Source: Anaerolineales bacterium (GTDB lineage: Bacteria > Chloroflexota > Anaerolineae > Anaerolineales > Villigracilaceae). Taken from it: a DNA stretch of 64,000 bases. The position numbers and the translations under genes are program-made. Location of the stretch: NCBI GenBank assembly GCA_919902735.1, contig CAKKRM010000164.1, forward strand, positions 1 through 64,000. The letters run 5' to 3'. Below the pieces are notes generated by a model. It was given only the letters and a program-made list of their open reading frames with translations. It made no database searches and was not told the origin of the DNA. The first letter of the stretch is position 1. Each line of letters begins with the position of its first letter. This document shows, piece by piece, positions 1-64,000 of the stretch.

Positions 1-39
1 GATGTCGTTTGCCGCAATACCCATGTTGCGTTTTCGTGA

Positions 40-276
40 ACTACTGACTATATATGGAGCGATGAGACCCAAACATTTGAGGAACATAGAATAGCAACAT
101 ATAGAGTGCAGGCTTTGGACAATTACCTAGATCATAGTGTGGGGGTAGTGTTTTGGCCAGGAGCGGATGGTAAGCTCAATATGGAGCTAGTGGCGGGGCC
201 AACGAATATTCATAAGGTGGCGAAGTATGGTCAGCTGGGTGATGATATGTTTGGAGCTTATGGATACGGGGAATAA
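40..276 (+). CDS. C-terminal fragment of an unrecognised protein
   Basis: An open frame of about 78 codons ends at TAA 274-276. It is closed upstream by a TGA at 37-39 in the same frame and has no convincing start, so the gene is either truncated by the window edge plus a frameshift near position 40, or a decayed remnant. The peptide is rich in Gly, Tyr and Asp near its end (FGAYGYGE). No family is recognised. It reads in the same direction as the next two genes and shares their AGA/AGG/ATA-rich codon use, unlike the rest of the window. Confidence 0.35.
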   Translation, partial: TTDYIWSDETQTFEEHRIATYRVQALDNYLDHSVGVVFWPGADGKLNMELVAGPTNIHKVAKYGQLGDDMFGAYGYGE

Positions 277-307
277 TTGACTTCACCCTTTGATGCGTGA
301 ATAATGG

Positions 308-931
308 GTGGAGATGGAGAACGAGAATAATTTTGGTGTAGTTTTGAAAAAAATAACTAAATGGGTGGGAACTTTTGCGCTGGTTTTAGCATTTTTGATA
401 TGGGTAATGCTAGACGCGAGATTTAGCGCGAATTACAGCTGGGTGATGCCGGTAAGAGAATGGTATCTGGACAGGATCGTGATTGCGCGAGCACTGCCTG
501 ATAATTTGCCACACACAATACAGCCAAAACAAAAGGCGGATGAGGGGTACTGGTATGAGATGTGGGGGAGGCTGGTGAGCGTGGATTATGCGAGCTATAC
601 CATGACAATCAGAGATAATAGGGGAGAAGAGTGGCAGGTGCGGATGATCCATGCGCCCTACCACGAGGCGAACAGGATAGGAATAGAGATACAAGAGTGG
701 GAGGTGGATAGAGAGACCAGCCAGAAAATAGGCAGGGCGAGACCATTGACCATAGATAGGCGAGAACCAGATAAAACCGAGCCATATCTAGCGGTAGGGG
801 ATATGATGGATATCGTGTGGAAAGATAGCTTGACGCTTGCGCAGATTTATAAAGCTCAGCGCAAGGGAGAGTATTTAGTAATGCTTTCTAGTGATATAAA
901 GCGACCAATACGAAAGGTGGTGGGGAAATGA
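308..931 (+). CDS. Membrane-anchored hypothetical protein
   Basis: This is a 207-residue protein of unknown function. One strongly hydrophobic segment at about residues 20-37 (FALVLAFLIWVML) suggests an N-terminal anchor with the remaining ~165 residues outside the membrane. The outer part is polar and charged, with alternating short strands, and matches no family I recognise. The start is GTG 308; ATG 314, two codons later, is an equally good choice. The stop overlaps the ATG of the next gene by 4 bp, so the two are probably cotranscribed. Frequent AGA, AGG and ATA codons set it apart from the nuo genes downstream. Confidence 0.6.
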   Translation: MEMENENNFGVVLKKITKWVGTFALVLAFLIWVMLDARFSANYSWVMPVREWYLDRIVIARALPDNLPHTIQPKQKADEGYWYEMWGRLVSVDYASYTMTIRDNRGEEWQVRMIHAPYHEANRIGIEIQEWEVDRETSQKIGRARPLTIDRREPDKTEPYLAVGDMMDIVWKDSLTLAQIYKAQRKGEYLVMLSSDIKRPIRKVVGK

Positions 932-1914
932 AGTGGATGAGCTGGCGTTATTTTTTGACAATAGGTTTTTTGATCACTGTACTCACAGTAAGTGGAGTTG
1001 AGCGGGTAAAGGCTCAGCTAGGTACTGGTCAATGTGGGACGTGTCCGCCTGGTTCGACGTGTCAGGAAGTGGGGCCAGCTATCTGGATGTGTGAGGCGGG
1101 TGAGGCTGGACCAGGTAATCCTGCGCCGCCGCCCAATGATGAGGCGTGTGGGGACAGCGCGGCGCCGTCGTGTGGAGGTTGGTGTGATAACGGAGCCTCA
1201 TGTTTGACGACTTCGGACAACCCAGACTGCCACTGCAAAGCCAATGCCAACGGAGCGCCCCAATGCACAGGAGCGAAAGTGGTAAAGAGCTATGCGCCTA
1301 TTGGGTCGCTTAACAACAATGGTTGCCACTTCCCTGGCGACTGCTGGAGCTTTTTCCCTTCTGTCCATAATATGACTGGTTGTAGCGGCCAGGACGTGAA
1401 GGGAGTATGCAAAGTTAGCTACCTGTGTTGTAACTCCAACCAGGTGATCTCGTGTACGACGGGAGCGGGGGATACGCATGAGATCGAGAGCGCAGCTTGT
1501 CCTGCGGGAGAGATGAAGGTCTCGGCCAGAACCAGCTTTTACTTTAACACTGATGGAGATCGCATAACTCAGCGTTTTGTGACGTGTCGGCGAAATTGTG
1601 GGTGTGTTGTGCCCTGCACCGCCGCCTCTCCCTCGGCTGTGAGCTTGATAAGCCCTGGAAACGGGACGAGCGTGAGCGGGACGAGCGCCTCTTTATCCTG
1701 GTCGCCAGTCACGTCATGGGGGACGAAGTGCCCCGCTCCCAATAGCAACCAATATAAGCTCTACATAGGGCTGACCAACCCGCCTGCGCTTTACTCGACC
1801 CTGGGGAGTACGACGACGGCCGCCGCCTACCCCGTCACAAGCGGCAAAACCTATCACTGGTACGTGCAGGCCACGAATGGGCAAGAAAAATTCCCTATCA
1901 TCTACTCAATATGA
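928..1914 (+). CDS. Secreted Cys-rich protein with Fn3/Ig-like C-terminal domain, probably truncated
   Basis: This 328-residue protein starts with a hydrophobic signal sequence (about residues 9-29) and continues into a cysteine-rich region (about residues 36-235, more than 25 Cys, including CGTCPPGSTC). The C-terminal part (about 238-320) has the SLSWSPVTSWG and YHWYVQATNG signatures of a fibronectin-III/Ig-like domain. Repeats of this style are common in secreted proteins of candidate-phyla-radiation bacteria (family knowledge; assignment inferred). The last ~8 residues (EKFPIIYSI) do not look like the end of such a domain, and the ORF stops just before the nuo promoter. The gene is therefore either cut by a genomic junction or by an assembly join near 1885-1900. 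Overlaps the previous gene by 4 bp. Confidence 0.6.
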   Translation: MKWMSWRYFLTIGFLITVLTVSGVERVKAQLGTGQCGTCPPGSTCQEVGPAIWMCEAGEAGPGNPAPPPNDEACGDSAAPSCGGWCDNGASCLTTSDNPDCHCKANANGAPQCTGAKVVKSYAPIGSLNNNGCHFPGDCWSFFPSVHNMTGCSGQDVKGVCKVSYLCCNSNQVISCTTGAGDTHEIESAACPAGEMKVSARTSFYFNTDGDRITQRFVTCRRNCGCVVPCTAASPSAVSLISPGNGTSVSGTSASLSWSPVTSWGTKCPAPNSNQYKLYIGLTNPPALYSTLGSTTTAAAYPVTSGKTYHWYVQATNGQEKFPIIYSI

Positions 1915-1971
1915 CAATTATCATCATTTTTGTGAAAAGTGGCACTTTCTCTAGTCTTCAAAAGTCTCTTA

Positions 1972-1980
1972 TGATATACT
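1972..1980 (+). promoter_or_regulatory. Extended -10 promoter for the nuo operon
   Basis: TG-A-TATACT (1972-1980) is an extended -10 element about 45 nt upstream of nuoA. No good -35 is visible 17 bp upstream, which fits an extended -10 promoter. It is the only promoter-like site between the cysteine-rich gene and nuoA. Confidence 0.45.
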
Positions 1981-2024
1981 ACGCCGAACGTGCCAGATTT
2001 CACGCATCAATTGAGGTGTACAAC

Positions 2025-2381
2025 ATGTTGGTGGAATATATTGCCATCGCGGTCATGATCGCGGTAGCCACTTTAATAGCTTTTATCGCAATTGGTTTGG
2101 GGGAGTTGTTCGGACCGAAGAAAAAATCAGCAGCAAAAGACATGCCGTACGAATCAGGCATGAACCCATACGGCGAAGGGACGCGGCGCATGCCTGTCCG
2201 CTTCTATTTGATTGCCGTGTTGTTCATCCTCTTCGATATCGAAGTGGTTTTCTTTTTGCCCTGGGCGATTGCCTTTCGCAAGCTGGGACTCTTTGGCCTG
2301 GCCGAGATGGTGGTCTTTATCATCATCCTTCTTATTGGTTATGTGTATGCCTGGAAAAAAGGAGCGCTTGAATGGGAGTAG
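2025..2381 (+). CDS. nuoA: NADH-quinone oxidoreductase subunit A
   Basis: This is the 118-residue membrane subunit A of respiratory complex I, located at the junction of the peripheral and membrane arms. Three hydrophobic helices are visible (about 5-27, 63-84 and 90-110). The conserved loop has [20 protein letters not shown], and [12 protein letters not shown] follows in helix 2. ATG 2025 is chosen over the earlier in-frame ATG at 1911 because it follows GAGGTG at good spacing and gives the usual family length. Its last 10 bases overlap nuoB. It is the first gene of a nuoABCDEFGHIJKLMN operon. Confidence 0.97.
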
Positions 2382-2860
2382 AGCAGAAACTCGGAAATAT
2401 GGGCGTGGTCACCACCACGCTGGAGACGATGGTCAACTGGTCGCGCACCAATGCCATGTGGCCGATGTTGTTCGGCCTGGCTTGCTGTGCCATCGAGATG
2501 ATGGCGGCGCAGGCTTCGCATTATGACATGAGCCGTTTCGGCATGGAACTCATGCGCGCCAGCCCGCGCCAGTCAGATTTGATGATCGTGGCGGGCCGCG
2601 TCTCGAAGAAGATGGGCCCCGTCCTGCGCCGTTTGTACGACCAGATGCCCGAGCCGAAATGGGTGATTGCCATGGGCGATTGCGCCTCCTGCGGCGGTGT
2701 CTTCAATAACTATGCCATCTTTCAGGGTGTCGACGAAGTTGTGCCTGTGGATGTGTTCGTGGCGGGCTGTCCGCCACGCCCCGAGGCTTTGATTCATGGG
2801 GTGCTGACGGTGTATGAAAAAGTAAAGGGTGAGAAGTTCAAGGATCTGGCGAAGGGATAA
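2372..2860 (+). CDS. nuoB: NADH-quinone oxidoreductase subunit B
   Basis: This is the 162-residue peripheral subunit that carries iron-sulfur cluster N2, the last cluster before the quinone site. The four expected ligands are present: adjacent C38-C39 (ACCAIEM), C104 (GDCASC) and C133 ([10 protein letters not shown]). The motif [23 protein letters not shown] is also typical of the family. The start codon overlaps the end of nuoA, implying translational coupling. A 62-bp gap before nuoC holds a GC-rich palindromic repeat. Confidence 0.98.
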
Positions 2861-2872
2861 TAATAGGCTCTG

Positions 2873-2914
2873 GCCGCCGTCCCCGGCGGCCACCCGCGCC
2901 GGGCGACGGCGCAG
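2873..2914. repeat. Palindromic repeat (GCCGCCGTCCCCGGCGGC type)
   Basis: An almost perfect GC-rich palindrome at 2873-2890 is followed by a second hairpin (GCGCCGGGCGACGGCGC, about 2896-2912). The same pair of hairpins recurs with changes near 59223-59270, and the first hairpin also near 53438-53455. Here it sits inside the operon between nuoB and nuoC with no T-run, so it is probably not a terminator. It may affect mRNA stability. Confidence 0.7.
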
Positions 2915-2928
2915 GGAGCGGAGTGACT

Positions 2929-3441
2929 ATGGATAAAAAACTCGAACCAATCGTAAAAGCAGTGCAGGCCAAATTTGGCGCAACTCTCGAAGAGTTTCGC
3001 GATGAAGCGCATTTGTTCGTGAAGCCCGAACAGATCGTGGAGGCGTTGACTTTTTTGCGCGACGAACAGAATTTTGAATTACTCTCGGCCTTAACGGCGG
3101 TGGATTATTACCCGCAGGAGACGCCGCGTTTTCATGTCATCTACCAGCTTACGTCCATTGCGAAGAATCTGTCAGTGCAGGTTAGAGTCCCAGTAAACGG
3201 GAGCAGCCCAAAGGTACAGACAGCGACGCGGGTTTTTGAATCCGCAAACTGGCGCGAGCGTGAATTGCTCGATATGTTCGGCATCGAGATCGAAGGTCAT
3301 CCTGACCCGCGCCGCATTTTGATGCCCGAAGGAACGGAGGGGCACCCGCTCCGAAAAGATTTTCCGCTCGGCTATGAAGAACCGCAGTTTACATTTAACT
3401 TTGATGAGATCAACCTGCAGAAGCCGTACGCAAAGGAATAA
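2929..3441 (+). CDS. nuoC: NADH-quinone oxidoreductase subunit C
   Basis: This is the ~170-residue 30-kDa-type peripheral subunit of complex I, at the base of the hydrophilic arm against NuoD. The family signature is visible near residues 103-148: ANWRERELLDMFGIEIEGHP, then RRILMPEGTEGHPLRKDFPLGYE. ATG 2929, preceded by GGAG, is preferred; a GTG at 2923 in the same frame is possible. NuoC is a separate gene here, not fused to nuoD as in enterobacteria. It ends 2 bp before nuoD. Confidence 0.97.
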   Translation: MDKKLEPIVKAVQAKFGATLEEFRDEAHLFVKPEQIVEALTFLRDEQNFELLSALTAVDYYPQETPRFHVIYQLTSIAKNLSVQVRVPVNGSSPKVQTATRVFESANWRERELLDMFGIEIEGHPDPRRILMPEGTEGHPLRKDFPLGYEEPQFTFNFDEINLQKPYAKE

Positions 3442-3443
3442 TT

Positions 3444-4673
3444 ATGGCACAGCTTGAAGAAGTCAGTATCGAGCAATTCAAACATCTGGTATCCGAGCGG
3501 GCGTTGACGGGCGAGACCATGTTGTTGAACATGGGTCCGCAGCATCCGTCCACGCATGGCGTTTTGCGTTTGCTGTTGGAGTTGGACGGCGAGATCGTTG
3601 TCAACTGCATTCCCGATATCGGGTATCTGCACACGGGCATTGAAAAGAACATGGAAGCCAAGACCTACCAAAAGGCCGAAGTGATGACCGACCGCCTCGA
3701 TTACATGAATACGATGGGCAATAACCTTGCGTATGTGATGGCGGTGGAGAAACTGGTGGATGTGGATGTGCCGCCGCGCGCGCAGGCCTTGCGCGTGATT
3801 TTGGTTGAACTCCAGCGCATCGCTTCGCATCTTGTCTGGCTTGGCACCTCGGGTCTTGACCTTGGCGCGATGTCCATGTTCCTGTATTGTTTCCGCGAGC
3901 GCGAACAGATCCTCGATATTTTCGAGCTGGTTTCAGGTCAGCGCATGATGACGACCTACATCCGCCCGGGCGGCGTGTGGCGCGATGTGCCCGTTGAATT
4001 TGAAAAAGCAGTGCGCGATTTTCTTAAGACATTTCCGAAGCGCATCGACGAATACGAAACCCTGTTGACGAAGAACCCGCTCTTTATTGACCGCATGGTG
4101 GATATCGGCTACCTGAGCAAAGAGACGGCTCTTTCCTACGGGGTAACGGGTCCTACACTACGGGCATCGGGCGTCGATTGGGATTTGCGCAAGGCGCGTC
4201 CGTATTGCGGGTATGAACAATATGATTTCAACGTGCCTGTCTTGAACGAAGGCGACACGTATGCGCGTTACCTTGTCCGTATTCAGGAATTCCGCGAATC
4301 TTTGAAGATCGTGGAACAGGCAATGAACAAATTGCCAATGGGGCCCGTGCGTTCTGAGAATCGCAAATTCGTCCCGCCGCCGCGTTCGGAGATCGGCGTG
4401 AGCATGGAGTCGCTCATCCATCACTTCAAGTTGTGGACGGAAGGCTTCCCTGCGCCGAAGGCTTCCATTTATAGCGCCATCGAATCGCCGCGCGGCGAGC
4501 AGGGTATTTTTCTGGAAGGGGATGGCGGGCCAAAGCCGCTGCGCGTTCATTTGCGTACTCCTTCATTTGATAACCTGGCTGTGGTTCCGCAGATCGTAAA
4601 GGGGCATTTGGTGGCGGATTTGGTTGCCATCCTTGCCTCCATTGACATTGTCCTCGGAGATATTGACAGATGA
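3444..4673 (+). CDS. nuoD: NADH-quinone oxidoreductase subunit D
   Basis: This is the 409-residue 49-kDa-type subunit, which forms the quinone-binding pocket with NuoB. Visible family motifs are GPQHPSTHGVLRLLLELDGE near residue 31, the GYLHTGIEKN segment, and the C-terminal SIDIVLGDIDR. The Ni-binding cysteines of the related hydrogenases are absent, as expected for complex I. It starts 2 bp after nuoC and overlaps nuoE by 4 bp (ATGA). Confidence 0.98.
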   Translation: MAQLEEVSIEQFKHLVSERALTGETMLLNMGPQHPSTHGVLRLLLELDGEIVVNCIPDIGYLHTGIEKNMEAKTYQKAEVMTDRLDYMNTMGNNLAYVMAVEKLVDVDVPPRAQALRVILVELQRIASHLVWLGTSGLDLGAMSMFLYCFREREQILDIFELVSGQRMMTTYIRPGGVWRDVPVEFEKAVRDFLKTFPKRIDEYETLLTKNPLFIDRMVDIGYLSKETALSYGVTGPTLRASGVDWDLRKARPYCGYEQYDFNVPVLNEGDTYARYLVRIQEFRESLKIVEQAMNKLPMGPVRSENRKFVPPPRSEIGVSMESLIHHFKLWTEGFPAPKASIYSAIESPRGEQGIFLEGDGGPKPLRVHLRTPSFDNLAVVPQIVKGHLVADLVAILASIDIVLGDIDR

Positions 4674-5167
4674 GCCTTGAGAAAACCCATCCGAAGGAAG
4701 TAAAACAAATTTTGTCGAAATATCCGCCTGAGCATAAACGCTCGGCGGTCATGCCGTTGCTGTACCTTGCCCAGCGCGAGGAAGGTTTCATCACCAAAGC
4801 TGCCATGCAGGATATTGCGCAGATGCTGGAGATTACCGAAACCGAAGTCGCTTCGATTGTCGGCTTTTACACGCTGTATCATGATGAAAAAGCTGGCAAG
4901 TATCGAATGCAGGTCTGCACCGACCTGCCCTGTGCCCTGCGCGGCGCGGACGAATTCGTCAATAACCTGTGCGGCAATTTGGGTATCAAGGTCGGCGAAA
5001 CCACCGCTGACGGCCTCGTCACTCTTGAATCTGTGATGTGCCTGGCCGCCTGTGACAAAGCTCCCATGTTCCAAACCCAGGGCCCGGATGGGATCCAATA
5101 TCACGAGTTGATGACCGTGGACCGCACCATGGAATTGATCGAAGCGTTGAAGAAGAGGCAGGATTGA
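4670..5167 (+). CDS. nuoE: NADH-quinone oxidoreductase subunit E
   Basis: This is the 165-residue thioredoxin-like 24-kDa subunit carrying the [2Fe-2S] cluster N1a next to the NADH site. The ligand pattern is present as C83-x4-C88 and C124-x3-C128. The N-terminal helical part contains VMPLLYLAQREEGF, typical of the family. It overlaps nuoD by 4 bp. Its usual partner nuoF does not follow directly: a HEPN/MNT gene pair lies between them. Confidence 0.97.
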   Translation: MSLEKTHPKEVKQILSKYPPEHKRSAVMPLLYLAQREEGFITKAAMQDIAQMLEITETEVASIVGFYTLYHDEKAGKYRMQVCTDLPCALRGADEFVNNLCGNLGIKVGETTADGLVTLESVMCLAACDKAPMFQTQGPDGIQYHELMTVDRTMELIEALKKRQD

Positions 5168-5204
5168 TACGTGTCGTATGATGCGTAGTTTGTAAGGAAA
5201 TAAT

Positions 5205-5603
5205 ATGAGCGATGAATCAGGATTTGATGTCGACGGACAAATAGAATATTGGCGCAGTCTGGTGAGTAAAGACCTGACCATTGCCGAGAAACTCATTATC
5301 CGTGATTCTGAGGCGGCATATGGACTGTTTTTTGTTCACATGGCGGTTGAAAAGATCATAAAAGCGCATGTGGTAAAACAGACAAGGACCTTTCCGCCAA
5401 AGAATCATAATTTGATGGCATTGGCAAATCTTGGAAAACTGGAGTTGTCGCATGAGCAATCGGATTTTTGCGGCAAAATAAATGTATATAACATTGAGGC
5501 GCGCTACCCTGGAATTTTTGCAGAATCCCCGAAGGTTGAGAAAGCCAGCGAATATCTGGCGTATGCAAAGGAGTTAATTGCATGGCTGACCGCGCAATTG
5601 TAA
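5205..5603 (+). CDS. HEPN domain protein (COG2250-like), putative toxin of a HEPN/MNT pair
   Basis: This is a 132-residue all-helical HEPN-domain protein. Supporting motifs are AYGLFFVHMAVEKIIKAH (helix 2), the FPPKNHNL segment, and YNIEARYPG near residue 97, typical of COG2250/PF05168 members. An R61-x6-H68 arrangement could match the RNase motif of active HEPN toxins, but it may only be the conserved His of non-catalytic members. It overlaps the nucleotidyltransferase gene by 22 bp in the order usual for HEPN/MNT modules, where the MNT partner neutralises the HEPN RNase. Finding the pair inside the nuo operon is unusual. It starts after AAGGAA at good spacing. Confidence 0.85.
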   Translation: MSDESGFDVDGQIEYWRSLVSKDLTIAEKLIIRDSEAAYGLFFVHMAVEKIIKAHVVKQTRTFPPKNHNLMALANLGKLELSHEQSDFCGKINVYNIEARYPGIFAESPKVEKASEYLAYAKELIAWLTAQL

Positions 5604-5911
5604 AGACAGTGCAAAACTATCTTAAATATGTAAAAAAACAGGGTATCCCTGTCAGCTACGGAGTTCTTTTCGGCTCGTATGCAAAGAATTCCGCGCATGA
5701 ATTTAGCGATATTGACTTGCTGGTTGTATCTCCCCGATTCGATGAGGTTCACAGCGCCGAAGATTATGAAAACTTATGGATGTACGCCGCCCGCACCGAT
5801 TATCGGATTGAGCCGATTCCAGTCGGCGAGAAGCAGTTTGTTAATGATAAAAATTCGATGATTATTGTAATTGCGCGCCGCGAAGGACAAAAAATTCCCC
5901 TGGCAGAATAA
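5582..5911 (+). CDS. MNT-type nucleotidyltransferase, putative antitoxin
   Basis: This 109-residue protein has the minimal nucleotidyltransferase signature: G31-S32 followed by D43-x-D45 (GSYAKNSAHEFSDIDLLVVS). The motif binds nucleotide and two metal ions. In characterised HEPN/MNT systems the MNT protein AMPylates the HEPN toxin at a Tyr; that role is inferred here from the family and the tight overlap with the HEPN gene. It ends 8 bp before the nuoF start, so all three genes are probably on the nuo transcript. Confidence 0.88.
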   Translation: MADRAIVKTVQNYLKYVKKQGIPVSYGVLFGSYAKNSAHEFSDIDLLVVSPRFDEVHSAEDYENLWMYAARTDYRIEPIPVGEKQFVNDKNSMIIVIARREGQKIPLAE

Positions 5912-5918
5912 GAGACTT

Positions 5919-7166
5919 ATGACACACATCCTTTTACGTCATCGTGATATTCCAAACATCAACAGGCTGGATGTTTATAAAAAAGACGGCGGTCTTGCCG
6001 CCTTCAAAAAAGCCGTCACCAAAATGCAGCCTAGCGAAGTGACCGACATTGTGAAGGCTTCCAACCTGCGCGGGCGCGGCGGCGCGGGTTTTCCTACAGG
6101 CCTGAAGTGGTCTTTCATCGATAACAAGAATTGGCCGCATTACGTGGTTGCCAATGCAGACGAATCCGAACCTGGCACCTTCAAAGACCGCGAGATCATG
6201 GAAGGCAATCCCTTCCAGTTTTTGGAGGGTCTCGCGCTCGGCAGTTATGCCGTCGGCGCTAACACGGCTTATATTTACTTGCGCGGCGAGTTCTGGCAGG
6301 TGGCCGCCTTCCTCGACGAAAAGATCGCGGAGATGGAAAAAGCTGGCTATCTCGGCGAAAACCTTTTCGGCACCGAATACTCGCTCAAGATTTATACCCA
6401 TCTTGGCGCGGGCGCGTACATCTGCGGCGAAGAGACGGCTTTGCTCGAATCCATCGAAGGCAAGCGCGGACAGCCTCGTGTGCGTCCGCCATTCCCACCT
6501 TCTTATGGACTTTACGGCAAGCCGACCATTATCAACAATGTGGAGACATTTACCAATGTGCCGATGATCCTCGCCAATGGCGCGGATTGGTACAAGACCA
6601 TGGGCACACTCGATAGCGCGGGCGTGAAGATATTTTCACTTTCTGGCCGCGTGCGTAAACCTGGCAATTATGAATTGCCATTCGGAACCACCTTCCGCCA
6701 GTTGATTTATGAACATGCAGGCGGCGTGCAGGAAGGCCGGCCTGTCAAGGCGATCATGCCTGCGGGCGCATCCTCTTCGTTGATCGTGGTGGATGATAAG
6801 GTGTTGGATACCCCGATGGACTATGCCACCGTCCGCATGCTCGGGGCGGACCTGGGGTCTGCTTCTGTGATCGTGCTGGACGACACGGTGGATATTGACT
6901 GGGTCGTCAACAAGACCATCAAATTCTTCAAGCATGAATCCTGTGGCAAATGCACTCCCTGCCGCGAGGGTAATTATTGGATGAAAAATCTCACCAGCCG
7001 TATCCATTCGGGCAAGGGTTCATCGGAAGATGTGGACTTGCTTTTGAATGTCGCCAAACAAATGCAGGGCAAGTGTTTGTGCGCGCTGGGTGAATTCTCC
7101 ACGATGGCTGTGGTGACCGGTATCGAACGATTCCCGCAGGATTTCAAGAAGGCAGTGAGCAAGTGA
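5919..7166 (+). CDS. nuoF: NADH-quinone oxidoreductase subunit F
   Basis: This is the 415-residue 51-kDa subunit that binds NADH, FMN and the N3 [4Fe-4S] cluster. The Gly-rich NADH site RGRGGAGFPTG is at 51-61, the FMN-binding GAGAYICGEETALLES at about 163-178, and the cluster ligands in ESCGKCTPCREG (about 340-351) with the final Cys near 388. ATG 5919 gives family length; an in-frame ATG at 5871 would overlap the upstream gene and is rejected. The Shine-Dalgarno site is weak. The stop codon lies within a heptamer repeat. Confidence 0.97.
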   Translation: MTHILLRHRDIPNINRLDVYKKDGGLAAFKKAVTKMQPSEVTDIVKASNLRGRGGAGFPTGLKWSFIDNKNWPHYVVANADESEPGTFKDREIMEGNPFQFLEGLALGSYAVGANTAYIYLRGEFWQVAAFLDEKIAEMEKAGYLGENLFGTEYSLKIYTHLGAGAYICGEETALLESIEGKRGQPRVRPPFPPSYGLYGKPTIINNVETFTNVPMILANGADWYKTMGTLDSAGVKIFSLSGRVRKPGNYELPFGTTFRQLIYEHAGGVQEGRPVKAIMPAGASSSLIVVDDKVLDTPMDYATVRMLGADLGSASVIVLDDTVDIDWVVNKTIKFFKHESCGKCTPCREGNYWMKNLTSRIHSGKGSSEDVDLLLNVAKQMQGKCLCALGEFSTMAVVTGIERFPQDFKKAVSK

Positions 7167-7199
7167 TCAGTAAACAGTGATCAGTAATCAGTAATCAGT
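7165..7199 (+). repeat. Heptanucleotide tandem repeat, 5 units of (G/A)ATCAGT type
   Basis: Five consecutive 7-mers (GATCAGT, AAACAGT, GATCAGT, AATCAGT, AATCAGT) fill exactly the gap between the nuoF stop and the ATG at 7200. This is one of many 7-bp-period tracts in the window. Confidence 0.9.
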
Positions 7200-7403
7200 A
7201 TGGATACATCGAATTGTCGAATGATTTTTAGAGAAGAAGACGAAGGCGGCTTTACTGTACTTGTTCCCGATCTTTCAGGCTGCATTACGTTTGGCGAAAC
7301 GATGGAAGAAGCGACAGAAATGGCGAAAGAAGCAATTGAATTGTACTTTGAGAGCCTGCAAGCGCATGGCGAGAAACAAAAGAAATTTAGGACTGATTGG
7401 TGA
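7200..7403 (+). CDS. HicB-like antitoxin domain protein, orphan
   Basis: This 67-residue protein matches the HicB fold. An EEDEGGFTVLVPDLSGCITF core is followed by GETMEEATEMAKEAIELYFES, the classic partial RNase-H-like strand-helix pattern. HicB proteins normally neutralise a HicA mRNA interferase from an adjacent gene. No hicA-like ORF is visible on either side, so it is either an orphan or a solitary HicB_like protein of unknown role. It has no C-terminal DNA-binding domain. It is inserted between nuoF and nuoG, 4 bp before nuoG, and begins directly after a heptamer tract with no clear Shine-Dalgarno sequence. Confidence 0.8.
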   Translation: MDTSNCRMIFREEDEGGFTVLVPDLSGCITFGETMEEATEMAKEAIELYFESLQAHGEKQKKFRTDW

Positions 7404-7407
7404 ATTG

Positions 7408-9882
7408 ATGAGCAAACAGGTAACACTATCAATTAATGGAATAAATGTAACGGTCCCGGATGGAACGCTGGTTGCGGATGCGGCAAAGATGGCGGGCATT
7501 GATATCCCTGTCTTTTGCCATCATCCCAAACTTGAGCCTGTTGGCATGTGCCGCATGTGTCTGGTGGAAGTTGGCAGACCCATGCTGGACCGCGCTACGG
7601 GTCAGGTGGTGATGGAGAATGGTCAGCCCAAGATTCAGTTCATGCCCAAGCTTGAAACGGCTTGCACCAACCACGTTTCTGAAGGCATGGTTGTGTTGAC
7701 GGTCTCGGACAAGGCGAAGGATGGGCAGAAGGGCACCGTTGAATTTTTGCTCACTTCGCATCCGCTGGATTGCCCGGTCTGTGATAAGGGTGGCGAATGC
7801 CCATTGCAAAACCTGACCATGCAATTTGGTCCGGGCAAGAGCCGCTTTAATTATGATGAGAAACTGCATCTCGAGAAGCAAGTCCCACTGGGTGAATTGA
7901 TCTGGCTGGACCGCGAACGCTGCATTCAATGCGCGCGCTGTATTCGTTTTCAGGATGAAGTAGCGGGCGAGGCAGTCCTCGGTTTCGATGAGCGCGGACG
8001 CAACACACAGATCGTTTCATTATCCAACCCCGGGTTTGATTCTGTTTTCTCCGGCAATACCACCGACATCTGCCCCGTCGGCGCGTTGACGACTGCGGAC
8101 TTCCGCTTTGGCGCGCGTCCGTGGGAATTGAAGGCGCAGGCTTCCATTTGTACGCAATGTCCCGTGGGATGCAATACCACGCTCAACACGCGCCGCGAAG
8201 CGAAGGCTGGCGGCGACGTTGTGGTGAAGCGCGTGATGCCGCGCCAGAACGAAGAAGTGAATGAGATCTGGTTGTGCGACAAGGGACGCTTTACTCATCA
8301 CTATACCGAAAGCAAGAAAAGACTCACCAAGCCGATGATTCGCAAAGAGGAAAAACTTGCGCGCACTTCGTGGGACGCCGCTACAAAATTGGCGGCTGAG
8401 AATTTCACTTCGTATAAAAAAGATTTTGTGGTGCTGGCATCGGGCCGTTTGGCAAATGAGGATTTGTTCAACCTCAAGTCACTGGCAGACCATGCGGATG
8501 GCACAGCCATTTTGTACTCCGATATGGGCGGCGGTGACCTGACTCAGTTGGTGGGTGTGGGCGCGGGCACGAACATCGGCAAGATGGGCGCAGGCGATGC
8601 GATCCTCGTGGTGGCGTCCGATTTATATGAAGAAGCTCCCATCTGGTGGCTGCGCGTGAAGCAAGCCGCGGACCGCGGCGCGACTTTGATCGTTGCGAAT
8701 CCGCGCGCGACCAAACTGGATAAATTTGCGAAGTTCACCATCCGTTATGCGTATGGCGATGAAGTAAAGACGATCAGCGATTTCAGCAGGAAGAGTAAGA
8801 TCGCGGATGAATTTGCGAAGGCGAAGAACGCGATTGTGTTCTACGGCAGTGAGGGACTGGGCTTGAATGGCTCATCTACATTGGCTTCTGCCTGTGCCTC
8901 TCTATTGAAAGAAACAGATCACGTTGGCAGACCGAACAACGGTTTGATCAGTGTCTGGCAGAGAGCCAATGACCAGGGCGCGTGGGAAGTTGGCTTCCGT
9001 CCCGTGGCTGATCTGGGCAAGGCTCTCAAAGGAAAAGCAGTCTATATCGTGGGCGCGGACCCAGTGGGGGATGACCCTAATTTAGCGAAGGCTTTGAAGG
9101 GCGCGAAATTCGTTGCGGTGCAGGATATCCTTGAAACCGCCACAACGGAAATTGCGGATGTGGTTTTCCCTGCCCAGGTTTATACCGAGCGCGAAGGTAC
9201 TTATATTTCAGGCGAACGCCGTGTTCAGCGTTTCTACCCAGCCGTTCCGCCAACGGGTGATGCGAAGCCTGATTTTGCGATCACCTCGCAGGTTGCCAGG
9301 CAAATGGGAGTCATTCTCGAAGGCTCGTCCGCTTCGGTGGTCTTCGATATTCTGGCAAACTCCATTGATGGCATGGCGGATTTGAGTTACGCAAATCTCG
9401 CCGGGGTACATGGTCAATGGCCGATTGTGGGGCGCGGTGACTTGTACTACGGCGGCACAACCTATGAGAACACGCAGGGCTTGGGTGTGCAACTCGTCCC
9501 GATGGCTCAGGCTGGGGGAACGGTGCGCATTCTAAAGATCAGGAAGGAAGCGGCTCTTCGTCCCAAGGAAAAGGAATTGATTGCTGTACCTGTCAATAAA
9601 TTATATGATCGCGGTGTGACCATTAATCCCGCGCAGTTGTTGAACGAACGTGTGGGTGAGGCGACGGTGGCGTTGCACCCGACCACTGCAAAGAAGATGG
9701 GACTGGAAGCTGGCGCGCGCGTCAAGATCAGTTTCGATGGCGTGAACGGGGATGCCCTGCTAAAGATGGACGATACGATTTCAACGGGTGTGGTGTTGGT
9801 GCCGCGCAGTATGGGCATTGCCATCCGTGAACCTGTGGCGGCGCGCGTCCAGATGCAGGCCGCATCTGGGAAGGTGAAATAA
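7408..9882 (+). CDS. nuoG: NADH-quinone oxidoreductase subunit G
   Basis: This is the 824-residue 75-kDa subunit, with a ferredoxin-like N-terminal part and a molybdopterin-oxidoreductase-like body. The cluster ligands are visible in order: FCHHPKLEPVGMCRMC for N1b, HPLDCPVCDKGGECPLQN, CIQCARCIRF and later CPVGAL for N4/N5, then CTQCPVGC with a distant Cys (LCDKGR) that may hold the extra N7 cluster. The body (about 250-690) resembles formate dehydrogenase but no molybdenum cofactor is expected. ATG 7408 gives the normal N-terminus (SKQVTLSINGI); earlier in-frame codons overlap the HicB gene. It ends 1 bp before nuoH. Confidence 0.96.
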   Translation: MSKQVTLSINGINVTVPDGTLVADAAKMAGIDIPVFCHHPKLEPVGMCRMCLVEVGRPMLDRATGQVVMENGQPKIQFMPKLETACTNHVSEGMVVLTVSDKAKDGQKGTVEFLLTSHPLDCPVCDKGGECPLQNLTMQFGPGKSRFNYDEKLHLEKQVPLGELIWLDRERCIQCARCIRFQDEVAGEAVLGFDERGRNTQIVSLSNPGFDSVFSGNTTDICPVGALTTADFRFGARPWELKAQASICTQCPVGCNTTLNTRREAKAGGDVVVKRVMPRQNEEVNEIWLCDKGRFTHHYTESKKRLTKPMIRKEEKLARTSWDAATKLAAENFTSYKKDFVVLASGRLANEDLFNLKSLADHADGTAILYSDMGGGDLTQLVGVGAGTNIGKMGAGDAILVVASDLYEEAPIWWLRVKQAADRGATLIVANPRATKLDKFAKFTIRYAYGDEVKTISDFSRKSKIADEFAKAKNAIVFYGSEGLGLNGSSTLASACASLLKETDHVGRPNNGLISVWQRANDQGAWEVGFRPVADLGKALKGKAVYIVGADPVGDDPNLAKALKGAKFVAVQDILETATTEIADVVFPAQVYTEREGTYISGERRVQRFYPAVPPTGDAKPDFAITSQVARQMGVILEGSSASVVFDILANSIDGMADLSYANLAGVHGQWPIVGRGDLYYGGTTYENTQGLGVQLVPMAQAGGTVRILKIRKEAALRPKEKELIAVPVNKLYDRGVTINPAQLLNERVGEATVALHPTTAKKMGLEAGARVKISFDGVNGDALLKMDDTISTGVVLVPRSMGIAIREPVAARVQMQAASGKVK

Positions 9883-9883
9883 T

Positions 9884-10999
9884 ATGGATTGGACAATCTG
9901 GCTTGAATGGGTTTTAAAAGGTTTTATCCTGTGCCTGATCCTGCTGACAGGTTTTGCATACCTGACCTGGTACGAACGCCGCGCATTGGCGCGCATTCAG
10001 ATCCGTGTGGGGCCGAATCGCGCGGGGCCGCAGGGGTTGCTGCAACCGATTGCGGATGCAGTAAAGTTGATCTTTAAGGAAGAGCTTACGCCTGCGCGAG
10101 TTTATAAAGTTGTGTTCATCCTTGCGCCTGTGTTGACCGTTGTGCCTTCGCTCATTCTTGCGGCGGTGATCCCCCTCGGCACATCCTTCAATTTGTTTGG
10201 ACGCGAGATTACCCTGTTCATTGCAGATGTGAACGTGGGCGTGCTGTATATCATGTCGATTGCTTCGATTGCGGTATACGGCATTGTGCTGGCGGGCTGG
10301 TCGAGCAATAACAAGTATGCCATGCTCGGCGGGATCCGTTCCTCGGCGCAAATGATCTCGTATGAATTGACGCTTGGCCTGTCTTTCGTGACAGCCATCA
10401 TCATGGGCAATTCAATGAACCTGATCGATATTGTGAATGCGCAGAAGGATTTGTGGTTTGTTGCGCTTCAGCCTGTGGGCGCGTTGATCTTTTGGATTGC
10501 CACCCTTGCCGAAGTGAACCGCGCGCCCTTCGACATGCCGGACGCCGAACAGGAATTGACTGCAGGCTTTCACGCGGAATATTCGGGCATGAAGTTTGCG
10601 CTGTTCTTCATGGCGGAATACCAGAAGATGATCGTGGTCTGCATGATTATGGCAACCCTGTTTTTTGGCGGCTACCTCGGCCCATTTGTAGACAAGTTCC
10701 CCTTGCTTGGACCCGTTTATTTGTTTGCCAAGGTGATCGTTCTGCTCTTTTTGATGATCTGGGTGCGCGCCACCTGGCCGCGGATTCGGTATGACCGTTT
10801 GATGTCGTTTGGCTGGAAGATTCTGCTGCCGCTCGCGCTGGCGGTGGCCTTTATCACTGCCACTGGAATTTTACTGGCAGACTTGTACAAAAATCAGTTG
10901 TACATGTGGAGCATCCCTGTGCTTTCCATTGCCAGTTTACTGGTTGCCGTTGCTTTTATTTATCGTGACCTGAGGAGAAAATCCCATGGGCGTATTTGA
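9884..10999 (+). CDS. nuoH: NADH-quinone oxidoreductase subunit H
   Basis: This is the 371-residue ND1-type membrane subunit at the quinone-entry site. Eight or so hydrophobic helices are visible. Family motifs include [20 protein letters not shown] near residue 30, and [28 protein letters not shown] near 207, the acidic loop facing the quinone channel. It overlaps nuoI by 14 bp. Confidence 0.98.
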
Positions 11000-11507
11000 T
11001 CCCATTATCGAACTCTCGAAAGGTCTGGGCGAAACGCTGCGCTCTTTCCTCTTCGAGAAGACCGTCACCTATCAGTATCCTGAAGAGAAGCGACCCGTCC
11101 GTCCGCGCTTCCGTGGGCGGCATGTCTTGAAGCGCTACGAAAATGGCCTTGAAAAATGCATTGGATGTTCGCTCTGCGCCGCCGCCTGCCCTGCGGATGC
11201 GATCTTCGTGGAATCCTCCGAGAACACGGATGAAAAACGCTTCTCGCCCGGCGAGCGGTATGCTTCTACTTACGAGATCAATATGCTGCGCTGTATCTAT
11301 TGCGGCTTTTGCGAAGATGCCTGCCCGACCGAGGCCATTGTGCTGGGCGACAATTACGAGCTTTCGTTTACCGACCGCCGACAGGCCATCTACCCCAAAG
11401 AGATGCTGCTTGAAGCCGTCCCCACGGTGGAGATGACCACTCCGCGCAAGGTGGAGCCTGGTGTGTTCAAGCGCTCTGTGCCGGAAATGCATGATCCTAG
11501 AGACTAG
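10986..11507 (+). CDS. nuoI: NADH-quinone oxidoreductase subunit I
   Basis: This is the 173-residue subunit with two [4Fe-4S] clusters (N6a, N6b) that relay electrons towards N2. The two ferredoxin motifs are C58-x2-C61-x2-C64-x3-C68 and C103-x2-C106-x2-C109-x3-C113. The final codons (DPRD-stop) fall inside a heptamer-like repeat of AGAGACT type. The start overlaps the end of nuoH. Confidence 0.98.
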
Positions 11508-11521
11508 AGAACTAGAGACTG
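11500..11521 (+). repeat. Heptamer-type tract (AGAGACT) at the nuoI end
   Basis: About three units of an AGAGACT-like 7-mer span the nuoI stop codon. A partial inverted counterpart (AGTCTCC) follows at about 11535-11542, so this region can form a weak hairpin before nuoJ. Confidence 0.7.
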
Positions 11522-11563
11522 GTCTCCAATCACTAGTCTCCTTTCTCATCACCGGATAAACCT

Positions 11564-12087
<524 letters not shown>

Positions 12088-12091
<4 letters not shown>

Positions 12092-12396
12092 ACACAGTAC
12101 CCGTAGATTATTACGTTCTTCTCTCCGCCGTTTTATTTACGATCGGGGCCATGGGCGTGCTCATCCGCCGCAACCCTTTGATCATTTTCATGTCCATCGA
12201 GTTGATGCTGAATGCGGCCAATCTCGTTTTTGTGGCGTATGCCAGCGTCTTCAAATCTTTCAGCGGACAGATCTTCGTGTTCTTCGTCATTGCCGTGGCC
12301 GCCGCGGAAGTGGCTGTGGGCCTCGCGTTGATCGTGCAGATATTCAAAGCCAAGAAGAACATCAATATTGACGAGTTGAATTCTCTAAAAGGATAG
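12088..12396 (+). CDS. nuoK: NADH-quinone oxidoreductase subunit K
   Basis: This is the 102-residue ND4L-type membrane subunit with three hydrophobic helices. The two buried Glu of the proton path are present in [10 protein letters not shown] and [11 protein letters not shown]. It overlaps nuoJ by 4 bp. A 208-bp gap full of repeats separates it from nuoL. Confidence 0.97.
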
Positions 12397-12432
12397 AGAT
12401 TAGATGACTAGCGACTAGATGACTAGAGACTG
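12393..12432 (+). repeat. Heptamer-type tract (TAGATGAC/TAGAGAC)
   Basis: Degenerate units of about 7-8 bp (TAGAGAT, TAGATGA, CTAGCGA, CTAGATG, ACTAGAG) follow the nuoK stop. Confidence 0.7.
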
Positions 12433-12452
12433 GTAACTTTCAACTTACTAAC

Positions 12453-12547
12453 TCACCTTACGCAGAACGTCCCGACACTTGCGCCGTACGCCAGTGCGGT
12501 GAGGTTCTCGTAAATCAAGCTGGTTTGTAGCCCAAACCTTCGGGACG
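12453..12547. repeat. Palindromic repeat family A, copy 1
   Basis: The ends CGTCCCG (12468) and CTTCGGGACG (to 12547) form an inverted repeat. The core contains a 27-bp module beginning ACACTTGCGCCG that recurs inverted near 20518-20545. The left flank ACTCACCTTACGCAGAA occurs inverted at the right end of the 41097 copy. Confidence 0.85.
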
Positions 12548-12604
12548 GTGTGTAACATCAGTTACTAATCTCTAATCCCCATTCTCTACTCTCTGGAGAC
12601 TTTT

Positions 12605-14767
12605 ATGCACTTAAGCGAATCAATTAATTCAGGATTTTTCTTCCTCGCCCCGTGGCTGGTCTTTGCGCCCGTCACTGGCTTGCTGATCAATTTGATCTTT
12701 AGCAAGTCGTTCAAATTCAGCGAGAACATGGTCGGCGCGGTAGCGAGCCTTGCTTCGGGCGCGGCGTTCATCGTCTCGGTTCTGCTGGCGTATTCCGTCT
12801 CGCTCAATCACGGCGAAGCGGTCAGCGTCCCGTTCGCAGAGTGGATTCACATCGGCACTCTCCAACTCGATTGGACCTTCCGCGTCGACTCGCTTTCGAC
12901 CACGATGATGCTGGTTGTCTCGGGCGTCGGGACTCTCATCCACATCTACGCGATTGGGTACATGCACGAGGATGTCCGCTTCAAACACGAAGAGGGACGC
13001 TTTACCCGCTTCTTCCTCTTCTTGAACCTGTTCATTGCAGCGATGATGATTCTCGTCTCTGGCGACTCCTACATGATGCTCTTCGTCGGCTGGGAAGGCG
13101 TGGGACTTTGCTCCTTCCTGCTGATCGGTTTCTGGTTCGAGATGGACACGCTCGCCCGTCCATCGTGGGCCAACTCCAATGCCGCCAAGAAAGCCTTCAT
13201 CACCAACCGCGTAGGCGATTTCGGTTTCCTCATCGCTGGCTTTTTGATGTTCTGGTATTTAGGGAATAGTTTTCAATTTGATAAAGTATTTGAAGCCGCA
13301 AAGACTGCGCCCCCGGAAATAATTGTCGCAATCACGTTATTCATGCTGGTGGGCGTGGCTGGTAAATCTGCACAGATTCCGCTCTACATCTGGCTGCCAG
13401 ACGCGATGGCTGGCCCAACACCTGTCTCGGCCTTGATCCATGCTGCAACGATGGTGACCGCAGGTGTGTATCTCGTTACCCGTTCGGCTCCGCTTTATAC
13501 ACTCGTCCCACAGGCGCAATATATCGTTGCGATGGTCGGCGCAGGGACGGCGCTCTTCGCGGCAACGATTGCAGTCGGTCAATATGACATCAAGAAAGTC
13601 CTGGCCTACTCCACCATTTCCCAACTTGGTTTCATGGTTGCCGCGGTGGGCATGGGTGGGTACGTGGCTGGGATGTTCCACCTGATTACACATGCCTTCT
13701 TCAAGGCCTTGCTCTTCCTTTCTGCGGGTTCGGTCATTCTTGGGCTGGAGCGCGGACATCATGCTCATGCCCATCAGGCGGCTCATGGCGATCATGGAAA
13801 AGGGAAGAAGAAGGAAGGGAAGAAGGAAGAACATGGGCATGGCGGTCACGATGATCACGGTGAAGTCTTTGACCCGGGCGATATGCGCAACATGGGCGGG
13901 CTTCGCAAGACCATGCCTGTCACGTTCTGGCTGTACATGATCGGTACGCTGGCGCTCGCGGGCATCTTCCCCTTTGCGGGCTTCTGGTCAAAAGATGAAA
14001 TCCTTTTGGATGCAAGCCTGCACTTTACCAGCGTCTACTGGCAGTTGACCATTGCCGCATTCTTCACCGCCTTCTACATGGGCCGCCAGATTTGGATGGT
14101 CTTCTTCGGCGGGGCGCGCAGCGATGCGGCGAAGCACGCGCAGGAAAGCCCAAAGGTGATGACCCTGCCCCTCGTCGTGCTGGCAGTTTTGAGCGTAGTC
14201 GGAGGCGGGTTAAATCTTCCCTTTGAAGGCTTCCATAATCTCGGTCATTGGCTGGGATATACCATCGGCGAAGTCGAAGGCCTCCCACTTAATTTGCCCG
14301 TTGCAGGAATTTCCACTGCGTTGGCTCTCTTCGCCATTTTGGTTTCGTGGTTCATTTATGGGCGCAACCCGCTGAAAGAGAATCAACCCGACCCGCTCAA
14401 GAAGCCGCTCGGTTTCATCTTCACGGGCATGGAAAACAAATGGTTTGTGGATGAAGGATATTTTGCCCTCATCATCAACCCGTTCAAGAAGACATCCGCC
14501 TTCCTTGCGGATGTGATCGACGGACGCTTCTGGCATGACTTTGTGCATGATACGGTTATTCTGGGAACGTACAACTGGCTGAGTGAGATCGCGCTGAATG
14601 AATATGCCGATCAAAAAGGCATCGACGCTTTTGCCAACTGGCTCGGCGTTGCGACCCAATGGGTCTCTGCCAACATGCGCAAGATCCAAAATGGTTTTGT
14701 GCGTTCATACGCGCTCTCTGTGATGCTGGGCGTGGTGTTGATTTTGGGTTATCTCATTTTTAAATAG
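12605..14767 (+). CDS. nuoL: NADH-quinone oxidoreductase subunit L
   Basis: This is the 720-residue ND5-type antiporter-like proton-pumping subunit, with about 16 transmembrane helices and a long lateral helix near the C-terminus. Family motifs include FVGWEGVGLCSFLLIGFW near residue 160 and KSAQIPLYIWLPDAMAGPTPVSALIHAATMVTAGVYLV (about 253-293). A His/Lys-rich insert of about 45 residues (about 379-425, GHHAHAHQ...HGHGGHDDHG) lies in a loop after the conserved SAGSVI segment. It could bind metal, but no role is known. The start follows CTGGAGA. It is longer than E. coli NuoL (613) because of this insert and an extended C-terminal region. Confidence 0.97.
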   Translation: MHLSESINSGFFFLAPWLVFAPVTGLLINLIFSKSFKFSENMVGAVASLASGAAFIVSVLLAYSVSLNHGEAVSVPFAEWIHIGTLQLDWTFRVDSLSTTMMLVVSGVGTLIHIYAIGYMHEDVRFKHEEGRFTRFFLFLNLFIAAMMILVSGDSYMMLFVGWEGVGLCSFLLIGFWFEMDTLARPSWANSNAAKKAFITNRVGDFGFLIAGFLMFWYLGNSFQFDKVFEAAKTAPPEIIVAITLFMLVGVAGKSAQIPLYIWLPDAMAGPTPVSALIHAATMVTAGVYLVTRSAPLYTLVPQAQYIVAMVGAGTALFAATIAVGQYDIKKVLAYSTISQLGFMVAAVGMGGYVAGMFHLITHAFFKALLFLSAGSVILGLERGHHAHAHQAAHGDHGKGKKKEGKKEEHGHGGHDDHGEVFDPGDMRNMGGLRKTMPVTFWLYMIGTLALAGIFPFAGFWSKDEILLDASLHFTSVYWQLTIAAFFTAFYMGRQIWMVFFGGARSDAAKHAQESPKVMTLPLVVLAVLSVVGGGLNLPFEGFHNLGHWLGYTIGEVEGLPLNLPVAGISTALALFAILVSWFIYGRNPLKENQPDPLKKPLGFIFTGMENKWFVDEGYFALIINPFKKTSAFLADVIDGRFWHDFVHDTVILGTYNWLSEIALNEYADQKGIDAFANWLGVATQWVSANMRKIQNGFVRSYALSVMLGVVLILGYLIFK

Positions 14768-14882
14768 TTGAAAGTCGCAGGTTACAGGTTTAAGGTTCAA
14801 ATCTTCAACTTGCAACCTTCAACTTGCAACCTTCAACCTGTAACCTTCAACCTTCAACCTGTAACCTTCAACCTGTAACTTT
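14768..14882 (+). repeat. Heptanucleotide tract, CAACCTT/CAACCTG type, before nuoM
   Basis: About 12 units of a 7-mer alternating between CAACTTG, CAACCTT and CAACCTG fill the nuoL-nuoM gap. The first ~35 bp carry the reverse complement (AGGTTTAAGGTT), so the tract can fold back on itself. Confidence 0.9.
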
Positions 14883-14909
14883 TGACGATCTTGCAATCGA
14901 GGATAGAAC

Positions 14910-16421
14910 ATGGAATTTATTTTGCAACCTCTTACACTCCTGACCTTCTTCCCGCTCGTGGGAGCGCTCGTGATTCTCTTCATGAATTCCGAGATGAAGA
15001 CCGCCATCCGCTGGGTCGCGCTGGTCACCTCTTTGATCACCTTTGGCATTTCGTTGTGGACGCTTTCGATGTTTACCGCATCGAACCCCGACTTGCAACT
15101 GGAAGCCAAGTACCCATGGATCGCTGTGGCTGGCTGGAACATCTACTACTATCTCGCCGTGGATGGGTTGAGCATTTTGCTCGTATTGCTCACCGCCTTT
15201 CTCACGCCGATCTCCCTGCTCTCCACATGGACAGCCGTGGAAGACCGCGTGAAGGACTTCATGATCTTCTTCCTGCTTTTGGAAGTGGGCATGATGGGCG
15301 TGTTCCTCGCGCAAGACTTGTTCCTGTTTTACATTTTCTGGGAATTCACCCTCGTGCCGATGTACTTCCTCATCGGCCTGTGGGGCGGACCGCGCCGCAT
15401 CTATGCTGCGGTCAAGTTCTTCCTTTACACGATGGCGGGTTCCATTTTGATGCTGGTTGCCATTTTGTTCCTCGGCATCAAGACCGACACCTTCAATGTC
15501 CCGACCATGCTTGCGCGTCTGCCTGATTTGTACGCGACGACCATCACCCCGCAGACTCAGATGTGGCTCTTCATTGCATTTGCCGCTGCCTTTGCCATCA
15601 AAGTCCCAATGTGGCCTCTGCACTCGTGGCTGCCCGATGCCCACGTGGAAGCTCCCACCGCTGGTTCCGTCATCCTGGCGGGTGTTCTGCTCAAAATGGG
15701 CACTTATGGTTTCCTGCGCTTTAACATTGCACTCTTCCCTGACGCCACTGTGCAAGCCGCCCCGTGGATCGCGCTCCTCGCGACCATCGGCATCATCTAC
15801 GGCGCGGCAGTTTCCTACGCTCAAACAGATGTGAAGAAGCTGGTTGCTTATTCCTCCGTCAGTCACCTTGGATTCGTGATGCTTGGTTTGTTCGCGCTCA
15901 ATCCTCAGGGTGTGGCAGGCGCCATTTTGCAGATGATCAACCACGGTCTGAGCACGGGTGCGCTGTTCCTCCTCATCGGTATGATCTACGAACAGACTCA
16001 CACCCGCGAGATCAAAGTCTACGGCGGGCTGTGGAAGATCACCCCGATCTTTGGCACCATCATGCTGATCGCTTCACTCTCTTCGATGGGCTTGCCTGGC
16101 CTGAACGGCTTCGTGGGTGAGTTCACCATTTTGCTCGGCGCGTTTGGTTCCAAGGCCATTGGCAATCCCTGGTATGCGGGCATTTCTGCCATCGGCGTCA
16201 TCATGGCGGCTGTGTACATTCTTTATATGTTCCAGAAGGTTTTCCTCGGCCCCGCTGGCGAGATCACGCATCATCACGAACTCAAAGACCTCAACTGGCG
16301 CGAGCTTATTACCGTCATTCCTTTGGTCATCTTCATGTTCTGGATCGGCCTTTACCCTGCGCCTTTCTTCAACATCCTCGCACCTGCGGTTGAGAAACTT
16401 TTATCCGCTTTACCTTTATAG
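14910..16421 (+). CDS. nuoM: NADH-quinone oxidoreductase subunit M
   Basis: This is the 503-residue ND4-type proton-pumping subunit with about 14 helices. The family signature is YIFWEFTLVPMYFLIGLWGGPRR near residue 143, where the Glu is the conserved proton-path residue, followed by KVPMWPLHSWLPDAHVEAPTAGSVILAGVLLKMGTYG (about 232-268). GAGG upstream supports the start at 14910. It is preceded and followed by heptamer tracts. Confidence 0.98.
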   Translation: MEFILQPLTLLTFFPLVGALVILFMNSEMKTAIRWVALVTSLITFGISLWTLSMFTASNPDLQLEAKYPWIAVAGWNIYYYLAVDGLSILLVLLTAFLTPISLLSTWTAVEDRVKDFMIFFLLLEVGMMGVFLAQDLFLFYIFWEFTLVPMYFLIGLWGGPRRIYAAVKFFLYTMAGSILMLVAILFLGIKTDTFNVPTMLARLPDLYATTITPQTQMWLFIAFAAAFAIKVPMWPLHSWLPDAHVEAPTAGSVILAGVLLKMGTYGFLRFNIALFPDATVQAAPWIALLATIGIIYGAAVSYAQTDVKKLVAYSSVSHLGFVMLGLFALNPQGVAGAILQMINHGLSTGALFLLIGMIYEQTHTREIKVYGGLWKITPIFGTIMLIASLSSMGLPGLNGFVGEFTILLGAFGSKAIGNPWYAGISAIGVIMAAVYILYMFQKVFLGPAGEITHHHELKDLNWRELITVIPLVIFMFWIGLYPAPFFNILAPAVEKLLSALPL

Positions 16422-16530
16422 GGTTGAAGATTGGAAGGTTTAAAGTTGAAGGTTTAAACCTGCAACCTAAAACCTGCAACCTAAAACCTGTAACCTGCAA
16501 CTTGTAACCTGCAACTTGTAACCTGCAACT
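16422..16530 (+). repeat. Heptanucleotide tract before nuoN
   Basis: About ten 7-mers of CAACCTA, AAACCTG, TAACCTG and CAACTTG type, with a short reverse-complement arm (GAAGGTTTAAAGTTGAAGG) at the left end. Same architecture as the tract before nuoM. Confidence 0.9.
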
Positions 16531-16544
16531 TTTTCGGAGCGTTC

Positions 16545-17987
16545 ATGACGCAACCTCAATTTACAGACTTCTACACAATTCTCCCGTTCACCATCCTCGT
16601 TGTATGGGCATGTTTGCTTTTGCTTGCAGACCTCTTCATTCCAAGAGGCCGCAAAGGCATTACAGCCTTCCTCGCGGCGTTTGGTTTGGCGGGGACAATG
16701 GGATATACCATCACGCAGGTTGGCCTTTCGAGCATTGGCTTCAACGGCATGGTCACCCTGGATGGTTTCTCCACCTTTGCGAACATCCTGCTGATCATCA
16801 GCGGTTTGTTCGGCATTGCCCTCGCGTATGGATATACCCAGCGCATGGGCATTGAACGCGGCGAATACTACACCCTCCTGCTCTTCAGCGTCAGCGGCAT
16901 GATGCTCATGGCCCAAGCTGCTGACCTTATCATCGTCTTCCTCGCGCTTGAGTTGCTATCCATCCCATTGTACGTTCTCGCTGCTTTCAACCGCAAAACG
17001 CAATCGGAAGAAGCGGGCGTCAAATACTTTTTGCTCGGCGCATTTGCCACTGGATTTGTAGTCTACGGCACCGCTCTCGTCTACGGCGCGACGGGGGTTA
17101 CATCTTTGAGTGGCATCTTCTTCGCCGCCTCAAACGGGACCTCCGGCCTGCTCCTGTCCATTGGGGCTGCTCTCATCCTTGTCGGATTCGGTTTCAAGGT
17201 TGCGGCGGTTCCTTTCCACATGTGGACTCCCGATGTGTATCAGGGCGCTCCCACTTCGGTGACAGCGTTCATGTCTTCGGGCGCGAAGATTGCGGGTTTC
17301 GTCGCATTGATGCGCGTGTTCGCCACAGCCTTCCCTTCCATCTCCGCAGATATGACGGGCATCCTCTGGGCCATGTCTGCTTTGACGATGATCGTCGGTA
17401 ACTTTGTTGCCATTTCACAAACCAATATCAAACGCTTGCTGGCGTACTCTTCCATTGCACACGCGGGATACATCCTCATGGCTTTTGTCCCCTACGGCAA
17501 CAAGGATGTTGTCTCCATCTCCATCGCCGCTGGCTTGTTCTACCTGCTAACCTATGTGCTGACGAATTTCGGGGCATGGGCCGTCGTGATGACTTTGGAA
17601 AAGGCCGAAGGCAAGGGACTTGAGATTAGCGATTACTCGGGCCTTGCAAAGAAATATCCCGCCCTCGCCGCCGCCATGGCAGTGTTCATGCTTTCGTTCA
17701 TTGGCTTCCCGCCCACGCTTGGCATGGTCGGCAAGTTCTACCTCTTCCGCGCCGTCATTGCAGGCGGATTTAACGGCCTTGCAGTGATCGGCGTAGTAAC
17801 GTCACTCATCTCTGCTTACTATTATTTGCGCGTCGTCGTCAACATGTACATGCGTGAAGGCGACCCTACCATCGAGCAGGACCCCGGCCTGTCATTCACC
17901 GCCACATGTACAGCGGTTGCCACCGTGGCGCTAAGTTTTGTCCCGCAGTGGTTGTTCCTGCTGGCAAGCACGGCATTGCTAAGATAA
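16545..17987 (+). CDS. nuoN: NADH-quinone oxidoreductase subunit N
   Basis: This is the 480-residue ND2-type proton-pumping subunit with about 14 helices. Conserved pieces are FLALELLSIPLYVLAAF near residue 130 (with the key Glu), FKVAAVPFHMWTPDVYQGAPTSVTAFMSSGAKIAGF (about 222-257) and the NIKRLLAYSSIAHAGY motif (about 294-309). It closes the 14-gene complex I operon. No terminator hairpin is obvious before the tRNA promoter that starts 5 bp after the stop. Confidence 0.98.
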   Translation: MTQPQFTDFYTILPFTILVVWACLLLLADLFIPRGRKGITAFLAAFGLAGTMGYTITQVGLSSIGFNGMVTLDGFSTFANILLIISGLFGIALAYGYTQRMGIERGEYYTLLLFSVSGMMLMAQAADLIIVFLALELLSIPLYVLAAFNRKTQSEEAGVKYFLLGAFATGFVVYGTALVYGATGVTSLSGIFFAASNGTSGLLLSIGAALILVGFGFKVAAVPFHMWTPDVYQGAPTSVTAFMSSGAKIAGFVALMRVFATAFPSISADMTGILWAMSALTMIVGNFVAISQTNIKRLLAYSSIAHAGYILMAFVPYGNKDVVSISIAAGLFYLLTYVLTNFGAWAVVMTLEKAEGKGLEISDYSGLAKKYPALAAAMAVFMLSFIGFPPTLGMVGKFYLFRAVIAGGFNGLAVIGVVTSLISAYYYLRVVVNMYMREGDPTIEQDPGLSFTATCTAVATVALSFVPQWLFLLASTALLR

Positions 17988-17991
17988 TTTA

Positions 17992-18019
17992 TTGACAGTC
18001 ATTTTCTTTGCGGTATAAT
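17992..18019 (+). promoter_or_regulatory. Promoter of the tRNA-Lys gene
   Basis: A consensus sigma-70 type promoter: TTGACA (17992-17997), a 16-bp spacer and TATAAT (18014-18019). It lies 22 bp before the tRNA. Confidence 0.9.
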
Positions 18020-18041
18020 ACCGTCCGCAAGTTTAAAGAAT

Positions 18042-18116
18042 GGCTCCGTAGCTCAATGGCAGAGCAGTTGCCTCTTAAGCAATTGGTTGAGGGTTCGAAT
18101 CCCCCCGGAGTCACCA
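18042..18116 (+). tRNA. tRNA-Lys (CTT anticodon)
   Basis: The cloverleaf can be drawn by eye: acceptor GGCTCCG paired with CGGAGTC (one G-T), a D-arm GCTC/GAGC, anticodon stem GTTGC/GCAAT around loop CTCTTAA with anticodon CTT, and a T-loop TTCGAAT. One A-C mismatch is present in the T-stem. The CCA end is encoded. It is transcribed alone, with its own promoter and terminator. Confidence 0.93.
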
Positions 18117-18117
18117 C

Positions 18118-18148
18118 AAAAAACATCCCATTCAGGGATGTTTTTTTG
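18118..18148 (+). terminator. Rho-independent terminator of the tRNA
   Basis: AAAACATCCC-ATTC-AGGGATGTTTTTTT forms a short stem with A-run and T-run directly after the tRNA. Confidence 0.9.
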
Positions 18149-18164
18149 TAACTGATATTATGCA

Positions 18165-18258
18165 CGTCCCGACACTTGCGCCATAAGCCAGTGCGGCGAG
18201 GTTTGGGTGAAAAGCAAACCTTTTTACGGAAACCTTCGGGACGTTTCGCGCAAGGTGA
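18165..18258. repeat. Palindromic repeat family A, copy 2
   Basis: CGTCCCG (18165) to CTTCGGGACG (18243), with the CACTTGCGCC core module also seen in copy 1. The right flank CGCAAGGTGAGTT (18248-18260) resembles the outer flank of the 12453 and 41097 copies. Confidence 0.85.
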
Positions 18259-18260
18259 GT

Positions 18261-18962
18261 TTACAACTTCCCCAACACCCACACGATCAACGGCGCAACC
18301 GCCAGCGCAGGCAGGAAATTCCCCACGCGGATTTTCTTGATCTCCAGCAAATTGCTGATCGCCAGCCCAACCAAAATCACGCCGCCAGCAGCCGTCATTT
18401 CATTCATCATCGCATCGGTGACAATAGCGCTAAGCTGCCCGGCCAGCAGGCTGATTCCACCCTGATAAACAAGGATGATGATTGAGGAGAACAGCACGCC
18501 AACTCCAAGCGTGGATGCGAACGCAATGGACGCGAATCCATCCAATGTGGATTTCACAGCCAGCAGGTTGTAATCCCCCGTCAACCCATCCTGGATCGAG
18601 CCGAGGATCGCCATCGGACCGATGCAATACAACAGTGACGAGACCATAAATCCACGCACGAAGCGGGAGCCTGCGCCTGTCTCTGCATCCTGCGAAAAGC
18701 GTTTTTCGAGGGTCTCACCAAAGGCTTGCAGCCAATCTTCGATTCCGATCCATTCCCCGATCAATGCGCCGATAATCAACGCGCCCAGCACGATCAGCGG
18801 ATTCCCACTTTTGAGGAACATTTGCAGACCCATCGCCGCAGTGAAAAGCCCCATGCCCGCAATGACGGTATTCTTGAACCGTTCGGGGATGCGTGAACCA
18901 AAAATTAAACCAATCGTCCCGCCAATCAATATGGCGGCGACATTAATAATAGTGCCTGTCAT
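18261..18962 (-). CDS. DUF554 family integral membrane protein
   Basis: This 233-residue membrane protein has about seven hydrophobic segments and the Gly-rich N-terminus GTIINVAAILIGGTIGLIFG with RIPERFKNTVI, characteristic of DUF554 (E. coli YdfK/YqgA-like). Function is unknown; a transporter-like role has been suggested for the family. The start at 18962 (MTGTIINV) is chosen because upstream codons fall in a repeat. It converges on the nuo-tRNA region. Confidence 0.85.
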   Translation of the reverse strand: MTGTIINVAAILIGGTIGLIFGSRIPERFKNTVIAGMGLFTAAMGLQMFLKSGNPLIVLGALIIGALIGEWIGIEDWLQAFGETLEKRFSQDAETGAGSRFVRGFMVSSLLYCIGPMAILGSIQDGLTGDYNLLAVKSTLDGFASIAFASTLGVGVLFSSIIILVYQGGISLLAGQLSAIVTDAMMNEMTAAGGVILVGLAISNLLEIKKIRVGNFLPALAVAPLIVWVLGKL

Positions 18963-18977
18963 GTTTATCCTTGTTGC

Positions 18978-19053
18978 GTCATTGCGAGCCGCCAGCGTTC
19001 TTCTGGCGGCGTGGCAATCTCCCTCTTGATGATGAAAATACCATCGCAATGAC
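18978..19053. repeat. Palindromic repeat family E (GTCATTGCGA ends)
   Basis: GTCATTGCGA at the left and TCGCAATGAC at the right form a 10-bp inverted repeat, with GCCGCCAG/CTGGCGGC inside. Related sequences occur near 53643 and 25833. Confidence 0.75.
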
Positions 19054-19072
19054 ATTTAATTTCGAATATTTT

Positions 19073-19633
19073 CTACGGCTTCGCCAGCGAAGTCTTCTTC
19101 CCCGCGTTTTGATTCTCCAGAATTTCAAGCACAAAACACAAAGACGATAACCTGTTCAAATAACGCTGTAAGTCCGGGTTGGATACTTCCTCTTCATCGA
19201 AGAGACTCACCACGCGCCGTTCCGCGCGGCGGATAATGGCGCGCGCCATTGAAAGCGCCGCGCCGCCGAGGGTGTCGCCTGGCAGAATAAATTCCTTCGG
19301 CATCTCGATCATCGTGCTGACCTCATCGGTTTGCTGTTCCAGCCAGTCCACGCGCGAAGCGTCGATGAAATGAAAACGCACAGCGTTCTCCGGAGTGGCC
19401 GCCACTTCCGCCATCAGCTTGTAGAGATCTCGTTGAACTTCGAGCAGGATCGAGGGAGTCTGCAGCGTCCCCTTTGGGGAAGGCGCGGCACATTGCGCGC
19501 GGGCAAGTCCCAACGCGGCGGATGCTTCGTCCAGCGCGCCAAGCGCTTCCATGCGAACATGATATTTCGGGACGCGGCCCCCGCCAAGCAAGCCTGTCGT
19601 GCCATCGTCGCCTTTTGCAGTATAAAAAGTCAT
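19073..19633 (-). CDS. Cob(I)yrinic acid a,c-diamide / cobalamin adenosyltransferase (PduO type)
   Basis: This 186-residue enzyme transfers adenosyl from ATP to cob(I)alamin to make coenzyme B12. The N-terminal ATP-binding motif YTAKGDDGTTGLLGGGRVPK is clear, followed by the helical-bundle GALDEASAALGLARA and a later RAIIRRAERRVVSL. Such PduO-type enzymes act as trimers. On the reverse strand TATAAT (19640-19645) ends 6 nt before the ATG, suggesting a leaderless transcript. It is divergent from the next gene with only 46 bp between. Confidence 0.93.
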   Translation of the reverse strand: MTFYTAKGDDGTTGLLGGGRVPKYHVRMEALGALDEASAALGLARAQCAAPSPKGTLQTPSILLEVQRDLYKLMAEVAATPENAVRFHFIDASRVDWLEQQTDEVSTMIEMPKEFILPGDTLGGAALSMARAIIRRAERRVVSLFDEEEVSNPDLQRYLNRLSSLCFVLEILENQNAGKKTSLAKP

Positions 19634-19639
19634 GCGCGC

Positions 19640-19645
19640 ATTATA
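19640..19645 (-). promoter_or_regulatory. -10 box for a leaderless transcript
   Basis: TATAAT on the reverse strand is separated by GCGCGC (6 nt) from the ATG of the adenosyltransferase gene. No Shine-Dalgarno site fits between. Confidence 0.7.
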
Positions 19646-19667
19646 ACCACTTTACAGACGACTCGCT

Positions 19668-19673
19668 TATAAT
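19668..19673 (+). promoter_or_regulatory. -10 box for a leaderless transcript
   Basis: TATAAT is followed by TTTCGA (6 nt) and the ATG at 19680. Transcription would start at or within a base of the start codon. Confidence 0.7.
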
Positions 19674-19679
19674 TTTCGA

Positions 19680-20303
19680 ATGCTTATTTCCATTCACGAA
19701 GAAATGACCCGCGAAGCCCTGCGCGCCCATACCAGCCCGCGCGCGCTTGAAGTTATCATCGCCGCGAATTGCAAACAGGATTCTCTGCGCGGGCTGATCG
19801 GCCACGACGAATTTCACTACGATAACAACGCCATCGAAAAAAGCAACCGCTACATCAACGAACAGCGCGGCTATGTGCTTGCCACGCTGATGTCTCGCGG
19901 CATCCTCTCTGCGTGGATCGCGTTTGGGAGATTGATTCACACCGCGCAGGATTTCTACGCCCATACGAATTACATCTCGATGTGGTTAAGCCAACACGAA
20001 GGCACGCCTCTTTCCCCGCTCGAAATTGATCCTGTTCAAAAGGACATTCTCCGCAGCCCCAGCCTTCACTCTGGAAAAATCTACCTCCCGATGGACGCGC
20101 TCTATTTCATCCCAGCCTTGCGTGAGTTTTCGTTAAAACTTTTACCGCGCGACTCGCACGGACACATGAACCTCGACTCTCCGCAACAAGGCCCGAACTT
20201 CGCCTACGCCCGCGCCGCCGCCGTCAAACGCACGCAGCATGAATTTGGCATTCTGCAAAAATTACTTACGCCGGATATGCTTGAACGCTTTGTGGATAAG
20301 TAA
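19680..20303 (+). CDS. HetC/phospholipase C-like hypothetical protein
   Basis: This 207-residue soluble protein contains GRLIHTAQDFYAHTNYISMW (about residues 81-100). This His/Asp-rich signature is seen in Het-C proteins and zinc-dependent phospholipase C-like folds, where it binds metal. Other His residues (HEEMTREALRAH near the N-terminus, GHDEFHYD near 41) could complete a metal site. The resemblance is only to the motif, so activity is not claimed. No signal peptide is seen. It has a TATAAT box 6 nt before the ATG. Confidence 0.7.
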   Translation: MLISIHEEMTREALRAHTSPRALEVIIAANCKQDSLRGLIGHDEFHYDNNAIEKSNRYINEQRGYVLATLMSRGILSAWIAFGRLIHTAQDFYAHTNYISMWLSQHEGTPLSPLEIDPVQKDILRSPSLHSGKIYLPMDALYFIPALREFSLKLLPRDSHGHMNLDSPQQGPNFAYARAAAVKRTQHEFGILQKLLTPDMLERFVDK

Positions 20304-20350
20304 AGTCAGAGGGTGCGTCGTGCTCACGCTTCGACTACGAGCGGGAATTA

Positions 20351-20397
20351 TTCGTCCTGAGCGGAGCGAGTGCTTGTCGAGCGAAGTCGAAGGACAG
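20351..20397. repeat. Repeat family D (GTCCTGAGC...GTCGAAGGAC)
   Basis: CGTCCTGAGCGGAGCGAGTG and GTCGAGCGAAGTCGAAGGAC form an imperfect palindrome. Shorter relatives are at 52098, 54449 and 58170, two of them inside genes. Confidence 0.8.
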
Positions 20398-20408
20398 GGG
20401 TTATAGAT

Positions 20409-20597
20409 TACGGCTTTCTCAAAGTAGGTTGACACGTTTTCAAATCTGTAGCAAGGCTTGACGCGAAAGGCGCGAAATTGAGCGAATTTTCGCGAAACTC
20501 AATAAAAAATTCGCGTCACACCGCACTGGCGTACGGCGCAAGTGTTCGCCTTTTCGCGTAATTTGCGTTAAGATTTTTCGACTTTGAGAAAGCCGTA
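20409..20597. repeat. Inverted-repeat element family B, copy 1 (MITE-like)
   Basis: A 17-bp perfect terminal inverted repeat: TACGGCTTTCTCAAAGT at the left and ACTTTGAGAAAGCCGTA at the right. The interior repeats CGCGAAA motifs and carries, inverted, the 27-bp module from family A copy 1. There is no ORF inside. The size and ends are those of a non-autonomous element. Confidence 0.85.
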
Positions 20598-20608
20598 TGT
20601 TATAGATA

Positions 20609-20716
20609 AGACTTTATCGGTAATTAGAAAAAACGTCCCGAAGGTTGCTGCCAACCCTCAAATTACTCGAAATAAACCTTCGGGACGGTGCTTGTATGTT
20701 ATTTCCGATAACGTCT
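20609..20716. repeat. Palindromic repeat family A, copy 3, with outer inverted repeat
   Basis: The inner palindrome is CGTCCCGAAGG (20634) to CCTTCGGGACG (20687). It sits within an outer inverted repeat AGACTTTATCGG...CCGATAACGTCT. A near-identical nested structure recurs at 52059-52191. Confidence 0.9.
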
Positions 20717-20750
20717 ATAGCATCAGCAGGTAAATAAAAATGATAAAAGG

Positions 20751-20756
20751 TATAAT
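20751..20756 (+). promoter_or_regulatory. -10 box for a leaderless transcript
   Basis: TATAAT, then CAAAAT (6 nt), then the ATG of the yqeY-like gene at 20763. No Shine-Dalgarno site is present. Confidence 0.7.
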
Positions 20757-20762
20757 CAAAAT

Positions 20763-21209
20763 ATGGATATAAAAACTCAACTTAACGAATCAGTAAAAGA
20801 CGCCATGAAAAGCGGCGACGAAGTCCGCAAGCGCACCCTGCGCATGGTGCTGGCCGCCGTCAAGCAAGTGGAAGTGGACAAGCAAGCCCCGATGGAGGAA
20901 CTTGCCATCGTGGGGTTGATCCAAAAAGAGATCAAGAACCGCCGCGAAGCCATCGAAGAGGCGAACAAAGCCAGCCGCCCCGATCTGGTTGGCGAGAATG
21001 AAGTCGAAATCAAAGTATTGGAGGTCTTCCTGCCCAAAGCCATGCCCGCAGAAGAATTACGCGCACTGGTGCAAGCCGCCATCGCAGAAACGGGCGCCTC
21101 CGCGCCGAGCGATATGGGCAAGGTGATGAAGATCGTCATGCCCAAAATAGCCGGGCGCGCGCCCAACGATATGATCAGTTCAACCGTCAAAGAATTGCTC
21201 TCCAAATAA
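20763..21209 (+). CDS. yqeY: GatB/YqeY domain protein
   Basis: This 148-residue YqeY-family protein has the family-typical N-terminus (DIKTQLNESVKDAMKSGDEVRKRTLRM), the IQKEIKNRREAIEEANKASRPDL segment and the C-terminal domain with DMGKVMKIVMPKIAGRAPNDMIS. The C-terminal part is homologous to the tRNA-binding tail of amidotransferase subunit GatB. The exact cellular role of YqeY is not established. It probably shares a transcript with the HD-domain gene 58 bp downstream. A 10-bp inverted repeat (TACCGCGAAG/CTTCGCGGTA, 21212-21261) lies between. Confidence 0.92.
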   Translation: MDIKTQLNESVKDAMKSGDEVRKRTLRMVLAAVKQVEVDKQAPMEELAIVGLIQKEIKNRREAIEEANKASRPDLVGENEVEIKVLEVFLPKAMPAEELRALVQAAIAETGASAPSDMGKVMKIVMPKIAGRAPNDMISSTVKELLSK

Positions 21210-21267
21210 TCTTTACCGCGAAGAGCGGGCGCATTGACCATGCCTGTTCCCTTCGCGGTACATTTTT

Positions 21268-23388
21268 ATGTCAGCGCGTAACCCCGTTTCAACCCGCATT
21301 CGAGTTCTGCAAATCGGACTGATCGTGGCGGTCAGTCTGGCCTCTTTTGCCACGTTGACATTGCCCATCAGCCTGCGTTCCACCAACCAGTCGTTGACCG
21401 TGGGGGACGTGGCGCAGATCACCCTGCAATCTCCGCGTGACATTGAATATGTCAGCGACATTCGCACGGAAGAATCGCGCAAGGCTGCCGAGAGCGCCGT
21501 TCAACCCGTCTACAGCCAGCCAGACCCTGCCATTGCCCGCCAGCAGATAGAGCGATTGCGCACGGCCATGCAGTACATCACATCTGTGCGCGCCAACCCC
21601 GGTTTCACAGTGGATGAAAGGAAATCCAATCTCGTAGCCCTGAGCGACGTGCGTTTACAGCTTGCAACCATTGATTATGTTCTCGGCATCTCCGATTCCC
21701 GCTGGGAGATTGTGCAGGCCGAAGCCGTGCGCGTTTTGGAACTATCCATGCGCCGCGCGATCTATGAAGATAAAGTCGAATCCACTCAGGCGGGCATCTC
21801 CTCCTCTGTCAGCCTCACCTTGAACGAACAGCAATCCGCGCTCGTTACAGAACTGGTGGCCGCCTTCATCGTCCCGAACAGTTTTTTCAGCGAAGAACTG
21901 ACCACCGCCGCCCGGCAGGCCGCACGCGATAACCTCAAACCGATTGTGCAAACCTATAAAACAGGGGAGACCATCGTTCCTTCAGGTGAGATCATCACCC
22001 CGGCAGACGTGGAAGCCTTCCAACAACTCGGCATGATCCGCCCCGGCCAGCGCTGGGAGGATATGCTTGGCGCAGCCGCCATCATTCTTCTTTCTGCCGC
22101 GCTGGTTCCCCTTTATTTTTATAGACGCAAACGCTTGGCAGTGATGAGTGATCCGCGCAGTCTTTTTGTGGTTGCGGTGATCTTCGTTGTATTTTTGATC
22201 GGCGCGCGCCTGTTCACGGACCGCACGCTCGCGCCGTATGGTTACCCTTTACAAGCCGCAGGTTTATTGCTCACCACCTTGTTTGGGCTGGAAGTAGGGT
22301 TTGTCATTTCCATTCCGCTTTGCCTGCTGGCCGCCTACGGACTTTCCAACACCTTCGACCTTGCCCCGTATTATCTGTTAACCTCCCTGGTCGGCCTGCT
22401 TGCGCTGGGCCCCGCCCGCCGTTTTTGGGGTTTCCTTCGGGCAGGGATTGCTATTACCCTTTCAGGGTTTGCCGTTCTCATGGCCTACCGCCTGCCGTTT
22501 TTCCCGCCCGATTGGCTGGGCATCGTTCAATTTTTAGGGATCGTCGCCTTTTCAGGATTCGCCGCCGCAAGCATCACACTTTTGCTTCAATATCTTTTCG
22601 CGCAGATGCTTGGCCTCACCACCGCCCTGCAACTGCTCGATATCTCCCGTCCTGATTCTCCGCTGTTGCAGTTTTTTCTCCGCAGCGCCCCCGGCACCTA
22701 CCAGCACAGCTTGCAAGTTGCCAACCTTGCCGAGCAAGCCGCAGAAAAGATCGGCGCCGACCCGTTGCTCACCCGTGTTGGCGCACAATTCCACGATATC
22801 GGCAAGGCGCTCAACCCCACCTTCTTCATCGAAAACCAAATTCCCGGCAGTGTCAACACCCATCAGGATGACAACCCCGAAGAAGTCGCCGCCACCATCA
22901 TCCGCCATGTGACGGATGGCGTGCTGCTCGCTAAAAAGCACCGCCTCCCGCGCCGCCTGCACGACTTCATCCTCGAACATCACGGCACCCTCATCACCCG
23001 TTATCAATACACTCAAGCCATGGAAGCCATAGGTGGCGATGTAACCAAAGTGGATATTGAAAAATTCCGCTACCCCGGCCCGCGGCCAGCCTCGCGTGAA
23101 TCTGCTTTGTTGATGCTGGCCGATGCCACCGAAGCCCGCGCCCGCGCCGAACGACCCGCCACCGATGACGACCTGCGCATGCTGGTGCAAAGCGTCATTG
23201 AAACAGTGCAAAAATTCAACCAGCTCGATGACACCCTATTGACTTTACGCGACCTCAACCTTATCACTGAATCCTTCGTCACCACGCTGCGCGGAATTTA
23301 TCATCCACGCATTCAATATCCCAATGCCAAAGTGCCCGACCAGGATTCGACCATGATTTCCATGAGAAAAGAAAATGATAAATATTGA
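21268..23388 (+). CDS. 7TM-HD (PgpH-type) cyclic-dinucleotide phosphodiesterase
   Basis: This 706-residue membrane protein has a hydrophobic helix at about 13-32, an extracytoplasmic 7TMR-HDED domain (about 40-260), about seven transmembrane helices (about 267-470) and a cytoplasmic HD domain (about 480-690). HD residues are seen in GTYQHSLQVANLAEQAA, QFHDIGKALNP, NPEEVAATIIRHVTDG and ILEHHGTL. The architecture matches Listeria PgpH, which hydrolyses c-di-AMP. That substrate is inferred; no diadenylate cyclase gene is in the window. It overlaps ybeY by 14 bp, a gene order common in many bacteria (HD-ybeY-dgkA). Confidence 0.92.
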   Translation: MSARNPVSTRIRVLQIGLIVAVSLASFATLTLPISLRSTNQSLTVGDVAQITLQSPRDIEYVSDIRTEESRKAAESAVQPVYSQPDPAIARQQIERLRTAMQYITSVRANPGFTVDERKSNLVALSDVRLQLATIDYVLGISDSRWEIVQAEAVRVLELSMRRAIYEDKVESTQAGISSSVSLTLNEQQSALVTELVAAFIVPNSFFSEELTTAARQAARDNLKPIVQTYKTGETIVPSGEIITPADVEAFQQLGMIRPGQRWEDMLGAAAIILLSAALVPLYFYRRKRLAVMSDPRSLFVVAVIFVVFLIGARLFTDRTLAPYGYPLQAAGLLLTTLFGLEVGFVISIPLCLLAAYGLSNTFDLAPYYLLTSLVGLLALGPARRFWGFLRAGIAITLSGFAVLMAYRLPFFPPDWLGIVQFLGIVAFSGFAAASITLLLQYLFAQMLGLTTALQLLDISRPDSPLLQFFLRSAPGTYQHSLQVANLAEQAAEKIGADPLLTRVGAQFHDIGKALNPTFFIENQIPGSVNTHQDDNPEEVAATIIRHVTDGVLLAKKHRLPRRLHDFILEHHGTLITRYQYTQAMEAIGGDVTKVDIEKFRYPGPRPASRESALLMLADATEARARAERPATDDDLRMLVQSVIETVQKFNQLDDTLLTLRDLNLITESFVTTLRGIYHPRIQYPNAKVPDQDSTMISMRKENDKY

Positions 23389-23824
23389 TAACCAACAGGA
23401 TTTCCTGGAATCAGCCCTGCTCGAACGGGCCGCCCGCTTCACTCTTGACCTTCAGCCTGATTCTTCCCAAGCAGACATTACCATCGTCCTGACAGATGAC
23501 CGCCAACTGCACGAACTGAATCGCGAATACCTCGGCGTGGACGCCCCCACCGACGTGCTCTCCTTCCCCGCTTCCGAAACAGACCCTGAAACTGGTTCGG
23601 CCTATCTGGGAGATATCCTCATCTCAATCCCTCGCGCGGCAGAGCAGGCGCAGGCCGCAGGCCACCCGCTCGAAGCCGAAGTGCAATTACTCGTTGTTCA
23701 CGGCGTTTTGCATTTGCTCGGGTACGACCATGCCGAGGCGGGGGAAAAAGCCCGCATGTGGAAAGAGCAGGCAAAGGTTTTGGAAAGACTCGGTCTGGGT
23801 CACATCAAAATTCAAGATTCATAA
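23375..23824 (+). CDS. ybeY: Endoribonuclease YbeY
   Basis: This is the 149-residue zinc-dependent single-strand RNase involved in 16S rRNA maturation and ribosome quality control. The metal motif HGVLHLLGYDHAEAGE (H-x3-H-x5-H) is near residue 109, and the conserved DVLSFP segment is near residue 60. It lies between the HD phosphodiesterase (overlap 14 bp) and the diacylglycerol kinase gene, whose ATG touches its stop. Confidence 0.96.
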   Translation: MINIDNQQDFLESALLERAARFTLDLQPDSSQADITIVLTDDRQLHELNREYLGVDAPTDVLSFPASETDPETGSAYLGDILISIPRAAEQAQAAGHPLEAEVQLLVVHGVLHLLGYDHAEAGEKARMWKEQAKVLERLGLGHIKIQDS

Positions 23825-24213
23825 TGAAATCATTTTTTGTATCCCGTGTTCATTCATTTCGCCACGCCATTCGTGGATGGCATTATGTTCTGCGGACCCA
23901 GCGCAACGCATGGATTCACAGCGCCATCGCAACCGCAGTTTTCCTTGTTGGAATTTGGTTGAAACTCCCGCCGCGTGATTTTGCGGTGATCATCCTGACT
24001 GCCGCGCTGGTGTTCACTGCTGAATTCATCAACACTTCCATCGAAGTGACGGTTGACCTCGCCAGCCCGGACAATCACCCGCTCGCAAAAATCGGCAAGG
24101 ATGTCGGCGCCGCCGCAGTTCTCGTCTCTGCCCTCGCCGCCATCTTCATTGGCCTGTTACTTCTCGGCCCCCCCCTCTGGCAAAAACTAACCATCCTGTT
24201 CACTATCAACTGA
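23824..24213 (+). CDS. dgkA: Diacylglycerol/undecaprenol kinase family protein
   Basis: This is a 129-residue membrane kinase of the DgkA family with three transmembrane helices (about 36-52, 55-73 and 95-115). The core FTAEFINTSIEVTVDLASPDNHPLAKIGKDVGAAAVL contains the conserved Glu and Asp that bind Mg-ATP. Gram-positive-type members phosphorylate undecaprenol; which lipid is used here cannot be told. ATG 23824 overlaps the ybeY stop; in-frame codons further upstream lie within ybeY and are rejected. Confidence 0.93.
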   Translation: MKSFFVSRVHSFRHAIRGWHYVLRTQRNAWIHSAIATAVFLVGIWLKLPPRDFAVIILTAALVFTAEFINTSIEVTVDLASPDNHPLAKIGKDVGAAAVLVSALAAIFIGLLLLGPPLWQKLTILFTIN

Positions 24214-24297
24214 TCACTGTTCACTGATCACTGCCAACTGATCACTGATCACTGATTACTCGTTACTCATATCTCATCACTCGTCCCTCACAACAGG
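24207..24297 (+). repeat. Heptanucleotide tract (ACTGATC type)
   Basis: About eleven 7-mers of CACTGAT/ACTGATC type decay rightward into CTCATAT and CTCGTCC-like units, filling the space between the kinase gene and the endonuclease IV Shine-Dalgarno site. Confidence 0.9.
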
Positions 24298-24304
24298 AGT
24301 CCCC

Positions 24305-25159
24305 ATGTCTTTATCTTTCAAATTCGGCACCGTCGGTTCCCCCACAGGCACACCCAAAAAAACAGGCGGCTCTGTAGGCGGGATTGAATTCAGCAAGTCC
24401 ATTGGCTTGGATGCCTTGGAACTTGGCTGGGTACAGTCCGTTCGCGTGACCGAAGCGACCTGCGCGCTCATCAAAGCGGCGGGTGAAGCGCAGGCTGTCT
24501 CATTGAGCGTACATGCGCCATACTATATCAACCTGAATGCCGAGGCTGACGAATGGCCCAAATCCCGCAAGCGCTTGATGGATGCGGCGCATTACGGTTA
24601 TCTCGCTGGCGCAACGGACATTATCTTTCACCCCGGTTCCTATTTTGGCAATGACCCCGCCGAAGTGTTGAAGGTTGCCATCCCGCGCTTGAAGGGTTGC
24701 GTAGATGAATTAAAGAAGAATGGCGATCATGTCACCATCCGCCCGGAGACGATGGGAAAGTCTGCCATGCTCGGCTCCATCGAAGATGCCCTCGCCATGA
24801 GCGCCGCCATGGTAGACATGGTGCAGCCCTGCATTGACTTTGCCCACATGCACGCCCGCCCCGGCGACGGTTCGATGAACACCTATGCAGAATGGTCTAA
24901 ACTTTTGGAGAACTACAAAAAGGTATTGGGCGCAAAGTCGCTGAAGAACTTGCACATCCATCTCTCGGGCATTGAATACGGCGATAAAGGCGAGAAAAAA
25001 CATCTCACCCTCGCCGATGCGGACTTGGACTTAAAAGCCCTCTTCAAAGCCCTGCATGATTTCGGCTGCGCTGGCCGCATCCTCTGCGAAAGCCCCATCA
25101 TGGAAGAGGATGCGTTGAATATGAAAAAGGCATGGATGAAGGTGAGTGGGGAGAAGTAG
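24305..25159 (+). CDS. nfo: Endonuclease IV (apurinic/apyrimidinic endonuclease)
   Basis: This 284-residue TIM-barrel enzyme cuts the phosphodiester 5' of abasic sites in base-excision repair. Candidate zinc ligands are in SVHAPYYINL, IIFHPGSY, IRPETMGK, CIDFAHMHARPGDG, HIHLSG and the terminal ESPIMEED, in the order of the trinuclear zinc site. It follows AGGAG at good spacing. It appears to be a single-gene unit ended by the hairpin at 25172. Confidence 0.92.
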   Translation: MSLSFKFGTVGSPTGTPKKTGGSVGGIEFSKSIGLDALELGWVQSVRVTEATCALIKAAGEAQAVSLSVHAPYYINLNAEADEWPKSRKRLMDAAHYGYLAGATDIIFHPGSYFGNDPAEVLKVAIPRLKGCVDELKKNGDHVTIRPETMGKSAMLGSIEDALAMSAAMVDMVQPCIDFAHMHARPGDGSMNTYAEWSKLLENYKKVLGAKSLKNLHIHLSGIEYGDKGEKKHLTLADADLDLKALFKALHDFGCAGRILCESPIMEEDALNMKKAWMKVSGEK

Positions 25160-25171
25160 AAACTCTGGAGT

Positions 25172-25196
25172 CGGGCAGCTTGCTGCCCGAGTTTTT
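25172..25196 (+). terminator. Rho-independent terminator after endonuclease IV
   Basis: CGGGCAGC-TTGC-TGCCCGAGTTTTT, directly after the stop. A second small hairpin (CATCAGC-AA-GCTGATG) follows at 25197-25213. Confidence 0.85.
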
Positions 25197-25250
25197 CATC
25201 AGCAAGCTGATGAAGTCCAGAATTGTAAATGCTTGGGCGAGGACTACTTC

Positions 25251-25817
25251 TTATAGCCTGGCAACCAGCCCAAAGTCTGCGGGGAGAAGCGAAAACATGT
25301 GGGCATCATAGATCGCCGTGCCAACGGTCATTCGGTTGAGCAAAATCCCCTCGTAATGTGCATCCACTTTTTCAGCCACACGTTTGCTGGTGGAGTTCCC
25401 AACGGCAATCACAATTTCCGCGCGGATCAAATTCACTTTTTCAAATGCAAACTGCGCGATCAATTTGGCGGCGCGCCCTGCGATTCCCCGTCCGTGGCGT
25501 GAAGTCCGCACCCAGTAGCCGAGGTTGCAAAATTTATAAACAGGGTGAATGTGATTCAACCCGCAGCCGCCGAGGAATTCATTCGTCTTCGCATCTACGA
25601 TGGCGAAGGCATACATGCTGCCATTTGACCAGTGCGCGCGCGTGACCGTTACAAAGTTGTGCGCCGTTTCCAGCGTGTATTTTTCATTCGCCCACGACAT
25701 CCACGGGCTGAGTTCGGGCAGTGATTCTTTTATCGCGGCGTGCAAATTTTCCTCATCTCCAAATTCAAATGCTCGGACGGTGATGGTCTTATCTGTCAGT
25801 TTTATGAATGGAAACAT
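25251..25817 (-). CDS. GNAT acetyltransferase, RimJ/RimL-like
   Basis: This 188-residue N-acetyltransferase has the acetyl-CoA-binding stretch GYWVRTSRHGRGIAGRAAKLIAQFAFE (R-x-x-G-x-G/A near residues 118-123) and the ELSPWMSWANEKYT opening typical of RimJ/RimL. These acetylate protein N-termini, small amines or antibiotics. The substrate here is unknown. GAGGG precedes the start at good spacing. No linked genes point to a pathway. Confidence 0.85.
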   Translation of the reverse strand: MFPFIKLTDKTITVRAFEFGDEENLHAAIKESLPELSPWMSWANEKYTLETAHNFVTVTRAHWSNGSMYAFAIVDAKTNEFLGGCGLNHIHPVYKFCNLGYWVRTSRHGRGIAGRAAKLIAQFAFEKVNLIRAEIVIAVGNSTSKRVAEKVDAHYEGILLNRMTVGTAIYDAHMFSLLPADFGLVARL

Positions 25818-25833
25818 ATTCCCTCGTCAATAT

Positions 25834-25932
25834 GTCATTCTGAGCCGTTCTTTGGCGAAGAATCTCTACGACTATCTCAGAGACTCTTCGCTCCGCTCAC
25901 GCGTGCCTGCTGCACGGTGCAGGCAGAGTGAC
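25834..25932. repeat. Inverted-repeat element, family E relative
   Basis: GTCATTCTGAG at the left and CAGAGTGAC at the right bracket a ~100-bp region with an inner AGAATCTCT...AGAGACTCTTC arm. Lies upstream of the GNAT gene on the reverse strand. Confidence 0.65.
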
Positions 25933-26020
25933 ATGGATTAAATTAAACAAAAAAGAGACACATTTTCACCGAGTAGTTCACCTCTGTGTTCTGTGTCTCC
26001 TTTTGATTTCGTTCAAGAAA

Positions 26021-26677
26021 CTATGAAATGTATTCTCTCAAACTATGTTCCACCGCATACGCCGCCGCTTCAGCGCGGTTATTCACGCTTAACTTCGAGA
26101 GAATGCTCGAAACGTAATTGCGGACTGTGCCTTCGCCGAGGAACAGGCTCTTGGCGATCTCACGGTTGGTCTTGCCTTCCGAAACCAGCAGCAACACATG
26201 TTTTTCCTGCTGGCTCAAATGAGCGAAAGCCGAAGCCTCCTCCTCTTTGACGGCGCGGCGCACTTCTTGAAATACGCGCTGGGTCACGGCAGGGTCGAGC
26301 AGAGCTTCGCCGCGCCCAACCGATTCAATCGCCTTCACCAAATCCTCACTGCCGATCTGCTTGAGAATGTACCCCGAAGCCCCCGCGCGGATCGCGGAAA
26401 ACAACATTTCATCTTCCGCGTAGGATGTGAGCATGATTACTTTGGTGTTGGGGAATTGAGCCACGATCTGTTCGCAGGCCTCGATCCCCGATGTGCCGGG
26501 CAGGCGAATATCCATCACGACAACATCAGGCTTTAATGAAGCGGTCTGTTCCAGCGCCTCACGCGCCGAACCTGCCTCCCCAACCACATCGAACTGCGGG
26601 TGACGGTCGAGCAGGGATTTCAAGCCGAGCCGTACCACCTCGTGATCATCTACCAGGATAATTCGTTGCTTTTTCAT
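26021..26677 (-). CDS. NarL/LuxR-family response regulator
   Basis: This 218-residue regulator has a receiver domain with acidic pair in [17 protein letters not shown], phospho-acceptor in VVMDIRLPG (about residue 56), Thr/Ser in MLTSYAED and Lys in GYILKQ. It is followed by a LuxR-type helix-turn-helix ([43 protein letters not shown]). It presumably acts as a transcription factor switched by a histidine kinase, but no kinase gene is adjacent. On the reverse strand TAAAAT (26684-26689) lies 6 nt before the ATG, suggesting leaderless initiation. Confidence 0.93.
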
Positions 26678-26722
26678 TTGCCTATTTTACCTCAGCAACA
26701 TGCAAAAAACGGGCAAAACACA

Positions 26723-27190
26723 CTATTTTTGCGCGTTTTTCAATGTCAGCAAATGCTCCTCAATGTGCGCCAGATTGCGCTCCACCCAAAGCTGCAAGGT
26801 CAACCCGCCGCCCATGGTTTCATGCCTGCTTGCGCGAGACCACGCCTCACGCGGCATCGCTTCCAACGCCTTGCGCAAACCATCCACGCTTGCCGCAAAC
26901 TCAGCCAGAATATTCACAAGCGGTTCAGCTTTGTTGTAATTGGCCGCCATCCAGGCATCCGCGTCAAAATTTTTGAACTCGGGGTTTTCCTCATTCAACG
27001 TGCGGCGGATGCGCTCACCGTACACCATTTTATCCACGTCTCGCGTGTGCGACGCGATCTGATGCACCGTCCACTCGCCTTCCACTTTTGCGAACGGGCC
27101 GCCAAACGCCTCACAAGCCGCGCTAAATTCCCGCGCCGCCTCCGCCACTCTCGCGATCAACTTTTCACGATACTCCAGCAATTCCTTCAT
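26723..27190 (-). CDS. DinB-family protein
   Basis: This 155-residue four-helix protein of the DinB/DfsB type has the expected metal-site histidines in TVHQIASHTRDVD (about 46-58) and NLAHIEEHLL (about 138-147). DinB-like proteins use these for divalent metal, and some are thiol-dependent transferases. The role here is unknown. It overlaps the SDR gene by 4 bp (ATGA on the reverse strand), so the two are coexpressed. Confidence 0.85.
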   Translation of the reverse strand: MKELLEYREKLIARVAEAAREFSAACEAFGGPFAKVEGEWTVHQIASHTRDVDKMVYGERIRRTLNEENPEFKNFDADAWMAANYNKAEPLVNILAEFAASVDGLRKALEAMPREAWSRASRHETMGGGLTLQLWVERNLAHIEEHLLTLKNAQK

Positions 27191-27789
27191 TTTGCCTCCA
27201 ACAAATCAAATATGATTTTGACCACATCCGCGGAATTTTCCACCGCAAACACCCGCACCCCATCTGGGCTTAATTCCCGGCCCGCCTGAATGGATAACTC
27301 TGCCAGCCCCGCCTTGCTTGCGAAATAAGCCCCCGCCTCTTTTCCTGCGCCCTCGCCTGCTCCTGCTACGAGATTCAGAATCACCCCGCTGCCTTTCGCT
27401 GTCATCACCCGCCCCACAGATTGCATCATCAGAAACGCGCCCGTCAAATTCACATCCAATGTGCGATGCCAGTCCCACTCATCCATCTTCAGCAAGGATA
27501 CCCGCGGCTCCACTGCCGCGTGATTAATGAGAATATCAATACGGCCAAAATCATCGTCCACATTATTGACTACTGCCTGAACTCCCACTTTCTTGGCGAT
27601 GTCTTCAATGTATGCCCTGGCTTTTCCGCCGCGGGCAAGTATTCCATCCACAACTTCCTCCACGTTGATGGGGGAGATGTCATTGGCAGCCACAATCGCG
27701 CCGCGCTCCGCAAAAGCCTCCGCAAGTTTGCGCCCCGCCCCCTTCCCCGCGCCAGTAACCAAAACAACTTTATTTTCAAAAGCATTCAT
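27187..27789 (-). CDS. Short-chain dehydrogenase/reductase, short form
   Basis: This 200-residue Rossmann-fold protein has the SDR cofactor motif VTGAGKGAGRKLAEAF (TGxxxGxG) near residue 12, NHAAVE (NNAG-like) near 87, and YFASK as the YxxxK catalytic motif. The usual catalytic Ser position reads LNLVAGAGEG, with Ala, and the C-terminal substrate-binding part is short compared with the ~245 residues usual for the family. It may be a reduced or inactive SDR. It is followed by the overlapping DinB gene. Confidence 0.85.
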   Translation of the reverse strand: MNAFENKVVLVTGAGKGAGRKLAEAFAERGAIVAANDISPINVEEVVDGILARGGKARAYIEDIAKKVGVQAVVNNVDDDFGRIDILINHAAVEPRVSLLKMDEWDWHRTLDVNLTGAFLMMQSVGRVMTAKGSGVILNLVAGAGEGAGKEAGAYFASKAGLAELSIQAGRELSPDGVRVFAVENSADVVKIIFDLLEAK

Positions 27790-27796
27790 GTTTTTT

Positions 27797-27873
27797 TACC
27801 TGAAACCTAAAACTTGAAACCTGAAACTTAAAACCTGAAACCTGAAACCTGAAACCTGAAACCTGAAACCTGA
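27797..27873 (-). repeat. Heptanucleotide tract (GAAACCT type)
   Basis: About eleven units of CTGAAAC with substitutions, the most regular tract in the window. It lies between the SDR gene and the M23 peptidase gene, both on the reverse strand. Confidence 0.92.
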
Positions 27874-27878
27874 CACCG

Positions 27879-28574
27879 TCACTCACACACCGGTATCGTA
27901 TCCGGGTTGACGTTCGCATTCAAGGGTAATCCAAAATAGAGGGACGGGTCGTAAGTGTTTTCAATGTCCAACTCGTTCTTGAATTTCCCGAAGCCATCAT
28001 CCTGCACAACTGAAATATGCAGATGCACGCCGACGGGATTGCCTGGGTCACCGGAGTAATTTCCCTGATAGCCAAGCACAGTACCCACCTTCACAAAAAC
28101 CTCTTTTGTGCCTGCCGGGAATTCTGATGAGATAAAGGAGTTTCCCTGTGGGTCTGCCATGTGGGTGTAGTAGACCCAGATCTGGCGGGATGGTTCAAAC
28201 GGGTCTTCCGGCACGCGGATGATAACGGTTGAAATCCAGTCCGCTTCACGGGTGAGGTAACCGGGGTAGGCGGCAAGGATGGGCGTCACGCCAACCTCTG
28301 TCCCTGAGAAAATATCTATTCCGGCGTGGCGGTGACCGGGGCGGAAGGAATCGTCCCAAATAAAGCCGATCAACCCGTCGGTGGGAAAAATGAATGGGGC
28401 ATCACCGCACTTCGTCGAGGCGCTCATCATCAACTCTGGTCTTGAGGATGGGTCGCGGATCCAGCCCATCACTTGAGTGCTGCGGGCGGAGCTTCGTCCA
28501 TAGGTGAAGTACAAGGTTATCCCTGCAACGGCAATTGCCACAGGGATTAGGAAGAGAAATTTCGTTTTTGACAT
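27879..28574 (-). CDS. M23-family peptidase-like membrane protein
   Basis: This 231-residue protein has an N-terminal hydrophobic segment (about 7-23), acting as signal or anchor. The following domain resembles LytM/M23 zinc endopeptidases: HRHAGIDIFSGTEVGVTPILA (H...D, first two ligands) and VGVHLHISV (HxH, third ligand and catalytic His). Such enzymes cut peptidoglycan cross-links or act as activators. A TATAAT box lies 6 nt before the ATG. The gene stands alone, with repeats on its 3' side. Confidence 0.82.
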   Translation of the reverse strand: MSKTKFLFLIPVAIAVAGITLYFTYGRSSARSTQVMGWIRDPSSRPELMMSASTKCGDAPFIFPTDGLIGFIWDDSFRPGHRHAGIDIFSGTEVGVTPILAAYPGYLTREADWISTVIIRVPEDPFEPSRQIWVYYTHMADPQGNSFISSEFPAGTKEVFVKVGTVLGYQGNYSGDPGNPVGVHLHISVVQDDGFGKFKNELDIENTYDPSLYFGLPLNANVNPDTIPVCE

Positions 28575-28580
28575 GGGGCA

Positions 28581-28586
28581 ATTATA
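28581..28586 (-). promoter_or_regulatory. -10 box for a leaderless transcript
   Basis: TATAAT on the reverse strand, then TGCCCC (6 nt), then the ATG at 28574. Confidence 0.7.
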
Positions 28587-28614
28587 AATGGTTTGGCGTT
28601 TTCGGAAATTACCC

Positions 28615-28643
28615 TTGAATTTAAGGTGGAAATTTGCGATAAT
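28615..28643 (+). promoter_or_regulatory. Promoter of the first subtilisin-like gene
   Basis: TTGAAT (28615-28620), a 17-bp spacer and GATAAT (28638-28643). Transcription from about 28650 gives a ~296-nt leader before the ATG at 28946, long enough to hold a regulatory RNA. Confidence 0.6.
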
Positions 28644-28664
28644 GGTAACGAGCTTTCAAAAATG

Positions 28665-28728
28665 AAAACCTTGTTGCAAATCTGGTGTGAGGGGTGCAAG
28701 CCGTCAGACTGCCGGGCAATGGCGCTTT
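28665..28728 (+). ncRNA. Possible divergent cyclic-di-GMP-I-like leader RNA
   Basis: Pieces of the GEMM consensus appear in the right order: TTGCAAAT, then GGGGTGCAAGCC, then TGCCGGGCAA. The second hairpin normally found between GCC and GCC is reduced to seven bases (GTCAGAC), and no terminator follows. It could be a degenerate or unrelated structure. Its position relative to the promoter mimics that of the better riboswitch before the second subtilisin gene. Confidence 0.3.
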
Positions 28729-28840
28729 CTGCGGGACAATCTGTATGTAGGAGGTGGTATGCACTAAACACAACGCTCCAGTTCTCTGTTTTGAATGTCC
28801 AAACTGATTTGGTTGTGTTTCAAAAGAGTTGAAGGATGAA

Positions 28841-28893
28841 CCGTCCCGAAGGTTTTCTCGAAGAATTTGATCGTTTTTTAAACCTTCGGGACG
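28841..28893. repeat. Palindromic repeat family A, copy 4
   Basis: CGTCCCGAAGGTTTTC to AAACCTTCGGGACG; 14-bp arms with one A/T-rich loop. Lies in the leader of the subtilisin gene. Confidence 0.9.
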
Positions 28894-28945
28894 GTTGTTT
28901 CAACTGAAATGAAACACATCCAACCGATTTCCCTAGGAGAAAAAC

Positions 28946-30319
28946 ATGAAGAATAAACCGCTTGTTATTTTGTTAATTGCTTTTCTGATCTTAAGCAGTG
29001 TTTTTGTCACAGCGGCAGCGCCAGACAAGTTGATCGGCGTCAATGTGATCTTGAACACCGACATTACGAATAGCATCCTTGTCGATCTTGGCAAGATGGG
29101 CAAAGTTCGCGATGTAGTTTACGAGATCGACGCTTTAACCATGCAAATTCGTTCATCGAATTTGAGCGCTGTTCGGGGTTTGCCCTATGTAACATCCGTT
29201 ACCCCGGATGCCTCCCGTAACGGCGCCCCGGTTGATACGGTGTTTGTGGAAGATTTTGCGGATGGCCTCAGCACGTGGGATCAGGATGCCATCAATGTGA
29301 CCGATTTTGGCTTCGATAACCGCCAGGTCAATTACGATGGCGCTGGCGTTTATGTGGCTGTTTTGGATACGGGCTTGCTGGATTCCTGGCGGCAATACTT
29401 CCCGCAGGAACGGATTGCAGAAGAATATGCGATTGCCTTTGGCGGCGGCGGCGGGGAAGTTGGGTCAGTTTCGTCCCAGCCAAACAAATGGGAGCACGAT
29501 CAAAATTCGCATGGCACGCATGTGACCAGCACGATTTTGGGCTATAACCTGGGCGGCGTACCCGTCAACGGCGCAGCTCCCATGGCGACTGTGATCCCGG
29601 TCAAGGTTTTGAATCAGAACGGTTCCGGCTGGTCTTCGGTTGTTGCGCGTGGAATCACCTATGTGGCGGACTTGAAAGCCGGCCCGCTGGCAGATTACCC
29701 TGTAGTCATCAACATGTCCCTCGGCGGCCCGGAACTGGATGCGATGGAAAAAGCCGCGATTGATTATGCCATTTCAGAAGGCGTCATCATTGTCGCTTCG
29801 GCTGGCAACTCGGGTACTGCTGGTATGGGGTATCCTGGCGCATATGCGCCGGTCATTTCTGTGGCCGCTTCCGGCTGGGTTGGCGAATGGGCTCCGGTTG
29901 GCAACCGCAGTTGGTGGTGGAATCGCAACGTGGCTGACCCAACCAACCCCGCTGATTTCTACATCACCGATTTCTCCAGCCGCGCCCTTTCCGGGCAGGA
30001 TTTGGATGTCGCTGCGCCCGGTTCATGGGTGGTAGGTCCGTATCAAGTTAACAGTGGGCAGACTTCCTTCTTCTTTCTTGGAGGCACGAGCATGGCAAGC
30101 CCGCATGTGGCGGGTATTGTGGCTCTGATGGCGCAGAAAAATCCCGGCTTAACTGCCGCAAATGCCGAGACCTATCTCGAAACATCGGCCATTGCCCTTG
30201 CGCCCGGATGCCGTACCGTGCTTGGCCCCAGCGGCGCTTCTGAAACTTTCTGTTGGGGAGCAGACGCAACCGGTGCGGGGTTAGCCACCGCAGATGCCGC
30301 TTTGTCTGCAACTCCGTAA
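28946..30319 (+). CDS. Secreted subtilisin-like serine protease (S8)
   Basis: This 457-residue protein has a signal peptide (about 1-28), a short propeptide-like region (about 30-95, inhibitor I9-like) and a peptidase S8 domain. The catalytic triad is visible: Asp in AVLDTGLLD (about 141), His in HGTHVTSTI (about 190) and Ser in GGTSMASPHVAG (about 383). It is probably exported and self-processed. It contains no extra C-terminal domain. It starts after TAGGAGA and ends in a strong terminator. Confidence 0.93.
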   Translation: MKNKPLVILLIAFLILSSVFVTAAAPDKLIGVNVILNTDITNSILVDLGKMGKVRDVVYEIDALTMQIRSSNLSAVRGLPYVTSVTPDASRNGAPVDTVFVEDFADGLSTWDQDAINVTDFGFDNRQVNYDGAGVYVAVLDTGLLDSWRQYFPQERIAEEYAIAFGGGGGEVGSVSSQPNKWEHDQNSHGTHVTSTILGYNLGGVPVNGAAPMATVIPVKVLNQNGSGWSSVVARGITYVADLKAGPLADYPVVINMSLGGPELDAMEKAAIDYAISEGVIIVASAGNSGTAGMGYPGAYAPVISVAASGWVGEWAPVGNRSWWWNRNVADPTNPADFYITDFSSRALSGQDLDVAAPGSWVVGPYQVNSGQTSFFFLGGTSMASPHVAGIVALMAQKNPGLTAANAETYLETSAIALAPGCRTVLGPSGASETFCWGADATGAGLATADAALSATP

Positions 30320-30350
30320 TGCTGATTTTGCTTCATAGATGATTTACGTT

Positions 30351-30384
30351 TTCCGCCGCAGGAATTTCCTGCGGCGGAATTTTT
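30351..30384 (+). terminator. Rho-independent terminator
   Basis: TTCCGCCGCAGG-AATTT-CCTGCGGCGGAA followed by TTTTT; 12-bp perfect stem after the first subtilisin gene. Confidence 0.93.
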
Positions 30385-30533
30385 ATGCAGGTTTGTTCAT
30401 TTTTCTAAAATCCAGGCTCTCTCTTGCGCTTTTTCCTTTCGATGCCTGTCTTTCTCCTGTTTGATCTACCATCTGAATTTCAAAAACTCCATCTTGCATT
30501 AATGACATAAATTTGTAATAATAGAAAGTGCGT

Positions 30534-30614
30534 TCAAAAAGGCTAACTCATCGTGAGGTGGGGGCGCAAAGTTATGGGTCTGTACGACTGTACAGACCGC
30601 CAGACTACTGAAGG
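30534..30614 (+). ncRNA. Cyclic di-GMP-I (GEMM) riboswitch
   Basis: The conserved order of a class I c-di-GMP aptamer is visible: GGCTAACTCA, a short hairpin, GGGGGCGCAAAGTTATGGG, a perfect second hairpin GGTCTGTA/TACAGACC, then GCCAGACTAC. It lies directly after a promoter and is followed at once by a terminator hairpin whose 5' arm overlaps the aptamer's 3' end. A ligand-controlled transcription switch for the downstream protease gene is therefore likely; ON or OFF cannot be told by eye. Confidence 0.75.
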
Positions 30615-30640
30615 CAATTATCTTCCTTCGGTAGTTTTAT
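30604..30640 (+). terminator. Riboswitch expression platform (terminator)
   Basis: ACTACTGAAGG-CAATTATCTT-CCTTCGGTAGT followed by TTTATTTG. The left arm is part of the aptamer's closing region, so the two structures probably exclude each other. Confidence 0.8.
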
Positions 30641-30738
30641 TTGTTTAAAAGGAGGTGATGTGTATCGAATGAGCTGAATTCTTCTACCAGGACTACTGAA
30701 CATAAAAAAAACCAAAACTGTAGTGAGGAGAATTTTCT

Positions 30739-33279
30739 ATGAAAGCACGTTGGATTAATGCAATCTTGATCGTTATGATGCTTGCTGTGGGAATCGTACC
30801 TTCGGTTTCTGCTGATTCAGGCGGCCCGCTTACTCCTGTTTCTCCGCTGGTTTCCGCTGAAACCGGGGAAATGACGGATGAAACGCCAAACCTTTGGTTT
30901 GTAGAGTTGTCTGGCATGCCAGTATCAGAGGGAAATACCTCATCATCGGTGGAATTGGAACATAAAAAATTCCGTGATGAGGCGAAAAAAGAAAAGATCG
31001 AATATAAAGAAGAACATAGCTATGGCAGTTTGTGGAACGGTTTTTCCGTTTCCGCTACAACTGCTGAACTTGGAAAACTGAGCCGCCTGCCTGGAGTTGT
31101 AGCGATTTATCCGGTTATGGTCGTCTCTGTGCCTGAGACCTATACTTCCTCCCTTGACCCTGAACTGTTTACTGCTTTAGCCATGACCGGCGCGGATGTT
31201 GCCCAGTCTGAGTTGGGTTATACAGGCAAAGGCATCAAAGTGGCGGTGATGGATACTGGTATTGATTACGATCATCCTGATCTCGGCGGTTGTTTTGGTC
31301 CGGGCTGCCGTGTTGTCATGGGTTGGGACTTTGTCGGTGATGACTATAATGCCGATGATACTTCTCCCAGCTATAACCCGGTTCCCTCCCCCGATCCTTT
31401 CCCGGATGACTGCAACGGCCATGGTACTCATGTGGCTGGCATCATCGGAGCAAGCGGCGCTGTGACAGGCGTTGCCCCTGAAGTAACCTTTGGCGCGTAC
31501 CGTGTCTTTGGTTGTGAAGGCTCCACTACTGATGATGTTATGCTGGCTGCCATGGAGCGCGCCTACGCGGATAAAATGCAGGTGCTCAATATGAGTATTG
31601 GCTCTGCTTTTGAATGGCCCCAGTCTCCAACCGCTGTAGCCGCTTCCCGCCTGGTGAAGAAGGGCATGGTTGTGGTGGCTTCCATCGGTAATAGCGGCGC
31701 AAATGGCTTATATTCTGCTGGCGCCCCCGGCCTTGGCGAAAATGTGATTGGTGTGGCTTCTTTCGATAACACCCACAACGTGGCTTCTGTCTTTGAGGCA
31801 AACGGCAGGGACATTGGTTATTTCTCCATGTCTTTCTCGGGACCCGTACCCACTTCCGGCTCGCAAGAAGTTGTATATGTTGGACGTGCCTGCACTGCTG
31901 ATCTGCCGCTTTTGGCTAACCCAGCGGGCAAAGTAGCCTTGATTGTGCGCGGCGCATGTACCTTCGGCCAAAAAGCCGCCAACGCGATCAATGCCGGCGC
32001 CAGCGCTGTTATCATTTACAACAGTTCCCCTGGCCTCTTCAGCGGCACTCTGGGCGCGCCGATCGGCGACGGCAGTGTTCCAGTTGTCAGCATTTCAGGG
32101 ACAGATGGATTATTCTTGCGCGCGCAAGCAGCCCCGGCCTTCATGACTTGGACTGACAGGCTCGGTTCCTTCCCCAACCCCACTGGCGGTTTGATCTCTT
32201 CCTTCAGTTCCTATGGGCTTTCCCCTGATCTGGCCCTCAAGCCTGACATTGGCGCTCCCGGTGGCAACATTTATTCAACCTATCCGCTTGAAGAAGGCGG
32301 TTATGCCACTTTGAGCGGCACCTCCATGTCTTCTCCGCATGTGGCTGGCGCTGTGGCGCTATTGCTGCAATCTGCGCCGAAAACCAAGGCGAAAGATGTG
32401 CGTTCCATTTTGCAAAGTACCGCCCAGCCTGCCGATTGGTGGGGCTTCCCCGGAGCCGGTTATCTGGATAGCGTCAATCGCCAGGGCGCCGGTATGCTTA
32501 AAATAGATAGCGCCATTCTGGCATCGGCCACAATCAAGCCTGGGAAACTGTCCCTGGGTGAAAGCCAGAACGGCCCGGTTACTGTGGAGCTGGAAATCGA
32601 GAATAACAGCGAAACAGCCGTTACATACGATTTGTCCTATGAAAACGGCCTTACCACCAGCGGAGTGATCACACCGGACTTCTGGGATTCCTATGCAACT
32701 GTCGCTTTCAGCGAAGCAAGTGTGACGCTCAACAGCGATGAGGAAGCGGAAATTTACGCAACGATCACCGCGCCTGCTGAGCCTCTTCAAGGTCAATATG
32801 GCGGATGGATCGTTTTCACCCCGCGTGATGGCGGACTCGCGTACCGCGTGCCGTTTGCCGGCTTTGTCGGCGATTACCAATCCATTGAGGTGTTGGCGAA
32901 TCCCTTTGGCCTCCCCTGGCTGACAGATCAAAACCTGAACGATGCGACAACCTTTACACTCGCCGATGGAGACCTGCCGTACTTCATCGTACATCTCGAT
33001 CATCAGTCACGTTTGTTCAAGATGGAAGCTTTCAAGGCCTCCAATGGTAAATCCATAGGCTCGATCGTGACGCTGGACTACATGATCCGCAACAGCACAA
33101 CCACCGGCTTCTTCGCATTTCCATGGGATGGCACAACCACCAAAGGCAAGAAAGAATTTACTGCGCCTGACGGCCAGTATTACGTAGTGATTTCCGTGCT
33201 TAAGGCGTTGGGCAAATCCGACAACCCCGCAGATTGGGAAACCTGGACCTCCCCAGTCTTTACCCTGGACCGCCCGTAA
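30739..33279 (+). CDS. Large secreted subtilisin-like protease with PA domain
   Basis: This 846-residue exported protease has a signal peptide (about 1-25), an I9-like propeptide (about 50-135), and an S8 domain with Asp in AVMDTGIDYDHPD (about 172), His in HGTHVAGIIG (about 231) and Ser in SGTSMSSPHVAG (about 530). A protease-associated (PA) domain is inserted at about 370-475 (VGRACTADLPLL...GKVALIVRGACTFGQKA). Beta-rich Fn3-like C-terminal domains (about 595-730) and a FlgD-like Ig end (WDGTTTKGK...APDGQYYVVI) follow. The layout resembles lactocepin-type cell-envelope proteases. Its mRNA leader holds a c-di-GMP riboswitch, so its synthesis probably follows the motile/sessile switch. Confidence 0.93.
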   Translation: MKARWINAILIVMMLAVGIVPSVSADSGGPLTPVSPLVSAETGEMTDETPNLWFVELSGMPVSEGNTSSSVELEHKKFRDEAKKEKIEYKEEHSYGSLWNGFSVSATTAELGKLSRLPGVVAIYPVMVVSVPETYTSSLDPELFTALAMTGADVAQSELGYTGKGIKVAVMDTGIDYDHPDLGGCFGPGCRVVMGWDFVGDDYNADDTSPSYNPVPSPDPFPDDCNGHGTHVAGIIGASGAVTGVAPEVTFGAYRVFGCEGSTTDDVMLAAMERAYADKMQVLNMSIGSAFEWPQSPTAVAASRLVKKGMVVVASIGNSGANGLYSAGAPGLGENVIGVASFDNTHNVASVFEANGRDIGYFSMSFSGPVPTSGSQEVVYVGRACTADLPLLANPAGKVALIVRGACTFGQKAANAINAGASAVIIYNSSPGLFSGTLGAPIGDGSVPVVSISGTDGLFLRAQAAPAFMTWTDRLGSFPNPTGGLISSFSSYGLSPDLALKPDIGAPGGNIYSTYPLEEGGYATLSGTSMSSPHVAGAVALLLQSAPKTKAKDVRSILQSTAQPADWWGFPGAGYLDSVNRQGAGMLKIDSAILASATIKPGKLSLGESQNGPVTVELEIENNSETAVTYDLSYENGLTTSGVITPDFWDSYATVAFSEASVTLNSDEEAEIYATITAPAEPLQGQYGGWIVFTPRDGGLAYRVPFAGFVGDYQSIEVLANPFGLPWLTDQNLNDATTFTLADGDLPYFIVHLDHQSRLFKMEAFKASNGKSIGSIVTLDYMIRNSTTTGFFAFPWDGTTTKGKKEFTAPDGQYYVVISVLKALGKSDNPADWETWTSPVFTLDRP

Positions 33280-33298
33280 GCGGTTGTAGTTGATGAAA

Positions 33299-33340
33299 TT
33301 CAGGCTGGCAGGTTTTTCCTGCCAGCCTGAACCTTTTTAA
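33299..33340 (+). terminator. Rho-independent terminator
   Basis: TTCAGGCTGGCAGG-TTTT-TCCTGCCAGCCTGAA followed by CCTTTTT; a very strong perfect stem. Confidence 0.95.
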
Positions 33341-33373
33341 ACGCCATGATCGACGGGTGTGATATTGGTTTTT

Positions 33374-33868
33374 TTAAGGAGTGGGGGATATAAAATACTC
33401 ACCCCCGGAACGTAAAGCGCATAATATAACGGTTTCTTTATCGTCTGTGTGGTAGGGATATGGCTTTCCATTTGCTTCAAGTATCAGCTTGTAGCCGGGG
33501 GTAATTACCTGAGTATACATCCCCCCTAATTGCGGACACCCCAGGCTGCCATCCGGCCAGGTTACGGCCTCCATCGAGGAGATGCGAATCTGATCTGCAT
33601 TGATCTGGAGCTTTTTTGCCAGATTGTTCATTGCAATTTGAATCACTTGTTGGGCGTTCGGGTCGGGAGTTGTAGTTAAATCAGGCATGTTTACACCGTT
33701 ATTATCACTTTCAAAGCCAGAGTCAGGGGGCGGGGTTTGGGGGATTATTTCTCTCGGCGCAGCAGGTTGTGTGGATGCGGCCAGCGTTGCAATGGAAACG
33801 GAATTTCCCCGGCATCCGGCTGTTAGGAGGAGTCCGACTGCTGCGAGCGTGCGCAAAAAATAATTCAT
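33374..33868 (-). CDS. Lipoprotein of unknown function
   Basis: This 164-residue protein starts MNYFLRTLAAVGLLLTAGC, a lipoprotein signal with lipobox LTAGC, so the Cys would be lipidated. A Pro/Asp-rich linker leads into a domain of about 90 residues with VTWPDGSLGCPQLGGMYTQV and PGYKLILEANGKPYPYHTD. I have seen this type of domain in other Chloroflexota secreted proteins, but no function is known. ATG 33868 is chosen over 33955 because it begins the signal peptide and has a GGAG site upstream. Confidence 0.75.
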   Translation of the reverse strand: MNYFLRTLAAVGLLLTAGCRGNSVSIATLAASTQPAAPREIIPQTPPPDSGFESDNNGVNMPDLTTTPDPNAQQVIQIAMNNLAKKLQINADQIRISSMEAVTWPDGSLGCPQLGGMYTQVITPGYKLILEANGKPYPYHTDDKETVILCALRSGGEYFISPTP

Positions 33869-34092
33869 GGGTTTATACTCCTTTTTGATTGTAATCCATA
33901 GACGTAAGCAGGGATGAAAAAGTTTGCGGCTCGGCAGTTCATTAATCGGCTGCAAAAAAGCGGCAGGAAACAGAAACAGGAAACAGGTTACGCATGAAGC
34001 GCGGCCTGTTTTTTGTCAATGGGAAAAATCAGGCAGTTTAGAATGCCTGCGATGGGTATAATTCAGCCATTCTTATTTTTGGAGAAAAACCT

Positions 34093-35109
34093 GTGCGTGT
34101 TAAATCCATCATCCTCGTGGCGTTGACCCTCGCCATATTAAGCGCCTGTGGCGGAACCCCCACAGAAATACCGGCTCCCACTGTTGTGCCAACACATACG
34201 CCTTTGCCTGCGGCAACGATGATCCCCACGCCGTCCACACCGCTGGCGATCCTCGTTTTGCCTGCAGACATGGACAAGGATTCATCCGACCTGTATCAAA
34301 AGACCGTCTACGATCTCGCGCAACAATCTGGGTTCCGCTTTCAGGTACGTAATTCACTTACCTCCACAGACCTGACTGACCCAACTTTGAAAGTGGTAAT
34401 TGCCCTGCCCCCAGACCCGGGCGTTACAGCGTATGTTTCCGCCGCGCCGGGCGTGCAATTCCTGGCTGTCAATATCCCCAACCTCACAGCGGGCGGAAAT
34501 TTGAGCGTCCTCGCGCCCGATACCCAGGTGGACCTGCCAGCCTTTCTCGCCGGCTACACCGCCGCCATGCTGACCGAGGAATATCACATTGGCATGTTGT
34601 ACCCGCAGGGCAATGGAGATGCCCAGCGCGCCGCCGCCGCCTTTAACAATGGCATGAGATATTACTGCGGCTTGTGCAATAGAATATTTTTTACAACCAC
34701 CGACTACCCAACTTTTCTCGATATTCCCGCAGACGAAGACCCATCCAAGTATGGCGGCTATGCCAACCTCCTCATCAACGACCGCGACGTAGACGCCATG
34801 TACATTTACCCATCCCTCGCAAGCGACGACCTGCTTTCCTACATTGGTACACAAGGCGTCTTGCTGTTTGGAACATCCACACCAGAGCCGCGCCCCGGCG
34901 GCTGGGTGATGACGATCAGCCCCGATACGATCAAAGCGATACAGACAGCCTGGCCCAGCTTAAGCGCAGGGCAGGGCGGAATCAACGTTCAATCCCCGCT
35001 CGGGCTTGCAGATGTAGACCCAGGCCTGCTCCCCGCTGGAAAACTGGCCCTCGTCCAAGAAACGCTGGATAAGTTGGTGGCTGGCAAGATACTCACACAG
35101 AATCCATAA
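34093..35109 (+). CDS. BMP-like substrate-binding lipoprotein
   Basis: This 338-residue protein has a GTG start, a lipobox LSAC near residue 19, a Pro/Thr-rich linker and a two-lobed type I periplasmic-binding fold of the Bmp/Med (PnrA-like) kind, as judged by VQFLAVNIPN, FLAGYTAAMLTEEYHIGML and the strand-helix spacing. PnrA proteins bind nucleosides. No transporter permease or ATPase is adjacent, so ligand and use are unknown. GGAG upstream supports the GTG start. It ends in a terminator. Confidence 0.75.
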   Translation: MRVKSIILVALTLAILSACGGTPTEIPAPTVVPTHTPLPAATMIPTPSTPLAILVLPADMDKDSSDLYQKTVYDLAQQSGFRFQVRNSLTSTDLTDPTLKVVIALPPDPGVTAYVSAAPGVQFLAVNIPNLTAGGNLSVLAPDTQVDLPAFLAGYTAAMLTEEYHIGMLYPQGNGDAQRAAAAFNNGMRYYCGLCNRIFFTTTDYPTFLDIPADEDPSKYGGYANLLINDRDVDAMYIYPSLASDDLLSYIGTQGVLLFGTSTPEPRPGGWVMTISPDTIKAIQTAWPSLSAGQGGINVQSPLGLADVDPGLLPAGKLALVQETLDKLVAGKILTQNP

Positions 35110-35110
35110 A

Positions 35111-35141
35111 TAAAAAGACGGGCTTCAAGCCCGTCTTTTTA
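35111..35141 (+). terminator. Rho-independent terminator, probably bidirectional
   Basis: AAAAAGACGGGC-TTCAA-GCCCGTCTTTTT. It sits between convergent genes and can serve both strands. Confidence 0.93.
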
Positions 35142-35142
35142 T

Positions 35143-35580
35143 TTAAACATACACCTGCGAAGACTGCTCCCTCGGAACGATCCACTCCTGCCGTACCAGC
35201 CATGCCATAGACTTGACCAGCAACGCCAGCGGACTGATGGGAGTGGAGAGAAACTCATCCACGCCGGCATAAAGGTACTCGAAGATTTCCGCTTCATCCC
35301 GTTTTGGGGCCAGCAATAAAAGAGTCCCGTTGGTCGTGGAACGAAGCTCACGGCAAAGAACAATTCGCTCGGACGGAATCAGGTCAAGGTCAAGAATGAT
35401 GAGCGCGGGGGAAAGCAGGCGCGCCGTTTGCAAGGCCTCCTCCGCGCCAATCTCACAGACGACGTGATAATTCTTCTGTTCAAAAAGAGCCTCCCACACA
35501 ATAACCATTTCAGCATCCTGAGAAACGATCAGGACGGTTTGCATTTCATCGACGCTAGTATTGGATTTCCAGGCAACCAT
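35143..35580 (-). CDS. Degenerate receiver-domain protein
   Basis: This 145-residue single-domain protein has the receiver fold. The phospho-acceptor position is kept (LIILDLDL), but the N-terminal acidic pair is reduced (VLIVSQDAE), and the loop that should carry Lys reads LSTPISP, without Lys. It may therefore be a pseudo-receiver regulated by something other than phosphorylation. No kinase is adjacent. It follows AAGGAAG on the reverse strand. An internal Met (MQTVLIV) is an alternative start. Convergent with the BMP-like gene. Confidence 0.7.
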   Translation of the reverse strand: MVAWKSNTSVDEMQTVLIVSQDAEMVIVWEALFEQKNYHVVCEIGAEEALQTARLLSPALIILDLDLIPSERIVLCRELRSTTNGTLLLLAPKRDEAEIFEYLYAGVDEFLSTPISPLALLVKSMAWLVRQEWIVPREQSSQVYV

Positions 35581-35747
35581 CTTGTTCTTCCTTTCCTTGT
35601 ATTTAACTATTGAGTGGCTGGAAATGCAAAGAATGAGAGTGACCCTCTGGTACTATTTTAGAAATTTCCTTGACGTAGTTTCGAGTTGCATGATAGACTC
35701 CCCCCTGCTTGAACAAAGCAAATATCAAGAAAGGAGGCGCACGCCCA

Positions 35748-35834
35748 ATGATGATGAACAAGTTTTTCAGCACACTTTCTCTCACCGGCAAAGCTGGTGG
35801 TGTTAATTCTCGCAGTGCGCCTGCCCCCCGTTAG
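35748..35834 (+). CDS. 28-residue small ORF with strong Shine-Dalgarno
   Basis: The peptide starts MMMNKFFSTLSLTGKAGG and ends in SAPAPR. It follows AAGGAGG with 10-nt spacing to the first of three tandem ATGs. It is slightly hydrophobic at the front and Arg/Ala/Pro at the back, with no recognisable family. The strong site, the upstream promoter and the downstream hairpins suggest it is translated. It could be a leader peptide or a small secreted peptide precursor. Confidence in function is nil. Confidence 0.5.
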   Translation: MMMNKFFSTLSLTGKAGGVNSRSAPAPR

Positions 35835-35854
35835 ACTGCACTAATTATCGTCTT

Positions 35855-35895
35855 ACGGCCACGGTGTCACTGCGACCCGTGGCCGTTTATATTTA
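35855..35895 (+). terminator. Hairpin after the small ORF
   Basis: ACGGCCACGG...CCCGTGGCCGT followed by TTATATTT; 10-bp stem with an 11-nt loop. A likely terminator of the small ORF transcript. Confidence 0.75.
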
Positions 35896-35903
35896 ATCGC
35901 AAG

Positions 35904-35938
35904 GCGGCTATGGGTTAATAACCTGTAGCCGCTTTTTT
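35904..35938 (+). terminator. Second hairpin with T-run before the GNAT gene
   Basis: GCGGCTATGGGTT-AATA-ACCTGTAGCCGC followed by TTTTTT. It ends 16 nt before the next ATG, so it could act as an attenuator. Confidence 0.75.
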
Positions 35939-35954
35939 AAAGAAAGAGGAAACC

Positions 35955-36989
35955 ATGAACACAACGTTTGAAAAATCAAAAACCGAATTGCCAAAAGGAT
36001 TTACAGTCCGTGGCGCAAACCTGAACGACGTTGAGCCTGCGTTGAAATTATTCAACACATGGTCGCAAGCCGTTATTCAACAGGATGAAATCACCGATGC
36101 GGGAGCCCTTCGCAATGAATGGGTCTCCCCAGGCTTTGACCCCGCACAGGATATTTGCATGGTCTTTTCGCCTGAGGGAATGCTGGTTGGCTATATCGAA
36201 GCGTGGACAACCACCAAGCCGCCCGTCCATCCGTGGATGTGGGGACGAGTCCACCCTGAGTTTGGCGGGCTGGGAATTGGCACATGGCTGTTGCAATGGG
36301 CCGAGGAACGCGCCAGCAGGGTGTTGGCCGATTTACCAGCCGATCTTCGCTTTGCTCCCCGCACAGGTATTCACCGCTCTGCCGTAGAATCTAAAAAGCT
36401 GTTTGAGGATATGGGCTTCGGGCAAATCCGCAGTTCGTACGAAATGCGCATCAATCTGGAAGAAGCGCCTCCCGCCCCGCTCTGGGCTGATGGCATCACC
36501 CTCAAAATTGCCGACCCTGAAACAGATTCACAAGCCATATATAAGGCCGACAAGGAATCGTTTCGTGACCATTTTGGGTACATTGAAGAACCCTTTGAGG
36601 AAGGCTTTGCGCGCTTCAAGCATTTCCTGTTTGGGGAAGGCTCCGACCCAAACCTGTGGTTCCTTGCCATGGATGGCAACGAGATTGCAGGTATCTCCCT
36701 CTGCCGCCCCAAATCCTACGATGACCCTGACCTGGGCTGGATAAATATTCTGGGAGTCCGCCGTCCCTGGCGCAAGCGTGGGGTTGGGTTGGCGCTCCTT
36801 CAGCACAGCTTTGGCGAATTTTACAGGCGCGGCAAGCGCAAGGTCGGCCTGGGTGTGGATGCGGAAAACCTGACTGGCGCATTGCGGCTGTACGAGAAGG
36901 CCGGCATGCACGTCCATCTGGCTTTTGACTTGTTTGAAAAGACGATTCGCTCAGGACGTGAAATCAGTGTAGAATCTCTTTCAGAATAA
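35955..36989 (+). CDS. Protein with two GNAT acetyltransferase domains
   Basis: This 344-residue protein carries two GNAT domains in tandem. The N-terminal one (about 1-165) has HPEFGGLGIGTWLLQWAEER; the C-terminal one (about 175-335) has VRRPWRKRGVGLALLQHSFGEF, with the acetyl-CoA R/G-x-x-G-x-G/A loop in each. The layout recalls mycothiol synthase, but mycothiol is an actinobacterial product, so another acetyl acceptor is more likely. It follows AGAGGAAA. Confidence 0.85.
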   Translation: MNTTFEKSKTELPKGFTVRGANLNDVEPALKLFNTWSQAVIQQDEITDAGALRNEWVSPGFDPAQDICMVFSPEGMLVGYIEAWTTTKPPVHPWMWGRVHPEFGGLGIGTWLLQWAEERASRVLADLPADLRFAPRTGIHRSAVESKKLFEDMGFGQIRSSYEMRINLEEAPPAPLWADGITLKIADPETDSQAIYKADKESFRDHFGYIEEPFEEGFARFKHFLFGEGSDPNLWFLAMDGNEIAGISLCRPKSYDDPDLGWINILGVRRPWRKRGVGLALLQHSFGEFYRRGKRKVGLGVDAENLTGALRLYEKAGMHVHLAFDLFEKTIRSGREISVESLSE

Positions 36990-37019
36990 ACCAAAGGATT
37001 TCGTACCAAGGAGAGATTT

Positions 37020-37448
37020 ATGAACCTGCGCTGTATCTATTGCCAGACCCCGTTCACCCTCAGCCGCACTGAAATGCTCGGTGCGATTATCAGCATGAAC
37101 GAAAGACACCAGAATCACTACGATGCGCATTGCCCGCGCTGTCGGCGCGCCAACTCTATCTCCCGCCAGAGAATGGAATTGTTCTACCCGAACTGGCAGG
37201 AGGCCGCCAAACAGCAGGCTTCTGCGCCTGCCGCCCCGCCGCCCACATCCGCCACTGCCATGCTAAAGACGGAGCCGCTTTCAAAAGCAAAGAGGGCAGA
37301 GGCGGGCAAGGTTGCAGCAAAGCCAACAGCCAAAAATCCGACTGTAAAGAAAACGGTTGCCGCTGTGGCAAAGAAACCAGCCGCGAAGAAGACCTCTTCC
37401 GAAAAACCAGCGGTAAAGAAGGCCCCCGCCAAAGGGAAGAATAAGTAA
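37020..37448 (+). CDS. Zinc-ribbon protein with Lys/Ala-rich histone-like tail
   Basis: This 142-residue protein has an N-terminal zinc-ribbon (C4-x2-C7 and C39-x2-C42; RCIYCQTP... HCPRCRR). The second half (about 85-142) is a low-complexity tail of KKTVAAVAKKPAAKK type like the tails of histone H1-like proteins. It may bind nucleic acid, but this is inferred from composition only. A good GGAGAG site precedes it. It is close behind the double GNAT gene (30 bp), probably in one unit. Confidence 0.7.
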   Translation: MNLRCIYCQTPFTLSRTEMLGAIISMNERHQNHYDAHCPRCRRANSISRQRMELFYPNWQEAAKQQASAPAAPPPTSATAMLKTEPLSKAKRAEAGKVAAKPTAKNPTVKKTVAAVAKKPAAKKTSSEKPAVKKAPAKGKNK

Positions 37449-37529
37449 CGGGTACGCAGGTTGTTTTGAATTTATGCAAAGCCGAGAAGACCAACATCTT
37501 TAAGGCTTTGTACTTTTAAAGGACAGGCA

Positions 37530-38135
37530 ATGAGTATTCGCGCAGTTTTTTTTGATTTCGGCGGCGTCATCCAGCGCACGGAATACCAGGCTCCGCGCCA
37601 GCATTTGGCGGAACGGTTTGGCATGGACTATGACGATATTGACAAACTGGTCTTTGCAAGCGAATCTGCGCGGCGCGCCTCGATGGGGGGGATCACCGAA
37701 GATGCGCATTGGTCGAATGTGTTGACGCGGCTCAAGCATCCTGCCTCTGAAATGCAAATCGTCAAAGATGAATTTTTCGGCGGCGATGTGGTCGACCACA
37801 GCCTGGTTAACTTCATCCGTTCGCTGCGCGGAAAATTTCACACGGGGCTTATCTCCAATGCGTGGAGCGGAATGCGCGCCCACCTTGAAAAAGAAAGGCT
37901 CATCGAACTTTTCGACACCATCGTCATTTCGGCGGAGGTAGGTGTGATGAAGCCCGAAGCGGGGATATACTCCATTGCGTTGGAGCAGGCCAACGTTAAG
38001 GCGGAGGCGGCGGTGTTCGTGGATGATGTCCAGGCCAACATCGATGCCTGTCAACAGATCGGCATGAAGGGCATTTTGTTTCACAATCCGCAAAAAGCAG
38101 CGGATGAATTGAAGCAACGATTGAAGATCAAATGA
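37530..38135 (+). CDS. HAD-superfamily hydrolase (subclass IA)
   Basis: This 201-residue enzyme has the HAD motif I as FFDFGGVIQ (the second Asp of the usual DxD is replaced by Gly, as in epoxide-hydrolase N-terminal-like HADs), motif II in LISNAWS, motif III Lys in GVMKPEAGIY and motif IV in VFVDDVQANI. These enzymes are phosphatases or dehalogenase-like, and the missing second acid argues against normal phosphatase action. It follows AGGACAGG. Confidence 0.85.
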   Translation: MSIRAVFFDFGGVIQRTEYQAPRQHLAERFGMDYDDIDKLVFASESARRASMGGITEDAHWSNVLTRLKHPASEMQIVKDEFFGGDVVDHSLVNFIRSLRGKFHTGLISNAWSGMRAHLEKERLIELFDTIVISAEVGVMKPEAGIYSIALEQANVKAEAAVFVDDVQANIDACQQIGMKGILFHNPQKAADELKQRLKIK

Positions 38136-38183
38136 AATCATGTGGTTTGTCTCATTCCCATACAAGAGTGCAAAGAGTCTTAA

Positions 38184-38213
38184 TTGACGCAATGTCACCT
38201 TTGCATGTATAAT
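38184..38213 (+). promoter_or_regulatory. Promoter of the PATAN/GTPase operon
   Basis: TTGACG (38184-38189), an 18-bp spacer and TATAAT (38208-38213), about 37 nt before the start at 38251. Confidence 0.75.
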
Positions 38214-38250
38214 TTTCCAACCTATCCCTTTTAGGGTAAATAGAGGACAC

Positions 38251-39057
38251 ATGGCCCTGCGTGGAAATTTACGCGATTTTACAATTACTCAACTGCTCAA
38301 CCTGATCAATCTGGCCAGCAAGACTGGTACGTTGGTTGTGGATGGGTCGTCGGAACAGGCCTTTATTTCATTCCGCGAGGGGAAGCTGGCCTATGCCCGC
38401 GTTGGCAGGGAGGATGGCGGCCTGGCGTCTGTCCTTCACAAGGCGAATAAGATCAATGCCAATCAATACCGCGCCATTGCAGACCGCGCCGGGCAGATGA
38501 CCGATAAAGAATTGGGACTGCTTCTGATTAATGCAGGGTATGTGACGCAGGAGGATATCCTGCTGAATTTGCAGGGCTATTTTACGGATGTGGTGCGCAG
38601 GTTATTCACGTGGGTGGAAGGCATTTTTCGTTTCGAGAACGAGATGCTTCCGCCGGATGACCGCATCAATGTAAAGCTTGATCTTGAGAATATTATCATC
38701 GAAGGTTCGCGCCAATTGCGTGAACTGGAACAGTTGAAAGATGAAATTCCCAGCCTTGAAATGGCGCTGAAATTTACAGAACGTCCGCTGACCAATGTGA
38801 ACTTGAGCGTGGATGAATGGAAAGTTGTAAAGTTTGTCGACCCGAAGAATACGATGCGCCAGATCGCGGGTACAAATAAGTTGACCGAAATTGAGGTCCG
38901 TAGAATCGTGTACGGTCTTTTGCAGGCTGGTTTGGTGGAATTGGTGCGCCCCGCAGGTGTGGTCACCCCGCCGAACCCGAAGATGTTCCCAACGCCGGAC
39001 AAAGAAGAACAGAAATCATTGATCAACAAACTGATCGGCCGCATACGCACGATGTAA
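38251..39057 (+). CDS. PATAN (DUF4388) domain protein
   Basis: This 268-residue protein begins with the DUF4388/PATAN signature: RGNLRDFTITQLLNLINLASKTGTLVVDG, then AFISFREGKLAYARVG. The rest includes a winged-helix-like region (about 185-240, TMRQIAGTNKLTEIEVRRIVYGLLQAGLVELV). PATAN proteins often work with small GTPases and two-component systems, and the next gene is such a GTPase. A direct partnership is inferred from the 28-bp gap and shared promoter. Confidence 0.85.
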   Translation: MALRGNLRDFTITQLLNLINLASKTGTLVVDGSSEQAFISFREGKLAYARVGREDGGLASVLHKANKINANQYRAIADRAGQMTDKELGLLLINAGYVTQEDILLNLQGYFTDVVRRLFTWVEGIFRFENEMLPPDDRINVKLDLENIIIEGSRQLRELEQLKDEIPSLEMALKFTERPLTNVNLSVDEWKVVKFVDPKNTMRQIAGTNKLTEIEVRRIVYGLLQAGLVELVRPAGVVTPPNPKMFPTPDKEEQKSLINKLIGRIRTM

Positions 39058-39085
39058 TGCAAAAAAGGTCAGAAGGATAAGAACT

Positions 39086-39625
39086 ATGCAAACGGTCAAA
39101 ATGGTAGTGACAGGCCCATTCAGCGCTGGCAAGACTCAATTCATTCAGTCTGTCAGTGAAATTGATGTTGTCGCCACGGAACGCAGGATATCCTCCGATG
39201 AAGAACGTTCGGTCAAATCCGCCACCACGGTGGCAATGGACTTTGGCCGCATCACAGTGGATGAAGACCTGGTTCTGTATCTGTTCGGGACGCCCGGACA
39301 GAAGCGTTTCGATTTCATGTGGGAGATTCTTTCCGAGGGCATGTTGGGCTTTATTGTGATGGTGGACAGCACCCGCCCTGAAACCTTCCGCGAAGCGCGT
39401 TCCATCCTTGAGACCTTCCGCGCCTATGCCCCGACACCATTTGTGGTGGCCGCAAACAAACAAGATATGGAAGACTCCTGGGAGCTTGAAGATGTGCGCC
39501 ACGCCTTGCGGCTGGATAAGAATACCAAACTTTTGCCCTGTGTTGCAACGGAACGCGATACTGTAAAAACGGTATTGCTTGAGTTGTTGTATAGCATCCT
39601 AAACGAAATGGAATCCGGGAAATAA
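39086..39625 (+). CDS. MglA/Gtr-like small GTPase
   Basis: This 179-residue Ras-like GTPase has a Walker A GPFSAGKTQFIQ near residue 10, a DxxG-like switch II reading LFGTPGQKRF (Gly for Asp, Gln retained), and the guanine-specific NKQD (near residue 115). MglA-like GTPases set cell polarity in Myxococcus, and related forms are widespread in Chloroflexota with unknown outputs. The upstream PATAN protein and downstream V4R protein are probable partners. Confidence 0.88.
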   Translation: MQTVKMVVTGPFSAGKTQFIQSVSEIDVVATERRISSDEERSVKSATTVAMDFGRITVDEDLVLYLFGTPGQKRFDFMWEILSEGMLGFIVMVDSTRPETFREARSILETFRAYAPTPFVVAANKQDMEDSWELEDVRHALRLDKNTKLLPCVATERDTVKTVLLELLYSILNEMESGK

Positions 39626-39645
39626 GGGGCGGATAATCTTTTGCT

Positions 39646-40443
39646 GTGTCATCAATTACGACGGATCAAGGAATTGTTCATTATGAGGTTTACGGGCGGG
39701 GGCGTCCTGTAATCCTTCTGCACGGATGGCTTGGTTCATGGGGGTTATGGCAGGAGACCATGGGTTATCTGGGCGCGTTTTATCGCACCTATGCCCTGGA
39801 TTTTTGGGGTTTTGGTGAATCGGGTAAAAAGCGCGAGACTTATGCGGTTTCAGATTTTGTCAGCCTGGTAAATCAATTTATGGAGCAGTTGGGCATTGTC
39901 CATGCGCCGCTGGTGGGGCACAGTATGGGCGGTACGGTCAGCCTTTCGGTTGCCATTAAATATCCGGAACGTGTCAGCAAAGTGGTGGTGGTGGGTTCGC
40001 CGATGGTGGGTTCATCGCTTGCGCCGCTGTTGAAACTGGCTGGGAACCGCCAAATCGCCTTTATGTTGTTCAATATGATGGGGGTGTTCCGAACCGGAAT
40101 GCGCATGTATTCCCCCCTCATTTGCAAGGACCCGCGCTTCCCGGCGATGATGGATCGTGATCTTTCAAGAACCACCGTTGAATCCTTTCTGCGCTCCATC
40201 GCTTCGCTTCGCCGCACAGACCTGACGCCCATGCTCTCGCAGATCAAAGTCCCTGCCATGGGCATGTACGGCGATAAGGATGTGATCGTTCATCCTTTGC
40301 AATGGCAGCCGATGATAAGCGGGATTCCACACGCGGTCATCGAGCGTTTCCCCACGGCAGGTCACTTCCCCATGTTGGAAGAACCAACGGTTTTTAGCCA
40401 GAAATTGAAAAATTTCCTCGACCAAGACTTCTCAATTTCATGA
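39646..40443 (+). CDS. Alpha/beta hydrolase (Ser nucleophile)
   Basis: This 265-residue alpha/beta hydrolase has the oxyanion-side HGWLGSWG near residue 25 and the nucleophile elbow GHSMGG (Ser near 90). The catalytic His is probably in TAGHFPMLEEP near 246. GTG is the only start fitting the family N-terminus. It overlaps the V4R gene by 4 bp. It is a paralogue of the 52585 gene, which has the same opening (GRGRPI/V.. LHGW.GSW) but a different nucleophile. Confidence 0.9.
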   Translation: MSSITTDQGIVHYEVYGRGRPVILLHGWLGSWGLWQETMGYLGAFYRTYALDFWGFGESGKKRETYAVSDFVSLVNQFMEQLGIVHAPLVGHSMGGTVSLSVAIKYPERVSKVVVVGSPMVGSSLAPLLKLAGNRQIAFMLFNMMGVFRTGMRMYSPLICKDPRFPAMMDRDLSRTTVESFLRSIASLRRTDLTPMLSQIKVPAMGMYGDKDVIVHPLQWQPMISGIPHAVIERFPTAGHFPMLEEPTVFSQKLKNFLDQDFSIS

Positions 40444-41063
40444 GCGGCGAATCCCTCTTTTATCCCCAGAAAATGGGGAGAATTATTTTCCAGGGTATGG
40501 AGGAGGTGATTGGCAGAAGCGGGGTGGACTCGATCCTTCAACTCGCCTCACTCGACGCGCTGATTCAGGAGCGCCCAACGGCGCGTGCGGACAAAACCTT
40601 TCCATTTGAAACGGTAAGCCTCCTGCAGAGTACGTTGGAGCAGAAATTCGGTCCACGCGGAGGGCGGGGATTGGCCCTGCGTGCAGGAAGGGCAACTTTC
40701 AAATACGGCATCAAGGAATACGGTTCCATGCTTGGCCTGACTGAAATGGCCTTCCGTTTACTTCCCCTTTCCACAAAATTGCATAGCGGCGCCAAGGCAT
40801 TTGCCGATCTCTTCAACAAGCACACCGATCAGAAAGTGCGGGTGGAGGAAGGGGAAAATAAAATCCTTTGGCACATTGAGCGTTGTCCGCTGTGTTGGGA
40901 GAGGAAGGCGGATGAGCCGGTCTGCCATTTGGCGGTGGGATTGTTACAGGAAGCCCTGTACTGGCTGAGCGGGGGCAAGGTTTTTGACGTGGAAGAGACC
41001 GCCTGTATCGCCCGCGGCGACCAAACCTGCACTATCACGATAGACACCATTCCACTTTCGTAG
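40440..41063 (+). CDS. V4R (4-vinyl reductase) domain protein
   Basis: This 207-residue protein contains the V4R domain in its C-terminal half. The typical end (SGGKVFDVEETACIARGDQTCTITI) has the conserved Cys pair, and further Cys lie in ERCPLCWERKADEPVCHLA. V4R domains are small-molecule-binding modules related to bacteriochlorophyll 4-vinyl reductase and often sit in signalling proteins. Here the whole protein is a stand-alone sensor-like unit. Overlaps the hydrolase gene by 4 bp. Confidence 0.85.
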   Translation: MSGESLFYPQKMGRIIFQGMEEVIGRSGVDSILQLASLDALIQERPTARADKTFPFETVSLLQSTLEQKFGPRGGRGLALRAGRATFKYGIKEYGSMLGLTEMAFRLLPLSTKLHSGAKAFADLFNKHTDQKVRVEEGENKILWHIERCPLCWERKADEPVCHLAVGLLQEALYWLSGGKVFDVEETACIARGDQTCTITIDTIPLS

Positions 41064-41096
41064 CGGGGAAGGCTCTTAATAACGGCTGTTTCGTAC

Positions 41097-41172
41097 CGTC
41101 CCGCAGGTTGGAGTGACTCAACTACGTTTTGCGAGGAAACCTGCGGGACGTTCTGCGTAAGGTGAGTTAATA
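41097..41172. repeat. Palindromic repeat family A, copy 5
   Basis: CGTCCCGCAGGTTGG to CCTGCGGGACG (41150), then TTCTGCGTAAGGTGAGTTAA, which is the inverse of the left flank of copy 1. The inner arms carry compensating changes (GAAGG to GCAGG on both sides), so the hairpin is preserved. Confidence 0.88.
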
Positions 41173-41218
41173 ACAGTTTTGTTTTGCTGTTTGGCGTGTC
41201 TTAACCCATACTTTGATT

Positions 41219-41224
41219 TATAAT
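41219..41224 (+). promoter_or_regulatory. -10 box for a near-leaderless transcript
   Basis: TATAAT followed by 8 nt and the ATG at 41233. Confidence 0.6.
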
Positions 41225-41232
41225 CCTTGATT

Positions 41233-42510
41233 ATGCTCAAGATCATTCTTCACGCGCACAATCAGATCATGCCGTTTTGCGAATCTGCGCGTGAACTGCG
41301 GATTCAAAATACGCCTCTCTGGCTGCGCCAACGCAATGTACTTGCGCCGTATGTGACCCGCGAGATGGAATTGAAGCAGGGGGAGCGCCTGCAACCCGTC
41401 CGCGAACCGACGATTGTCTACCGCGACAACCTCTTCTTTGACGAATTCTACATTAACGCATTTATGGAGCAGGCCATCAAGCGTAACCGCCCTGTCCGTG
41501 CCGCTTTCCGCGCCGATGACCCGGCCTTTCGCGAACATGCCCTGCCGCTTTCCACATCCTACACGCCTGCGGGGAGCTTGTACCTCGCAGACTTGTGGTA
41601 TTACCCGAACGGCCCCATGGCCGGGGTGGAGCCGCTGGTAATCGACATGCAAGCGCGCGAGATCGGCTACTACCATGTGCCCACCTACATGGGCGACCAA
41701 AGCGGCGACCTTGTCTTTCAGGTTCCTTTGCGCGCGATGATGGCGATTGATTCATGGGTGCATGTCTTTATTGCGGATATGGTCTTTGGACAGTTTGCGC
41801 GCGGCGCGCGTTTTGAAAACAAGGCGAACGAAGAGCTTTCTTTCAAGCTCAAAATTCTTGGCAAGGCAATTTATGAGGGGCGTCAGGTGTTGGAGTGTTC
41901 CGAGGCTGTAAAAGTTGGCAGGAACTGTGTGATCGACCCAAGCGCTGTCATCAAGGGCCCGGCGATCATCGGGGATAATGTCACCATTAATGCAGGCGCT
42001 GTGATCGACAATAGCATTATTGGAAGCAATGTCAATGTTGGGCAGGGCGCGCAGGTAATGCTTTCCGTGGTTGGGGATGGAGCCTTCCTTCCCTTTCGCG
42101 CTTCCCTGTTCATGACAACCATGATGGAAAACAGCATGTTGGCGCAAAATACCTGCCTGCAAATGTGCGTGATTGGCAGAAACACCTTTATCGGCGCTGG
42201 TTCCACATGGACGGATTACAACCTGATCCCTACCCCCATCCGCGCGCGGGATGGGAACGGCAAGTTGAGCATTTCCAATCGCCCGGTGATTGGCGGCTGT
42301 GTAGGGCATAATTGCCGCATCGGTTCCGGTATGATCATTTATCCCGCGCGCACCATCGAATCAGATGTGGTGCTGGCGGCTTCTGCAGAACGGCGCGTGA
42401 TCGACCGCGACATCACTTTCGACCAAAGCGACCACCATCATTTAAGGCTGGCCCACTTGCATCAAACCCCATATCACAGGCATTTGAAAGCCGAGGTGGA
42501 GTCGTGGTAA
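41233..42510 (+). CDS. Left-handed beta-helix (hexapeptide repeat) protein
   Basis: This 425-residue protein has an N-terminal alpha/beta region (about 1-215) with no clear family and a C-terminal left-handed beta-helix built of hexapeptides (about 225-400; e.g. VIDPSAVIKGPAIIGDNVTI, VIGRNTFIGAGS). Such helices occur in acyl- and nucleotidyl-transferases and sugar-nucleotide enzymes. No N-terminal pyrophosphorylase signature is visible, so substrate is unknown. It ends directly at the ATG of the acyl-ACP-reductase-like gene, suggesting a linked function. Confidence 0.8.
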   Translation: MLKIILHAHNQIMPFCESARELRIQNTPLWLRQRNVLAPYVTREMELKQGERLQPVREPTIVYRDNLFFDEFYINAFMEQAIKRNRPVRAAFRADDPAFREHALPLSTSYTPAGSLYLADLWYYPNGPMAGVEPLVIDMQAREIGYYHVPTYMGDQSGDLVFQVPLRAMMAIDSWVHVFIADMVFGQFARGARFENKANEELSFKLKILGKAIYEGRQVLECSEAVKVGRNCVIDPSAVIKGPAIIGDNVTINAGAVIDNSIIGSNVNVGQGAQVMLSVVGDGAFLPFRASLFMTTMMENSMLAQNTCLQMCVIGRNTFIGAGSTWTDYNLIPTPIRARDGNGKLSISNRPVIGGCVGHNCRIGSGMIIYPARTIESDVVLAASAERRVIDRDITFDQSDHHHLRLAHLHQTPYHRHLKAEVESW

Positions 42511-43641
42511 ATGGTTGTTGAGCCCAGTCGAGATATGGATAGCTTCGCCTTCATCATTCATCCCATCGATCCCAAGCGCGATGTCAGCCGCAAGTTCCCG
42601 TTTTTAGGAAAGGCGCTTTCAGAAAGACAGATCGATTTTTTCTCCACCTTCTTTCCCCCCGTTTATATTTCGGAGATCGAGGGCATTACATCCCAGGCTA
42701 CGGGCAAAACCATCAAAGGCTGGTTCATTGCCTGCCCGTACACCCCGCGCCGCATGATGCAGTTGCCTGAGCGCACGGTCTATAATAAAATTATCCAAAC
42801 TGGGCGCATGGCGGAGAAACTCGGCGCGAACATTCTTGGTCTCGGCGCGTTCACTTCAGTGGTTGGCGATGCGGGCGTAACGATTGCGAACGCATTGGAT
42901 GTACCCGTTACCACAGGCGACTCTTTCACCATTGCCATGGCTGTGCAAGCCATACGGGATGCGGCCAAAGTGATGGATATAAAAATGGCAGATGCGACGG
43001 TGGCCGTCGTGGGCGCCACGGGAGCGATAGGACGCGTCTGCTCCGCGCTGTTGGCTGGGGAGGCCGCCCGGACATTGCTCGTGGCCCGGGATGAGAAAAA
43101 ACTCGAAGCCTTGAGAGACAGGCTCCAGATTAAGACGCGAAGCGAGCTTGTCATCAGCACGAAGATGGATGTTTTAAAGGATGCGCAATTGATTTTAACG
43201 GTTACAAGTTCCATTCAGGATGTCATCCGCCCGGAACATTTGCAGCCGGGCAGTGTGGTTTGCGATGTGGCGCGCCCCCGTGATGTTTCTGCAATGGTGG
43301 CGGCAGTCAGAGATGATATATTAGTGATTGATGGCGGTATGGTGGATGTGCCAGGCCCCGTGGATTTCCATTTTAATTTCGGCTTTCCGGATGGCAAGGC
43401 GTATGCCTGCATGGCAGAGACGATTGCACTGGCCTTGGAAGGCCGTTTTGAAGATTACACGATCGGCAGGGAGATTACGCTGGAACGTGTGCAGGAGATC
43501 ACCGCGATCTCGGAGAAACATGGGTTTCGCATGAGCGGTTTCCGCTCGTTCGAGCGTGAAGTAACCGAAGAACAAATTGAAGCCGTTCGACATAATGCCC
43601 GCAATGGGAAGCGACGCGCTTACAAAGCGTTGCACGCATGA
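42511..43641 (+). CDS. Acyl-ACP-reductase-like dehydrogenase
   Basis: This 376-residue protein resembles cyanobacterial long-chain acyl-[ACP] reductase. It has LGLGAFTSVVGDAGVTI near residue 110 (like the LGGFTSII segment), a Rossmann motif GATGAIG (168-174), and C300 in YACMAETIALALEGRFEDYTIGREI, which aligns with the thioester-forming Cys region of that enzyme. That enzyme makes fatty aldehydes from acyl-ACP. Activity here is inferred. ATG 42535 (MDSFAFIIHP) is an equally good start because homologues begin near there. Confidence 0.72.
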   Translation: MVVEPSRDMDSFAFIIHPIDPKRDVSRKFPFLGKALSERQIDFFSTFFPPVYISEIEGITSQATGKTIKGWFIACPYTPRRMMQLPERTVYNKIIQTGRMAEKLGANILGLGAFTSVVGDAGVTIANALDVPVTTGDSFTIAMAVQAIRDAAKVMDIKMADATVAVVGATGAIGRVCSALLAGEAARTLLVARDEKKLEALRDRLQIKTRSELVISTKMDVLKDAQLILTVTSSIQDVIRPEHLQPGSVVCDVARPRDVSAMVAAVRDDILVIDGGMVDVPGPVDFHFNFGFPDGKAYACMAETIALALEGRFEDYTIGREITLERVQEITAISEKHGFRMSGFRSFEREVTEEQIEAVRHNARNGKRRAYKALHA

Positions 43642-43732
43642 GACATGCGTAATCAGATTAGAATTAAGCTGTGTACCCGCAATTTCCATCAAAACGTTTC
43701 GAAAATTTTGCGGCAAGCGGCAGGAGGCTCAT

Positions 43733-44638
43733 ATGAGTAATGCTCGCCTTTTGGTAGTGGAAGACGATATCGATATCGCAAACATGTTGAAGATCTATTT
43801 TACGGGTCTTCAGTATGATGTGGATGTTGCGAATCGCGGAAAGGACGCCCTGGATAAAACCAAGCAGGTCCTGCCGCATTTAATCGTGCTGGACATCATG
43901 CTGCCCGACATTGACGGGTACGAAGTCTGCCGCACCTTGCGCACCAGCACACGCACCAGCCATATCCCGGTCATCTTCCTGACCCAAAAAGATGAACGCA
44001 GCGACAAACTGCAGGGTCTTGAACTCGGCGCGGACGATTACATCACCAAGCCTTTCGATATTGAAGAATTGAAACTGCGCGTGCAGGGAGCCATCCGCCG
44101 TTCGGAACGGGAAAGCCTGACCGACCCGCGCTCCGGTCTGCCCGCAGGGCGTTTGATCGAAGAGCAGCTGCGCCGCATCATTCGTGAGGAGAAATGGGCG
44201 CTGCTGGATGTGCGCATCAATAACTTTGAAGCCTTCAAGGATGTGTATGGCTTTGTGGCAGGCGACGATGTGATGCGTTTTGCCGCCATGCTGATCGGCG
44301 AGGTGGTGGATGAGTTGGGCACAACCAGCGATTTTATTGGTCACGCGGGAGGCGACAACTTCATCATCATCACCACGAACGAGGCCGCGCCGAACATTCA
44401 AAAGAAACTAAAAGATCGCTTTGCCGTGGAAGTGCAAAGCCACTATAATTTTATCGACCGCCAACAGGGTTTTATCCAGGCGCCCAAATCGGAAGGCGGC
44501 GTGGAAAAGGTGGGTTTTATGACTTTCTCAGCGGGAATGGTTTCGCCGAGCCTGCATTCGTTCGCCGATATTCGTGAGATCACTGAACTTGCGGCTGAAG
44601 CTCGAAGACAGGATGCGGCGGCCGCCTCCACCGCATAA
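43733..44638 (+). CDS. Response regulator with receiver and degenerate GGDEF-like domain
   Basis: This 301-residue protein has a receiver domain (VVEDDIDIANMLKIYF, phospho-Asp in VLDIMLPDIDGYE, Lys in YITKPFD) and a C-terminal domain resembling GGDEF. Its signature, GHAGGDNFIIIT, has N for E, so cyclase activity is unlikely. It may bind c-di-GMP or act as a scaffold. CAGGAGG precedes ATG 43733, which is preferred over 43577. It lies 15 bp before the giant kinase gene and could be one of its targets. Confidence 0.87.
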   Translation: MSNARLLVVEDDIDIANMLKIYFTGLQYDVDVANRGKDALDKTKQVLPHLIVLDIMLPDIDGYEVCRTLRTSTRTSHIPVIFLTQKDERSDKLQGLELGADDYITKPFDIEELKLRVQGAIRRSERESLTDPRSGLPAGRLIEEQLRRIIREEKWALLDVRINNFEAFKDVYGFVAGDDVMRFAAMLIGEVVDELGTTSDFIGHAGGDNFIIITTNEAAPNIQKKLKDRFAVEVQSHYNFIDRQQGFIQAPKSEGGVEKVGFMTFSAGMVSPSLHSFADIREITELAAEARRQDAAAASTA

Positions 44639-44653
44639 AGGTAAGATTTTTCC

Positions 44654-47600
44654 ATGCCTTCCGGGTTGGGAGTTAGCCTGTTTCTTGCTGGGCTGGTGGT
44701 AGTTGCGCTGGCCTGGGCGGTTTTACGTTTTTTGCCGCGCTTCCAATCGGATCCTCACGCTGTCGGAAATTCCTTCGTATTCCCCAAAACATCAAAATCA
44801 AATGAAGCGACCATCATCCTCCAACCCGGAGGACGGGTGGAATTTATGAACGATCTTGCGCGTTCTTATTTTGAACTGCGCGAGAACGAGCCGTATGATC
44901 TCGAAAACCTTGCGCGGCGGGTACGCCCCTCGGATGATTTTCTGGATCTGTGCGCGGCTCCCGGCCATAAACGTGTTTCCATCGGCGGCAAGCTGGTGGA
45001 AATTGCTTCTTACGAAGTGCCGGGTGTTTACCCCATGATGTTGATCTCTTTGCGCGGCAGGGAACTGCCTGCAATGGATCAGAACAACAGCGTAACGGAA
45101 GAGGCGTTGCAAGTGGCGGCGGAATTTAGCCAGGGAATCGCGGCCAGCCTCAATTTGGAATCGACGGCTCGATCCATCCTGGATAATGTCAGCCGCCTGA
45201 TGCCCTCGGAAGTTCTTGAGCTTAAGTTGTGGAATGCAGAACGCCAGGCGCTGGTTCCCTATCGTTTTCAACAACCCAGCTCAGCCCGTGTCGTGACTGC
45301 TTCCCTTTCCCAGTTTGGAAGCCTGACAGACCACCTTGTCACGCGTCGTGCGCCGATCCTGCTTGCGGATACACGCGTGCCATCCGAGTTCATCAGAAGC
45401 AACGAACTGCTTTTGATCCACTCGTATTTGGGAATCCCCCTCATTGCAGGCGGCGAGCTGGTTGGAACGTTGGAAGCAGGCCAGACAAGCGGCGGGGTAT
45501 TTGGCCAGCATGACCTTGATCTTTTATCCCTGATCTCCGGCCAGGCAGGGGTGGCAATCCGCAATGCAAAATTGTACGAAGAGGAGCAAAAACGCGGCTC
45601 GGAACTTGCCGGCCTTGCAAACCTGAATCAGGCGCTGGGTTCTGCGCGCAATTTGGAGGATGTTTTCTCAAGGCTTGTGGAGAGCGTTGCGCCATTGTTT
45701 CCCGCTGAAATTATTGGGTTTTTGCTCTACGATGAAGAGAAGCGCACGCTGGAAGGAAAGCTGCCCTTCCATGGGCTGCCCGCTCATTTTGTTCATATCT
45801 ATCGCGCTGTCGTGCCTGTGGATAGCCCTGCGGAAAAAATCATCGCAAGCCAGAAACCCATCATTACCCAGAGCACCGTTGGCGATGAGAATTGGCGGGC
45901 GCTCGGTCTTGCGGATGTAGCCATCGCGGCCAGCCTGCGTGACAACGCGCTCGTGCCGCTTCTTTCTTCGGGACATATGCTCGGCTACTTTCAAGTTGGT
46001 CATCACACCCGGGGCGGTTCCGCTTTTACAACAGAAGAACTTCGATTAATGAACATTGTGGCAAACCAGGCCGCGGCCATCATCGAGAATGTGCTCCTGG
46101 TGCAGCAGGCACGCGCGCGCGCGCAGCGCGCAGACGCCTTGCGCCGCATTGCCAGCCTTTCCGGTTCCTCTGCCACACTGGATGAAATCCTTAAATATTC
46201 GGTCCAGGAACTGGCAAACCTCTTCCACGCGGATGCAGGCGCGATCTTCCTTATGGATGAGACTCGCGGCGCATTGCGCCTGAGTCGTGAGTCCATGTTT
46301 GGCGTATCGGAGAATATTAGCAGTTCTTTTATTCAAATATTTGTGGATGACCCCAACTACCGCTACACAGTTTCCGGCAGCCAGAAACCTTTCCTTTCCG
46401 GGCAGCTGGGCATAGATCGAAGAATCCTGCCCGCCTATCGCCCGCTGGCTACTGCGTTAATGATGGAATCAGCCATTGTCGTCCCGCTGGTTGTGCGTGA
46501 GCGCAGCATCGGTGAACTCATGCTGGGCAGCAGGAAGGTTGACTACTTTAACTCCTATGATCTCCAGGTTGTCTCCACGGCTGCAGGCCAGCTTGCAACC
46601 GCAGTGGAATCAGCCGGCCTGCTTGTTCAAACAGACGACTCGCTCCGCAGGCGTGTGGATCAGCTTTCTGCGCTCGCGCGAATCAGCCGGGAATTGGGCG
46701 CCTCGCTTGATGTTAAACACCTGCTTCAGGTTGTCCACGATGAAGGCCTGCGCGCTGTGCAGGCGCATTGTTCGACTGTCATCCTGTTCGAACAAGGCGG
46801 CAATGAACGACCCGACCCCAAGCCGCAGTATTTTGTCGGCTGTGAAAACTTGCGAGACTTGAACGATGTTGAGCGAACTGTCTTGAAAACAGGCGAACCC
46901 CATATTGTTGCTGATTTTTCCCGGGAGAAAACAGCCGCCCTCCACGAGGGCGTGTATTCGGCGATCACTGCGCCGATCATTCACCAGGCGAACACGATCG
47001 GTTTGATCAACCTTCATGCCGGTTCAACAGGCTTTTTCACCCCGGAAGTAACCGAGTTGGTGCAAACCCTGGCAATACAGGCTGGCATTGCCTTGAGCAA
47101 TGCCCAGCGTTATCAGGCCGAAAAACAACGCAGCGAGTTGATGCGCCGCCGCGCGGATACCCTCGTGCGCCTTACGGATGTGAGTTACAGCCTTGGCCAC
47201 GACCAACCCTTGGACCAGGCATTGCAGATCATTGCGCGCGGTATTCGCGATTCAACGCCTTTCCGTGTGGTTTTGATGAGCATTGTTGAACTTGAAACTG
47301 GAATGATGCGCCGCCTGACTGCGGTGGGTATTCCGCAGGAGACGCTGAATGAATTGCTGTCTCGAAAACAACCGCTTGCGAGTGTGCAGCAGATCATGAG
47401 GCCGGAGTTCAAGATCAGCCGTTCCTACTTCATCCCCGTGGATCAGGCGCCTGTCATACCGTCTGATTTGCACATGGTTACGTTGGACGTTTCCGCATCT
47501 GCGGATGCAACTGGTAATAGCTGGCGCGCCGATGACATATTGTTTATCCCGCTTGAAAATGCTGAAGGGCAGGTTGTAGGACTTGTCAGCCTTGACGATC

Positions 47601-50600
47601 CGTCCAATGGGTTGCGCCCTGACAAGGCCACGATTGAAGCGGTGGAGGTTTTTTCGGCCCAGGCCGCGTTATTGATCAGCAATACCATTCGCCAGGGTGA
47701 ATTGCGGGCGCGGATCGAATCGCTTTCTTCCGGATTGCAGCGCCAGCAGAAATTGCTCGATATTACGCAGAACGACCTGCCCGTGCTGCTGCACAAAGAC
47801 CTCGAGCAAACCATCTCTCTCCATAATTTGGACCGCCGCGCCCAGCGTGTGCGCGCGGGCCTGGCCATCACCGAATCAGTCAGCCGCCAGTTGGATACTT
47901 CCTCCGCCTTGTCTGCGCTGGGGCGCGAGACGTTGACCCAGCTTGGCATGTCTGTTGCGCTGGTGGCTGAAAACACACCGGATGGCCCCCGTCTTTTGCA
48001 TGTGCTGGGAAGTTTCCCCCGCTCCACAAATGTGGAAGCGTTGTTCGGCCAGCGCAATCCATTGCGCGCCAGTTTACAGAGCGGGAAGCCGATCCTCATT
48101 TCCAATTTGGATGAAGATGACGAATGGCGCGATGCATCCCTGTTGACTTCATTACGGGCCAAGGGCATCATCTGCCTGCCGGTGCTGGTCGAAAACAAGC
48201 CTGTGGCGGCAATGCTTGCGGTCAGCCCGGAACCCATGCCAGATTTCACAGAGGAAGACCACCAGGTCTATTTGCAGATATCCCAGCAGACCTCCCTGAT
48301 CTTGCAGAATATTTCACTGCTGACCCAGACGCGCAGAAGACTGGATGAGGTAAATCTACTGCTCGATTTCAGCCGCCAACTGTCGGCTATGGATCCGGAG
48401 GCGATCATCAAATCCCTGCTGGATAGCTCACGGAGAGTCCTTCCACATGCTCATGCAGGCGTGGTGCTGATCTGGAATCCGAAAACCGAAATGCTGATAC
48501 CACGGGCCGCCTCAGGGTACGCAGATAACAACAGCATGATGGAGATTAATTATCGGCCAGGCGAAGCCCTGCCCGGCCATACATTCATGAACAAAAACGC
48601 CCGCCGTGTGGATGAGATCAATTTTGCGCGTGATTACAATTTGAGCGCCGAAAACCTTGCCTTGTACCGCCAGGCTACCGGTGGACGTTTGCCCGTTTCA
48701 AGTTTGCTGGTGCCCATCGTTTCTTCCGACCAAAACCTGGGGCTGCTTGTGCTGGATAATTTCAACACAAGCTCTGCCTTCCGCCCCGAAGATGAAGCCC
48801 TTTTGTTTTCACTTGCCCAGCAGATTGCCCTGTCGCTGGATAACCTGCGGCTTGTGCAAACCACCCAGGAACGCGCCGGGCAATTGCAAGCCTTGAACGA
48901 TGCCGCCGCTTCCCTGACCTCCAGCCTGAGCAGTGACCAGCTGGTCAATTCCCTGCTCGATCAGTTAAGCTCCATTATCCCGTACGATACGGCAACGCTC
49001 TGGCTGCGCGATAAAGACCGCCTTGCGGTTGCCTCGGCGCGCGGTTTTTCAGACGCTGAACAACGCCTTGGGTTAACGGTTTCAGTTTCAGACAGCGCGC
49101 TCTTTAAGGAAATGGCGCAAACGGGCCAGCCGATCCTTATAAAGGATGTGCGCGAAGATTCGCGCTTCCTGCCTGTGGAAGCCCCGCGCCTTTCCTGGCT
49201 TGGCATCCCGTTGATATCAAAAGGTGAGCTGATGGGCGTGCTCGCCGTGGAAAAATGGCAGGCAAACTTTTATACCCGCGAACAAATGCAGGTTGGGCTT
49301 ACCTTTGCCAGCCAGTCTGCGGTTTCATTGGATAACGCCCGCCTCTACGAAGACAGCGTCAGCCGCGCCACAGAACTGGATCAGCGCTCACAGCGTCTTT
49401 CCACTTTGAACCGCTTCACAACCGCCCTGACCGGGCTGCTGGATGCAGAACATATCCTGAATTTGACCGCGGATGAATTGCTCAAAGGCCTGGGCGTGCG
49501 CCGCGTCTCTGTTGTGACCTTTGAGCGGGGCCAGGCCTACTGGAAGGTTTCCGCCCCCCGCACACGCATCAAACTTCCAAAACCCCTGCCAGATGCGCCC
49601 ATCTTCAGCCGCTTGCGCGAATCACTGGGTGTCTTCAATACCGATGACGCCCGCAGCGAACCAGACCTGGCCGACCTGGCCGAAATGCTTGGCGAAAATA
49701 CAACCGCCCTGCTGATCCTGCCCCTTGCAAGCGAAGGAAATCTCACCGCCCTTATTTTTGCCCAAATGACGGGCGAGTCTCGTTTTGGAATCAATGAACT
49801 TGAAGTGGCGCGCACCCTTACCAACCAGGCTACCATCGCGTTGGAAAATGCCCGTTTGTATCAATCCTCTGTCCGCACGGCAGAGCGCTTTTCCATCCTC
49901 AACGAATCAAGCTCCCTTATCAGCGCCAGCCTCGACCCGGAAGAGGTGTATGTCTCTGTGCATAAAGCGGCGGAACGCCTCATCCCGTTGGACTCATTTG
50001 TGATCACCCTCTACGACGAAGAGACGAACGAAGTTGACCCTGTCTATTTGTATGATCTTGGAAAAAGAGTGAGGAGCGGGCGGGTTCCCTTTGGAAAAGG
50101 CATGAGCAGCGAAGTTATAAAAAGTGGAAAACCAATACTGATTTCCAACAGTGATCAGGCGGGTCACCTCGGTACGATACAGGCAGGCGAAGGCAATGGG
50201 ACGGAGTCCATTGTGGCGGTTCCCATGATCGTGGGAAACAAGACGCGCGGAATGCTTTCAGCCCAAAGCTATCAAACCGGTATCTATACCGCAGAGGATA
50301 TGCAGATCCTTGGCACGCTCGCAAACCAGGCCATCATCGCCATCCAAAACGGACATCTCTTTGCGGAGACCCAAAATCTTGCGTCCAATCTCGAACAGCG
50401 CGTTGTGGAACGCACCGCCCAGTTACAGCATGAACAACAGAATACAGAAACCCTCCTGCGTATTCTTACGGAGGTCTCCTCCAGCCTCGACCTTGACCGC
50501 GCCCTCAACCGTACATTGTCATTGCTAAACGATGCCATTGGCGCGGAACAAGGTACCATTTTGCTTGTACATGCTGAAGACAGCCTGCTGCATTATCGCG

Positions 50601-52057
50601 CCGGATATGGATACCTTTCAGACCGAACTGCTCCCGGCAGCCTGGGCTTTACCTTGAAAGTTGGCGAAGGCCTCGCTGGCTGGGTGGTGCAGCACCGCGA
50701 AGCGGTTCTGGTCAATGATTTGCACCAGGACCCGCGCTGGGTGCGGAGCACCGCCGCCGGGCAGGATCACCGCAGCGCCATCACTGTGCCCATGCTGGTG
50801 GGTGAGGATGTCATCGGCGTGATGATGGTTTTCCAGCGCGCACCAAACTTCTTCAGCGCTGAAATGCTCACCCTGGTAAAAGCCATTGCAGGCCAGGTGG
50901 CTGTGGCAATTAACAATGCCCACCTGTATGAACTTATCCGCGACCAGGCCGAACGTCTCGGCGTGATGCTGCGCAAGGAGCAGGAGGATGCCAGCCGTTC
51001 ACAAGCCATCCTCGAGGCCGTTGCGGATGGCGTGCTCGTCACAGGTGCGGATAACCGCATCACCTTCGTAAACTCATCCACCGAGCGCATCCTTGGCGCA
51101 AACGATACCCGACTGCTGGGCAATGCACTGGATAAGGTGGGTGGTCTGTACGGTAAGGCCGCCACTGGCTGGGCCGAAACCATTCGGCATTGGTCTGAAG
51201 ACCCATCCTCGTATAAGACTGGCGATTCCTACGCGGAACAGGTGGAATTGGAAAACGAGCGCATTGCTCTCGTCCACCTCGCGCCCGTTATTTTGCAAAA
51301 CGATTTCCTCGGCACAGTTTCCATCATCCGCGATATTACGCATGAAGTGGAAGTGGACCGCTTGAAGTCGGAATTTGTGGCGACGGTCAGCCATGAATTA
51401 CGCACGCCGATGACAGCCATCAAAGGATACGTGGATATTCTAACGATGGGCGCCGCAGGAGCATTGAACGAAAACCAGGTGCATTTTCTCGAGGTGGTAC
51501 GAAATAACATCGAAAGGTTGAATACCCTCGTCAGTGATTTGCTGGATATTTCCCGCATCGAAGCGGGGCGCATCACACTCAACCCACAATCTGTGGATTT
51601 GCACAGCATTGCCGAAGATGTGGTCGCTGAAGTTTTACACCGCTCTCACAGGGAAAACAAACCCATGGCGCTCTCCCTTGACGCGCCAAAGACCCTGCCG
51701 CCCGTCATTGGCGATGGCGACCGCGTGCGGCAGATCTTGGGCAACCTTGTGAATAACGCTTTTAATTACACGCCCCAGAATGGAACCATCCGCGTGAACC
51801 TCCATCATGAGAATGGAGAAGTGCAGGTGGATATTCAGGATAACGGCGTTGGCATTGCGCCCGAAGACCAGTCCCGCGTATTTGAGCGCTTCTTCCGCGG
51901 CGAGAATCCGCTTGTGCTTGCAACGCCCGGAACAGGACTGGGCTTGCCAATCGTCCGTCAACTGGTGGAGATGCACAAGGGGCGTATTTGGATGACCAGC
52001 ACGGGTGTGCCGGGTGATGGCAGCACGTTCTCCTTCACCCTGCCCATCCGTAAATAA
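44654..52057 (+). CDS. Giant multi-GAF hybrid sensor histidine kinase
   Basis: This is a 2467-residue sensor kinase. An N-terminal hydrophobic segment (about 5-27) is followed by a PAS-like region (about 50-125) and about eleven GAF domains, each ending in a signature such as QAGVAIRNAKLYEE or NQATIALENARLY (near 305, 480, 645, 815, 1005, 1220, 1400, 1565, 1730, 1895 and 2085). Next come a PAS domain (about 2110-2230), HisKA with the phospho-His near 2247 (SHELRTPMTAIKGYVDIL) and a HATPase (DNGVGIAPEDQSRVFERFFRGE). A GAF number this high is exceptional. The partner is probably the receiver at 52204. No receiver domain is fused. Confidence 0.95.
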   Translation: MPSGLGVSLFLAGLVVVALAWAVLRFLPRFQSDPHAVGNSFVFPKTSKSNEATIILQPGGRVEFMNDLARSYFELRENEPYDLENLARRVRPSDDFLDLCAAPGHKRVSIGGKLVEIASYEVPGVYPMMLISLRGRELPAMDQNNSVTEEALQVAAEFSQGIAASLNLESTARSILDNVSRLMPSEVLELKLWNAERQALVPYRFQQPSSARVVTASLSQFGSLTDHLVTRRAPILLADTRVPSEFIRSNELLLIHSYLGIPLIAGGELVGTLEAGQTSGGVFGQHDLDLLSLISGQAGVAIRNAKLYEEEQKRGSELAGLANLNQALGSARNLEDVFSRLVESVAPLFPAEIIGFLLYDEEKRTLEGKLPFHGLPAHFVHIYRAVVPVDSPAEKIIASQKPIITQSTVGDENWRALGLADVAIAASLRDNALVPLLSSGHMLGYFQVGHHTRGGSAFTTEELRLMNIVANQAAAIIENVLLVQQARARAQRADALRRIASLSGSSATLDEILKYSVQELANLFHADAGAIFLMDETRGALRLSRESMFGVSENISSSFIQIFVDDPNYRYTVSGSQKPFLSGQLGIDRRILPAYRPLATALMMESAIVVPLVVRERSIGELMLGSRKVDYFNSYDLQVVSTAAGQLATAVESAGLLVQTDDSLRRRVDQLSALARISRELGASLDVKHLLQVVHDEGLRAVQAHCSTVILFEQGGNERPDPKPQYFVGCENLRDLNDVERTVLKTGEPHIVADFSREKTAALHEGVYSAITAPIIHQANTIGLINLHAGSTGFFTPEVTELVQTLAIQAGIALSNAQRYQAEKQRSELMRRRADTLVRLTDVSYSLGHDQPLDQALQIIARGIRDSTPFRVVLMSIVELETGMMRRLTAVGIPQETLNELLSRKQPLASVQQIMRPEFKISRSYFIPVDQAPVIPSDLHMVTLDVSASADATGNSWRADDILFIPLENAEGQVVGLVSLDDPSNGLRPDKATIEAVEVFSAQAALLISNTIRQGELRARIESLSSGLQRQQKLLDITQNDLPVLLHKDLEQTISLHNLDRRAQRVRAGLAITESVSRQLDTSSALSALGRETLTQLGMSVALVAENTPDGPRLLHVLGSFPRSTNVEALFGQRNPLRASLQSGKPILISNLDEDDEWRDASLLTSLRAKGIICLPVLVENKPVAAMLAVSPEPMPDFTEEDHQVYLQISQQTSLILQNISLLTQTRRRLDEVNLLLDFSRQLSAMDPEAIIKSLLDSSRRVLPHAHAGVVLIWNPKTEMLIPRAASGYADNNSMMEINYRPGEALPGHTFMNKNARRVDEINFARDYNLSAENLALYRQATGGRLPVSSLLVPIVSSDQNLGLLVLDNFNTSSAFRPEDEALLFSLAQQIALSLDNLRLVQTTQERAGQLQALNDAAASLTSSLSSDQLVNSLLDQLSSIIPYDTATLWLRDKDRLAVASARGFSDAEQRLGLTVSVSDSALFKEMAQTGQPILIKDVREDSRFLPVEAPRLSWLGIPLISKGELMGVLAVEKWQANFYTREQMQVGLTFASQSAVSLDNARLYEDSVSRATELDQRSQRLSTLNRFTTALTGLLDAEHILNLTADELLKGLGVRRVSVVTFERGQAYWKVSAPRTRIKLPKPLPDAPIFSRLRESLGVFNTDDARSEPDLADLAEMLGENTTALLILPLASEGNLTALIFAQMTGESRFGINELEVARTLTNQATIALENARLYQSSVRTAERFSILNESSSLISASLDPEEVYVSVHKAAERLIPLDSFVITLYDEETNEVDPVYLYDLGKRVRSGRVPFGKGMSSEVIKSGKPILISNSDQAGHLGTIQAGEGNGTESIVAVPMIVGNKTRGMLSAQSYQTGIYTAEDMQILGTLANQAIIAIQNGHLFAETQNLASNLEQRVVERTAQLQHEQQNTETLLRILTEVSSSLDLDRALNRTLSLLNDAIGAEQGTILLVHAEDSLLHYRAGYGYLSDRTAPGSLGFTLKVGEGLAGWVVQHREAVLVNDLHQDPRWVRSTAAGQDHRSAITVPMLVGEDVIGVMMVFQRAPNFFSAEMLTLVKAIAGQVAVAINNAHLYELIRDQAERLGVMLRKEQEDASRSQAILEAVADGVLVTGADNRITFVNSSTERILGANDTRLLGNALDKVGGLYGKAATGWAETIRHWSEDPSSYKTGDSYAEQVELENERIALVHLAPVILQNDFLGTVSIIRDITHEVEVDRLKSEFVATVSHELRTPMTAIKGYVDILTMGAAGALNENQVHFLEVVRNNIERLNTLVSDLLDISRIEAGRITLNPQSVDLHSIAEDVVAEVLHRSHRENKPMALSLDAPKTLPPVIGDGDRVRQILGNLVNNAFNYTPQNGTIRVNLHHENGEVQVDIQDNGVGIAPEDQSRVFERFFRGENPLVLATPGTGLGLPIVRQLVEMHKGRIWMTSTGVPGDGSTFSFTLPIRK

Positions 52058-52058
52058 T

Positions 52059-52191
52059 AGACTTTATCGGTAATTAGAAAAAACGTCCCGAAGGCATTGT
52101 CCTGAGCCTGTCGAAGGGTTGCCGTCAAACGCTCAAATTACTCGAAATAAACTTTCGGGACGGTGTCTGTATGTTATTTCCGATAATGTCT
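52059..52191. repeat. Palindromic repeat family A, copy 6, with outer inverted repeat and nested insert
   Basis: Same nested structure as 20609-20716: outer AGACTTTATCGG...CCGATAATGTCT and inner CGTCCCGAAGG...CTTTCGGGACG. Copy 6 is 25 bp longer because a family D repeat (GTCCTGAGCCTGTCGAAGGG, 52098-52118) is inserted in the loop. It is located between the kinase and its receiver gene. Confidence 0.9.
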
Positions 52192-52203
52192 AATGGAGTA
52201 GGA

Positions 52204-52578
52204 ATGGCGAGAATTTTGATAGCAGAAGACGAACCCGATATCCGCGAACTTGTGGCCTTCACCCTGCGCTTTGCGGGCCATGAAGTCATTGCCACCTCCA
52301 ATGGGGAGGAGGCGCTAAACCAGGCATTCGAAGTCATCCCGGACATCATCCTCATGGATGTGCGTATGCCGCGCATGACCGGCTACGACGCCTGCCGCGC
52401 CATGAAGGCCGACCCCACCCTCAAGGATATCCCCGTTGTTTTTCTCTCGGCAAAGGGACAGGATTCCGAAATTCAAACCGGGCTCGATGCCGGCGCAGAG
52501 GAATACCTGCTCAAACCCTTTGCCCCCGATCAGTTGACCGAGCGTGTTAAAGCGATTCTGGGAAAATTTGGAAAATAA
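52204..52578 (+). CDS. Single-domain response regulator (CheY-like)
   Basis: This 124-residue receiver has all expected residues: ILIAEDEPDIRELV (acidic pair), phospho-Asp in IILMDVRMPRMTGYD (about residue 54), Ser/Thr in FLSAKGQ and Lys in YLLKPFAP. It presumably takes phosphate from the giant kinase upstream. ATG 52204 is chosen because it gives the family start and lies just after repeat copy 6; an earlier in-frame ATG at 52171 lies inside the repeat. Confidence 0.93.
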   Translation: MARILIAEDEPDIRELVAFTLRFAGHEVIATSNGEEALNQAFEVIPDIILMDVRMPRMTGYDACRAMKADPTLKDIPVVFLSAKGQDSEIQTGLDAGAEEYLLKPFAPDQLTERVKAILGKFGK

Positions 52579-52584
52579 ACGTAC

Positions 52585-53373
52585 ATGAGCGCAATCATTC
52601 TTGACGGTTCGATGGTGCATTACGAGGCGTTGGGGCGTGGCCGCCCCATTGTCTTCCTGCACGGCTGGGCCGGCTCATGGCGCTATTGGATCAATGCCAT
52701 GCAGGTTGCGTCCACATCTTTCCGCGCCTACGCAGTGGACCTCTTCGGTTTTGGCGATACAAGCCGCGACCCCCTGCGCTACACTCTCGACAAACAGGCA
52801 GAACTCATCAATCGTTTTCTCGAAGAAATGGGCATCGGCAAAGTTGCCCTGGTCGGCCACGACCTTGGCGCATTGGTGGCGCTCACCTTCATCAAACAAA
52901 AACATGAAAGCGTGGACAGGGTCATGGCGGTCAACTGTCCGCTTGAGTATGATGCGCTCAACGCCCGCATGAGGACTGCTCCCGCGACGGAACTTGTCGA
53001 ATGGTTGACATCCCGCACGCCCGAAGCCCTCGCCGCCCTTTCAGACGCCTCCAAGGTCGACCCGCAAGCTGTTTCTGTTTCGATGACCGGACTCCAGTCT
53101 GATAATTTATTTGCCAGCGTTCGCAACCTGAGTATTCCCAGCTTGTTCGTGTACGGCACAAATAACCCCGCCCTGCCCCTTCCCGCCCAGGAAAAGACAG
53201 ATGCCCTGCCGCAGCACATGCACCAAATCAACCTCGAAGGCGCGGGGCATTTCCCCATGGTGGATAACGCCACCCAGTTCAACCGCCTGCTGACAGATTT
53301 CCTCGCCCTCGATTCTGGCGCAAGCCCCCGTGAGCTTCAGCTAAAGGAAGAATGGAAACGCAGAGTTCGCTAA
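52585..53373 (+). CDS. Alpha/beta hydrolase with Asp nucleophile (epoxide hydrolase/dehalogenase-like)
   Basis: This 262-residue protein closely resembles the gene at 39646 (HGWAGSW; GRGRP). At the nucleophile elbow it reads LVGHDLGALVALTF, with Asp where the paralogue has Ser. Asp is used by epoxide hydrolases and haloalkane dehalogenases, so the enzyme probably makes a covalent ester intermediate. The catalytic His is likely in EGAGHFPMVDN near 235. It follows the receiver gene by 6 bp, at the end of the signalling array. Confidence 0.88.
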   Translation: MSAIILDGSMVHYEALGRGRPIVFLHGWAGSWRYWINAMQVASTSFRAYAVDLFGFGDTSRDPLRYTLDKQAELINRFLEEMGIGKVALVGHDLGALVALTFIKQKHESVDRVMAVNCPLEYDALNARMRTAPATELVEWLTSRTPEALAALSDASKVDPQAVSVSMTGLQSDNLFASVRNLSIPSLFVYGTNNPALPLPAQEKTDALPQHMHQINLEGAGHFPMVDNATQFNRLLTDFLALDSGASPRELQLKEEWKRRVR

Positions 53374-53375
53374 CG

Positions 53376-53428
53376 TACCGCAAGACATCGTCCCCGCATG
53401 GGGGTTTATCTCGCGGTATTTTTTTTAT
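53376..53428 (+). terminator. Terminator after the signalling array
   Basis: The outer stem TACCGC/GCGGTA and an inner CCCC-GCAT-GGGG hairpin are followed by a T-run (TTTTTTTT). A family C palindrome (GCCGCCGTCCCCGGCGGC, 53438-53455) comes next. Confidence 0.7.
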
Positions 53429-53437
53429 CCCGCTCAA

Positions 53438-53455
53438 GCCGCCGTCCCCGGCGGC
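53438..53455. repeat. Palindromic repeat family C
   Basis: GCCGCCGTCCCCGGCGGC followed by GTATTTTTTA, so it could also terminate transcription. Same sequence as at 2873. Confidence 0.8.
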
Positions 53456-53466
53456 GTATTTTTTAC

Positions 53467-53495
53467 TTGACATCCCATCCTCACGGTCATATACT
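53467..53495 (+). promoter_or_regulatory. Promoter of the thiamine operon
   Basis: TTGACA (53467-53472), a 17-bp spacer and TATACT (53490-53495), just upstream of the TPP aptamer. Confidence 0.88.
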
Positions 53496-53505
53496 CATTT
53501 CACAA

Positions 53506-53598
53506 TTGAACGGGGAGCCTTTTCGAAAGGCTGAGAGGAGCGTGAACGCGCTCGACCCGCAACACCTGATCTGGTTAATACCAGCGGAGGGATTTTCT
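53506..53598 (+). ncRNA. TPP (thiamine pyrophosphate) riboswitch
   Basis: The THI-element is clear: CGGGGAGCC, a variable hairpin, GGCTGAGAGG, GACCCGCAACACCTGATCTGG and GTTAATACCAGCGGAGGGA. These include the TPP-binding GCTGAGA and CTGATCTGGTTAATACC blocks. A terminator follows, so high TPP should stop transcription of the thiamine kinase and transporter genes. Confidence 0.96.
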
Positions 53599-53610
53599 CA
53601 TTAAGCCTGC

Positions 53611-53640
53611 AAACATCCTCCGCCAGAGGATGTTTTTTAT
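53611..53640 (+). terminator. Terminator of the TPP riboswitch
   Basis: AAACATCCTC-CGCCA-GAGGATGTTTTTT. It lies between the aptamer and the kinase start. Confidence 0.92.
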
Positions 53641-53642
53641 TT

Positions 53643-53690
53643 CGTCATTGCGAAGAGCGAACGAATGTGAGCGACGAAGCAATCACACCC
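53643..53690. repeat. Repeat family E copy in the thiamine leader
   Basis: CGTCATTGCGAAGAGCGAAC ... GAAGCAATCAC, in the 5' leader between terminator and thiN. Confidence 0.65.
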
Positions 53691-53707
53691 TCCATGAAAG
53701 AAAACCC

Positions 53708-54424
53708 ATGTCTCGTATCATCATCTTCGCCAACGGCCACCTGCCCAACCCCGAAAAAGCCCGCGCCCTCATCCGCCCCGATGACTTCATCCTCTGCGCG
53801 GACGGCGGCGCTCGCCATGCTCTTGCGCTGGGACTCACCCCAAATTTAGTGATTGGTGATTTGGATTCGATATCGAAAGAAGAAAGAAGAATGATGGATG
53901 AGGCTGGTGTTGAGTTTCTTCGCTTCCCTACCGACAAAAACGAAACCGACCTTGAACTCGCCATCACTCATGCGCTTACCCTCCATCCCGACCAAATCCT
54001 CATCCTTGCTGCGCTCGGCGGTCGCATGGACCAGACCCTTGCCAACATTGCCTTGCTTTCCAACCTTCAACTTACAACCTGCAACATTCGAATCACCGAC
54101 AGCGTGGAAGAACTCTTCTTTTGCAGAGAGCGGGTCAAAGTCGAAGGAAGAAGCGGAAACATCGTCTCACTCATCCCCTGGGGGGGGGAAGTCCACGGAG
54201 TCTTTACCGAAAACCTGCGCTGGCATCTTCATCACGAAACGCTTGATCCTGATAAAACCCGCGGCATTAGCAACGAAATGACCGCCGACACCGCAACAAT
54301 CTCCATCCAAAGTGGCTTGCTTCTCATCGTTCACCGCGCTGAAACCAGTCTCCAGTCTCCAGTCTCTAATCTCCAATCTCCAGACCTGAGACCTGAGACT
54401 AGAGACTCCAAAAGGAACTCATGA
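53708..54424 (+). CDS. thiN: Thiamine diphosphokinase
   Basis: This 238-residue enzyme converts thiamine to thiamine pyrophosphate using ATP. The N-terminal ADGGARHALALGLTPNLVIGDLDSISKEE and PTDKNETDLELAI motifs are those of the TPK catalytic domain. Two heptanucleotide tracts lie in frame: 54062-54089 encodes NLQLTTCNIR, and 54346-54408 encodes most of a divergent C-terminal extension (SLQSPVSNLQSPDL...). The end therefore probably does not belong to the original enzyme. It overlaps the binding-protein gene by 4 bp. It is the first gene after the TPP riboswitch. Confidence 0.92.
   Translation: MSRIIIFANGHLPNPEKARALIRPDDFILCADGGARHALALGLTPNLVIGDLDSISKEERRMMDEAGVEFLRFPTDKNETDLELAITHALTLHPDQILILAALGGRMDQTLANIALLSNLQLTTCNIRITDSVEELFFCRERVKVEGRSGNIVSLIPWGGEVHGVFTENLRWHLHHETLDPDKTRGISNEMTADTATISIQSGLLLIVHRAETSLQSPVSNLQSPDLRPETRDSKRNS
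54062..54089 (+). repeat. In-frame heptamer tract inside thiN (4 units)
   Basis: AACCTTC, AACTTAC, AACCTGC, AACATTC in a row, within the coding sequence after the conserved LANIALL segment. Confidence 0.85.
54346..54408 (+). repeat. In-frame heptamer tract at the thiN end (9 units)
   Basis: Three CAGTCTC units, TAATCTC, CAATCTC, CAGACCT, GAGACCT, GAGACTA and GAGACTC. Period 7 gives a 21-bp, seven-residue protein period. Confidence 0.9.
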
Positions 54425-55476
54425 AAAAACTTACCCTCCTTGTTTTCTCCCTTCGACATGCTCAGGGCATTGCTATCCTCTTTCTTCTTGCAGCTTGTGC
54501 TTCCGCTGGCCCCACCACTCTCACCGTGATGACTCACGACTCCTTCGCCATCTCCGAAGATGTTGTCACTTCCTTTGAAGAAGCCAACAACGTGGACGTT
54601 GTCTTCCTGCAAAGTGGCGATGCGGGTTCGATGCTCAATAAAGCTGTTCTTTCAAAAGACGCCCCGCTCGCGGATGTGATGTTCGGCGTGGACAATACCT
54701 TCCTCTCCCGCGCCCTCGCAGCGGATATCTTCGACGCGTATCAATCTCCCGCGCTAAGCGCTGTGCCTGCTGAGTTTGTGCTTGATTCATCTTTCCGCGC
54801 CCTGCCTGTGGACTATGGCGATGTCTGCATCAATTACGATAAAAATTATTTTGCTGAAAATAATTTAGCCGTGCCGCAATCATTCGAGGATTTGGCGAAG
54901 CCTGAATACAACGGCTTGCTTGTTGTGGAAAACCCCGCCACGTCATCGCCTGGTCTGGCGTTTATGCTTGCCACCCGCGCCTATTTTGGTGATGGCTTCC
55001 TCGATTACTGGCAAAGCCTGAAAGACAATGGCGTGGTTGTCGTGGATGGCTGGGAAACCGCCTACTACACCAACTTCTCCGCTTCTTCTGGAAATGGCAA
55101 CCAGCCGATGGTGGTCTCCTACGCCTCCAGCCCTGCGGCGGAAGTGTTCTTCGCCCCCTCGCCGTTGACCGAATCCCCAACCGCGTCCATCATCGCTTCG
55201 GGCATGTGCTTCCGCCAGATCGAATTCGTCGGTATTTTCAAAAATGGACAGAACCGCGACCTCGCCGAAAAATTTGTGGATTTTATGCTCGGCGAACAAT
55301 TCCAGGAAGATATGCCGCTGAATATGTTTGTCTATCCTGTGAATGAAGCCGCTCAACTGCCCGATGTGTTTGTAAACTTTGCGCAGATTGCAGAAAATCC
55401 CGCCATGCTTTCTTATGAGGAGATCGCAACCAATCGCGACGCGTGGATCGAAGCGTGGGCTGAGATAATGAAGTAG
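54421..55476 (+). CDS. thiB: Thiamine ABC transporter substrate-binding lipoprotein (ThiB-like)
   Basis: This 351-residue protein has an N-terminal signal with lipobox LAAC (about residue 26) and a type II binding fold: TVMTHDSFAISEDVVTSFE, VMFGVDNTFLSRAL, and DYGDVCINYDKNYF. These resemble the thiamine/TPP-binding ThiB (TbpA). Its place behind a TPP riboswitch and beside permease and ATPase genes supports thiamine as the ligand. The signal region contains a family D repeat (54449-54469) coding for SLRHAQGI, which weakens the hydrophobic core at its start. Confidence 0.9.
   Translation: MKKLTLLVFSLRHAQGIAILFLLAACASAGPTTLTVMTHDSFAISEDVVTSFEEANNVDVVFLQSGDAGSMLNKAVLSKDAPLADVMFGVDNTFLSRALAADIFDAYQSPALSAVPAEFVLDSSFRALPVDYGDVCINYDKNYFAENNLAVPQSFEDLAKPEYNGLLVVENPATSSPGLAFMLATRAYFGDGFLDYWQSLKDNGVVVVDGWETAYYTNFSASSGNGNQPMVVSYASSPAAEVFFAPSPLTESPTASIIASGMCFRQIEFVGIFKNGQNRDLAEKFVDFMLGEQFQEDMPLNMFVYPVNEAAQLPDVFVNFAQIAENPAMLSYEEIATNRDAWIEAWAEIMK
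54449..54469. repeat. Repeat family D inside the thiB signal sequence
   Basis: CCCTTCGACATGCTCAGGGCA, the reverse of the repeat at 52098, in frame in a lipoprotein signal peptide. Confidence 0.8.
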
Positions 55477-55516
55477 GTCGGGTTTGTAACCCGACATTAA
55501 TTCTGCGTTTGCATAA

Positions 55517-57226
55517 ATGAGAAATAACCTTTTGAACTACGGAGACACTAAGACATGGAGAATTAAATTCCTCCGTATCTTAGTGTCTCCGTGGTTTTCT
55601 CGTTTGTTTCTCTGGCTCGCCCCCCTCCTCTTCCTGTCCATCTTTTTCTTCTACCCTCTCACCAAAATCCTCACTCTCACCTTCGACCTCGAAACCTTTA
55701 CAGACCCAAATAACCTACGCATCACGCAACACGCAACACGCTTCACCTTTTACCAGGCAACTCTTTCAACAATTCTCACCTTCGCCCTCGGACTCCCTTC
55801 CGCCATCCTTTTCTCCCGCTTCGACTTCCACGGCAAATCCCTCCTGCGCGCCCTCACCGCCGTCCCTTTCATGCTGCCCACCGTTGTAGTCGCCGCCGCT
55901 TTCAACTCCCTTTTTAGTTATAAGGTTACAGGTTCAATGTTACAGGTTTTCAACCTTCAACCTTCAACCCTCAACTTTTTACTCATTCTCACCGCTCACG
56001 TCTTCTACAACACCACCATCGTCATCCGCATCGTCGGCAACGCGCTATCCCAACTTGGCCCCCGCATCGAAGCCTCCGCCCGCATCCTCGGCGCAGACAC
56101 ATTCCGCACATGGCGTCACATCACCCTGCCATTGCTCCGCCCCTCCCTCCTCGCCGCCGCCCTGCTCGTCTTCATGTTCGACTTCACCAGCTTCGGCGTT
56201 ATCTTGCTTTTAGGCGGCTCGAACTTTGCCACTCTCGAAGTGGAAATTTACATCCGCGCCCTGCAACTTCCCAACCTGAATCTCGCCGCGTTTTTATCCG
56301 TCATCCAACTCATCTTCACCCTCATCTTCTCCATCCTCTATACCCGCACCATTAACCAAGTCCAAACCCAAACCGCCCCGCGCTTCTCCACCGCCCGCCC
56401 GCCGAAGACTATCAAAGAAAAAATCTTTGTCGCAACTCTCACCCTCCTTCTTTCCTCTTTCTTCTTTCTTCCACTCGTCTCATTGCCTGTTCGCTCATTA
56501 ACCCGCCTCGAACCCGACCGCGGACAACGCGACCAGGTCCAATACGGCTTCACCACCGATTACTACGAAGAACTCTTCATCAACCGGCGCGGATCATTAT
56601 TCTACGTCCCGCCTGTGCAAGCGGCTGTCAACTCGCTGGGCTTTGCCGGCATCACAGTTCTGCTTTCCCTTGCTCTCGGCTACCCCGCCGCCTACGCTCT
56701 TGCCAAACCGACGCGCCTCGAAAAATTTCTCGATCCCTTCCTCATGCTTCCCCTTGGCGCATCCACAGTGATGATGGGACTCGGCTTCATCCTTTCCTTT
56801 GGGCGGCTTATCGCTTCGCCATTCTTCATTCCCATTGCTCACACACTTATTGCATTACCATTTGTCATTCGCACACTTCAGCCCGCCCTCGCCTCCATCC
56901 CCGAAAGACTTCGCCAAGCCGCATCCACACTCGGTGCATCGCCCTTCCGCGTCTGGCAAACCGTGGATTTTCCCATCCTCTCACGCGCCACATTGAGCGC
57001 CGCCACCTTCGCCTTCACCGTCTCGCTCGGCGAATTCGGCGCGACCCTGCTCATCACCCGCCCCGAATATCCCACCATCCCGATTACCATCTCGCGTTTC
57101 CTCTCTCAGCCTGGCGGTCTCAACTACGGTCAAGCCATGGCAATGGCAACCCTGCTCATGTTACTCACCACCCTCAGCATTTTACTCATCGAAAAACTGC
57201 GCTTCAACAACGCGGGAGAATTCTAA
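55517..57226 (+). CDS. thiP: Thiamine ABC transporter permease (ThiP-like, fused double unit)
   Basis: This 569-residue inner-membrane permease has about 12 helices. It is built of two homologous permease halves, each with an EAA-like loop (ASARILGADTFRTWRHITLPLLRPSL near 190 and QAASTLGASPFRVWQTVDFPIL near 465). The ATPase contacts these loops. Three repeats are inserted in frame in the first third: a 15-bp-arm palindrome (55539-55592), a heptamer run (55717-55743) and another heptamer run (55918-55978). The ORF stays open through all three. It joins the ATPase gene by sharing one base. Confidence 0.9.
   Translation: MRNNLLNYGDTKTWRIKFLRILVSPWFSRLFLWLAPLLFLSIFFFYPLTKILTLTFDLETFTDPNNLRITQHATRFTFYQATLSTILTFALGLPSAILFSRFDFHGKSLLRALTAVPFMLPTVVVAAAFNSLFSYKVTGSMLQVFNLQPSTLNFLLILTAHVFYNTTIVIRIVGNALSQLGPRIEASARILGADTFRTWRHITLPLLRPSLLAAALLVFMFDFTSFGVILLLGGSNFATLEVEIYIRALQLPNLNLAAFLSVIQLIFTLIFSILYTRTINQVQTQTAPRFSTARPPKTIKEKIFVATLTLLLSSFFFLPLVSLPVRSLTRLEPDRGQRDQVQYGFTTDYYEELFINRRGSLFYVPPVQAAVNSLGFAGITVLLSLALGYPAAYALAKPTRLEKFLDPFLMLPLGASTVMMGLGFILSFGRLIASPFFIPIAHTLIALPFVIRTLQPALASIPERLRQAASTLGASPFRVWQTVDFPILSRATLSAATFAFTVSLGEFGATLLITRPEYPTIPITISRFLSQPGGLNYGQAMAMATLLMLLTTLSILLIEKLRFNNAGEF
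55539..55592. repeat. Palindrome inside thiP
   Basis: Arms ACGGAGACACTAAGA and TCTTAGTGTCTCCGT, perfect over 15 bp. It codes for about residues 8-25, just before the first helix. Confidence 0.88.
55717..55743 (+). repeat. In-frame heptamer tract inside thiP (ACGCAAC type)
   Basis: ACGCATC, ACGCAAC, ACGCAAC, then ACGCTTC. It encodes RITQHATRF. Confidence 0.82.
55918..55978 (+). repeat. In-frame heptamer tract inside thiP (CAACCTT type)
   Basis: AAGGTTACAGGTTCAATGTTACAGG arm followed by CAACCTT, CAACCTT, CAACCCT, CAACTTT. It encodes about residues 135-154 (VTGSMLQVFNLQPSTLNFLL), between two helices. Confidence 0.88.
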
Positions 57227-58272
57227 TGCTCGAAGTTCGCAACCTCATCAAATCCTACGAAGGCAAGCCGCTCCTGCGCGACATCTCATTTTCTGTTTCA
57301 CAAGGCGAAACCATTTGTTTGCTCGGCGCGTCGGGCAGTGGCAAGTCCACCATTTTGAAGATGATCGCTGGATTGGAGTTTCCTGAAAGTGGAGATATCC
57401 TGTTCAACAACATTGACCTCGCCCAGACACCGCCTCACCTCCGCGACTTTGGCTTGGTTTTCCAAGACTATGGGCTTTTCCCTCACCTGAATGTTTTTGA
57501 CAACGTCGCCTTCGGCCTGAGAATGCAAAGAATCAAACACAAAGGGCACGAAGGAGAAATTGCTCGTCGTGTGCATGAAATGATGGAGTTGGTTAACTTG
57601 ACCAGTTTTGAATCCCGCAACGTCACCGACCTCTCTGGCGGCGAACAGCAGCGCGTGGCTCTCGCACGTGCTCTTGCCCCTCAACCTCAACTGCTCATGT
57701 TCGACGAACCCCTCGGCGCATTGGACAGATCACTGAAAGAAGACCTGCTCAACGAACTGCGCGGCATCTTGCGTCAGACGAATATCCCCGCCATCTACGT
57801 CACCCACGACCAGGAAGAAGCTTTCGCCATCGCCGACCGCATTTTGGTTCTGCATGACGGCATCATCATCCGTGATGCCGCGCCGCACGAAATTTGGAAA
57901 GACCCACAGTCTGCGTTTGTGGCGAAACTGCTCGGGATTGGCAATGTTGTCGAAGGGGAAGTGATTGCGAAGAATAAAATCAAAACAGCATTCGGTATTT
58001 TGAGTTTGGATTGTGTGAAAAATGTTGGGGAAAATATCCAGTTGCTAGTGCAACAGATCCCCTCTCCCGCGGGAGAGGGGCGGGGGGGTGAGGTCATAGA
58101 GGAGATTCAACTTACAGTGGAGGATGTGTTCTTTAAGCAGGACCAGTTTCAGGTCAAAGGAAGAGGCGTTGTCCTGAGCGAGTCGAAGGACGGTTTATTA
58201 ATCCACATGAAAGACGCGCCGCGAGTCGGGGATGTCATCCGCGTGAAGGTTCAGGTAAAATGCCTGGTATGA
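57226..58272 (+). CDS. thiQ: Thiamine ABC transporter ATP-binding protein (ThiQ-like)
   Basis: This 348-residue ATPase has Walker A GASGSGKST (34-42), Q-loop VFQDYG, signature LSGGEQQR (136-143), Walker B LLMFDEP (157-162) and the H-loop THDQEE. The C-terminal ~110 residues form a TOBE-like domain. Repeats interrupt it in frame: a CAAAGGGCACGAAGG unit (about 102-111), a GC-rich palindrome (about 279-290, SPAGEGRGGE) and a family D repeat (about 315-322, VLSESKDG). The last two fall in the TOBE region. It overlaps the next gene by 13 bp. Confidence 0.9.
   Translation: MLEVRNLIKSYEGKPLLRDISFSVSQGETICLLGASGSGKSTILKMIAGLEFPESGDILFNNIDLAQTPPHLRDFGLVFQDYGLFPHLNVFDNVAFGLRMQRIKHKGHEGEIARRVHEMMELVNLTSFESRNVTDLSGGEQQRVALARALAPQPQLLMFDEPLGALDRSLKEDLLNELRGILRQTNIPAIYVTHDQEEAFAIADRILVLHDGIIIRDAAPHEIWKDPQSAFVAKLLGIGNVVEGEVIAKNKIKTAFGILSLDCVKNVGENIQLLVQQIPSPAGEGRGGEVIEEIQLTVEDVFFKQDQFQVKGRGVVLSESKDGLLIHMKDAPRVGDVIRVKVQVKCLV
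57528..57560 (+). repeat. Repeat inside thiQ (CACAAAGGGCACGAAGG)
   Basis: Short sequence in frame, coding for KHKGHEGE. It looks foreign to the ATPase family at this point. Confidence 0.5.
58061..58094. repeat. GC-rich palindrome inside thiQ (family F)
   Basis: CCCTCTCCCGCGGGAGAGGGGCGG..., a symmetric palindrome followed by GGGGTGAGG. It codes in frame for PSPAGEGRGGE. Confidence 0.88.
58170..58191. repeat. Repeat family D inside thiQ
   Basis: TGTCCTGAGCGAGTCGAAGG, in frame, coding VLSESKD. Confidence 0.85.
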
Positions 58273-58718
58273 AAATCTTGAAAAAGAATTTGGCAGATGA
58301 AGTCACCTGGCAATATGATGGCGTGGTGTTGAGTCGTGAAAGCAACTCGGTCACCATTGAAGCCTTCTTCAACCGCGATGATATGCTGTTTCAGGATATT
58401 GTCCTAAAGCGGGATGATCGATTTGTGGAAACTTTTTATTCGGATAAGTGGTTTAATATCTTTGAAATCTACGACCGCGATGATGGGAAACTAAAAGGCT
58501 GGTATTGCAATATCACCAAGCCTGCCATCATCGAGGATGGTTCTGTCTGGTATGTGGATTTGGCTCTCGATTTATGGGTCTCTGCCGATGGCAGGCAAAC
58601 GGTGTTGGATGAAGAGGAATTGGAAGAATTAGCGTTGGATGCTGAATTGCATAAAAAAATTTACGCTGGCTTGCATGAATTGCAGACCCTGTTTGAAGAG
58701 CGCCGCAGTGAGATGTGA
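58260..58718 (+). CDS. DUF402 domain protein
   Basis: This 152-residue protein has the DUF402 beta-barrel signature: FETFYSDKWFNIFEIYDRDDGKLKGWYCNI, then YVDLALDLWV and the acidic VLDEEELEEL. Relatives include nucleoside-triphosphate/diphosphate phosphatases. Substrate is not known. It overlaps thiQ by 13 bp, so it is likely cotranscribed with the thiamine genes, and the terminator at 58723 ends the unit. Confidence 0.88.
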   Translation: MPGMKILKKNLADEVTWQYDGVVLSRESNSVTIEAFFNRDDMLFQDIVLKRDDRFVETFYSDKWFNIFEIYDRDDGKLKGWYCNITKPAIIEDGSVWYVDLALDLWVSADGRQTVLDEEELEELALDAELHKKIYAGLHELQTLFEERRSEM

Positions 58719-58722
58719 ATCA

Positions 58723-58757
58723 AAACCCCCTCCGACTTGTTCGGAGGGGGTTTTGAT
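58723..58757 (+). terminator. Rho-independent terminator, thiamine operon
   Basis: AAAACCCCCTCCGA-CTTGT-TCGGAGGGGGTTTT; bidirectional in form and between convergent genes. Confidence 0.94.
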
Positions 58758-58764
58758 TTGAAGA

Positions 58765-58920
58765 TTAGCCGAAAGATTGTACGAGCGTGTCGCCGTAGAA
58801 CCAGCCGCCGAGGGCAATTGCGCAGCAACAGCAAAGCAGGACTACAACCACGATACCGATGATAAGACCTGTGTTGCTTTTCTTGGGTTGTTCTTCGGGG
58901 GTAACAGGCATTTCAGACAT
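58765..58920 (-). CDS. Small membrane protein with Cys run
   Basis: This 51-residue protein has an N-terminal polar stretch (SEMPVTPEEQPKKSN) and one hydrophobic helix (about 17-40) containing VLLCCCCAIALGG. It resembles small tail-anchored membrane proteins of unknown function. ATG 58920 follows GGAGAAG on the reverse strand at good spacing. Convergent with the thiamine operon. Confidence 0.6.
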   Translation of the reverse strand: MSEMPVTPEEQPKKSNTGLIIGIVVVVLLCCCCAIALGGWFYGDTLVQSFG

Positions 58921-59019
58921 GATTTCTTCTCCTTTTAATGAATGATTTCGCACAACGATGACGTGTGTGCATTATAAACGAGAAACTCAGGCGGAGGATG
59001 TTAAAAAGATTGTCGTGCA

Positions 59020-59178
59020 TGGCTGTAGCAAAGTCAGGAAAATCTTAGCGCGAAATACGCGAAATTGGCGAATGGACGCGAAAAAGGAAAAATTCGCGCT
59101 CTTTCGCTTTTTTCGCGGCGTTCGCGTTAAAACAACGCCATGAATTCAGAACCACGTCAAGCGACTTTGCAACAACCA
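59020..59178. repeat. Inverted-repeat element family B, copy 2 (MITE-like)
   Basis: TGGCTGTAGCAAAGTC at the left and GACTTTGCAACAACCA at the right (14 of 16 bp match as inverted repeats). The interior has CGCGAAATACGCGAAATTGG like copy 1, but the ends differ from copy 1. Confidence 0.7.
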
Positions 59179-59222
59179 TAAGCAATGTGTGCATGCAAAG
59201 GTTGTCAGCGGTTTACGCTGAA

Positions 59223-59270
59223 GCCGCCGTCTCCGGCGGCGTTTGACGAGGGAATTCCTGCGCCGAGGAT
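59223..59270. repeat. Palindromic repeat family C, copy 3
   Basis: GCCGCCGTCTCCGGCGGC followed by GCGCCGAGGATGGCGC, the same two-hairpin order as at 2873. Confidence 0.75.
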
Positions 59271-59317
59271 GGCGCAGAGAGCAGATTACCTGACATGTTT
59301 TGCGTGCATACAGATTG

Positions 59318-59890
59318 TCAGGCGGTCTGGGCTTTTTCTTTTCTGTTCATCCACCACCAAATGACGAGTACCAGCAGTACGATGGTGATGGTGCCCATGA
59401 TGAGGGGGATGATGATCGCCAGCACGGAGGTGATGAAAGCGAAGATATCTTCGGCAATCGAAACAGGGACGTTGCCCGCGCCAGCCGTTGCGGCGGTGAC
59501 GGCGGGGCGGACTGCTGCGGCTTTAACTGTATGAACACTGCCCGCCACGAGCAACCCACAAGCGAGCGCCAGCACGGGGCTGATGTCTGTGACGACATTT
59601 GCGCTGGCGGCGAAGGCAATGGCGCCCGCCACGGGGCGGACAACTGTTTGAATGAGATCGTTGATGTGGTTGACGGCGGGGATTTTATCCGCGACCATTT
59701 CAATGATGACGAGAATGCCTAGCAGAATCAATATCCATGGGTTGGCGATCAGGTCAAAGGGTTGGCTGAGGTTGAGGGTGTTGGGAAAGTAGTGCCCGAT
59801 AACGCCGATCACGAGCAGGGGGATGTAAGCGTTGAGTCCCGCGCTGGCAGAGAGACCAAATGCAGAAAATACGCCGAGTAGTAGTTCCAT
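59318..59890 (-). CDS. DUF4126 family membrane protein
   Basis: This 190-residue integral membrane protein has about five hydrophobic helices. The N-terminal GVFSAFGLSASAGLNAYIPLLVIGVIG is typical of DUF4126. Function is unknown. ATG 59890 follows AGGAG at good spacing. It lies 14 bp after the DUF2085 gene on the same strand, suggesting coexpression. Confidence 0.83.
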   Translation of the reverse strand: MELLLGVFSAFGLSASAGLNAYIPLLVIGVIGHYFPNTLNLSQPFDLIANPWILILLGILVIIEMVADKIPAVNHINDLIQTVVRPVAGAIAFAASANVVTDISPVLALACGLLVAGSVHTVKAAAVRPAVTAATAGAGNVPVSIAEDIFAFITSVLAIIIPLIMGTITIVLLVLVIWWWMNRKEKAQTA

Positions 59891-59904
59891 GTTTTCTCCT
59901 TGTT

Positions 59905-60744
59905 TTATCCCGACAACCCGGGGAATCCGCTCCACGTGCCGGTGAATTGCAGTCGGAGCAGGTCAATGCTGAGGATCATGAGCAGGGCCAGGGTCAGGCC
60001 TGAAGCGAACGGCAGCCAGAGCTGGCGGATATTGTCAAAGGTGTTGTCCTGTTTCATGATGATGATCCATAAAATGGTGAAAACCAAAACCAGCAGAGAC
60101 AATGTGCCCAGCGTGCTGAGGTAGGCAATGGGGTAGAGGACGATGGGGCTGTCTGTCAACACAAGCAGGTTGATGACAACGATCAAAGCAATGAGAATGC
60201 CGAAGGGTTTCCATTCGAGCGCGGGGCGGTCATCCGTTTCGCGCCAGAGGGATTGGTTGACGATGGGGTACAAAACTGCCGCAAGCGCAATGCCCATGCC
60301 TGAACCTGTAAACAGACGCAGAACATTGTTGGGGATGTAAAGGTTGGGGATCTGGTCGAGCGCGCCGCCAGAAGTTTGTTTGAGCAGATAAAGATAGGAG
60401 TTGCTGCCGTCGATGCCGAAGGCGAGGAAGAAAAGCACAAGGACTGCAATGATCCCGCGCGAGGGAAGTTTGCTGCGTTTTCCGCTCACGAAAACCTGAA
60501 AGATGAGGGCAATCCCTGCGGCGTAGAATTCACCTGTGCAGCGCGCGCAGAGCGGAAGCTGGCGGTCGCCAATGTGAAAGGAACGCGCATCGATGCGGTG
60601 ACAGACGGCGTACCCGATGGCATCCAATTTGCCGAGCGCGCCTTCGGGGGATATGTACATCCACGCGCTAAAGGCGATGATTGCCGCAATGGGCACGAAC
60701 CATTTGAGTATGGTTTGAAACAGGGATGTCTGGTTTGTATTCAT
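59905..60744 (-). CDS. DUF2085 family membrane protein
   Basis: This 279-residue membrane protein contains the DUF2085 core YAVCHRIDARSFHIGDRQLPLCARCTGEFYAAG, with the conserved Cys/His (CHR, CARC) and several helices. Members are unannotated, small inner-membrane proteins. A TATAAT box lies 7 nt before the ATG on the reverse strand, suggesting a leaderless start. Cotranscribed with the DUF4126 gene. Confidence 0.85.
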   Translation of the reverse strand: MNTNQTSLFQTILKWFVPIAAIIAFSAWMYISPEGALGKLDAIGYAVCHRIDARSFHIGDRQLPLCARCTGEFYAAGIALIFQVFVSGKRSKLPSRGIIAVLVLFFLAFGIDGSNSYLYLLKQTSGGALDQIPNLYIPNNVLRLFTGSGMGIALAAVLYPIVNQSLWRETDDRPALEWKPFGILIALIVVINLLVLTDSPIVLYPIAYLSTLGTLSLLVLVFTILWIIIMKQDNTFDNIRQLWLPFASGLTLALLMILSIDLLRLQFTGTWSGFPGLSG

Positions 60745-60751
60745 CGGTCAC

Positions 60752-60757
60752 ATTATA
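60752..60757 (-). promoter_or_regulatory. -10 box for a leaderless transcript
   Basis: TATAAT on the reverse strand followed by 7 nt and the DUF2085 start codon at 60744. Confidence 0.65.
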
Positions 60758-60901
60758 TGGGGGATGAGGGTGAATTGCAAGAAACGACGTGATTATGCGC
60801 TGGCGGTGTTATCATCGGAGTGCGGGCTTGAGTCCGCTTGCCCTGACAGACTGAAGTCTGCAATCCGTTATCCAAGATGATTGAAGAAAGGGAGTTACCC
60901 A

Positions 60902-61984
60902 ATGAAACGAATTGGAATTCTCACAGGCGGAGGGGATGCGCCGGGATTGAATGCGGTCATCCGCGCGGCGGTGAAGACTGCGATCAATGAATATAAATGT
61001 GAGGTCTTCGGGATACGAGATGGGTACGATGGCTTTCTTGAAGAGAATGGCATTGTTCCGCTTGGCATGAATGAGGTTAGCGGAATCCTGCCGCGCGGCG
61101 GGACGATTCTTGGTACGGCCAATCGCGGCAACCCGTATGCGCGGAAGGTCATCCGCGATGGCAGGGAAGTGACCATCGATCTCTCGAATGAAATTGTAAA
61201 GGGAATTGAAAAACTAAAGATGGATGCCCTGCTGGTTTTAGGCGGAGACGGCACGCTTCACATTGCGCACGAACTTGCCCAAAAAGGTGTGCCTGTCATT
61301 GGCGTCCCTAAAACAATTGACAACGACATTGGCGGCACGGAAGTCACCTTTGGTTTTGATACCGCGCTCAACATTGCCACCGAAGCATTGGATCGTTTGC
61401 ATACCACTGCCGAGTCGCATCACCGCGCCATGGTGCTTGAATTGATGGGACGCGATGCGGGCTTCATTGCTTTGCAGGCGGGCATCTCTGGCGGGGCGGA
61501 TGTGATTCTGATTCCAGAAATTCCATTTAAGTTTGAGAGTGTGATGGCAAAGATCCGCGAGCGCGCAGAAAAAGGGAGCAAGTTTAGCCTGCTTGCGGTT
61601 TCAGAGGGAGCGAAGTTGCAGGGCGGTGGGCAGATTTTCTCACGCAAAGGGGATGAAGTATATGTGCCGCGCCTGGGTGGGATCGGACATGCGGTTGCTG
61701 AATACATCGAGAGTCAGGGCTTCGAATCACGCGTGACTGTGTTAGGGCACCTGCAACGAGGCGGAACTCCCACCGCTTTTGACCGCATGTTGGCAACCCG
61801 TTATGGCGCGGCGGCTGTCCGTTTGGCGGCGCGCGGCGGATTCGACCGCATGGTGGCGTTGCGCTGTGGCGAGATCACAGACCTTCCGCTTGAAGAAGCA
61901 ACCGCTGTCCCCAAACGTGTGAGGCTGAACGGCGATGCGGTCATCACCGCCCGCAACCTCGGCATTTCATTTGGGGATGAGTAA
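60902..61984 (+). CDS. pfkA: 6-phosphofructokinase
   Basis: This 360-residue glycolytic enzyme phosphorylates fructose-6-phosphate. The phosphoryl-donor loop reads GGDGT (114-118), with Gly at the ATP-selecting position, while the catalytic loop reads PKTIDND (136-142), with Lys instead of the Gly of classic bacterial ATP-enzymes. This G/K combination occurs in actinobacterial-type ATP-PFKs, so ATP is the likely donor. Other motifs: TGGGDAPGLNAVIR at the N-terminus, GRDAGFIAL and HLQRGGTPTAFDR. GGGAG precedes the start at 60902. Confidence 0.95.
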   Translation: MKRIGILTGGGDAPGLNAVIRAAVKTAINEYKCEVFGIRDGYDGFLEENGIVPLGMNEVSGILPRGGTILGTANRGNPYARKVIRDGREVTIDLSNEIVKGIEKLKMDALLVLGGDGTLHIAHELAQKGVPVIGVPKTIDNDIGGTEVTFGFDTALNIATEALDRLHTTAESHHRAMVLELMGRDAGFIALQAGISGGADVILIPEIPFKFESVMAKIRERAEKGSKFSLLAVSEGAKLQGGGQIFSRKGDEVYVPRLGGIGHAVAEYIESQGFESRVTVLGHLQRGGTPTAFDRMLATRYGAAAVRLAARGGFDRMVALRCGEITDLPLEEATAVPKRVRLNGDAVITARNLGISFGDE

Positions 61985-62013
61985 AAAGATAATCCGCAGA
62001 TGTAGAAGATTGT

Positions 62014-62135
62014 GCGTATCATCTCAAAAAGAAGGGGGAAACGTCCCGAAGGTTTCCTCGAAAAACATGGTTGAGCCGCTCAAACCTTCGGGACGGTGTG
62101 CCCCCATCCCCAAAATTTTGAGAAGATACGATTGT
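62014..62135. repeat. Palindromic repeat family A, copy 7, with outer inverted repeat
   Basis: The inner palindrome is CGTCCCGAAGGTTTC (62042) to AAACCTTCGGGACG (62095). An outer pair CGTATCATCTCAAAA...TTTTGAGAAGATACG flanks it, different in sequence from the outer pair of copies 3 and 6. Confidence 0.88.
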
Positions 62136-62144
62136 GCATATAAA

Positions 62145-62233
62145 AAAGAAGGTTGAGGAGCTATCCTCAACCTTCAACCTTCAACCTTCAACTTTCAACC
62201 TTCAACCTTCAACCTTTTAACTTTCAACTTGCA
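62145..62233 (+). repeat. Heptanucleotide tract (CAACCTT type)
   Basis: About ten units of TCAACCT/TCAACTT after a short opposite arm AAGGTTGAGG, ending just before the aminopeptidase stop on the other strand. Confidence 0.9.
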
Positions 62234-62236
62234 AAC

Positions 62237-63361
62237 TCACTTCTCAAACACAAACTGACCATTCTTGTAGAACAACTCACCGTCCACAAGGATTTCTGAG
62301 TCGGTGCGCAGGTCGCAGATCATGTCCCAGTGTATGGAACTCTTATTCTTTGAACCAGTTTCGGGGTAGCCTGCGCCGAGCGCCATGTGGAACGAGCCGC
62401 CGATCTTCTCATCGAACAGGATGTTGCCCGTAAACTGCTGAATGTCAAAATTCGTTCCAATGGCAAACTCACCGAGATACCGTGAGCCTGTATCGCTTTC
62501 GAGAGTCTTGAGCAGGAAGTCTTGATTCTTTTCGGCTTTGGCAGTTTTTACCTGCCCGTTGGTAAAGGTCAACTCCGCGCCCTCCACGCTTGTGCCGCCA
62601 TAGTTTGCCGGGTAAGTGAACTTCACCCAGCCATTGACCGAGTCTTCCACGGGGCCGGTATAAATTTCACCATCGGGCATGTTGTATGTGCCGAACGAAT
62701 TCATGAACGTGCGGCCTTTTACGGAGAGGGTCAAGTCCACGTTGGGGCCGCGCAGAATGACTTGATTTTTGCCCTTCATAAATTCGACAGCAGATTTCTG
62801 TTTTTGTTCCACGCTCTTCCAAAACGCAATTGGGTTTTCCTCATTTGCATGGACTGCGCCGAACACGAAATCCTCATATTCCTTCAGGCTCATGCTCGCA
62901 TCCTGTGCGTAGGCTTCAGTGGGGTAGAGGGTGGTCACCCATTTGAATGTGCCTTCCGCGCCGCGCCGCATTTGCGCTTCGGTAATGGATGAAGTCGCTT
63001 TGGCGCGGCGTTGAATTTTTGTCGGGTCAATATTCGTTGTGCCTTTTGTGTTCGTAGCCGAGTGGATGCGGATGCGTCCCTCGAATTGCTCGTACGCCAG
63101 TTTGTAAAAAGTTGGCACGAAATCGAGCTGGGTGTCTGTGGCATAGGTCAGGTACATTTCATCCTGGCTGAAAGGCATGGTGCCGGGCAAGGCCACCATC
63201 AAATGCGGGTGGCCGCCTTTTTCCAGGATCTGAATATAAAGCTCGCGCAAAAGCGGTTCTGCCGCAGTGGCGCCTTCAAGTAAAATGCGGTCGCCAGGCA
63301 CAACGCGCGCGGAATGTTGCACAAGTACATTTGCGAATTTTGAAACACGTGGATCAGCCAA
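62237..63361 (-). CDS. M29-family metallo-aminopeptidase
   Basis: This 374-residue aminopeptidase belongs to the thermophilic AmpS/PepS family, which needs two metal ions (Co, Zn). Likely ligands are the Glu in SVEGAELTF, Glu of DEKIGGSFHMALG with its His, and SSIHWDMICD (His and Asp). The start is taken as TTG 63361 because AGGAG lies 9 nt upstream of it on the reverse strand; ATG 63388 lies upstream of that site. Confidence 0.9.
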   Translation of the reverse strand: MADPRVSKFANVLVQHSARVVPGDRILLEGATAAEPLLRELYIQILEKGGHPHLMVALPGTMPFSQDEMYLTYATDTQLDFVPTFYKLAYEQFEGRIRIHSATNTKGTTNIDPTKIQRRAKATSSITEAQMRRGAEGTFKWVTTLYPTEAYAQDASMSLKEYEDFVFGAVHANEENPIAFWKSVEQKQKSAVEFMKGKNQVILRGPNVDLTLSVKGRTFMNSFGTYNMPDGEIYTGPVEDSVNGWVKFTYPANYGGTSVEGAELTFTNGQVKTAKAEKNQDFLLKTLESDTGSRYLGEFAIGTNFDIQQFTGNILFDEKIGGSFHMALGAGYPETGSKNKSSIHWDMICDLRTDSEILVDGELFYKNGQFVFEK

Positions 63362-63524
63362 CGGAATTCTCCTGAAATGGAATGGCAAAATTATATCATT
63401 TTCATTATTTCAGGAAATTTGAATACCATTGCCAGGTCACTCGAAAGAGGTAACTTTTGTCACGTGAATTTTCGGCGAAAATGGATATGATTGATGATAA
63501 TTGTTTGATTAGCAAGGAGTACCT

Positions 63525-64000
63525 ATGAATGTTTTATCGACAAAGCAAACAACAGCCTGGGCCGAAGTGGACGAACAGGGACGCCTCATTCTTCCGCCCG
63601 GAGTTGCCAGCCAATACGGGCTGAATCCTGGCTCCAGAGTCCGCCTCGACGAAGGCCACAACTTTGTCCGGATGCACCGCCCCGTGACGCACCTTACCAA
63701 AGTCTACATTGAGCCAACCGTCGCCTGCAACCTGGACTGCATCACCTGCTTCCGCAATGCCTGGGACCAGCCAATAGGACGAATGACCGAGAATACCTTC
63801 GAGAGCATCCTCAATGGTTTGAAGAAAATGGATCCCATACCGAGTGTGTACTTTGGCGGAATCGGCGAACCTCTTTTTCACCAGAAAACCGTGGAATGGA
63901 TTCGGCGCGTCAAGGAACTTGGCGTAAAAGTTGAACTCATTACCAACGGCACGATCCTCACCGAGAAAAAATCCCGTGAATTAATTGACGCAGGCTTGGA
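63525..64000 (+). CDS. AbrB-domain/radical SAM fusion protein (3' end beyond window)
   Basis: The visible 158 residues start with an AbrB/SpoVT-like domain (about 15-48, VDEQGRLILPPGVASQYGLNPGSRVRL) and continue into a radical SAM core with CNLDCITC (CxxxCxxC, about 66-73) and FGGIGEP. This N-terminal pairing is seen in radical SAM maturases of tungsten-containing aldehyde oxidoreductase-type enzymes (family knowledge; assignment inferred). If so, an AOR-like gene should lie beyond the window. AAGGAGT precedes the ATG. The gene is truncated by the window end. Confidence 0.7.
   Translation, partial: MNVLSTKQTTAWAEVDEQGRLILPPGVASQYGLNPGSRVRLDEGHNFVRMHRPVTHLTKVYIEPTVACNLDCITCFRNAWDQPIGRMTENTFESILNGLKKMDPIPSVYFGGIGEPLFHQKTVEWIRRVKELGVKVELITNGTILTEKKSRELIDAGL

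Follow-up and report, generated by a model that had tools for sequence, protein, structure and literature searches.

Class I HEPN/MNT systems, the type VII toxin-antitoxin (TA) systems of which HepT/MntA of Shewanella oneidensis and HEPN-MNT of Legionella pneumophila are examples, consist of two small adjoining genes, one of which encodes a protein of HEPN fold. Class II HEPN/MNT modules are defined by a PF05168 HEPN protein with a conserved tyrosine and without the RX4HXY motif (Yao et al. 2020, PMC7641770), and the accompanying MNT belongs to PF01909 and carries the GSX10DXD motif (Makarova 2009, Yao 2020). To the knowledge of Yao et al. (2020, PMC7641770), no biochemical work on Class II had been carried out. 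Class II modules have been described as mobile, and TA modules are usually viewed as mobile genes of islands or plasmids. The pair examined here lies in the complex I (nuo) operon of the window, by which we mean the whole 64-kb stretch of DNA analysed. With Class I it shares the two small adjoining genes, the HEPN fold, the GSX10DXD motif of the MNT and a conserved tyrosine located towards the end of helix four of HEPN, but it lacks RX4HXY, its HEPN gene comes first, its MNT scores far below the MntA cut-off and it is embedded among nuo genes. With Class II it shares the PF05168 HEPN protein without RX4HXY, the conserved tyrosine and the PF01909 MNT with GSX10DXD; however, its lineage is tied to a single junction of a core operon, and the core gene downstream is apparently coupled to the pair.

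The order of genes on the + strand of the window is nuoE (NADH-quinone oxidoreductase subunit E, the upstream flank; 4670..5167, TIGR01958, E 3.5e-46), a gene for a HEPN protein of 132 aa (putative toxin of Class II type; 5205..5603, PF05168, E 1.2e-14), a gene for an MNT of 109 aa (putative nucleotidyltransferase antitoxin; 5582..5911, PF01909, E 5.8e-10) and nuoF (complex I 51-kDa-type subunit, the downstream flank; 5919..7166, TIGR01959, E 8e-163). The spacing is 37 bp from nuoE to HEPN and 7 bp from MNT to nuoF, in agreement with a preliminary description of the locus, which did not mention that the HEPN and MNT genes overlap by 22 bp (5582..5603, + strand), an architecture found equally in related pairs. 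That description had also held that the pair has no promoter or terminator, and we likewise found none of its own: a scan, of limited weight because it covers one type of promoter, gave no promoter-like site on the + strand between nuoE and MNT, and no terminator-like site was found on that strand between nuoE and nuoF. Close to the pair, the + strand has a single promoter-like site, at 4332 within nuoD, and such sites are about as numerous as in shuffled sequence. Given the shared strand, the tight gaps and the lack of any sign of a separate promoter, expression of the pair together with complex I, as proposed earlier, is likely. Chance or misassembly as the origin of the arrangement was excluded, because it recurs in 21 further genomes of the family; some of the relatives' loci sit on contigs of 0.1-3 Mb.

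The HEPN protein matches PF05168 at 54.9 bits (cut-off 22). The best PDB matches of its AlphaFold model (mean pLDDT 92.6) by Foldseek are HEPN structures (TT1696, TM 0.76; AF0298, TM 0.72), and a PDB search with the HEPN sequence profile returned no match at E 0.01. By motif scan, the 16 intact HEPN proteins of the nuoE-nuoF site all lack RX4HXY and all have N-x6-R-Y; in the alignment, H68, N93 and R100-Y101 are invariant. The absence of RX4HXY leaves the preliminary label of HEPN RNase unsupported, while the identification of a TA-type HEPN/MNT pair stands (PF05168, PF01909). The MNT of the window has an intact GSX10DXD motif, as do those of all 22 loci that carry an intact MNT of this type (hereafter carriers), and a conserved tail, RREGQxIPLAE; against the MntA equivalog NF047752 it reaches 31.3 bits, under the 60-bit cut-off. 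With a PF05168 component lacking RX4HXY, a conserved tyrosine and an adjoining PF01909 MNT with GSX10DXD, the pair is, as judged from its sequence features, a Class II module of putative toxicity and putative neutralisation by the MNT; RX4HXY in 0/16 proteins and the low NF047752 score place it outside type VII (Class I HepT/MntA). The MNT also has weak PADLOC matches to PDC-S09 candidates, which would suit a phage-defence (abortive infection) module held under a constitutive housekeeping promoter, and the rapid divergence of HEPN and the horizontal exchange described below would fit an arms race. Such a role seems to us very improbable, as HEPN has no match in PADLOC, no defence genes were seen in the neighbourhood of the nuo loci, and a fixed place in a core operon is unusual for defence islands.

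We searched 150 genomes of the family and obtained 141 nuo loci with a nuoE-nuoF spacing. An insert of more than 180 bp separates nuoE and nuoF in 25 of these, and 22 have an intact MNT of the window type there. Across the 150 genomes, the MNT search gave 23 matches at E <= 3e-29, 22 of them at nuoE-nuoF; the lone strong match elsewhere is on G040:C52, and the next-best match has E 1e-7. In a tree of MNT proteins, a branch of modest support (63/89) sets the 25 nuoE-nuoF copies apart from the rest. This indicates that the lineage occurs almost only at that junction. Among named relatives, the nuo arrangement occurs in MAGs of Anaerolineales or of other Chloroflexota, and beyond these the homologous HEPN/MNT pairs sit at other places. 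A recent insertion present in this strain only, which the preliminary description had considered and proposed to check by synteny, does not agree with a slot-specific lineage whose MNT is carried by 22/141 loci.

On the NuoDEF tree, 21 state changes are needed to account for the 22 carriers, and close relatives may be without the cassette (e.g. L166, in comparison with L066). The identity of MNT proteins is weakly correlated with that of NuoDEF (Mantel r 0.18). Between the window (L000) and its sister L077, NuoDEF is 96% identical and MNT 53% identical; nucleotide identity is about 0.9 in the flank, falls to 0.35-0.65 inside the cassette and is 0.9 again in nuoF. In the pair L082/L084, dS is 0.56-0.61 for the cassette versus 1.2-1.6 for nuoE/nuoF. 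Strict vertical inheritance of the cassette was rejected on the basis of this allele discordance, and the occurrence of so divergent a pair in sister species with near-identical NuoDEF indicates that the cassette is exchanged horizontally between species at a fixed nuoE-nuoF site. Synonymous identity by blocks revealed no clear recombination tract in the flanks; exchange may proceed through flanking nuo homology. Part of the discordance could instead stem from old tandem copies followed by differential loss (compare G080, which carries two HEPN genes).

These patterns bear on whether the pair has become a complex I regulator, in which MNT would nucleotidylate a product of the nuo genes or a partner of complex I, HEPN would be the substrate-binding subunit and the pair would tune respiration. 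Domestication of this kind has a precedent in MNT-HEPN modules that became regulatory enzymes (Anantharaman et al. 2013, PMC3710099), and would be consistent with the specificity of the lineage for nuoE-nuoF, with the retention of GSX10DXD in the MNT of 22/22 carriers, even where HEPN is broken, and with purifying selection. We nevertheless regard it as unlikely: presence is sporadic, with nearly as many changes as carriers and absence in very close relatives, unrelated TA families occur in the same operon, and HEPN is strongly diverged, whereas the partner subunit of a regulator should be stable. Sporadic presence, and close relatives that do without the pair, also leave coupling to respiration, an earlier suggestion, unsupported as a function.

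In comparable pairs, dN/dS is 0.09-0.10 for HEPN and 0.04-0.13 for MNT, which points to purifying selection on both genes alike. All 22 carriers have an intact MNT, and six of them have a broken HEPN (L066, L068, L070, L071, L076, L077), the gene being missing, truncated, internally deleted or interrupted; this contrast is inflated, as carriers were chosen by their intact MNT, although loci that have lost MNT are few. No intact canonical HEPN without MNT was found among the nuo loci. Two loci (L065, L067) retain a HEPN-like gene only, in which, with the MNT gone, the conserved His and Arg have been lost, so that His68 and Arg100 are candidates for the toxic site. A further locus (L095) bears the scar of a lost cassette, with part of the MNT tail still encoded. 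The scar, the sporadic distribution and the frequent decay of HEPN and of the HicA and DUF4258 genes discussed below are what would be expected of neutral or nearly neutral passengers, TA-type genes that land, on the same strand, in gaps of a long operon, where they are tolerated and decay. The dN/dS values near 0.05-0.1 for both genes and the confinement of a single lineage to one junction argue otherwise, as does the absence of TA genes from 40 atp and ribosomal loci, even if those operons are unusually constrained; we hold this explanation to be a little less likely still than that of a domesticated regulator.

The junction between the MNT stop and the nuoF start (5879..5921, + strand; CGCGAAGGACAAAAAATTCCCCTGGCAGAATAA gagactt ATG) is conserved and has no Shine-Dalgarno sequence. 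The distance from the MNT stop to the nuoF start (nominal, from the alignment) is 6-11 nt in 22/22 carriers. A Shine-Dalgarno core within 22 nt upstream of nuoF is present in none of the 22 carriers and in 81 of 119 non-carriers (P = 5e-10 by Fisher's exact test, a value that does not count independent events, as the 22 carrier junctions share a common origin); about a third of non-carriers are also without a strict Shine-Dalgarno at nuoF. As carriers lack a signal that most non-carriers have, these data suggest that nuoF is translationally coupled to the MNT stop codon. L065 and L067, although without MNT, still keep PLAE or PLAK, the stop, a short spacer and the ATG of nuoF. That TA insertion generally leads to loss of the Shine-Dalgarno was considered and rejected, since no such loss is seen at nuoF-nuoG or nuoL-nuoM, and the proposed coupling is therefore limited to nuoE-nuoF. 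The absence of the signal in every carrier, together with purifying selection and the exchange of alleles at one junction, makes the alternative offered in the preliminary description, that of a simply tolerated insertion, too weak.

The reading that we favour, with a probability of roughly 0.6, is that of a promoterless Class II HEPN/MNT cassette of TA type that resides in nuo, is exchanged horizontally and has nuoF translation tied to its antitoxin; the pair would probably be selfish, and is now part of a core operon. The cassette would be transcribed together with complex I, with no promoter of its own; HEPN would be translated first, MNT would be coupled to HEPN through the 22-bp overlap, and nuoF would be coupled in turn to the MNT stop codon. 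If the pair works as Class I systems do, nucleotidylation of the conserved Y101 is the means by which MNT would neutralise HEPN. Within Anaerolineales the cassette probably entered nuoE-nuoF on one or a few occasions, after which it would have behaved as an allele, often lost and regained by recombination via nuoE/nuoF homology. Two effects may favour its persistence: addiction, if loss of MNT in the presence of HEPN is harmful, and lock-in, if nuoF translation relies on that of MNT.

Further slots of the operon are taken by other TA families. HicBA, a different family, or its remnants are found at nuoF-nuoG in 14 loci, including the window, where a lone HicB-like antitoxin remnant without HicA (7200..7403, + strand; PF15919, E 3.2e-13) is followed after 4 nt by the start of nuoG (7408..9882, + strand). 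No match to HicA, and thus no HicB with an adjacent HicA, was found in the nuo locus of the window; relatives have complete HicBA pairs in this slot, and the six best HicA matches genome-wide (E <= 5e-33) are all at nuoF-nuoG. DUF4258/YgiT (MqsRA-like), a further family that is absent from the operon of the window, occurs at nuoL-nuoM in six loci (L066, L070, L071, L086, L166, L205). Six of the seven best DUF4258 matches (E <= 1.2e-35) are at nuoL-nuoM, and the contig of the seventh (G068:C195) also bears a piece of nuoF, at a distance that fits the same slot. In G015 (L069) the DUF4258/YgiT pair is at nuoE-nuoF instead. Every TA gene found in the nuo operon is on the operon strand. HEPN/MNT co-occurs with HicB by counts (P = 2e-4), but the association is not clear after phylogenetic pairing (median P = 0.06). 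No TA genes were found in the 40 atp and ribosomal control loci, taken mostly from genomes that bear nuo TA genes; these were searched directly for TA proteins, as automatic ORF calling was poor in atp loci. Since the controls are strongly constrained, what the contrast shows is that operons do not generally take up such insertions, and not that nuo is unique.

In one bacterial family, the complex I operon thus houses resident lineages of three unrelated TA families, each lineage at a junction of its own, and exchange in place between species is evident for HEPN/MNT. In a literature search of limited coverage, we found no earlier description of TA genes within a nuo operon. A broader interpretation, which we advance tentatively and think rather doubtful, is that TA cassettes may act as self-favouring alleles of a core operon: recombination in the flanking nuo genes would install them, addiction would penalise their replacement and the coupling of nuoF would create dependence, convergently in the three families; similar cassettes adjoin icd, ileS and mce elsewhere. 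If residence, exchange in place and the coupling of nuoF hold, carriers, decayed carriers, scars and non-carriers would be natural replicates for testing the persistence of chromosomal TA systems, and the nuo pairs would offer an entry into Class II HEPN/MNT, a putative TA class.

Several further arrangements were observed. The nuo operon of L086 (G114:C46) combines three pairs of TA type (HEPN/MNT, HicBA and DUF4258/YgiT). Two loci (L144, L174) have a Phd/YefM and PIN pair at nuoJ-nuoK, with, in L174, an additional DNA-methyltransferase-like gene at nuoF-nuoG. A protein of 162-165 aa is encoded between nuoC and nuoD in L065 and L083, the copy in L083 being without a Pfam match. In the window, short repeats (gatcagtaatcagtaatcagt) lie directly upstream of HicB (7167-7200). 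In a distant Chloroflexota nuo operon (L256, about 5530-6330), a HEPN/MNT pair is located between nuoL and nuoM. Related pairs also adjoin other housekeeping genes: in two Ignavibacteria (L268, L269; about 4450-6735) the pair follows panD/GlmU-like genes and precedes mce (methylmalonyl-CoA epimerase), in L277 it precedes ileS, and in L278 HEPN comes first, followed by a single open reading frame for both MNT and NADP isocitrate dehydrogenase (icd).

Follow-up and report, generated by a model that had tools for sequence, protein, structure and literature searches.

A predicted c-di-GMP-ON riboswitch, with a terminator that overlaps its aptamer, ahead of a secreted subtilase gene in the Chloroflexota

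Introduction

Cyclic di-GMP is the bacterial "settle down" signal, and the riboswitches that respond to it are best known for controlling genes of motility and matrix. The closest system described for a secreted protease is Cdi-1-12 of C. difficile, a class I c-di-GMP switch on the secreted metalloprotease ZmpI (CD2830) that acts as an OFF switch (PMC6200980), and the original prediction for the locus reported here, in which motility or matrix genes are the usual targets, therefore stands only with that qualifier. Terminators that unfold with c-di-GMP have been documented by SHAPE for Bc1 of B. thuringiensis (PMC11218506). In the class I aptamer G20, A47 and C92 contact the ligand, and A23 of P2 is highly conserved and is absent from the list of ligand-recognition residues (PMC3764141). 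The 5′ leader of cry3A of B. thuringiensis contains a Shine-Dalgarno (SD)-like sequence, designated STAB-SD, at which translation is not initiated (PMC4113751). Here we describe a leader that resembles each of these in part.

Results

The protease gene and its surroundings

The window, the whole 64,000-nt stretch of DNA that was analysed, is part of contig C164 of a 4.26-Mb draft genome. The PA-domain subtilisin named in the original prediction is indeed encoded there, as a Peptidase_S8 protein (PF00082, 196.7 bits) in which Pfam identifies an I9 propeptide, a PA domain as an insertion and a Fn3-like domain, and the translation has the triad motifs DTGID, HGTHVAG and GTSMSSPH of an S8 subtilase and a hydrophobic N terminus. 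As the next gene is on the other strand and a probable terminator follows the ORF, the protease mRNA is probably monocistronic (Table 1). Sites similar to the promoter-like sequence, TTGC..TATAAT, are located ahead of the aptamer in the orthologs L040, L042 and L043, and in the window the -35 hexamer matches at 3 of 6 positions; as the sigma-70 scan reported no match there, the site is suggestive only.

Table 1. Features of the protease locus, in window coordinates
Feature	Position	Strand	Evidence
Intrinsic terminator 3′ of the upstream subtilase gene, parting that gene from the riboswitch unit	30351..30379	+	13-pair stem then TTTTT (terminator scan)
Promoter-like site TTGCAT-17-AATAAT, upstream of the aptamer	30494..30522	+	Read from sequence
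c-di-GMP-I riboswitch aptamer; G20, A47 and C92 kept, A23 to U	30531..30612	+	RF01051 covariance match
Intrinsic terminator hairpin; 5′ arm 30603-30614, U-rich tail to 30645	30603..30636	+	Sequence, folding, compensatory changes
Distal Shine-Dalgarno-like AAAGGAGGTGAT, 79 nt ahead of the protease start codon; followed only by a GTG frame of 5 codons	30648..30659	+	Sequence, survey
Proper Shine-Dalgarno of the protease gene, GAGGAG	30725..30730	+	Read from sequence
Signal-peptide coding stretch, DNA-level homology with M6 proteases L060 and L048	30739..30813	+	Alignment against shuffles
Secreted subtilisin-like protease, S8 + PA + I9 + Fn3-like, 846 aa	30739..33279	+	Pfam domains, ORF list
Probable terminator, inverted repeat and T run 3′ of the protease gene	33301..33329	+	Read from sequence

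The leader of the neighbouring upstream subtilase gene (P0002, 28946) was considered as the site of a decayed aptamer, and this was rejected as there is no Rfam support. Between AGGAGGTGG near 28757 and its start codon, this leader contains a dispersed inverted-repeat (MITE-like) element (28802-28930), many copies of which are present in the same genome and in G065. Elsewhere in the window there are a TPP riboswitch (53501-53609, 73.6 bits) upstream of the ORF at 53630 and, inside ORF 43577-44638, a weak and partial GGDEF match (44120-44404, 42 bits). Profile searches of the genome identified an RNase J-type protein and 17 GGDEF stretches over the cut-off.

A class I aptamer with one unusual residue

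A covariance search of the whole window with cmscan, the check proposed with the original prediction, returned exactly one c-di-GMP-I aptamer, a full-length match (1-87) to RF01051 whose 57.3 bits exceed the gathering score of 35 (E 1.4e-8, or 3.5e-11 when the short stretch alone is scanned), and this confirms, at the level of sequence and structure models, the class I assignment. Six further c-di-GMP-I aptamers are encoded in the genome, the seven scoring from 43 to 81 bits. Alignment and a survey of positions (Vc2 numbering) place the ligand-contact residues G20, A47 and C92 in the window aptamer, P1 of which has only about 4 bp. Position 23, which is A in 112 of 114 aptamers, is U in the window copy and in no other. 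As A23 is not among the ligand-recognition residues (PMC3764141), membership of RF01051 is kept with caution; a U at so highly conserved a position could mean that the aptamer is weakened.

The terminator shares a strand with the aptamer

The original prediction extended from 30534 to 30640, almost exactly the aptamer plus a terminator, and the hairpin that it anticipated is readily apparent when the sequence is read and folded, with arms GACTACTGAAGG and CCTTCGGTAGTT followed by a T-rich tail. The simple terminator scan did not list this hairpin, probably because its loop is longer than 8 nt. Most of the 5′ arm lies inside the 3′ end of the aptamer, whose last 10 nt, GACTACTGAA, also begin the terminator stem. 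In the minimum-energy fold of the ligand-free leader the terminator is formed and P1 and lower P3 are opened; forcing P1 and lower P3, the aptamer-constrained state, costs 7.4 kcal/mol without ligand, a gap that could be bridged by tight ligand binding and the co-transcriptional order of folding. In the window, the terminator and the ligand-bound aptamer therefore compete in folding for one strand, and in all 19 overlap-type loci folded at least 7 of the last nucleotides of the aptamer enter the terminator. Across these loci, terminator pair 4 is U-A in 13, C-G in 5 and U-G in 1, and pair 5 is G-C in 18 and A-U in 1, the last being a double change of the window itself. The U-A to C-G and G-C to A-U changes are compensatory, as a working stem would be expected to show.

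Because aptamer and terminator are mutually exclusive, the predicted sign, on which the original prediction was silent, is ON with c-di-GMP. In the absence of ligand, the aptamer 3′ strand GACTACTGAA would pair with CCTTCGGTAGT, and the resulting terminator would stop transcription ahead of the protease gene. When c-di-GMP is bound, the 3′ strand would be held by P1 and lower P3, the terminator would be blocked and the secreted subtilase made, so that high c-di-GMP would result in extracellular proteolysis. An antiterminator formed by the terminator 3′ arm and a copy of GACTACTGAA near 30691-30700 was rejected, as by eye it is not kept in L038, and no second structured element was found after the terminator, the fold of 30612-30760 being no more stable than shuffled sequences (z 0.06).

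Orthologs and the wider survey

Among 56 other genomes of the genus, 6 encode an ortholog of the protease, and in five of these there is an upstream aptamer (G065, 96%; G016, 71%; G033, 62%; G021 and G072, 61%), in every case overlapped by a terminator. In the sixth (G020) the leader is cut by a contig end, as recorded for L041. The loci share one genus and L043/L056 and window/L038 are close pairs, and hence they are not independent. L045, an ortholog outside this set with a protein that is 69% identical, has no detectable aptamer even at a relaxed threshold (Rfam E up to 5), and its leader keeps AAAAGGAGGTGA. P2- and P3-like arms, CCCATCGTAAGGTGGG ... CACCAGATTGCTGA, with a changed core, are present at L045:2800-2960, and suggest that this leader may contain a decayed or altered aptamer.

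Aptamer loci were surveyed in 61 genomes, the downstream genes being called and clustered and representatives scanned with Pfam, and the 107 aptamer-gene pairs from relatives were combined with 5 from the window and its orthologs. The targets in these 112 pairs include about 22 sortase-like, 17-18 RuvB, 15 S8, 5 S1 and 4 M6 proteins and others; about 19 pairs have a TasA-like small protein with a signal peptidase-like gene, the likeness to TasA being one of size, N terminus and neighbour as these proteins have no Pfam match. An energy-based scan located a terminator inside the aptamer end in 19 of 24 pairs with a protease (S8, S1 or M6) versus 3 of 88 others, and a laxer scan gave 20/24 versus 7/88 (Fisher p 1e-12, although with heuristic start calling and related genomes the p values of this survey overstate independence). 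Four S8 loci (L083, L090, L124, L136) are of the downstream terminator type, lacking both the overlap and the distal SD described below. On the aptamer tree the overlap label needs 2 changes, versus a mean of 20.6 for shuffled labels (0 of 500 shuffles as low), and the S8, S1 and M6 aptamers are intermixed, in a tree made from few columns and with weak inner support.

Other layouts were apparent in the survey. In TasA-like loci (L062, L079, L084, L094 and others) a terminator is positioned 19-29 nt downstream of the aptamer, and in 18 of 19 a GCCUGGC-like 5′ arm is complementary over 7-9 nt to the aptamer sequence GCCAGGC, with marginal results in single-locus shuffle tests. These loci are predicted to have an antiterminator layout and to be OFF switches, the reverse of what is predicted for the proteases. 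Tandem or triple c-di-GMP-I arrays precede ruvB, an unexpected target (17-18 loci), and some REC/BcsQ-like and MBOAT genes; examples are G000:C315:9138-9402 (L063), L095, L104, L108, L110 and L126. Many such arrays have the pattern A20, A20, G20, from which the first two aptamers may prefer cGAMP, making a two-signal array possible. The ligand-contact position 20 is C at L064, at four sortase-like loci (L091, L117, L123, L148) and at six RuvB loci (L131, L135, L138, L142, L143, L150).

A distal Shine-Dalgarno-like element

At most of the protease loci an AAGGAGG with no start codon close by is located 68-122 nt before the true start. A distal SD of 7 or more nt is present at 19 of 24 protease loci versus 3 of 88 others (p 4e-14, for an association that was noticed and counted in the same data set). 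It was considered as the start of a conserved leader peptide, and this was rejected as start codons are not enriched, an ATG, GTG or TTG following GGAGG by 3-11 nt in 3 of 18 loci where shuffling predicts 4.9. Of the seven AAAGGAGGTGA sites in the genome, two others are each located about 75-95 nt ahead of a lipoprotein-like gene that has an SD of its own and lacks a visible riboswitch. The distal SD is thus tied to some exported genes rather than to the riboswitch.

Apparent copies of the leader ahead of unrelated genes

In G008, a segment of 239 bp is 98% identical between the S8 locus L054 and the locus L055, whose downstream gene belongs to no Pfam family. This segment reaches at least 117 bp beyond the 5′ end of the aptamer, and so includes the promoter, and it extends downstream to AGGAGG, where the similarity ends; one copy is at a contig end and misassembly is possible. 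The window SD and signal-peptide DNA also align with those of the M6 loci L060 (score 49, versus a mean of 15.7 and maximum of 28 for shuffled sequences) and L048 (35, versus a shuffled mean of 17.0), whereas the mature proteins belong to different families. With the 239-bp repeat ahead of two different genes and the S8, S1 and M6 aptamers intermixed, there appears to be a control cassette common to unrelated exported enzymes. The window leader would be one copy, with promoter, aptamer, overlapping terminator, distal SD and sometimes the start of the signal peptide, of a cassette that would serve exported S8, S1 and M6 proteases across the genus.

Discussion

We consider it quite likely that the window contains a single c-di-GMP-I riboswitch with a self-overlapping terminator, ON for the protease, in a leader that is one copy of a genus cassette with a STAB-SD-like distal SD. 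The same switch could act in the opposite sense, as at ZmpI, with c-di-GMP promoting the terminator and the protease shut off in sessile cells. Most class I switches of C. difficile, that of ZmpI included, are OFF (PMC6200980), and OFF is also predicted for the TasA-like loci of this genus, but in all overlap-type loci the terminator 5′ arm is the aptamer 3′ strand itself, a separate antiterminator is neither needed nor seen, and we regard this alternative as improbable. We give about as little credence to the window copy being a decaying riboswitch that does not bind c-di-GMP and leaves the protease constitutively low or high: the A23U change is unique to it, its score is middling among those of its genome and one ortholog has no recognisable aptamer, but the contact residues are kept, P2, P3 and the terminator are intact and the compensatory A-U at pair 5 is the window's own. 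Bc1 shows that a class I aptamer combined with terminators can give little response in vivo (PMC11218506), which also counts against a functioning switch in the window. A different ligand, whether 3′,3′-cGAMP or the one bound by the GGC-type variant (RF03167), seems very improbable. RF03167 is the best model for the orthologs L038, L042, L043 and L044, probably because a short P3 is common to these and to that model, but its consensus has G where these orthologs and the window have A47, and for the window itself this variant was rejected at 54.1 bits against a cut-off of 59. Aptamers with A20, the change known from cGAMP switches, are present elsewhere in the genus, but the window has G20.

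For the distal SD our leading guess, and the most likely role, is that of STAB-SD: it would act as a ribosome-binding roadblock that stabilises the read-through mRNA. It could instead bind ribosomes for a very short leader ORF, or serve as a standby site, and in the window and L038 a GTG 4 nt after GGAGG does open a 5-codon frame. This we think rather unlikely, given that start codons at such positions are no more frequent than expected by shuffling and that the element also precedes the two lipoprotein-like genes without a visible riboswitch. More broadly, a transferable cassette may have been copied ahead of S8, S1 and M6 proteases and a 5′-nucleotidase, forming a c-di-GMP-ON exo-enzyme regulon in which a ribosome stationed at the distal SD protects the read-through mRNA, and to which the matrix-type, TasA-like genes of the genus have a predicted opposite sign; we offer this tentatively, as a possibility that falls somewhat short of an even chance. 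If true, secreted proteolysis of three catalytic types joins the sessile programme in these Chloroflexota, and a riboswitch platform has spread as a cassette with a possible mRNA-stabilising element. As protease and TasA-like genes of the same genus have opposite layouts, the rule for the sign lends itself to a direct test in vitro.

The window aptamer has the sequence and structure model, GNRA tetraloop (GUGA) and G20/A47/C92 of the Vc2-type RF01051 riboswitch, but differs in having a short P3 arm, U23 and a terminator made from its own 3′ strand. The terminator is predicted to open with c-di-GMP, as those of the class I aptamer Bc1 do in SHAPE, but in Bc1 there are two of them, the RBS is trapped in the bound state and the gene controlled is mcpE (PMC11218506). 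Like STAB-SD of cry3A, the distal SD is an SD-like leader sequence, and an RNase J-type protein is encoded in the genome; start codons are not enriched behind it, and the window copy has its 5-codon GTG frame. It differs in being downstream of a riboswitch terminator, and in the Chloroflexota, and the stabilisation is putative. In the part of the literature covered, no paper was found in which a subtilase is placed under a c-di-GMP riboswitch in this way, an absence that is weak evidence. Class I control of a secreted protease has already been described for ZmpI, where the switch is OFF and serves a single unrelated metalloprotease (PMC6200980), whereas the arrangement here is predicted to be ON and is common to S8, S1 and M6 proteases. 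As far as the literature examined shows, this predicted ON sign, the self-overlapping platform of three protease types, the association of that platform with a distal SD and its cassette-like spread are new.
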